The position numbers were made by a program, and so were the translations under genes. A stretch of DNA of 24,192 nt from Burkholderiales bacterium (lineage in GTDB: Bacteria; Pseudomonadota; Gammaproteobacteria; Burkholderiales; Burkholderiaceae). This document shows, piece by piece, positions 1 through 24,192 of this stretch (its first letter is position 1; the number at the start of each line of letters is the position of its first letter). The notes beneath the pieces were generated by a model. It had not been told where the DNA came from, searched no databases, and saw only the letters and a list, made by a program, of their open reading frames with translations. The stretch lies in contig CAHJWV010000087.1 of the NCBI GenBank assembly GCA_903643055.1, positions 1 through 24,192 on the forward strand. Direction: 5' to 3'.

Positions 1-113
1 CCTGCGGGCCGCCTGCCTTTCACCTCCCACTCCTGCTCACCTCATTCGTGCAACTGAGGTTTGTCGCTAATCAGGTCTTGGGTTGATCCTTGTATTCAGT
101 GATTGTCGACCCT

Positions 114-137
114 ATACTGAACTTTATGGTTCAGTAT
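114..137 (+). promoter_or_regulatory. Perfect inverted repeat across the arsR-type start codon; candidate autoregulatory operator
   Basis: ATACTGAAC and GTTCAGTAT form a perfect 9+9 bp inverted repeat separated by 6 bases (TTTATG). The spacer contains the ATG at 126-128, so the right arm encodes residues 2-4 (Val-Gln-Tyr). A winged-helix dimer bound here would cover the translation start and probably the promoter. That the adjacent ArsR-type protein binds it is inference from position and symmetry. Confidence 0.6.
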
Positions 138-482
138 TTCTCCCGCCTCGACGCGTCCTTCGCTGCGCTGTCTGATGCGACCCGCCGCGGTGTGATCGAG
201 CAGCTCTGGCGCGCAGACGCCTCGATCACCGATTTGGCCGAGCGCTTTCAAATGACGCTGACAGGCATGAAGAAGCACGTCGACGTGCTGGAGCAAGCGG
301 GACTGGTCACCACCGAGAAAGTCGGGCGCGTGCGTACCTGTCGGCTCGGGCAGGGCGCGCTGGACGAGGAGTGGGCCTGGCTTGAGCGCTACCGCCGCAT
401 GTGGATGGCGCGCTTCGATGCACTGGACCAGGTTGTCGAGGAATTGAAACGTAAGGAGAAAGACCATGGTCGAAAGAAGTGA
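126..482 (+). CDS. ArsR-type winged-helix transcriptional regulator
   Basis: This 118-residue protein is a small DNA-binding repressor of the ArsR type that is commonly paired with SRPBCC/AHSA1 genes. The winged helix spans about residues 8-75, with the LDASFAALSDATRRGVIEQL opening and the recognition-helix region LTGMKKHVDVLEQAGLV. Only one cysteine is present (C72), so a classical ArsR metal site is not supported and a non-metal signal is more likely. The ATG at 126 is preferred over a TTG at 90 because it gives the usual family N-terminus (MVQY...) and sits inside the inverted repeat at 114-137. The gene overlaps the downstream SRPBCC gene by 17 bp, which implies one transcript and autoregulation of the pair. 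The family call is firm; the signal and targets are unknown. Confidence 0.88.
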   Translation: MVQYFSRLDASFAALSDATRRGVIEQLWRADASITDLAERFQMTLTGMKKHVDVLEQAGLVTTEKVGRVRTCRLGQGALDEEWAWLERYRRMWMARFDALDQVVEELKRKEKDHGRKK

Positions 483-957
483 GCCTGTGGGCACCAGACA
501 TCCGACCTCGGCGGAGCGCAAGTCGGACCGCGAAATGGTCATCAGACGCATCCTCGACGCGCCTGCGCGCCTGGTGTTCAAGGCTTGGACGAGGCCTGAT
601 CTGTTCAGGCAGTGGTGGGTGCCGAAGTCGATCGGCCTGGTGCCGTTGTCCCTGGAACAGGACGTAAGAGTCGGCGGCGGCTACCGTCTCGTGTTCGACC
701 TCGGCGACTCAAAGACGATGGCCGTCTTCGGCAGGTACATCGAGGTCACGCCGCCGTCGCGCCTGTCATGGACGAACGAGGAAAGTGACGACTGCGCCGT
801 GACCACCGTCACTTTCGAGGAGAAGGACGGTCAGACACACCTGACGTTCTCCGAGCTCTACCCGACAAAGGAAGCACTCGACCGCAACAGCGGAAGCACG
901 GAGGGGCTACCCGAGCAGTTCGCGCAGTTGGACGCGTTGCTCGCGACACCCGCCTGA
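466..957 (+). CDS. SRPBCC / AHSA1-like domain protein
   Basis: This 163-residue cytoplasmic protein has the START/Bet v 1-like SRPBCC fold, which forms a hydrophobic pocket for small ligands. Family hallmarks seen are the RRILDAPARLVFKAWTRPDL segment (residues 27-46), the QWW motif (49-51), the GGGYRL strand (70-75) and the late strand and helix around TFSELYPTKEALD (127-139). The ATG at 466 lies inside the 3' end of the ArsR-type gene and has a good Shine-Dalgarno (AAGGAG, 453-458), so the two are translationally linked. In such pairs the SRPBCC protein is usually the regulated product. Its ligand or activity is not known, and the 'Hsp90 ATPase activator' name is structural only. Confidence 0.85.
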   Translation: MVERSEPVGTRHPTSAERKSDREMVIRRILDAPARLVFKAWTRPDLFRQWWVPKSIGLVPLSLEQDVRVGGGYRLVFDLGDSKTMAVFGRYIEVTPPSRLSWTNEESDDCAVTTVTFEEKDGQTHLTFSELYPTKEALDRNSGSTEGLPEQFAQLDALLATPA

Positions 958-1484
958 CGACTGCGAGCGCATTGCGGTCGAAGCGAGATTTTGAATATCG
1001 ATTCACTTGTGACGGAGATCTCGGCCCCTTACGAGTCAAGTTATCGAGGTTCGCAGGCGCGATCGCCCATCCTCGAAGCCGCTGTGGAGGAGGGGCTACT
1101 CCTTGCCGTTTGCTAACGTCATATCAGACGTACATGACTGCTTTGAAAGGTTGATGTGGTTCGTTGGCGGTTCAGGCTTGATCGACAGCTTCAGACTGCC
1201 TGCAGCCTGTCGGATTTGGCTGGCGAATGTCGGTGGTCGCCGAAACCGGCCGCTCAAGTGCCGATCAGGCGGTGGGCCGCTCCACCTTGGAACTTGACGT
1301 TCAAGACAGGCTGGCCTGACAGCGGCTCAACTCGCCGAATTTCGACGTCCGACCGGCTGCTTTCAACAGGGGCGAACTGACGCTCTCGACCCATTGCTGT
1401 CGTACGTGCCCATGCACACCAGTGACTCGCTACAGGTAGTCAAGCGTGTGCGCTATGGCCTTGTGTTCGCCGACAATCCGCCGC
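958..1484. other. Gene-free stretch between the SRPBCC and LysR genes
   Basis: No open frame here resembles a protein; several short frames exist but show no recognisable domain. Stretches around 1200-1260 and 1335-1395 resemble the degenerate GC-rich intergenic sequence often seen in Burkholderiales, but I could not establish a repeat unit. The right end must hold the LysR promoter, for which I see no convincing -35/-10 pair. Confidence 0.5.
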
Positions 1485-2375
1485 GTGGAGACCGACTACT
1501 TCCGCACATTCTTGCTCGTTGTCGATTCGGGATCCATGTCCGAGGCCGCGCGCCGGCTCGAGATCACGCCGGCCGCGGTCGCACACCAACTCAAGCTGCT
1601 GGAGCGGGACCTGGGCACTCGCCTCGTGGTGCGCTCTGGTCGGACCGTGGCGCCCACGGAAGCGGGACACCGACTCGTCGATCGCGCCGCCACAATCCTG
1701 CGCGATCTCGGCAACCTAAAGGCAGCGATCGACGATGAGGCGGCCGCCGGTGAACTGAGGCTTGGCGCCATCAACACGGCGTTGCACAGCGTGCTACCCG
1801 AAATCCTGGCCGGATTCGTCAAGGTCCATCCGGATGCGCGGGTCGACATCCGCTCCGGCGTGACCACGGACCTGTACGACGCCGTGACGCGCGGCGAGCT
1901 CGACGCCGCGATTTGCCTGCACCCGCCGTTCGTGCTTCCAAAAACGCTGAACTGGGACCAGCTGGCCGATGAGCCCCTGGTGGTCATGGCTCCACCGAAG
2001 TGGGGCCAGCGCGACGCGCATGCGCTGCTGCGCGACGAGCCGTTCATCCGCTACCACCGGGCGCTCGGTGGTGGCAAGCAGGCCGATGACTACCTGCGTA
2101 AGGTCGGCATCATTCCGCGCGAGCGATTCCAGCTCAGTTCGCTGCCGGCGATCGCGATGCTGGTCGATCGCGGGCTGGGCGTGTCGCTGGCGCCCGACGC
2201 GTCGGTGCCGTGGTTGCGCGGGTTGCGCATCGCGCGGCTTGCGCTGCCCGACCAGCCCTACCGGCGGCGATTGGGTGTTATCTGGCCGCGTGCTTCGGTG
2301 CGGACCCGACTGATCCGGACCTTGGTTGACTCGGCGCGCAAGGTGGTTGCGCGGCGGTCCGACGCTCAGGCCTGA
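1485..2375 (+). CDS. LysR-family transcriptional regulator
   Basis: This is a LysR-type regulator of 296 residues from GTG 1485. The N-terminal winged HTH covers about residues 1-62, with DYFRTFLLVVDSGSMSEAAR, the recognition helix region ITPAAVAHQLKLLERDLG and the wing VVRSGRTVAPTEAG. The periplasmic-binding-protein-like effector domain follows (about 88-290), with GELRLGAI at its start. ATG 1455 in the same frame would add ten residues; GTG 1485 is preferred because LysR proteins start a few residues before the first helix, although neither has a clear Shine-Dalgarno. Its 3' end overlaps the stop of the convergent citryl-CoA-lyase-like gene by 10 bp. It is the likely regulator of that catabolic operon, although LysR genes are more often divergent from the first gene of their target operon. 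Confidence 0.9.
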   Translation: METDYFRTFLLVVDSGSMSEAARRLEITPAAVAHQLKLLERDLGTRLVVRSGRTVAPTEAGHRLVDRAATILRDLGNLKAAIDDEAAAGELRLGAINTALHSVLPEILAGFVKVHPDARVDIRSGVTTDLYDAVTRGELDAAICLHPPFVLPKTLNWDQLADEPLVVMAPPKWGQRDAHALLRDEPFIRYHRALGGGKQADDYLRKVGIIPRERFQLSSLPAIAMLVDRGLGVSLAPDASVPWLRGLRIARLALPDQPYRRRLGVIWPRASVRTRLIRTLVDSARKVVARRSDAQA

Positions 2376-3199
2376 TCGGGCACTATGCGTTGCGGCGCGC
2401 CGTCGTAGGTCCAGGTGTATCGGCGCGGCAGCGGTCCCTTGATGCGCGCACCCTGCTCGGTCTGCTCCCAAGCATGCGCCAGGATGCCGACCGAACGCGA
2501 CAGGCAGAACAGACCGCGTGCAAGTGGCGCGGCAAAGCCCAACTCGGCGTAGATCACCGCGGTCGCGCCGTCGATGTTCATCGGAATCGGCTTGCCTTTG
2601 CCGGCCGACAACTGCGCTTCCACCGCGCGACCGATCGCAGCAAGGCGCCCGCTGATCTCGCCGCGTGCGGCCGCCTGGTCGACCAGCGCCAGCAACGGCG
2701 CGCTGCGCGGGTCGATCGGATGAAAGCGGTGGCCGAAACCCGGGATCACCTTGCCGTGATCGGCGACGAACGCGTCGAGCCCTTCGCGCACCGCGTCGGC
2801 TTGCGCCGCGCCTGCGTCGATGCGCGCGGCGATGTCCTGGTACAGCTCGACCGCCTGCTCGCCAGCGCCGCCGTGCACGTCACCCAGCACGTTGACCGCC
2901 GAGGCCATGGCACTGTTGAGTCCGACGCCGCAGGTGGCCGCCATGCGGGCGATCGCGATGCTCGGTGCCTGCGGGCCGTGGTCCACCGCGGACATCAGCG
3001 CGGCATCGAGCAGCGCGCCTTGCGCCTTCGTCGGCAGTTCGCCGCGCGTCATCAGCCAGATCATTTGCGCCAGGCTCACGCGCTTCTCGATCAGTTCCTC
3101 GATCGGGTAGCCGCGGTAGCGGATCACGCCGGGGCTCATCTCGATGATCGAGGTTCGCCACCAGTCTTCGCTCTCACGGCGTTCGGATTCGGTCGTCAT
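2366..3199 (-). CDS. Citryl-CoA lyase-like protein (short citrate synthase family)
   Basis: This 277-residue protein has the citrate synthase fold but is far shorter than true citrate synthase (about 430). It matches the stand-alone class related to the C-terminal domain of ATP-citrate lyase, annotated as citryl-CoA lyase. All three catalytic positions of the family are visible: His109 in DVHGGAGE, His157 in GFGHRFHPIDPR and Asp210 in NIDGATAVIYAELGF. It probably cleaves, or forms in reverse, a citryl-CoA-like thioester in the cytoplasm. The ATG at 3199 follows the CoA-transferase stop by two bases. The frame is open further upstream, but that part overlaps the CoA-transferase gene and is not coding. 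The neighbouring CoA-transferase would supply its thioester substrate. The exact acyl chain is unknown. Confidence 0.82.
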   Translation of the reverse strand: MTTESERRESEDWWRTSIIEMSPGVIRYRGYPIEELIEKRVSLAQMIWLMTRGELPTKAQGALLDAALMSAVDHGPQAPSIAIARMAATCGVGLNSAMASAVNVLGDVHGGAGEQAVELYQDIAARIDAGAAQADAVREGLDAFVADHGKVIPGFGHRFHPIDPRSAPLLALVDQAAARGEISGRLAAIGRAVEAQLSAGKGKPIPMNIDGATAVIYAELGFAAPLARGLFCLSRSVGILAHAWEQTEQGARIKGPLPRRYTWTYDGAPQRIVPDQA

Positions 3200-3201
3200 G
3201 G

Positions 3202-4404
3202 TCACACCGCCCTTTGTTCCTTGAGTGCCTCGATCTCGGCCGGCGAGCAGCCCAGTTCGGCCAGGATCTCGTCGTTGTGCTGTCCCAGCAGCGGCGGCGG
3301 CGTCTCGACCGACGGCGCCTCGCCGTTGAGCTTGAAGCCGGTGCGCACGATGCGGATGTCGCGGTCCACGCCCGGTGCGTTCGGAAAAGTGCCGATCATC
3401 CCGCGCTCGGCAATCTGCGGATGCGCCAGCGCCTGCGGCACGGTGTATACCGGCCCGGCGGGCACACCGGCTTCGTTGAACCGCTGCCACCAGTCGTCGG
3501 CGGACCGGGAGGCCATCGCCTGCTCTATCAGCACCTGGAGCGCTAAGCGGTGCTGCAGCCGCGCGTGCCGGTCGATGAAGCGGGAGTCCCGCGCCCATTC
3601 GGGGTGGCCGAGCACCTGGCAGACGGCCTCGAACTGCTCCTGCTTGTTGGCCGCGATGTTCAGCAGACCCAGGCCCGTCTTGAAGGTGCCTGACGGACTC
3701 GCGGTCACGTTGTCGTTGCCCAGCGGCTGCGGCTCGCGGCCGGCGATCAAGTGGTTGGACACAGCCCAGCCCATCGTCGCCATGGCTGCCTCGAGCATCG
3801 ACACATCGATGAACACGCCCTCGGTGCGCTCGCAGTCAGCCAGCGCCGCGGCCACCGCAAAGGCGGCGGTGATGCCGCCGATCGTGTCGGCCACCGGATA
3901 GCCGACGCGGTAGGGCGCGTTCTCCGGCGCGCCGGTCACGCTCATGATGCCGGACATGCCCTGGATGATCTGGTCGTAAGCCGGCAAGTCGCGCAGCGGG
4001 CCATCCTGGCCGAAGCCGGAGATCGCGCAGTAGATGAGCCGCGGGTTCTCCTTCATCAGCACGGCATGTCCTACGCCCAGGCGATCCATCACGCCGGGGC
4101 GGAAGTTCTCCATCACCACGTCCGCGGTGCGCACGAGACGGCGGAAGATGTCCTTGCCCTTCGCGTGCTTGAGGTTGAGGGTGATCGAGCGCTTGCCCGG
4201 GTTCTGCGCCAGGAACGACACGCCCATGTTCGTCTTGCTCAGCTCGACGTCACCGCCGAGCTGCCGCGCGAGGTCGCCGGTGCCACGCGCTTCGACCTTG
4301 ATCACGTCTGCGCCCATGTGCGCCAATTGGTGGCAGGCGAAAGGGCCGGCCAGCACGTTCGTTAGGTCGAGCACGCGGATGCCGTGCAGGGGTTGGATGG
4401 CCAT
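3202..4404 (-). CDS. CaiB/BaiF (class III) CoA-transferase
   Basis: This 400-residue protein is a class III CoA-transferase, which moves CoA between carboxylic acids. It shows the N-terminal GIRVLDLTNVLAGPFACHQLAHMGADVIKVE block (residues 8-38), NPGKRSITLNLK (68-79), NFRPGVMDRLG (100-110), YDQIIQGMSG (143-152) and VADTIGG with Asp173, the likely catalytic aspartate by position. The C-terminal PAGPVYT and LGQHNDEIL motifs are also present, so the protein looks complete. The ATG at 4404 has a strong Shine-Dalgarno (AGAAGGAGA). It is the fourth gene of the operon. Context suggests activation of an imported polycarboxylate or hydroxyacid that the lyase-like enzyme then cleaves. Donor and acceptor acids cannot be read from sequence. 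Confidence 0.92.
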   Translation of the reverse strand: MAIQPLHGIRVLDLTNVLAGPFACHQLAHMGADVIKVEARGTGDLARQLGGDVELSKTNMGVSFLAQNPGKRSITLNLKHAKGKDIFRRLVRTADVVMENFRPGVMDRLGVGHAVLMKENPRLIYCAISGFGQDGPLRDLPAYDQIIQGMSGIMSVTGAPENAPYRVGYPVADTIGGITAAFAVAAALADCERTEGVFIDVSMLEAAMATMGWAVSNHLIAGREPQPLGNDNVTASPSGTFKTGLGLLNIAANKQEQFEAVCQVLGHPEWARDSRFIDRHARLQHRLALQVLIEQAMASRSADDWWQRFNEAGVPAGPVYTVPQALAHPQIAERGMIGTFPNAPGVDRDIRIVRTGFKLNGEAPSVETPPPLLGQHNDEILAELGCSPAEIEALKEQRAV

Positions 4405-4441
4405 CGCCGTGTCTCCTTCTCGCAGCCTTGCCGTGATTCGT

Positions 4442-5413
4442 TCAGTCCGCCTTGATACCCGCCGCCTTCACGACGGCGCCCCAACGCTGCGTTTCCGCCG
4501 CGACGAGTTGCGACGCTTGCGCAGGCGAATTGGTCGCTGGCTCCAGGCCCTGCTCGGCCAGCTGCTTGCGACCTGGCGCCGAGTTCAGCGCCTCCGTGAA
4601 GGCCATGTTGAGCTTGTCGACCACCGGCTGAGGCGTGCCGGCAGGCACCGCAAAACCGACCCAGAAATCCATCACTACCTTGGGCAACCCGGCCTCCTTG
4701 GCCGATGGGACGTCGGGCAGCAGCGGCGAACGCTTCTCGCTCGTCACCATCAAAGCCCGCAGCTTGCCCGACTTGATGTGCGGCAACGCGGTCGGCAGCG
4801 AGGTGACCAGCGCCTGCACCTGGCCGCCCATCAGGTCCTGCAGCACCGCGCCTGCGCCCTTGTAGGGGACGTGCACGATGTCGACGCCAGCCGCGCTTTT
4901 GAACAACTCGCCGCCCAGGTGTGTGTTGGTGCCGTTGCCGCCCGAGCCGTAGTTCAGCTTGCCGGGGCTTGCCTTCGCCAGCGCGATGAACTGTTCCACT
5001 GTCTTCGCTGACAGGCCCGGGTTGATCACCAGGACGTGCGGCGCCGAGGCGGCGGTGATGACGTGCGCGAAGTCCTTCTTCGCATCGAACGGCTGCTTGG
5101 TACCAAGTGCGGGCGCAATCGTAAACGACATCTCGGTGGTCAGCAGGGTGTACCCATCCGGTGCGGAGCGGGCGACCGCGCCCCAGCCGATGTTGCCGCC
5201 GCCGCCCGACTTGTTGTCGACGGCGAGCGGCTGACCGAGGCCGTTGCCGACCTGTGTCGTGGCCAGACGAGCCACGATGTCGGTGGTTCCGCCGACGGCG
5301 TAGGGCACGACAACGGTGATCGGCTTGGTTGGGTATGCCTGGGCGAAGGCGGCGCCGGTGCCGGCCAGCACGAGGAGCAAAACGGCGAAGCGGCGGCGGT
5401 CGAAGTGGTTCAT
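4442..5413 (-). CDS. Bug/TctC-family periplasmic substrate-binding protein
   Basis: This 323-residue exported receptor is of the tripartite tricarboxylate transporter (TctC/Bug) type. It has a signal peptide (about residues 1-25, DRRRF followed by a Leu-rich core, cleavage near AFA-QA). The family ligand-binding opening YPTKPITVVVPYAVGGTTDIVAR follows, then LNYGSGGNGTNTHLGGELFK and the VDIVHVPYKGAGAVLQDLMGGQV core. It binds a carboxylate in the periplasm. ATG 5413 has a GGAGA ribosome site. No TctA or TctB membrane partners are in the window, the usual orphan arrangement in Burkholderiales, so uptake would rely on components encoded elsewhere. It is one of two Bug receptors side by side in the operon, clearly diverged from each other. 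Confidence 0.93.
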   Translation of the reverse strand: MNHFDRRRFAVLLLVLAGTGAAFAQAYPTKPITVVVPYAVGGTTDIVARLATTQVGNGLGQPLAVDNKSGGGGNIGWGAVARSAPDGYTLLTTEMSFTIAPALGTKQPFDAKKDFAHVITAASAPHVLVINPGLSAKTVEQFIALAKASPGKLNYGSGGNGTNTHLGGELFKSAAGVDIVHVPYKGAGAVLQDLMGGQVQALVTSLPTALPHIKSGKLRALMVTSEKRSPLLPDVPSAKEAGLPKVVMDFWVGFAVPAGTPQPVVDKLNMAFTEALNSAPGRKQLAEQGLEPATNSPAQASQLVAAETQRWGAVVKAAGIKAD

Positions 5414-5446
5414 GGTTGTCTCCGGTGGGTTGCGATCGGTCGAGCT

Positions 5447-6427
5447 TCAGTCGACCTTGACGTTGGCCTCGCGCACGACGGCGCTCCAGCGATGCTGCTC
5501 GGTCTTCAACACCTCCGCTGCCTGCTGCGGCGAGCCGCTCATCGGAACGCTGCCTTCGGCCAGCAGTTGCGCAATGGTCTGTGGCTGCGACATCGCCTTC
5601 TCGACCTCGGCGTTGAGGCGCTTGACGATGTCGGCCGGCGTGCCGGCGGGCGCCACCAGCATCTTCCAGTCGCTGGTGTCGAAGCCCTTGTAGCCGCTCT
5701 CGGCGACGGTCGGCACGTCCGGCAGCACTGGCATCCGCTTGGACGAGCTCACCGCGAGCGCTCGCAGCTTGCGCGCCTTGACGAAGGGCACCACGGCCTG
5801 CGGTGTCGCGAAGTAGAAGTCGACCTGGCCGCCCAGCAGGTCGGTGGCCGCCGGCCCGGCACCCTTGTACGGAATGTGGTTGACCTTGATGCCGGCCTGC
5901 CGGGTGAAGACCTCGCCGGTCAGGTGCCCGACGGTGCCGTTGCCGGCCGAAGCCATCGTCAGCGTCGACGGCTTCTGCTTGGCAGCCAATACCAGATCGG
6001 CCAGCGTCTTGATGGCCGAAGCGGCGTTGACCACCAGCACCACCGGCTGCCCGGCCACAAGCGCCACCGGCACGAAGTCCTTCGCCGCGTCGTAGGTCAT
6101 CTTCGGATACAGAGTCGGGTTGATGGCCATGTTGGCCGTCTGCCCCATGCCGAGCGTGTAGCCGTCAGCCTTGCTCTTGGCCACGGCATCCAGGCCGATG
6201 TTGCCGCCGGCGCCGGCCTTGTTGTCGACTACAAAGGTCCAGTTCGTCGACGCGCGCAGCTTGTCGACGAGCAGCCGCGTCACCACGTCGGTGCCGCCAC
6301 CGGGCGGGAAGGGGACGATGAGCTTGATCGGCTGGTTCGGATAGGCGCCCTGTGCATGGGCCATCTGGGCAGTCCAGGCGGTGGTGCCCAGCAGCGTGGC
6401 ACAGGCAAAGCGAAGCCATGGGGACAT
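5447..6427 (-). CDS. Bug/TctC-family periplasmic substrate-binding protein (second copy)
   Basis: This is a second TctC/Bug receptor of 326 residues. The start is set at ATG 6427 because AAGGAGA lies just upstream and because it gives a compact signal peptide (MSPWLRFACATLLG..., cleavage near AHA-QG). An in-frame extension of 14 residues upstream is less likely. Family landmarks are YPNQPIKLIVPFPPGGGTDVVTR, AGGNIGLDAVAKSKADGYTLG, VNHIPYKGAGPAATDLLGGQV and VLPDVPTVAESGYKGF. It has the same fold as its neighbour but is well diverged, which suggests different ligands rather than a recent duplication. It probably collects the operon's substrate or a related acid. No membrane transporter subunits accompany it. 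Confidence 0.93.
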   Translation of the reverse strand: MSPWLRFACATLLGTTAWTAQMAHAQGAYPNQPIKLIVPFPPGGGTDVVTRLLVDKLRASTNWTFVVDNKAGAGGNIGLDAVAKSKADGYTLGMGQTANMAINPTLYPKMTYDAAKDFVPVALVAGQPVVLVVNAASAIKTLADLVLAAKQKPSTLTMASAGNGTVGHLTGEVFTRQAGIKVNHIPYKGAGPAATDLLGGQVDFYFATPQAVVPFVKARKLRALAVSSSKRMPVLPDVPTVAESGYKGFDTSDWKMLVAPAGTPADIVKRLNAEVEKAMSQPQTIAQLLAEGSVPMSGSPQQAAEVLKTEQHRWSAVVREANVKVD

Positions 6428-6465
6428 GGATGTCTCCTTGATGGGATTGGAGGGATGCGACTCGG

Positions 6466-7476
6466 TCAATCGAGCCGGTAGACGCGTCGGGCAGTGCCTT
6501 CGAACAGCGCCTTGCGCTCAGCGGCGCTGTAGCCCACGGTCAGTCGCTTGTAGGCGTTCCAGCCGACAGCAAAGCTGTACGAGCCCTTGTCGACGGGGAA
6601 ATTGCTTTCGAACATGCAACGGTCGGCACCAAAGGCCTCGATGCAGGTCTCGATCCAGGGCTTCCAGGTGCGGGCCAGCAGTTCTGACGACGGCGGCTTC
6701 TCGTTCTGGTCGAAGCCGAAGCCGTTGATCCTCATGCCGAGGCCGCCGAGTTTGATGTGCACGTTTGGGCACCGGGCCAATTGGCGCATCGAGGCGCTCC
6801 AGCGTTCGAACACCTCGTCGTCGCGATCCCTGTAGGCGCCGATACGCACGATTCCGCCGCAGTGGTCGACGATGATCGTCGTTTGTGGAAAGGCCTGAGC
6901 CGTGTCGATCAGGTCGGGCAACTGCGGGAAGAACAGCCAGGCGTCGTAGGACAAGCCGAGCGGCGCCAGCTGTGCCAGGCCGGCGCGGTAGGCGGGGTCG
7001 AGCAGCAATCCTGCAGGCGCGGCCGTCAGCGGATTGGCCAGCGTGGTGTCGACATCCCACGCAGTCAGATGACGAATGCCACGGAAGCGGCCGCGTCCGG
7101 CTTCAACATGCGCTTGCAACACCTCGCGGACGGCGGCGCCGAGCCGGAGGTCGGCGTGGCCGACGATGCCCGCCGCGATGGCGATAGGTGCGTCGGCGTC
7201 GGTGGCGCCCACCACGTACTCGGTCTCACCCACGGCCTTGAAGGCGGCCGGCCCTGAACCTCGGTAGCGGGTGAGCGCCTGCATGTAGACGGAGGCCTGG
7301 ACGGCGTGACCCGAGCTTGCATCGGCGATGTAGTCCTCGGCAAGATAACGCCAGCCCGTGCGGTCGTAGAAGTGATGGTGCGCGTCGACGATCGGCAACT
7401 CGGGTTCGAGGATGGGCTCGCGGCGCGAGAGGAGCCACTCGTCGCGCACCGGCAGGTAGTTCGTGGAGGCGTTCAT
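6466..7476 (-). CDS. Amidohydrolase-family protein (COG3618-type metal-dependent hydrolase)
   Basis: This 336-residue TIM-barrel amidohydrolase is of the class that contains lactonases and decarboxylase-like hydrolases. The metal-binding DAHHHFYD is at residues 31-38, a further strand-end histidine at TIIVDHCGG (H205), and the late signature RCMFESNFPVDK at 286-297. ATG 7476 is preceded by GGAGG, whereas an upstream TTG in frame has no support. It is the first gene of the minus-strand operon, so the promoter should lie in the gene-free stretch at 7477-8142. With the CoA-transferase and lyase-like genes it may open a lactone or hydrolyse a precursor of the polycarboxylate, but this is inference. 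The family call is firm; the substrate is unknown. Confidence 0.88.
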   Translation of the reverse strand: MNASTNYLPVRDEWLLSRREPILEPELPIVDAHHHFYDRTGWRYLAEDYIADASSGHAVQASVYMQALTRYRGSGPAAFKAVGETEYVVGATDADAPIAIAAGIVGHADLRLGAAVREVLQAHVEAGRGRFRGIRHLTAWDVDTTLANPLTAAPAGLLLDPAYRAGLAQLAPLGLSYDAWLFFPQLPDLIDTAQAFPQTTIIVDHCGGIVRIGAYRDRDDEVFERWSASMRQLARCPNVHIKLGGLGMRINGFGFDQNEKPPSSELLARTWKPWIETCIEAFGADRCMFESNFPVDKGSYSFAVGWNAYKRLTVGYSAAERKALFEGTARRVYRLD

Positions 7477-8142
7477 GCGCGCCCTCCCCAAGCTTCAGCG
7501 CTGGGGAGCGCTACCTCGGATCGGGGTCGAAGGTGTTCCATGCCCGGAGTGTGGGCGGCGCCGGACACGAATCCAAGCCAGGGTCTTTTGGATCAGATCA
7601 AAGTTTCGCTATCAATCAGTATTCCGAATCTCGCATGGCAGAGGCAGCATGCCCCGGGTTGACAAGGCCGAAAGACCGCTTGGGGAAGCCGGGACGACCG
7701 TCCGTTCTTGGCCGGGACCCTCCAGTTCGCAGCTGCGCCACGAAGCTGACCTTGGCCGACCGAGCCAGCGCAGCGGGAAGTCAACTCGCGGCGACGCTTG
7801 AGGAGACCCGGTCCCGGCCACTTCCGGTCGCTCGCCCATCAAGAAAATCGTGTCGCCACCGACCGGTTCCAAAGTACAGCACACGTAGCTCTGCCACCGC
7901 GCGCGGGGACGAAATCTCCGAACCGGTCGCTCATGGTTTGTCATGCCCGCCGGCACCAAGGGCCGACGGTAGGCCTGCTGGTCAAGGGACCGAACTGGCG
8001 GTTTCGACCCAAGCGACTGTACGAATATGCAAGCGGAATCCTGTCATTCAGCCGAGGCGTCGTTTCGGATGAGCAAGCGGGACATCGAAAGCAAGGTCAG
8101 GCTTCCTGAAGTTTGACCTCGCAATTGCCCTGATGCGGTGAA
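7477..8142. other. Gene-free stretch of about 670 bp
   Basis: Several frames are open for 60-250 codons on both strands, but none has a recognisable domain or a convincing ribosome site. They look like GC-driven open frames. The left edge must contain the promoter of the amidohydrolase-first operon. The right edge follows the last gene of the Kelch operon. No clear terminator hairpin with a T-run was seen on either side. Confidence 0.5.
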
Positions 8143-8886
8143 CTATGGGCCATCGGCTCGCTGAAAAAACTGATCCACCTTGTCAAAGTAGGCACGCTTG
8201 GCTGCATGGTCGGGGAAGGTGCTGACCAGCAGCATGTCCTGACGCACCACCGTCTTGTCCTGCTCCGTCACGCGACCGCCTTGCGCCAGTAGTTGCAGGA
8301 GTCTTTCCAGCCGTGCTGTCGGCTCGTAGACCACCTTGCCGATGCGAACGTTGTCGTAGTTCTGGCATTCCTCCCGCTCAGGGAGCCAATTGCGGCGGGT
8401 CCATGAACTGGCCGCGTGGTCATCGCCCTGCTCCCGCTCGTCCTGCACCACGGGTCCCCAGTAGGCATCGACTTCAGCGAGGCATTGCTCGGTGGTTTTT
8501 CCACCAATCCAGTTGCCCTGGCGAACAAGGTGTGGAATGTGCTTTTGCTCGGTGACGTAGCGGTGGCACCCTCGCGCCTTGAGGCCGACCTTGAAGGTGG
8601 CCTTGCATGCGGCGTGGCTGGTGATGCCCATTTCTTGGGCCTGGTCGCGGCCCATCTGCAGGTCACGATCGGCCTGGTTGACGCGCTTGCCGCTGACGTC
8701 GTAGTGGACCGGTTCGTCGTCAAGCTCGGCTTGCTGCGGGTTGAGGTTGATCCCATTCAGCATCAGCAGCAGCGTGGGTAGAAAGCTCAACAACGCGAAC
8801 ACGCCCACGCCAATCGCCACGGCCCTCAGTAGCCTGAAGATGCTGAGCCATGGCTTTCGCGGAGGGGAATTTGGCTTGTTGTTCAC
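8143..8886 (-). CDS. Hypothetical single-pass membrane protein, last gene of the Kelch operon
   Basis: This 247-residue protein is of no family I recognise. After a short basic, proline-rich N-terminus it has one strong membrane helix (about residues 22-46, VAIGVGVFALLSFLPTLLLML). A soluble, presumably periplasmic domain follows, with four cysteines (KATFKVG preceded by AACK, then GCHRY, EQCLAE and EECQNYD) that could form disulfides. The start is GTG 8886, overlapping the stop of the upstream gene as GTGA (8883-8886), a sign of translational coupling. It is the third member of a tightly packed operon with a Kelch-propeller protein and a small exported protein, so the three probably act together at the cell envelope. 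Function unknown. Confidence 0.72.
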   Translation of the reverse strand: MNNKPNSPPRKPWLSIFRLLRAVAIGVGVFALLSFLPTLLLMLNGINLNPQQAELDDEPVHYDVSGKRVNQADRDLQMGRDQAQEMGITSHAACKATFKVGLKARGCHRYVTEQKHIPHLVRQGNWIGGKTTEQCLAEVDAYWGPVVQDEREQGDDHAASSWTRRNWLPEREECQNYDNVRIGKVVYEPTARLERLLQLLAQGGRVTEQDKTVVRQDMLLVSTFPDHAAKRAYFDKVDQFFQRADGP

Positions 8887-9398
8887 TGGGGTTTTATGGC
8901 CGTGACCACGCCGCCTATGGTGTAGACCTTGTGCGCCCGCTCGGAGCTGAACACGTAGAGCCTGAGTGGGGTCGTGCCGTCTTCACTGACGACCACCTGG
9001 AACAGGCTGCCAACGCGGGCGTGCAAGGTACACATTCTGAATGCCTCGTCGCTCATGCTAACTTCCGGATACTCCATGAGCTTGCCGCCACAGTCCGCTT
9101 GGGCCTTGTCCAGATAGCGGTTCAACTTGGCTACCGCTTCGGCATTCTTGCGAATCGCTTCTCGCCGGAAGTCGTCGTCGGACCACGGTCTTGACGCGCT
9201 GCGCGCGCTTGCGATGGCCGAGGCCTGCGGCGCGGGTGGGTTTGGCACATGTTGATTGAGCAGGCCCACACCCAACGCCTGCAGCCGGTCAAGCCGCCGA
9301 TAGCGTGCTTGGTTGTCAACCGCGTTCTGGTCTGCGGCCAGTGCGGATGCCGACAAGATCATGCCGATGGCCAATGCGAAATTGACGTTACACATCAT
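8883..9398 (-). CDS. Hypothetical small exported protein, middle gene of the Kelch operon
   Basis: This 171-residue protein is of no family I recognise. The start is ATG 9398, whose ATGA overlaps the stop of the Kelch gene (9395-9398); a TTG slightly upstream is less likely. A signal peptide is clear (MMCNVNFALAIGMILSASALAADQ, cleavage near ALA-AD). The mature part has a helical arginine-rich region (YRRLDRLQALGVGLL, then DDDFRREAIRKNAEAVAKLNRYLDKAQ) and a beta-rich C-terminus (SLFQVVVSEDGTTPLRLYVFSSERAHKV). Two cysteines remain after cleavage. It is coupled on both sides to its neighbours, so it is probably expressed at a fixed ratio with them and acts in the periplasm. Confidence 0.72.
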   Translation of the reverse strand: MMCNVNFALAIGMILSASALAADQNAVDNQARYRRLDRLQALGVGLLNQHVPNPPAPQASAIASARSASRPWSDDDFRREAIRKNAEAVAKLNRYLDKAQADCGGKLMEYPEVSMSDEAFRMCTLHARVGSLFQVVVSEDGTTPLRLYVFSSERAHKVYTIGGVVTAIKPQ

Positions 9399-12202
9399 GG
9401 CTTGCAATGTTGGGAAGTCACGGCGCGGATCAGCTCATAGACGGTGCGGCTGCCGTTGCCTTCGATCAGCGTAAAGCGGGTGTCGCTCTCCGGCAGGATG
9501 GCGTTGACATCGAGGCCGCCCCCTCCTTGGTCATGCTGCCAGACCATCTTGGTGCCTCGCACGGCCCAACGCCCGGTGAATCCGCCGGGGCGGTCAATGC
9601 CAAGCAGGCTGTCTTCCATGGCATAAGTCCCGTCGTCTTTCAGTTCAATGCGGCGCATCTGGCCACCTTGCCGAGAAGACCATACGCCCACCATCTTGCA
9701 AGGCGTGGCGTTGCGCGAACCGGGCAATCGCCCCTGCAGCCACAACGCAGTCAGGCCGATGATCAGGGCAAGACCGCCGATGAGCATGCGGCGTGAGCCG
9801 GATGCCTTGATCAGAGCGTACCCGACCAATGCACCGAGGATGACGATGATCAGCACGGAGCGACTGGGCATGGCGCTCATCACCCGTTCGCGCCAGTGGA
9901 TGGCCTGGGACGGCGAGGAGGCGGCCTTGGCCGCATCCGGCGCCGTGGCAGGCGTATCGGCAGCCAGCCCCCCAGCGATGTAATCGTCATCGTCCGCATG
10001 GGGCTCGAAGCCGGCGCAAGAAGCCTTACCCTGAAAGAAACCCCCACCAGGATCCTTGGCGCCATCGGCCACCCCCGCCGCGACAACGGTGCCGTCGGTC
10101 AGGACCACCATTTCGGCTTGGCCTGGCTCGATGCCCAGGCCCGGGTCGACCAGTGGGGTCACCTTGGCCGAGATCGGGTTGAATACAGCCAGTGGGTTGG
10201 TGGAGAGGGCGCAGCCATCGGGCAGCCATTGGGCATCCGCGCCCATCTTTCGACCGAGAAAGATGTAGGCCCACCGCTGGGACTGGCTCTCCCACAGCAG
10301 GCTGAGGCGCGTGGCTGCGCTGCCACCGTCTTGCCAGAAGCGGGCGGCTTCATCGTTGATCCCGACCGACTGTCCGCTCGCAGCATCCTGAATCGTCAGC
10401 AAGGGCTGCTGGCTGCGGATCGGCGCCCCATAGGCCATGCTCTTGGTGTGCCACTGGGGCTGCCACGCCGCCCATGTGGAGTGGGCTTCATCGAGCACGA
10501 GCACGTCTTCGTCGTTGGCGATGGCAAAGGCGCGACCGCCGGGCAGCAGACCGAGGCGAACGCGTCCCCGGACCTCCTTCTGAACATGGATGGACCCGCA
10601 CGGTTGCCAGCGGTTGGCGGCCTTCTCCCAGGCCTCGCAGATCATGGTGCTGTCGCCATCGACGCCGACATGAATCACGCGGCCCGATGGCAATTGAAGG
10701 GTGCTGTCGTGCATCCAGGTGCGTTTGCCCAAGGTGCCTGCATCAGCCCATAGGCGGGCCACGGGATCCCAGATGCGCGCCATGGTTGGTGCTGAACCGA
10801 AAGGGCTTTCTGGAGCGCCCACCAGCATGATGCGGTCGTCGGTCAGGCGCGCTGCGGACGGTTGTTCACGCCAAAGCGGCGCCGTGCGCTGCGGGTCCGG
10901 CGTGGTGGGCTCCCAGCGCATGATGTGCTCGGGCGTGAAGACCAGCGCACCGCCATCAGGACGCGCCACCAAGGTGATCTGCGTTGATGAGCCCGCCAGG
11001 CCGGACGGACGATTTGGCGTCGTGTGGCCGGCCACTTGCCATGCGTTGTTCGCGGGGTTCCAGATCCATGCCCAGGGGATCGGACCCCGGTGGGATATCC
11101 AGGTGCCTCCGGCCGTCAGCACCTGGCCTGTGCTGAGCAACACGGCCGAGTGCCCGTACAGGGGAATGGGCAGCGTGGCGGCGTCTGACCAGGTCTGTCC
11201 CTTGGGGTCCCACACCTCGACCGACGACAAGATCTGCCCGTCGGCGCCGATGCCCCCGGAGACCATCACGCGCCCGTCGGGCAACCAAGTCGCGCTGTGG
11301 CTGTATCGGGCGACCCGCGCGGGCGGCAAGGGTTGCCAGGACCGAGTGGCAACGCTCCAGAGTTCGGCGCTGGCCAGGGCATGCCCGGCATCGTCGAACC
11401 CACCCACGACGAGCAGGCTGCCATCGCCCAGCACCGTGGCCGTGTGTTTGGCCCGGGCTTTGGTCAAACCTGGTAGCGGGGTGACGCGGCCCGCCGAGAA
11501 CTGTTCGACGCTGCTCAGAACCAGCGCGTCGGGGGTGTCGGTCAGGCCCGGATCCACTGCACCGCCGACGATCAGCACACTGCCATCGGGCATGAGATTG
11601 GCGCTGTGAAAGATGCGTGCTTCCGACAGCAAAGGCGCGGCCTGCCATTGGCGGGTGGCCGCGTCCCAGAGTGACAGCGCCGTGTAGGCTTTGTAGCGGG
11701 TGAGATCGTCCCTGAACTTGGGCTGGTCGCACAGGCCTCCGGCCATGAGCACCTTGCCATCGGGCAAAGCGGTGGCCGTGTGCATGTACCTTGCCGGCTC
11801 GGGGCACTCGGGGGCCGGTGGCAGCTTGCTCCATCCCCTGCGGGCGCGGTCCCACAGCTTGGGGGCAGGGTCGATGCTGCTGGGGTAGCCGCGCTGCTGT
11901 CGACCGTGCAGCGCCATGGTCTGCGCGGCTTGGCTGTCTTCGCTGTGCGTCCATGGACCCGCGCCATAGATCAGCACCGAGCCGTTGGGCAAGACGGTGG
12001 CGGTGCTGCCCGATGGCCGGTTCAAGTAGTGGCCGAAGGGGCGCAGCCGTCCGAAGGCGATGGGCTCTTCGTTGGCCTGTGGGCTGGCGTCCACAGGCTG
12101 AACGCTGTCGCACATGGCAGGCAGCGCCAGCGTGAACAGCGCGATCCCTGCCAGGCAGGCGCGCCCCCGGCGTTCAAGGCGACACCAGGTCACCGGCACC
12201 AC
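9395..12202 (-). CDS. Large Kelch-type beta-propeller protein with C-terminal membrane helices and beta-rich domain
   Basis: This 935-residue exported protein carries Kelch/galactose-oxidase-like repeats. An N-terminal hydrophobic segment (about 15-31, cleavage near ALPAMC) is a signal peptide. Repeats with the pattern HTA..LPDG.VL..GG appear near residues 66-80, 140-156, 199-214, 252-268, 301-317 and 350-366, fitting one propeller of about six blades. More divergent propeller-like sequence follows to about 760. Two membrane helices lie near 782-800 and 806-823. A final domain (about 831-935) has a lipocalin-like pattern (GVWSS, RRIELKDDGTYAM, TGRWAVRGTKMVW). GTG 12202 gives the full frame; nearby in-frame GTG codons are also possible and no Shine-Dalgarno is clear. 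It is first in a three-gene overlapping operon. The galactose-oxidase copper ligands could not be confirmed, so an enzyme role is not claimed. Confidence 0.8.
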   Translation of the reverse strand: MVPVTWCRLERRGRACLAGIALFTLALPAMCDSVQPVDASPQANEEPIAFGRLRPFGHYLNRPSGSTATVLPNGSVLIYGAGPWTHSEDSQAAQTMALHGRQQRGYPSSIDPAPKLWDRARRGWSKLPPAPECPEPARYMHTATALPDGKVLMAGGLCDQPKFRDDLTRYKAYTALSLWDAATRQWQAAPLLSEARIFHSANLMPDGSVLIVGGAVDPGLTDTPDALVLSSVEQFSAGRVTPLPGLTKARAKHTATVLGDGSLLVVGGFDDAGHALASAELWSVATRSWQPLPPARVARYSHSATWLPDGRVMVSGGIGADGQILSSVEVWDPKGQTWSDAATLPIPLYGHSAVLLSTGQVLTAGGTWISHRGPIPWAWIWNPANNAWQVAGHTTPNRPSGLAGSSTQITLVARPDGGALVFTPEHIMRWEPTTPDPQRTAPLWREQPSAARLTDDRIMLVGAPESPFGSAPTMARIWDPVARLWADAGTLGKRTWMHDSTLQLPSGRVIHVGVDGDSTMICEAWEKAANRWQPCGSIHVQKEVRGRVRLGLLPGGRAFAIANDEDVLVLDEAHSTWAAWQPQWHTKSMAYGAPIRSQQPLLTIQDAASGQSVGINDEAARFWQDGGSAATRLSLLWESQSQRWAYIFLGRKMGADAQWLPDGCALSTNPLAVFNPISAKVTPLVDPGLGIEPGQAEMVVLTDGTVVAAGVADGAKDPGGGFFQGKASCAGFEPHADDDDYIAGGLAADTPATAPDAAKAASSPSQAIHWRERVMSAMPSRSVLIIVILGALVGYALIKASGSRRMLIGGLALIIGLTALWLQGRLPGSRNATPCKMVGVWSSRQGGQMRRIELKDDGTYAMEDSLLGIDRPGGFTGRWAVRGTKMVWQHDQGGGGLDVNAILPESDTRFTLIEGNGSRTVYELIRAVTSQHCKP

Positions 12203-12334
12203 ACCAGGATCGGCATGGGTGCATTCACATCGGATTGACCTGGCAGCATGCGGGTTCCCGTGGGGTGGCCAATTCGTGGATGACCGTGATGCGCTATATC
12301 GACGGGGTTGCCTGATGCCCCGCTGCGGTGCGAG

Positions 12335-12994
12335 TCAGTCCTTCGGCTTGGCCGCCTCCGAGGCGGACAGATGCACCAAGCCCTTTTTCGCGAGATTGTC
12401 GAGCGCGAGCACCAGGATGCCGTCGACCCAGGCCGCGTCAACGCGGTTTATCTTGAGCACGCCAAACACGGGATCAAACCCGAGTCTGCCGGCGATACGC
12501 GCGCCCCAGATCGGCGCTATTGAGCCCGCGTGATCTAACAGCTGCACGTCAAAAGCGACGGCGCCTGCCTTCGAAAACAGATTGGGTTTGGACTTGGTGG
12601 TCGAGGCGATGCGCAGCAGCAGCACAGGCCGGCCCGATGCAACGGATGCCATGTCCAGGGCGGTGCCAGGCGCAGGCGCCGACACCAACACGCCGATGCC
12701 GGCCAGCCCGTTGACGGCAAGCACCTTTGGAGCCCGCTCTTGCATGAGGCCGCCAACGTCAAGGATCTTCCACTCGACAAAGTCCGGATCGGGGCCTGCC
12801 GATGCCAAGCCCGGCTCACGCAGGTCCGTGTCGACGTAGACGATGTCGAACGAGGTCAGCGGCGCACGTACCGGGCTGGCATCCATCGCCGCGCTTGCAG
12901 CAGGCGCCGGCATATCGGCTGCCTGAACGGAAGCAGGTGCGGTGAGCACGGCGCAGGTCAGTGAGACGAAGACGCAGAGTGTGAAGCAGTGCAT
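12335..12994 (-). CDS. Hypothetical exported protein (related to the lipoprotein just upstream)
   Basis: This 219-residue protein has a clear signal peptide (MHCFTLCVFVSLTCAVLTAPASVQAA, cleavage near VQA-AD), followed by an alanine/proline-rich linker and a compact domain. I do not recognise the family. The frame is open for about 77 codons upstream of ATG 12994, but that part overlaps the neighbouring lipoprotein gene and is not coding. The domain's second half (VAFDVQLLDHAGSIAPIWGA, then VDGILVLALDNLAKKGLVHL) parallels the end of the upstream lipoprotein (RYEAVLWNAASRQLVWQSKL, then LAGDALRGLARDGFVTLPA). The two are therefore probably diverged paralogs. The 23-bp gap between them supports an operon. 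Confidence 0.7.
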   Translation of the reverse strand: MHCFTLCVFVSLTCAVLTAPASVQAADMPAPAASAAMDASPVRAPLTSFDIVYVDTDLREPGLASAGPDPDFVEWKILDVGGLMQERAPKVLAVNGLAGIGVLVSAPAPGTALDMASVASGRPVLLLRIASTTKSKPNLFSKAGAVAFDVQLLDHAGSIAPIWGARIAGRLGFDPVFGVLKINRVDAAWVDGILVLALDNLAKKGLVHLSASEAAKPKD

Positions 12995-13017
12995 GGCGGT
13001 GGGAAGCGTCAAAGGAT

Positions 13018-13593
13018 TTAGAGGGGCACGAGCGTGGGCGCGATTTCGCTGCCAGCTGCGTCCCGCGGGCTCTGCGCAGGTAGCGTAACGAAGCCGTCCC
13101 GCGCGAGCCCGCGCAACGCATCTCCGGCAAGCGTCTCGGCGCGCTGCTCCATAGTCCAGCGTGACCTGTTCGTGAGCGACGCCAGCTTGCTTTGCCACAC
13201 AAGTTGGCGAGACGCGGCGTTCCACAGCACCGCCTCATAGCGGATGTACTGCGCCGCGCCGAAGGTGTCGAGCCGCTGCTGTGTGAGCACGAGCGCGTGG
13301 CTCGCGCGTGGTGCATGTATGGGGTCGTTCCAGGCGCGTTCGAGCGCCGCCAAGTCGGGCAACGCTCGGTCGAGGCCAACGAAGCCGGACACCGCGAAGC
13401 CGTTGCGCTTCAGCGTCTCGACAAAGCGCTGGGCCCCCGGGCCCGCCAACGCAGCGTCGCCCGCGCCCCACGCATAGACGCGCACAGCTTCGACCGAATG
13501 CTCAGTCGCTGTCAGTCGCTGTGATGGTGCTTGTGCGCAGCCGCTAAGAGCAGCGAGCGCGGCGATGGTGAAGAGACGGCGCCCGGTCAGCAT
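13018..13593 (-). CDS. Hypothetical lipoprotein
   Basis: This protein is about 191 residues from ATG 13593 (MLTGRRLFTIAALAALSGC). The sequence LAALSGC is a good lipobox, so cleavage and lipidation at the cysteine are expected. An alternative ATG at 13638 in the same frame would add 15 residues and overlaps the stop of the truncated chemotaxis-receptor frame as TGATG. Neither start has a clear Shine-Dalgarno; the shorter one gives a normal lipoprotein signal. The mature domain has an alternating helix/strand pattern (VRVYAWGAGDAAL, RFVETLKRNGFAVSGF, HALVLTQQRLDTF, RYEAVLWNA). No family was recognised. It lies 23 bp upstream of the related exported protein gene. Confidence 0.68.
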   Translation of the reverse strand: MLTGRRLFTIAALAALSGCAQAPSQRLTATEHSVEAVRVYAWGAGDAALAGPGAQRFVETLKRNGFAVSGFVGLDRALPDLAALERAWNDPIHAPRASHALVLTQQRLDTFGAAQYIRYEAVLWNAASRQLVWQSKLASLTNRSRWTMEQRAETLAGDALRGLARDGFVTLPAQSPRDAAGSEIAPTLVPL

Positions 13594-13637
13594 GGGCTTG
13601 TCGTCTAACCACGGGGCAACGGTGTCGCGTGCAGGCA

Positions 13638-14054
13638 TCAAGCGTTCGCGTGACAAATTTGGACATGGTCGAGGATCTGGGCGCGTACCGCAGCGATGAA
13701 TTTCAGCGCGGCAGCGTGTTGCTCACCAAGCAATCGCTTTTCGAGGCCGTAGGGCGGGTTCTTGGTCCAATAGGCCACGCGCGCATCGTAGTCGGATACG
13801 AGCCTTTCGAACTCCTTCGTGGCCGCATCAGGGTTCAGCGTGCCCTCGGCGGCTTCAGATAGAACGAGCCGCAGCTCGATCAGGTACAGAGGTGGCGGCA
13901 GTATGTCTGCCACGACGTCCTTAGAGACGAACACTTCGAGGGCCTGCTGACTCATGCGGGATTGAAGAAGGTACCCTTGGATAGCCATCGCGATACTGGC
14001 CAGCACGCCAATGCCCCCAAGAAGAATCGATAACCGAAGAGATCTGAAAATCAT
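13638..14054 (-). pseudogene. Truncated methyl-accepting chemotaxis protein (N-terminal fragment only)
   Basis: The 138-residue frame from ATG 14054 matches the start of a betaproteobacterial chemoreceptor. A membrane helix (about residues 9-29, SILLGGIGVLASIAMAIQGYLL) leads into a four-helix-bundle sensor with DILPPPLYLIELRLVLSEA and YWTKNPPYGLEKRLLGEQH. A complete receptor has about 500 or more residues with a second membrane helix, HAMP and a methylation/signalling hairpin. All of that is missing: after FIAAVRAQILD the frame runs only a few unrelated residues to a stop. The break lies near 13640-13675, beside the lipoprotein gene. The fragment cannot signal through CheA/CheW. Whether it is still expressed is unknown. 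Confidence 0.8.
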
Positions 14055-14057
14055 CAC

Positions 14058-14262
14058 GTGCCTGAATTTAATGGGGGTCTAAGCAGGACTACGCCCAAAC
14101 CGCCGAAAAGGTCGAGGCCAAGGTCGGGAAGCCATGCTCACCATTTCGACATCTGTCAGGCAAGATGTAGGCTCCAACGAGTCATAAATGGCGCCATTGG
14201 TCAGTTTCAATAGAAAGTGCGACCAATCTTTCGAGGCGTGGTGCCGGGTTCAGAGCGCGGTT
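14058..14262. other. Short unexplained stretch upstream of the chemoreceptor fragment
   Basis: No gene is visible. It separates two broken genes and probably contains old recombination junctions. The left edge may retain the promoter of the former chemoreceptor gene. Confidence 0.4.
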
Positions 14263-15100
14263 TCAGGCTCTTTGATAGGCGATCTCAAGATTTGGAAGGA
14301 CAGACGTCGAGCGTTCGATCGGGGTCGAAATGGATAGGTTTCCGTGGATCGGTAGCGTTTCATCACCGTGCGGCGTGCCACGAGCGCTTACCAGGCAATC
14401 CCGAATGAGTTCAGCTTCGGCATGGCGCTCGCTGCCAAGAAACGCATACAGGCCACGACCGTTGGGGCGAGGTGATGCGTTGGCGGCAATTTCATAACGA
14501 CGAGCACTTGCAAGCGCCAGTTCTCTAAGTTGGTTTAACAAAGGCTCGCTCGCCGCGTGATAGGCGCCGATTCCAAAGTGATAGCGCTGTTCTTCCCCGA
14601 TGGGTGTGGTGATCGGTCTCCTCCAAGCTTATAGGCCACATCCGTCCAGGAAGATCGGCCACAGGGCGGGTTCCTTCGGGAGCGCGCTCAAGGCACATGA
14701 AGTCATACGCGCCATAACGAGACACACGACGTGAGTCTGTCAGACGAGTCCGATCTTCGAAGTAGGCGTAGCCGAGTTCCTGTCCTGCTGATTCGAAGTC
14801 ATCCATACTGAATTTCTGCAAGCGCTGAAAGCCTGCTCCTTCGGGACTAAAGAACCTAGCTCGGACTTCAATCTCATCAGGCCGCATGGATAAGCCGGCC
14901 ATTCGGCGATCAGCCATAGTGAGGCGGCCATTCATCACATTGGGCTCTGCAGCTTCTACGGGATCGCGCAACGATTCGAACTCATACAGTTCGGTCGCCA
15001 CGTCGACCACCAGGCTGCGCACGTGGATTGCGGCGGTTGATCTCCATCGTGCAGCGATCGATTCAGCACACACGGTAAGTGATTCATGTCGCGGCGCCAC
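14263..15100 (-). pseudogene. Frameshifted gene of unrecognised family
   Basis: Two overlapping minus-strand frames read as one protein. The first runs from 15100 with protein-like sequence (VDVATELYEFESLRDP, EVRARFFSPEGAGFQRLQKF, LTDSRRVSRYGAYDFMCLER, GRMWPISLEE). Near 14610-14625 the sense passes to the other frame, which continues ITTPIGEEQRYHFGIGAYHA, ALASARRYEIAANA, GRGLYAFLGSERHAEAELIR and stops at 14263. Neither frame is plausible alone, since the first turns into low-quality sequence after SLEETDHH. A one-base class indel is therefore the simplest explanation. The natural N-terminus also seems lost, because the IS66 remnant begins right at 15100. I do not recognise the family. The intact form would be a soluble protein of about 280 or more residues. 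Confidence 0.6.
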
Positions 15101-15104
15101 GGTG

Positions 15105-15376
15105 GTCTCTCACGACCCTGCGGCGTTCGAGTTCGAGCCATGGCTTCAACTTGTCCCACAGCGGCTTGGCGAGTTGCTCGCGCCGCGTCTTGCGCTCGTC
15201 GTCGCTCATGCCGTTTGAGTTCGGCTTCAACCGCATAGATCCGCGCATGCCAGCGCGCGCCAGTTCATCGAACTTGCGGCGTGCATGCGCGACGCAGGCC
15301 GCGCTGAAGCGATCGGGATGGATGCGTGGATCGCATACGCTGTCGTCGCCGACGTAGCGGTCGCTCAGCAGTGTTC
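15105..15376 (-). mobile_element. Degenerate IS66-family transposase remnant
   Basis: Translating the minus strand gives TLLSDRYVG...CDPRIHPDRF, then ACVAHARRKFDELARAG. This is followed in another frame by IYAVEAELKR and then in the first frame by MSDDERKTRREQLAKPLWDK and WLELERRRVVRD. These are consecutive motifs of the central IS66 TnpC transposase. A deletion of several codons with a frame change lies near 15236-15245, and one extra base lies near 15210. The N-terminal and C-terminal thirds and the terminal inverted repeats are absent. The element is dead and marks an old insertion next to the frameshifted gene at 14263-15100. Confidence 0.78.
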
Positions 15377-15581
15377 CGGACCAACGACATCGACCTTGTC
15401 GCGCGGCTTCACTGCGAGCACGATATCGAACCTAATCGACACACTCATCGGCTTCGTTATCAAATCCCATCGAGGTAAAGACCTGTGGGAATCCTCCGTC
15501 ATCGAATCGAGCCGAGCGACGATACCCACCCGGGCACGGCCTCATTAGGGTGCATTGATTGCAACCACAACGGAGAATCGA

Positions 15582-16535
15582 ATGACATCGAAGCAGACAC
15601 CGGGGTCGGATCGTCAAGCGCAACACCAGCCCGCCTCGGGCACACCGCGCAAAGCCGGCTTGGCCGATCCCCGCACCGCCTATGCGCGCCCACCTTTTGC
15701 CGAGCAGCAGCAGGAATGGCCGGGCCTCGCCTCGAAGATGGAGCCACGGCCTGACCATGGCGAGACGTCTTATGTCGGCGCGGGCCGGCTTCAGGGCCGC
15801 AAGGCCTTGATAACGGGCGGCGACTCCGGCATTGGCCGTGCGGCCGCCATTGCGTTCGCACGCGAAGGCGCCGATGTGGCCATCGGTTATCTGCCTCAGG
15901 AAGAATCAGACGCGCAGGAAGTGCTCAGCCTGATCCAGGCCGAAGGCCGCATCGCCGTTGCCCTGCCAGGAGACATTCGCAACGAATCCTTCTGCAAGAA
16001 CCTGGTGTCTCAGGCCGCCGAAAGGCTGGGTGGGTTGGACATCCTGGTCAACAACGCGGCCTACCAAAAATCGCGCGAAAGCCTTGCTGATATCTCCACC
16101 GAGCAACTCGATGCCACCTTCAAGACCAATCTGTATGCGCTGTTCTGGATCACCCAGGCCGCGCTGCCACTGTTAAAGCCGGGTGCATCGATCATCAATA
16201 CCGCATCGGTCAATGCCTACGACCCGTCTGAGCATCTGGTCGACTACGCAGTGACCAAAGCGGGCATCGCATCGTTCAGCAAGTCGATGGCTAAACAGTT
16301 GGCCGACAGAGGCATACGCGTCAACGCAGTTGCCCCCGGGCCGTACTGGACGCCCTTGCAACCCAGCGGGGGTCAAGACCCGAAGCGCCTCAAAACCTTT
16401 GGCGAACAAACACCGCTTGGCCGCCCCGGCCAGCCTGCCGAGATCGCCGGCCTGTATGTCTTGTTGGCGTCGAACGAATCCAGCTACTGCAGCGGCGAGG
16501 TTTTCGCAAGCACCGGCGGCACGCCGGCGAATTGA
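15582..16535 (+). CDS. SDR-family NAD(P)-dependent oxidoreductase (YghA-like stress-type)
   Basis: This 317-residue short-chain dehydrogenase/reductase belongs to the extended-N-terminus group typified by YghA and general-stress SDRs. About 65 N-terminal residues (PPFAEQQQEWPGLASKMEP) precede the Rossmann fold. The cofactor motif TGGDSGIG is at 78-85, NNAA at 157-160, the catalytic serine in NTASV is Ser209, and the YxxxK pair is Tyr222/Lys226. PG motifs near the C-terminus are intact. ATG 15582 has CGGAGAA just upstream (15571-15577) and is preferred over a TTG nine codons earlier. The gene is intact although the DNA on both sides is decayed, so it is probably expressed alone. It reduces a carbonyl or oxidises an alcohol; the substrate is unknown. 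Confidence 0.92.
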   Translation: MTSKQTPGSDRQAQHQPASGTPRKAGLADPRTAYARPPFAEQQQEWPGLASKMEPRPDHGETSYVGAGRLQGRKALITGGDSGIGRAAAIAFAREGADVAIGYLPQEESDAQEVLSLIQAEGRIAVALPGDIRNESFCKNLVSQAAERLGGLDILVNNAAYQKSRESLADISTEQLDATFKTNLYALFWITQAALPLLKPGASIINTASVNAYDPSEHLVDYAVTKAGIASFSKSMAKQLADRGIRVNAVAPGPYWTPLQPSGGQDPKRLKTFGEQTPLGRPGQPAEIAGLYVLLASNESSYCSGEVFASTGGTPAN

Positions 16536-16922
16536 CATGAGTATCTGAAGTCGCCATGGCCGGGGATTATTTGCCGGCTGTGCCGATGACGTTTGCGTCA
16601 TGACTAATGGCGCCATGTATCGCCTCGTTCTAGAACATCACCGACCGTGCGCTGACTGCCGAATCCCACAATGCCAGATACGCCGCGCCGCCACCCACCA
16701 TCGGGGCTTGGAATGCCCGTCACCGCAAGGAAATTCGTCGCGCCCTGAGCGCCGAAGATGCACCATCCCCGCTCGAGGCTGACCTCGGTGTCCGATCCCT
16801 TGGGTGCGATGCCGAACTCGAATTCGTTCGCTATTCGAAAGATTAGCAGTTGGTGATCAACACCAGCACGACCATCGTCGCTTTCTTGATGGATTTCCTG
16901 ATCCAGCAAAGCAAAAAGCCAG
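16536..16922. other. Gene-free stretch after the SDR gene
   Basis: A 101-codon minus-strand frame (16604-16909) shows no recognisable family and no clear ribosome site, so I do not call it. A weak GC-rich inverted repeat near 16560-16580 (GCCGG...CCGGC) could be a terminator for the SDR gene but lacks a T-run. Confidence 0.45.
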
Positions 16923-17141
16923 ATGATGGACTTCTGGCAACTACTTCAGTGGCCCGCGATAGCGGTGACCTTGGTGGCACCCCAAAGTGAACGCGCTCCT
17001 GCTTGGGGCTTTTGGATATTCCTCGCAAGCAACGTCTTGTCGATCGCGTGGGGATGGCACTCGCAAGCGTGGGCACTGGTCGCGATGCAATTCAAGCTTG
17101 CGGCGATGATTGCTCGCGGCGCAGCGAAGAATGATGGCTGA
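16923..17141 (+). CDS. Small two-helix membrane protein
   Basis: This 72-residue inner-membrane protein resembles a conserved group of 70-80-residue proteins of unknown role. Two hydrophobic helices are evident: FWQLLQWPAIAVTLVA (residues 4-19) and WGFWIFLASNVLSIAWGW (28-45). A third amphipathic or membrane helix, WALVAMQFKLAAMIARGAAK, follows to the end. The WGFW...SNVLSIAWGWH pattern is the recognisable part. The segment between helices 1 and 2 (PQSERAPA) looks shorter than I expect for the family, so a small internal deletion is possible. Start is ATG 16923 or 16926; the Shine-Dalgarno is weak. It lies head-on to a DUF72 pseudogene that breaks off only about 14 bp beyond its stop. Confidence 0.6.
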   Translation: MMDFWQLLQWPAIAVTLVAPQSERAPAWGFWIFLASNVLSIAWGWHSQAWALVAMQFKLAAMIARGAAKNDG

Positions 17142-17154
17142 CGCTTTATTGCCC

Positions 17155-17505
17155 AAAGGCCACCGGCCTTCGCAAGAAATTTCTTCAACGGTTCGCGTGC
17201 ACCTTGCAGCGTACTTTCATCGTTGATGGCCTTCGGAAGCTTCACCGCGAAGCGGAAGCCTCGGGTGTGCTGCGTGCCTATCGCTAATAACCCTGACGCG
17301 GATGCGGGCGGTAAAACGAAGAATTCATCTCAACGCAATCCATCTCGATGGCATAGCGTTCGAGGTGAATTCCTTCCGTTGCAAAGTGGGCCGCATTCGA
17401 ACCGGGAATCGACCAGCCTTCCGTGCCGATGAACGAGCCCATTGAAGCGCTTGATAGAGCGACGGGAGCCGCCGGGCGCGAATGCGCCCTTGTGCCGGCG
17501 CTCAT
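17155..17505 (-). pseudogene. Broken DUF72 (YecE-like) gene, N-terminal part only
   Basis: The start ATG 17505 overlaps the stop of the small upstream gene as ATGA. The protein begins as a normal DUF72 protein: GTEGWSIPGSN, HLERYAIEMDCVEMNSSFYR, PHPRQGY. The family continues with YERWA, but here TAG (17284-17286) stands where GAG (Glu) is expected and TAG (17278-17280) where TGG (Trp) is expected. A single base is missing near 17258, after which the frame shifts to FRFAVKLPKAINDESTLQGA and EPLKKFLAKAGGLW. Homology stops at about 17155, so roughly the last 60% of the usual 250-300 residues is gone. Two nonsense codons, a frameshift and a truncation make loss of function certain. Confidence 0.88.
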
Positions 17506-17714
17506 GACTTCTCGATCTTCTGCGGGCTCTTTGGGGCCGTCGGGATCGTCTGACGCTTGTTGCCCGCAGGCTCTGCCTTGGTAGCGGCATCATGCGGGCT
17601 TGACGGCTTGCTGGGCAACTCGGCAGGCGTAGCGCCGTCTGGGTTTGCCGATGTCTTGGGGCCGCTCAGAGAATCATGGCTACCGGGGGAATGAACACTG
17701 CGCCGGGTCGGCAT
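17502..17714 (-). CDS. Small disordered protein upstream of the DUF72 pseudogene
   Basis: This 70-residue protein is rich in Pro, Ser, Lys and Ala with no hydrophobic core (PTRRSVHSPGSHDSLSGP, then ANPDGATPAELPSKPSSPHD, ending SPQKIEKS). It is presumably disordered. ATG 17714 has AAAGGA five to ten bases upstream, and the stop overlaps the DUF72 start as ATGA, as in a real operon. I do not recognise a named family. Its role is unknown; linkage to SDR, DUF72 and alcohol dehydrogenase genes suggests a stress-related locus. It may be a relic now that its partner gene is dead. Confidence 0.55.
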   Translation of the reverse strand: MPTRRSVHSPGSHDSLSGPKTSANPDGATPAELPSKPSSPHDAATKAEPAGNKRQTIPTAPKSPQKIEKS

Positions 17715-17764
17715 GTTCGATCCTTTCGTTACTGACGTTCAACTTAGGTAATCTTCAGATCCCA

Positions 17765-18115
17765 TCAACGGGTCAGATGAGACTGCACTTGGGGAGGAAC
17801 TTGGGGAGGCGCATGCGTCTGGGCGTTGGCGCGCTCGTTCGTCGTCTGTGTCTTGGAGGTGTTTACCTCGTGGCGATGCTGGCTGCCGGTCGGGTCTGCG
17901 ATCTGCATTGGCTGACCATCGCTCCAGCCATCGGCACCCGGGTCAATCAGCGGGGCGATCAGGTCTTGGCGATCGGCTTTCTTGCGCGCGCTTTGGATGG
18001 CGAAGCGCCGGTCACGGGCGGTCACCATCGGGAGGTCGGCCTGCCCGTCTGCCGTAAATCCCATCATCAGCTGTGGCACGCCGAGCGGCAGCGTTTGGTC
18101 CAGGTCGGTGTGCCA
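17765..18115 (-). other. Open frame that could be the tail of a broken gene
   Basis: On the minus strand a frame begins exactly where the alcohol dehydrogenase similarity stops. It reads protein-like ([18 protein letters not shown], then [34 protein letters not shown]) before turning into low-complexity sequence and a stop at 17765. It has no start of its own and no family I recognise. It may be the C-terminal end of a second gene joined to the dehydrogenase fragment by deletion, or a chance open frame. The opposite strand is also open across most of it. Confidence 0.3.
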
Positions 18116-18245
18116 CGTGCAGATCGGAGCCGCAGATGGCGGTTGCCGTCACGCGCAGGATGATGTCGTCATTCTGCGTGATCACCGGGTCGGGCACGGT
18201 GGCCACCCGCACGTCCTTGGAGCCGTGGTAGGTCAATGCTCTCAT
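18112..18245 (-). pseudogene. Zinc-dependent alcohol dehydrogenase, N-terminal fragment
   Basis: From ATG 18245 the frame reads [20 protein letters not shown], then [19 protein letters not shown]. This is the N-terminus of a zinc-dependent (glutathione-independent formaldehyde/threonine-type) alcohol dehydrogenase, including the catalytic zinc-binding cysteine in CGSDLH. Full proteins have about 380-400 residues and continue with GHEFMG. Here similarity ends after about 44 residues and the frame closes at 18012. The remainder has been deleted or replaced. The fragment cannot fold or act. Confidence 0.82.
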
Positions 18246-18313
18246 GCAGAACTTCTGGGGAAGGTCATCAATGGGCGCGGGCGTCCGCTGAAATCACGCG
18301 TCGGCAACGTGAG

Positions 18314-18835
18314 TCAATTCGTCGCTTTCGCCACCTTCGCGCGCAGCGCCTGGGCCATCTCGAGGTGGCGTTTCAAGCCGGGCAAAGTCTTTTGGGCCCA
18401 GGCTTTGACGTCCAGATCTTTGGCGTCTTTCGAAGCTTCTTCGAAGAGCTTGATGGTGTCTTCATGGGCCTTCACGCCAAAGGTCTCCAAGTACCTGGCA
18501 TCGAACTGATCGTCGCTGCCCGCGTTCAGTGCTTTCAACTCGGTCTTTTGTTTCGATGTGGGCTCGGCAGGCAAGTCGACATGCTTGGCGCCCGCCAGTG
18601 ACTTGAGTTCATCGGCCACTTTTGTATGCTCGGTGAGCATGGTCTGGGCGAAGATTTTCACCTCATGCGCTTTCGCCTTGGTGGCAGCCAGCTTCGCCGC
18701 ATTGATTTCGGTGATTCCCGCAGTGGCTGCGTCTTTCATGAAGTCCGCATCGGAACGCGCCTGGGCGTTAAGGGACAAGGCGCTCAGCGCCAGCGGCAGC
18801 AGGGCAAGGGAGATAAGCGACAGGGAACGGTTCAT
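18314..18835 (-). CDS. DUF4142 domain secreted protein
   Basis: This 173-residue protein has a signal peptide (MNRSLSLISLALLPLALSALSLNAQA, cleavage near AQA-RS) and one DUF4142 domain, a ferritin-like helical bundle. Hallmarks are DADFMKDAATAGITEINAAK, VKIFAQTMLTEHTKVADELK, FDARYLETFGVKAHEDTIKL and the C-terminal AQKTLPGLKRHLEMAQAL. ATG 18835 has AAAGGAAA upstream; the frame extends further but without support. DUF4142 proteins are periplasmic or outer-membrane associated and often found in stress loci; their biochemical role is not settled. It is divergent from the PQQ-type dehydrogenase fusion, with a shared 289-bp intergenic region, so co-regulation is possible. Confidence 0.9.
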   Translation of the reverse strand: MNRSLSLISLALLPLALSALSLNAQARSDADFMKDAATAGITEINAAKLAATKAKAHEVKIFAQTMLTEHTKVADELKSLAGAKHVDLPAEPTSKQKTELKALNAGSDDQFDARYLETFGVKAHEDTIKLFEEASKDAKDLDVKAWAQKTLPGLKRHLEMAQALRAKVAKATN

Positions 18836-19124
18836 GGGATTTCCTTTCGTCAATTCAGCAAAGGGTGAATCAAAACCGCCGTCGGCTGCTTGAATAGACA
18901 AGTGCGGGGTGAAGACGTGCAAGCAAGGGCGTGCCGGCCACTGTAGGAAGCTGACCCACATGCGAATGTCAGCCGACACCTAACGTTTCGGAGGAGGGTA
19001 TGGCGCGCACGGCCTGCGTTGAACTCCGACAAACGCATCAGACAAAACCTACAAGGGCCGCTGAAGCGGCTTTCTACCATGCCGCTCTCGTGTGGCCCGT
19101 GCCTCACCTCATTGGAAGGAACCC
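18836..19124. promoter_or_regulatory. Divergent intergenic region, promoters for the DUF4142 and dehydrogenase-fusion genes
   Basis: These 289 bp separate two divergent exported-protein genes and so should contain both promoters. I see ribosome sites at both ends (AAAGGAAA on the minus strand, GGAAGGA at 19114-19120 on the plus strand). I see no -35/-10 pair or operator strong enough to name. Confidence 0.45.
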
Positions 19125-20936
19125 ATGAAGACACCATCGGTCTTGGCTCTATTGATCGTTGCTACCACGTCGGTCACGTTGGCCCATGCCCAACAGGGCG
19201 ACGGCACCCGCGCCTCGGCAACTGTGCACACCTTCAAGCCCGCCAAGGTGGCCGCCACCCCGGCCCGTGTCTCTCAGTTGAAGGCGCCTGCCGGCTTCAC
19301 CGTGTCTGTTTTTGCAGATGAATTGAAGAACGCCCGGATCATTGCCATCGGACCTCAAAACAGGGTTTATGTCAGCCGGCGCGAGCAAGGCGATGTCGTC
19401 TTGCTGCAAGACGCCAATGGCGATGGCCGCGCCGATGCGCCGCCCGAAGTGGTGGCCAATCGTTCAGGCGCCCATGGCATCGCCGTGCATGACGGCAAGT
19501 TCTACCTCGTCACCGTCAAGCAGTTGTTCGCAGCCGATGTGCAGCCTGACGGCCACCTGGGGCCATTGAAGATGCTGATCAGCGATCTGCCCGATGGCGG
19601 CCAGCATGCCAACCGTACCCTCGCCTTTGGCCCGGACGGCATGATTTATCTCAGCGTGGGCTCGACCTGCAATGCCTGCAATGAAGACAACCCGGAGAGC
19701 GCAACGCTGCTGCGCATTTCGCCGGATGGCAAGCACCGCAGCATCTTCGCCACCGGCTTGCGCAACACGATCGGCTTTGACTGGTACCCGGTCACCGGCG
19801 AGCTGTGGGGCATGGACCATGGCATCGACTTTTTGGGCAACGATATCCAACCTGAAGAGTTGAACAAGCTGGAGCGGGGCAAGCGCTACGGTTGGCCGCA
19901 CATCTGGGGCGCCGATGGCATCAACCCGCAATCCACACCGCCCGGCGAGATCAGCAAGGCGCAATGGAAGGCCTTGAGCACGCCGATGGTGCTGGGCTAC
20001 ACCGCGCATGCGGCGCCAATGCAGATGCTGTTCTATCGCGGCAGCTCATTTCCATCGGATTACGTCAACGATGCGTTCGTCACGATGCGCGGCTCGTGGA
20101 ACCGAGAGCCGGCGTCGGGCTACGAGATCGTTCGGGTCCGCTACACGAATGGCAAGCCGGTCGCATTCGAGCCCTTCGTCACTGGCTTCCTGACCGATGA
20201 CGGAACCACCCACATCGCCCGGCCGGTCGGCCTGGCAGCGACGGCCGATGGGTCCTTGCTGATGGCCGACGATGCCAATGGCGTGATCTACCGCGTGGCG
20301 TACACGGATCCTGCTCCGCGCGCCAATGACACAGTGAGCGCGCCACCGCGCCGCGATGCACCGGCCGGCCCGATGAAGGCGCAGGCTGAAAAGGGATCGG
20401 GCGTGCCGCTGGCGATGGAGCGCAGTGACACAGAAGCGAAAACAGAAGCGAAAGCCAGCCTGCGCGTGGCCTCAGCGAATTTCGCGCCCGACACCCTGCT
20501 CGACAAGCGACACAGCGAATATGCCGACGGCGTGTCGCCTTCGTTGACCTGGTCGACCGTTGCTGGCGCGAAGTCCTATGTGTTGATCGTCGAAGACCCG
20601 GACTCGCGGCCCGTCACGCCCTTCGTGCACTGGCTGGCCTGGAACATTCCGCAGACCTTTGTGCCTGAAGGCTTGCAAAAGACACAACGCCTGACGCTGC
20701 CTGAAGGTTTTCTGCAAGGCAAGAACAGCGCGGGATCGACTGGCTACACCGGGCCGAAGCCGCCCGTGGGCGACCCGCCGCATCACTACCACTTCCAGGT
20801 GTTTGCGATCGACAGCCTGTTGAGCGTGCCCCCCGGTGCCGACCGCGACGAGGTGCTTGCCGCGATGCGCGGCCATGTGCTGGCCAAGGGCGAATTGGTC
20901 GGGCTGTATCAGCAGTTGCAGGAGCCGCTGAAATAG
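19125..20936 (+). CDS. Exported fusion: PQQ-dependent sugar (sorbosone-type) dehydrogenase + YbhB/YbcL (PEBP) domain
   Basis: This 603-residue protein has a signal peptide (MKTPSVLALLIVATTSVTLAHAQ). The first domain (about 50-395) is a six-bladed propeller of the soluble glucose/sorbosone dehydrogenase class: GFTVSVFADELKNARIIAIG, VANRSGAHGIAVHDGKFYLV, VGSTCNACNEDNPESATLLR, TGLRNTIGFDWYPVTGELWG and ERGKRYGWPHIWG. A charged, low-complexity linker (about 400-447) leads to a complete phosphatidylethanolamine-binding domain (448-600) with IVEDPDSRPVTPFVHWLAWN and the ligand-site segment GYTGPKPPVGDPPHHYHFQV. ATG 19125 has GGAAGGA upstream. The dehydrogenase part should oxidise an aldose or aldehyde in the periplasm with PQQ. 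The role of the PEBP part is unknown. These two domains are usually separate proteins. Confidence 0.9.
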   Translation: MKTPSVLALLIVATTSVTLAHAQQGDGTRASATVHTFKPAKVAATPARVSQLKAPAGFTVSVFADELKNARIIAIGPQNRVYVSRREQGDVVLLQDANGDGRADAPPEVVANRSGAHGIAVHDGKFYLVTVKQLFAADVQPDGHLGPLKMLISDLPDGGQHANRTLAFGPDGMIYLSVGSTCNACNEDNPESATLLRISPDGKHRSIFATGLRNTIGFDWYPVTGELWGMDHGIDFLGNDIQPEELNKLERGKRYGWPHIWGADGINPQSTPPGEISKAQWKALSTPMVLGYTAHAAPMQMLFYRGSSFPSDYVNDAFVTMRGSWNREPASGYEIVRVRYTNGKPVAFEPFVTGFLTDDGTTHIARPVGLAATADGSLLMADDANGVIYRVAYTDPAPRANDTVSAPPRRDAPAGPMKAQAEKGSGVPLAMERSDTEAKTEAKASLRVASANFAPDTLLDKRHSEYADGVSPSLTWSTVAGAKSYVLIVEDPDSRPVTPFVHWLAWNIPQTFVPEGLQKTQRLTLPEGFLQGKNSAGSTGYTGPKPPVGDPPHHYHFQVFAIDSLLSVPPGADRDEVLAAMRGHVLAKGELVGLYQQLQEPLK

Positions 20937-20954
20937 CTTGATGAGTGGAGCTGA

Positions 20955-20979
20955 TGTAAGCCATTTCGACGGGCTTGCA
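20955..20979. terminator. Hairpin between convergent genes
   Basis: TGTAAGCC and GGCTTGCA form an 8-bp stem with one G-T pair and a 9-base loop, lying between the stop of the dehydrogenase fusion (20936) and the stop of the convergent kinase remnant (20980). Position fits a bidirectional terminator, but there is no clear T-run. Confidence 0.35.
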
Positions 20980-21507
20980 TTAGCGCCTGAAACGGAAAGC
21001 GAAGGTGGTTGCACTTTCTTCATCGGACGCCACCTCCACGATTCCGTCGTGAGCTTTGGCAACTGCGCGAACAATGAACAAACTTAATCCGACGCTGCGG
21101 ATAGAGGAACTGTCATCTCCACTGCGCACCATGGGCTCGAAGATCCCGGCTTGTTTATCAGCCGGAATTGGATTTCCGAAGTTGTGCACCGACAGCGAGA
21201 CGTGTTCTTCGCCGACAGCCGATGTGATGGTGACCGCTCGGCCAGCGTCGCCATACGCCATCGCACTTCCAATCAAATTCCCTATCAGCTGCGCCACGCG
21301 ATCAACGGCTGCGGCGACCTGTCCAGAACCAACTTTTTGTTGTTCAAACACGTCTTCGCAAAAGGCGAGTGACAGCTCTTCGATGCCCCCGTCCCCCTGT
21401 CCACCGCTTCGTGTTCTTCCGAACCACCCGTCGACTTGATGAGATAACCGTGGAACGTTGAGCATGTTCCGAGTGGAAGACGTAGCCGAGTTGTCGACAC
21501 AGCTCAA
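20980..21507 (-). pseudogene. Histidine-kinase HATPase domain remnant
   Basis: About the last 110 residues match the ATP-binding domain of a sensor histidine kinase: RVAQLIGNLIGSAMAYGD (N-box), SLSVHNFGNPIPADK (G1 region), VGLSLFIVRAVAKAHDG (G2 region) and a final TTFAFRFRR strand. Key positions are off consensus: the second Asn of the N-box is Ser, and the G2 GLGLGL motif reads VGLSLF. The preceding 60 or so residues do not resemble a dimerisation domain with its H-box, and sensor and membrane parts are absent. It is therefore a degenerate C-terminal fragment, closed by TAA at 20980. A free-standing anti-sigma-like ATPase is a less likely alternative. Confidence 0.65.
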
Positions 21508-21515
21508 GCGTCCGC

Positions 21516-21842
21516 CTAATTGTGAAAATCATCTTCTCGTTGATGCCTGACAGCACCGACGATGACACTTTCTCCAACGATTTCGAAAAGCACGACATAA
21601 CCCGTGCTACCAAACGGAATGATCAACTCGCGCGACCTCGAATTGCCCAGGGAGGCTTTGCGACACGAGTATGGCGACCAAGAGAGCCGCGCGAGTCCAT
21701 CTCGAATCGAGTCCAGCGCCCGCTGCGGCGTTTCCCAGTCTGGAGTTTGGCTCTGCAGCTCGCGCTCAATAGAGAAGTTCTCGAGACGTTGCAGGTCCTC
21801 GAGAGCCTCCTGCAGCACCACAACCTTGAAGACGGGGGTCAC
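21516..21842 (-). CDS. RelE/ParE-family toxin
   Basis: This 108-residue cytoplasmic protein is the toxin of a type II toxin-antitoxin pair. The fold signature is visible: an N-terminal strand and helices (FKVVVLQEALEDLQRLENF), then the late strands SRELIIPFGSTGYVVLFEI and VIVGAVRHQREDDF, typical of ParE-like members of the superfamily. The start is GTG 21842, overlapping the antitoxin stop as GTGA (21839-21842), the usual antitoxin-first translational coupling. Length is normal for the family and the frame is intact. ParE toxins inhibit gyrase and RelE toxins cleave ribosome-bound mRNA; which applies here cannot be told from sequence. It lies next to the decayed kinase gene, a common mobile TA setting. 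Confidence 0.87.
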   Translation of the reverse strand: MTPVFKVVVLQEALEDLQRLENFSIERELQSQTPDWETPQRALDSIRDGLARLSWSPYSCRKASLGNSRSRELIIPFGSTGYVVLFEIVGESVIVGAVRHQREDDFHN

Positions 21843-22123
21843 GAGCCAGCAGGGCGCGATGAACGGCGTTTGGCCGTCTCCAATTTTGCTTGCAGCGAGT
21901 TCATCGCCTCGTCAACCGACAGCCCGCCACCCTCCACCTTCCATCGCGCAATGGCCGCTTCGCCTCGACTGACGAATTCGGACTGTGCACGACGCCAAGC
22001 GGCTGCAGCAACTACAGCCTCTTCGATAAATTCGGTCAGCGACTCGCCTTCGCGCAATACAGCCTCAACCTCAGCACGAACGCGAGGTTCGACGCGAATG
22101 GGTGGAAAGGTGGCAGATCTCAT
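21839..22123 (-). CDS. Ribbon-helix-helix antitoxin (YlcI/YnfO-like)
   Basis: This 94-residue partner of the ParE-type toxin has an N-terminal ribbon-helix-helix (about 1-45): strand ATFPPIRVEP, helix RVRAEVEAVLREG, then ESLTEFIEEAVVAAAAWRRA. A helical C-terminal part (SVDEAMNSLQAKLETAKRR) probably wraps the toxin. ATG 22123 gives the family-like MRSATFPPIRVEP start; the frame is open upstream but without similarity. It probably neutralises the toxin and represses its own promoter; a candidate operator lies 11 bp upstream of the start (22134-22153). The pair looks intact and functional. Confidence 0.83.
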   Translation of the reverse strand: MRSATFPPIRVEPRVRAEVEAVLREGESLTEFIEEAVVAAAAWRRAQSEFVSRGEAAIARWKVEGGGLSVDEAMNSLQAKLETAKRRSSRPAGS

Positions 22124-22133
22124 TGGCTTGGAT

Positions 22134-22153
22134 TGTATAGCAACTGTGATACA
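22134..22153 (-). promoter_or_regulatory. Candidate TA operator/promoter
   Basis: TGTAT and ATACA form an inverted repeat with a 10-base spacer, just upstream of the antitoxin start. On the minus strand the segment includes GCTATACAAT, which contains a TATACA-like -10 hexamer. Binding by the ribbon-helix-helix antitoxin is inference. Confidence 0.35.
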
Positions 22154-22159
22154 TGAGTA

Positions 22160-22616
22160 ACTGGAACTCCTGCCACTGCAGCCGGGGATTTCACGCGAAC
22201 ACGCTGGGACAGTTCCTCGGTACTTCGCCGATCCGCAAGTCCCGCGCATCGATAGGGAGCAGACGCAATGAGTTCTCGTTTCCACCGCCGCGGTTCTTGA
22301 TCACCGAGATGCCTTGGGAATATGTCTTCCCGCTTCGAAGAAACGCAGCAAAAGCACGCTGTCGGACAGATGGCTCACGTTCAAGTCTGGCGTGGCGACC
22401 GAGGCAACGAGGGCAATGTGAGGCCTGACTCGTCAAGAACTCGTCTGTCTCAATTTGCACGTCAAAAGTTTGGATGCTTCGGGATGTCCGCCCTACAGCG
22501 GGCATCCTTCCCTACTGCAGGCCTCTTAAATGCCTACAGCCAATGGCGCTCGTAGATGACTCGGGCGGCAATCTCACCGGGCTAAGTTAACGCCATCACT
22601 TTCTTCTGCCCTCGCC
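22160..22616. other. Gene-free stretch before the N-hydroxylase-like gene
   Basis: No coding sequence with recognisable similarity was found; a 104-codon minus-strand frame has no family I know. A hairpin lies at 22482-22507. The promoter of the downstream two-gene cassette should be at the right end, but the start codon at 22617 has no clear Shine-Dalgarno. Confidence 0.45.
22482..22507. repeat. 10-bp stem-loop
   Basis: GGATGTCCGC and GCGGGCATCC pair over 10 bp with one G-T wobble around a 6-base loop (CCTACA), about 110 bp upstream of the cassette. It could be a terminator insulating the cassette or a protein-binding site. No T-run follows. Confidence 0.4.
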
Positions 22617-23303
22617 ATGCATACGCCTCATTCAATTTCCGTCGATCCGCCTAAAGCACACGCCGCTCAAACAGACTTCATTGACTTTGTGATGGCCCCC
22701 ACGTTTCCCTGCGTCGGTGCTCGATCCGCGGTAAACCGCAAGCGCATGCGGTTTGCGACTCTGCCAGCGCTAGCGGCCACCGACACGGTTCAACCTTTGT
22801 TGACTGCCATCTATGCCTTTCTCGACGAATTCAAAGACCCGGGTATTGATCCGGTGACGTTCATCGCTTCGTTTGATTCGTCCGCAACCAGCGAAGAAGC
22901 ATTCGAACGCGCGATGTGGCAGCAGCTTCAACAACTTCACGAGTCGGATCGAGATCAGTTCGAATGGGACTCAACTGTGAGCTCCGATCCAAACGATCCG
23001 CACTTCTCGTTCAGTTTAGGAGGTCGGGGGATGTTCGTTGTCGGTCTTCATCCCATGGCGTCACGCATCGCTCGACGTGCACCACGGGACACGCTTGTGT
23101 TCAATCTGCATGGCCAGTTTGAGCAACTGCGTAAGACAGGAAAGTACGCAAGCATGCAGAGAGCTATTCGCAACCGAGACATGGCTTTGCAGGGAAGCAT
23201 CAATCCCGTATTGGCCCGTTTTGGAGAGGCCTCGGAAGCTTTACAGTATTCAGGTCGTGCGTCTCCTTCGAAGTGCCCTTTTCACATGGGAGTCAAGACG
23301 TGA
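22617..23303 (+). CDS. YqcI/YcgG-family protein, candidate heme-dependent guanidino N-hydroxylase (GntA/DcsA-like)
   Basis: This 228-residue cytoplasmic protein is of the YqcI/YcgG family. Landmarks are FPCVGARSAVNRKRMRF (30-46), DPNDPHFSFSLGGRGMFVVG (124-143), LHPMASRIARRAP (144-156), VFNLHGQFEQLR (161-172), the RNRD...QGSINPVLARFGE segment and CPF near the end (220-222). Family members include DcsA (arginine N-hydroxylation in D-cycloserine synthesis) and GntA (guanitoxin pathway), heme-dependent N-hydroxylases acting on guanidino groups. The substrate here is unknown. It lacks the high GC of the left-hand genes, which suggests transfer. Its stop overlaps the start of the DUF1989 gene as GTGA, so the two are translated together. 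Family call firm; activity inferred. Confidence 0.85.
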   Translation: MHTPHSISVDPPKAHAAQTDFIDFVMAPTFPCVGARSAVNRKRMRFATLPALAATDTVQPLLTAIYAFLDEFKDPGIDPVTFIASFDSSATSEEAFERAMWQQLQQLHESDRDQFEWDSTVSSDPNDPHFSFSLGGRGMFVVGLHPMASRIARRAPRDTLVFNLHGQFEQLRKTGKYASMQRAIRNRDMALQGSINPVLARFGEASEALQYSGRASPSKCPFHMGVKT

Positions 23304-23908
23304 TCAACGGTCCAGTGCTTTCAGCCGGTCGCATTGCGCCGCAATCTGGAGTTGGCTTCAAGATCCGCAAAGGTGAGGTTTTGCGGGTGATCGATCCCCA
23401 TGGAAAGCAGGTGTCTGACCTATTCGCCTTCAAGGATGGTGATTCGTCCAGCTGGCTTTCCTCCGGTAGATCGATTGACTATGGAAGCAAGATCTACTTC
23501 TCTACGGGGGATGTGCTGTATTCGAATGACAGCCGTCGAATGTTCACGCTGCTGGAAGATACCGTGGGCAGACATGACTTCTTGCTAGCGCCATGTAGTC
23601 AGGAAATGTTTGAAATCCTTTACAAGCATCGGGGCCATCATCCCAGCTGCTTCGAGAACCTGTACAAAAACTTCGCACCGTTCGGAATTCGGCCAGAGCA
23701 AATTGGGACAACCTTCAACATTTTCATGGATGTCGAAGTGTCTGCAGCTGGACAGGTCGAAGTCAAAGCGCCTCGTTCAAAAGCAGGCGACTATCTCGAG
23801 TTGCGCGCGGAAATGGACATGGTTTGTTCATTGACGGCGTGCTCAGCAGAAAACTCCAACAACGGTAGTTTCAAACCCATCGACTACGCGATCATTGGAG
23901 CCACTTAA
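23300..23908 (+). CDS. DUF1989 (urea carboxylase-associated) family protein
   Basis: This 202-residue protein is of the DUF1989 family. The start is GTG 23300, which overlaps the upstream stop as GTGA and has GGGAG about 8 bases before it. An in-frame GTG at 23273 is less likely. Motifs are RIAPQSGVGFKIRKGEVLRV (11-30), DPHGKQVSDLFAF (32-44), GRHDFLLAPCS (90-100), HPSCFENLYKNF (114-125), FNIFMDVEV (139-147), DYLELRAEMDMVCSLTACSA (164-183) and KPIDYAI. The conserved His and Cys residues suggest a metal site. Relatives include the carboxyguanidine deiminase subunits CgdA/CgdB of guanidine degradation. With the N-hydroxylase-like partner, a role on a guanidino or N-hydroxyguanidino compound is plausible but unproven. 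The gene is low in GC for this genome. Confidence 0.85.
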   Translation: MINGPVLSAGRIAPQSGVGFKIRKGEVLRVIDPHGKQVSDLFAFKDGDSSSWLSSGRSIDYGSKIYFSTGDVLYSNDSRRMFTLLEDTVGRHDFLLAPCSQEMFEILYKHRGHHPSCFENLYKNFAPFGIRPEQIGTTFNIFMDVEVSAAGQVEVKAPRSKAGDYLELRAEMDMVCSLTACSAENSNNGSFKPIDYAIIGAT

Positions 23909-24192
23909 GGAGAGAGAATTCCTCGACGCCCAGGCCTTGCAGCATACGGTTGCTATTCAGAACGGCACGATCAAACATTGGCTGTGCAGTCCCAGTTCGA
24001 CATGTCCAGCTGCCGTCTGAGCAGTTCGCATTCCAACCAATCGGTGCCGTCGAGCTTGGAAAGTCGGCAGCGCGACGCCGCTAAGCAGGTAGTCAAGCCA
24101 CCTTCCACCGATCCACCGTAAGCGGCTGGTCATCCCGGCTTGAATTGGCCGCACGCGTATGGACGATGGTGTCCACCAAACTTTTCGAGGTG
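23909..24192. other. Unassigned right end with orphan Shine-Dalgarno
   Basis: AAGGAG (23907-23912) overlaps the DUF1989 stop, but no ATG, GTG or TTG follows at ribosome distance. Beyond it neither strand shows a protein I recognise; a 65-codon minus-strand frame (23957-24154) is probably chance. The sequence may be what replaced a third cassette gene. Confidence 0.45.

Follow-up and report, generated by a model that had tools for sequence, protein, structure and literature searches.

The two genes near the right end of the analyzed DNA (hereafter the window, the whole 24,192-nucleotide stretch of contig CAHJWV010000087.1 from a Burkholderiales bacterium) belong to a unit in which a gene for a YqcI/YcgG protein (gene 1) is followed by a gene for a DUF1989 protein (gene 2). 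The initial annotation had proposed that these genes are coupled, and the coupling of the two families as a functional unit is now well supported by conserved gene order, by their presence in the same set of genomes in the draw of one phylum and by the parallel divergence of both proteins, evidence far stronger than that annotation could know. Both proteins probably act one after the other on an N-oxygenated compound of guanidino type. The families themselves are known; what is new is their pairing, for which no description was found in a literature search, and its link with stress in alphaproteobacteria. The overlapping genes, the partnership, a separate DUF1989 clade, the cofactor residues, the predicted folds and the alphaproteobacterial stress box are the elements that come from the analysis itself.

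Organization and surroundings of the gene pair

Two intact genes joined by a GTGA overlap, as first annotated, were confirmed at the positions given in Table 1. Gene 1 matches the Pfam model YqcI_YcgG with 190 bits (cut-off 27) over the whole profile, and gene 2 conforms to DUF1989 both in predicted fold and in Pfam profile (181.5 bits, cut-off 27), which together with the conserved zinc site upholds its earlier family assignment. The identity to the best-scoring other proteins reaches 65% for gene 1 and 80% for gene 2. Two starts can be considered for gene 2, GTG 23273 (211 amino acids) and GTG 23300 (202 amino acids); the second, located 10 residues ahead of the RIxPQSG motif, is the better one, because 9 of 11 aligned relatives start 5–10 residues before this motif. 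The overlap is likely to couple the translation of both genes, and a start is available at the same −4 overlap in 41 of 111 pairs, the window included.

Table 1. Positions of the gene pair, predicted cofactor residues and flanking toxin region in the window.
Feature	Position	Strand	Basis or equivalence
Gene 1, YqcI/YcgG (PF08892), predicted thiolate-heme N-hydroxylase, 228 aa	22617..23303	+	Pfam
Gene 2, DUF1989 (PF09347), predicted zinc enzyme, 202 aa	23300..23908	+	Pfam
GTGA overlap, gene 2 start on gene 1 stop	23300..23303	+	
Cys32 codon (FPCVGARSA), predicted axial heme ligand	22710..22712	+	Aligned with AglA Cys44
Cys99 codon, predicted zinc ligand	23594..23596	+	TMAO demethylase C263
Cys117 codon, predicted zinc ligand	23648..23650	+	TMAO demethylase C279
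Cys181 codon, predicted zinc ligand	23840..23842	+	TMAO demethylase C343
ParE-type toxin, PF05016, 31.9 bits	21516..21842	−	Pfam
ORF at the expected antitoxin place, upstream of ParE	21839-22285	−	No Pfam match

The pair is also poorer in GC than its surroundings, in agreement with the earlier description: gene 1 and gene 2 have a GC content of 0.54 and 0.51 and a GC3 of 0.56 and 0.58, respectively, versus a GC3 of 0.63–0.90 in the eight other genes measured in the window (0.63 in ParE and 0.70–0.90 in the seven non-toxin genes). This low GC3 fits an acquisition from elsewhere without proving it; the nearest relatives of the window in the gene 1 tree are betaproteobacterial. The toxin–antitoxin pair first reported at the flank stands with regard to the ParE toxin, the antitoxin being only a likely one, assigned by its position. 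The ParE gene is considered external to the unit, its family being absent from those common to at least two of the scanned neighbourhoods of relatives. A fragment of a histidine-kinase ATPase (HATPase_c, a 175-aa frame at 20980-21507), possibly a truncated sensor, adjoins ParE, and the region upstream of the pair at 15555-20936 contains an SDR, a DUF4142 protein and a glucose/sorbosone dehydrogenase fused to a phosphatidylethanolamine-binding domain; SDR, DUF4142 and glucose/sorbosone dehydrogenase-type families are frequent among stress genes. The DNA 3′ of the pair, formerly described as unassigned, is the 284-base end of the record. Among the listed ORFs, no amino-acid ligase, NRPS or transporter was recognized beside the pair, the family scan covering 11 window proteins.

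Conservation and parallel divergence of the two families

The adjacency of YqcI/YcgG and DUF1989 is conserved in other genomes. In a set of 80 YqcI/YcgG loci, obtained from a genome-contig scan with an alignment of relatives and selected by likeness to the window, a DUF1989 gene follows in the same orientation within 3 kb in 76 cases, with the exception of L030, L038, L050 and L070; within the same set, the DUF1989 frame of L018 is broken, and 464–779 bases with another frame separate the partners in L026, L027 and L042. Because these loci were picked by their likeness to the window, the general Pfam model was also used on even genome draws. In Pseudomonadota, it identified YqcI/YcgG in 22 of 398 genomes as 24 copies, 22 of them with DUF1989, and the genomes of the two exceptions, L084 (a divergent copy) and L104, each hold a paired copy as well; in Bacteroidota, 7 of 247 genomes carry the family and all seven copies are paired; in Actinomycetota, 13 of 396 genomes gave a match, with 10 copies above the cut-off and six of these paired. 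YqcI/YcgG is the first gene in all 111 pairs measured, and paired loci occur in at least eight named phyla (Pseudomonadota, Bacteroidota, Actinomycetota, Nitrospirota, Planctomycetota, Acidobacteriota, Gemmatimonadota and Deinococcota). Relatives are also borne on plasmids, where 25 records match gene 1 and DUF1989, identified by profile, adjoins it in five of the nine such regions read. Family scans of the neighbours of relatives revealed no conserved third gene, in agreement with the former idea of a minimal pathway, and no redox partner was found conserved beside the pair.

The two families also coincide in their distribution. When the profile of the paired DUF1989 was applied to the 398 Pseudomonadota genomes, 22 of them scored 288–340 bits, followed by a fall to 157, and YqcI/YcgG occurs in precisely these 22; the hypergeometric probability of this coincidence, 1.3e-36, is too small because the genomes of the draw are related. 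A pair-type DUF1989 is present away from YqcI/YcgG in the genomes of L038 (236 bits) and L050 (319 bits). YqcI/YcgG is present with no DUF1989 found in G409 (L070) and in the actinomycete genomes G606 and G646, and with no pair-type DUF1989 found in G1054 (L030); a further actinomycete genome, G461, has YqcI/YcgG together with a tandem DUF1989 pair of the other type, no pair-type DUF1989 being found in it. Some of these genomes may be incomplete. Across 111 pairs, the distances between the gene 1 proteins correlate with those between the gene 2 proteins (matrix correlation r 0.83, versus a maximum of 0.13 in 500 permutations), and the label paired or unpaired changes five times on the tree of the gene 1 protein, versus 12.6 times with shuffled labels, the 13 unpaired rows including four actinomycete sequences that group together and three divergent copies.

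Some individual loci present a particular arrangement. In a Nitrospira MAG (L024:9773-11218, a single assembly), YqcI/YcgG and DUF1989 form one uninterrupted frame, and the other Nitrospira loci, L022 and L025, have two separate genes. In Xenophilus sp. L33 (L018:10303-11320), DUF1989 is in pieces across frames, as either a pseudogene or an assembly error. The intervening frame in Flavobacteriaceae appears, from family tallies, to be of the FMN_bind_2 type in L027:10808-11419 and L042:10634-11254, and of the MgtC type in L026:10632-11072. Loci L038 (genome G405) and L145 correspond to a YqcI/YcgG located approximately 164 kb from a pair-type DUF1989 in one Tetrasphaera genome. The unpaired YqcI/YcgG of a Rahnella plasmid (L129:6019-11304) is accompanied by an SDR, a 2Fe-2S protein, a LysE exporter, and PheRS-beta-like and MOSC proteins, a richer neighbourhood that differs from those of the pair loci.

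Predicted heme site of gene 1

The family's thiolate-heme anatomy is kept in gene 1, in line with its earlier reading as a YqcI/YcgG heme-enzyme candidate. Its Cys32, invariant in a 72-row YqcI/YcgG alignment from which the divergent L084, L105 and L133 were left out, occupies the place of Cys44 of AglA, the YqcI/YcgG enzyme of argolaphos biosynthesis (PDB 9ub3 and related), described as the axial heme ligand in the available sections of PMC12866846. Both proteins share this cysteine and, according to the fold prediction for gene 1, the sandwich fold, with an identity of 19–21%; in the pocket, Gln177 and Arg179 of AglA are replaced by N163 and H165 in gene 1. The same sections of that article state that AglA requires aminomethylphosphonate-linked arginine and contain no mention of a DUF1989 partner, which gene 1 has. 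The two pocket differences, together with the variable position 184 of gene 2 described below, suggest that the substrate may differ from the known ones. Gene 1 of the window also lacks a near-C-terminal Trp that is present in at least 90% of the relatives.

The likeness of gene 1 to GntA consists of its score with the NCBIfam equivalog NF041366 (258.2 bits, cut-off 145), that is, a likeness to the model and not to a cyanobacterial GntA sequence, and this model does not discriminate, because all 72 alignment rows, paired or not, match it at E 0.001 or better (a count by E value, the individual cut-off passes being unlisted). GntA is encoded within a toxin cluster, gntA–gntJ, according to the accessible part of PMC10673588, whereas gene 1 has a DUF1989 partner instead; the nine plasmid regions read for relatives, among 25 matching records, carry no annotated gene named gntB to gntJ, the window being partly scanned, and the genes labelled gntA in plasmid records adjoin 'urea carboxylase-associated' or DUF1989 genes. 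A guanitoxin-like natural-product pathway, as the NCBI name would imply and the score above the cut-off would allow, is a very improbable reading, given the matching of every row to the model, the lack of annotated gntB to gntJ in those regions and the lack of a conserved third gene. The neighbourhoods seen do not back the toxin pathway implied by the name 'GntA, guanitoxin biosynthesis', which is probably misleading for gene 1.

Predicted zinc site and clade of gene 2

The zinc ligands of TMAO demethylase (Tdm) are C263, C279 and C343 (PMC12560246), and these residues, together with D198, correspond in PDB 9q59 to C99, C117, C181 and D40 of gene 2, the match between the DUF1989 domain of Tdm and gene 2 having an E value of 3e-14. 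The zinc site is intact in 35 of 35 pair-type DUF1989 rows. Within the aligned stretch, two Asp residues that 9q59 has in the DUF1989 domain are changed in 9q5a, and the second of them aligns with Ala183 of the pair family. Tdm acts on an N-oxide, also in the absence of O2 (PMC12560246), and the conservation of the three cysteines and D40 might indicate that gene 2 rearranges the N-oxygenated product of gene 1 in a similar way, so that the oxygen would pass to carbon and an aldehyde would be released together with a shortened guanidine or amine. Such an oxidative N-dealkylation is nevertheless unlikely: the Tdm equivalog NF053776 gives gene 2 only 90.7 bits for a cut-off of 1100, the GcvT-like C-terminal domain of Tdm (model of 763 positions) is absent from the 202 residues of gene 2, and the proposed iron ligands H276 and D346 are not both kept, the window having H114, shared by 33 of 35 pair rows, and E184, at a position that varies among E, G, L, Y, F and P. 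A hydrolysis of a C–N bond is preferred over a demethylase-type rearrangement, because only the zinc site is conserved.

The other precedent is the carboxyguanidine deiminase CgdAB, a DUF1989 enzyme acting on a substituted guanidine, which was invoked in the initial annotation and proves weaker than claimed. The family is the same, and the zinc cysteines and D40 of gene 2 are as in one subunit of the tandem DUF1989 pairs, but gene 2 scores below both Cgd (UAAP) equivalog cut-offs (TIGR03424, 113.2 versus 284.7 bits; TIGR03425, 83.6 versus 205.95 bits) and is a single gene, with one DUF1989 gene found beside gene 1. Moreover, the pair-type DUF1989 proteins constitute a clade of their own (SH-aLRT 96), separate from the tandem pairs, taken by assumption as Cgd in this comparison, and differ from them at positions 57, 60, 61, 182 and 183, where the pair-type residues are R57 (K in some), D60, Y/F61, S182 and A183. 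An assimilation of guanidine nitrogen, with the pair feeding a carboxyguanidine deiminase or urease, would agree with the NCBI partner name 'urea carboxylase-associated' in three plasmid records; it is very improbable considering that a further DUF1989 is absent from 18 of the 22 pair-bearing Pseudomonadota genomes, the other four having a tandem DUF1989 pair, and that no guanidine riboswitch was found in the 40 sources scanned.

The gene overlap, the strongly correlated divergence and the fused frame of L024 could also be accommodated by a single complex, in which gene 2 would serve gene 1 as a subunit, product gate or scavenger instead of catalyzing a second step, and an article about metformin hydrolase mentions CgdAB as an example in which the cognate subunit is inactive. 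The zinc site, however, is intact in every pair row, unlike that of one subunit of the tandem pairs, which makes this arrangement quite unlikely.

A probable stress promoter in alphaproteobacteria

The alphaproteobacterial EcfG general stress sigma factors read the box GGAAC-N16-CGTT in the available text of PMC7083833 and PMC3892343, and a slightly looser form in that of PMC6599016. With a spacer of 15–18 and at most one mismatch, this box was detected upstream of gene 1 in 26 of 35 alphaproteobacterial loci, versus 3.5 on average and at most 7 in 60 shuffles, the exact box being present in 8 of 35; with the addition of two loci that the class list had omitted, the figures are 27 of 37, with a shuffled mean of 3.8 and a maximum of 10. 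The rate in the same loci was 48/399 upstream of other ORFs and 176/1597 in random windows, and the true box was the best of 360 permuted box pairs (26), the next (23) sharing the GGAAC box. The signal is kept without the 11 Methylobacterium loci (15 of 24 versus 2.5 expected, maximum 7), also when restricted to 50–130 bases from the profile start (13 of 24 versus 0.8, maximum 4), and in the even draw (11 of 21 versus 2.07 expected, maximum 5); a spacer of 16 was found in 21 of 31 matches in the zone of 50–130 bases. In alphaproteobacteria, the pair appears to be part of the general stress response. No box was present in the 300 bases upstream of the window pair and none was clear in the betaproteobacterial and Bacteroidota loci, so that a stress role in this organism is an extrapolation.

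Among 14 control genomes, Bacillus subtilis was the only one with both families, encoded by ycgG and ycgI, as in the window; ycgH presumably lies between them, which would be a difference. In the accessible part of PMC3097244, ycgG appears in two lists of sporulation genes, one of them SpoIIID-negative.

Proposed pathway

From these data and from the known members of both families, we infer the heme, the metal, the substrate, the two reactions and the physiological role as follows. Gene 1 and gene 2 would constitute one operon for a two-step enzyme pathway, carried as a unit by many bacteria. In the first step, the YqcI/YcgG protein would bind heme through Cys32 and use electrons supplied by a general ferredoxin or reductase of the cell to hydroxylate a nitrogen in a small metabolite of guanidino (or amidino) type; a general redox partner is plausible because none is conserved beside the pair and the AglA assays relied on ferredoxin from spinach with its reductase. 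In the second step, the DUF1989 protein would hold zinc on Cys99, Cys117 and Cys181, with Asp40 near, and hydrolyze a C–N bond of the hydroxylated product to yield a hydroxyurea- or urea-type product and ammonia or hydroxylamine; the hydrolytic nature of this step is proposed tentatively, as a possible rather than a probable course.

Since the YqcI/YcgG enzymes of tested activity N-hydroxylate guanidines, and the DUF1989 enzymes of tested activity act on a substituted guanidine (CgdAB) or an N-oxide (Tdm), two such proteins that are inherited together would presumably produce an N-hydroxyguanidine and afterwards open it. In an unlikely alternative, the guanidine link would be mere family resemblance and the pair would oxidize and process another amine, amide or amidine. 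The Asn and His at the AglA pocket positions, the characteristic residues of the DUF1989 clade and the lack of guanidine riboswitches in the scanned sources point in this direction, against the fact that the YqcI/YcgG members with in vitro activity N-hydroxylate guanidines, as reported in the available parts of PMC12866846 and PMC10849742. Returning to a guanidino substrate, the benefit for a stressed cell may lie in nitrogen salvage, in the removal of a harmful guanidino compound or in the release of reactive nitrogen species. The last of these could be extended to a widespread, stress-induced NOS logic split over two unrelated small proteins, where thiolate-heme N-hydroxylation would be followed by the opening of the N-hydroxyguanidine by the zinc DUF1989 protein with release of hydroxylamine, HNO or NO, a speculative scheme to which we assign little credence.

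In summary, the pairing converts two poorly characterized families into one testable problem, for which the chemistry proposed here is sound but putative. If the pathway exists, a nitrogen oxidation step hitherto undescribed would be common to bacteria of at least eight named phyla, and 'guanitoxin biosynthesis GntA', an automatic label that now gives the name of a toxin pathway to this gene in many environmental bacteria, would need to be changed. In alphaproteobacteria, this pathway would be part of the general stress response.
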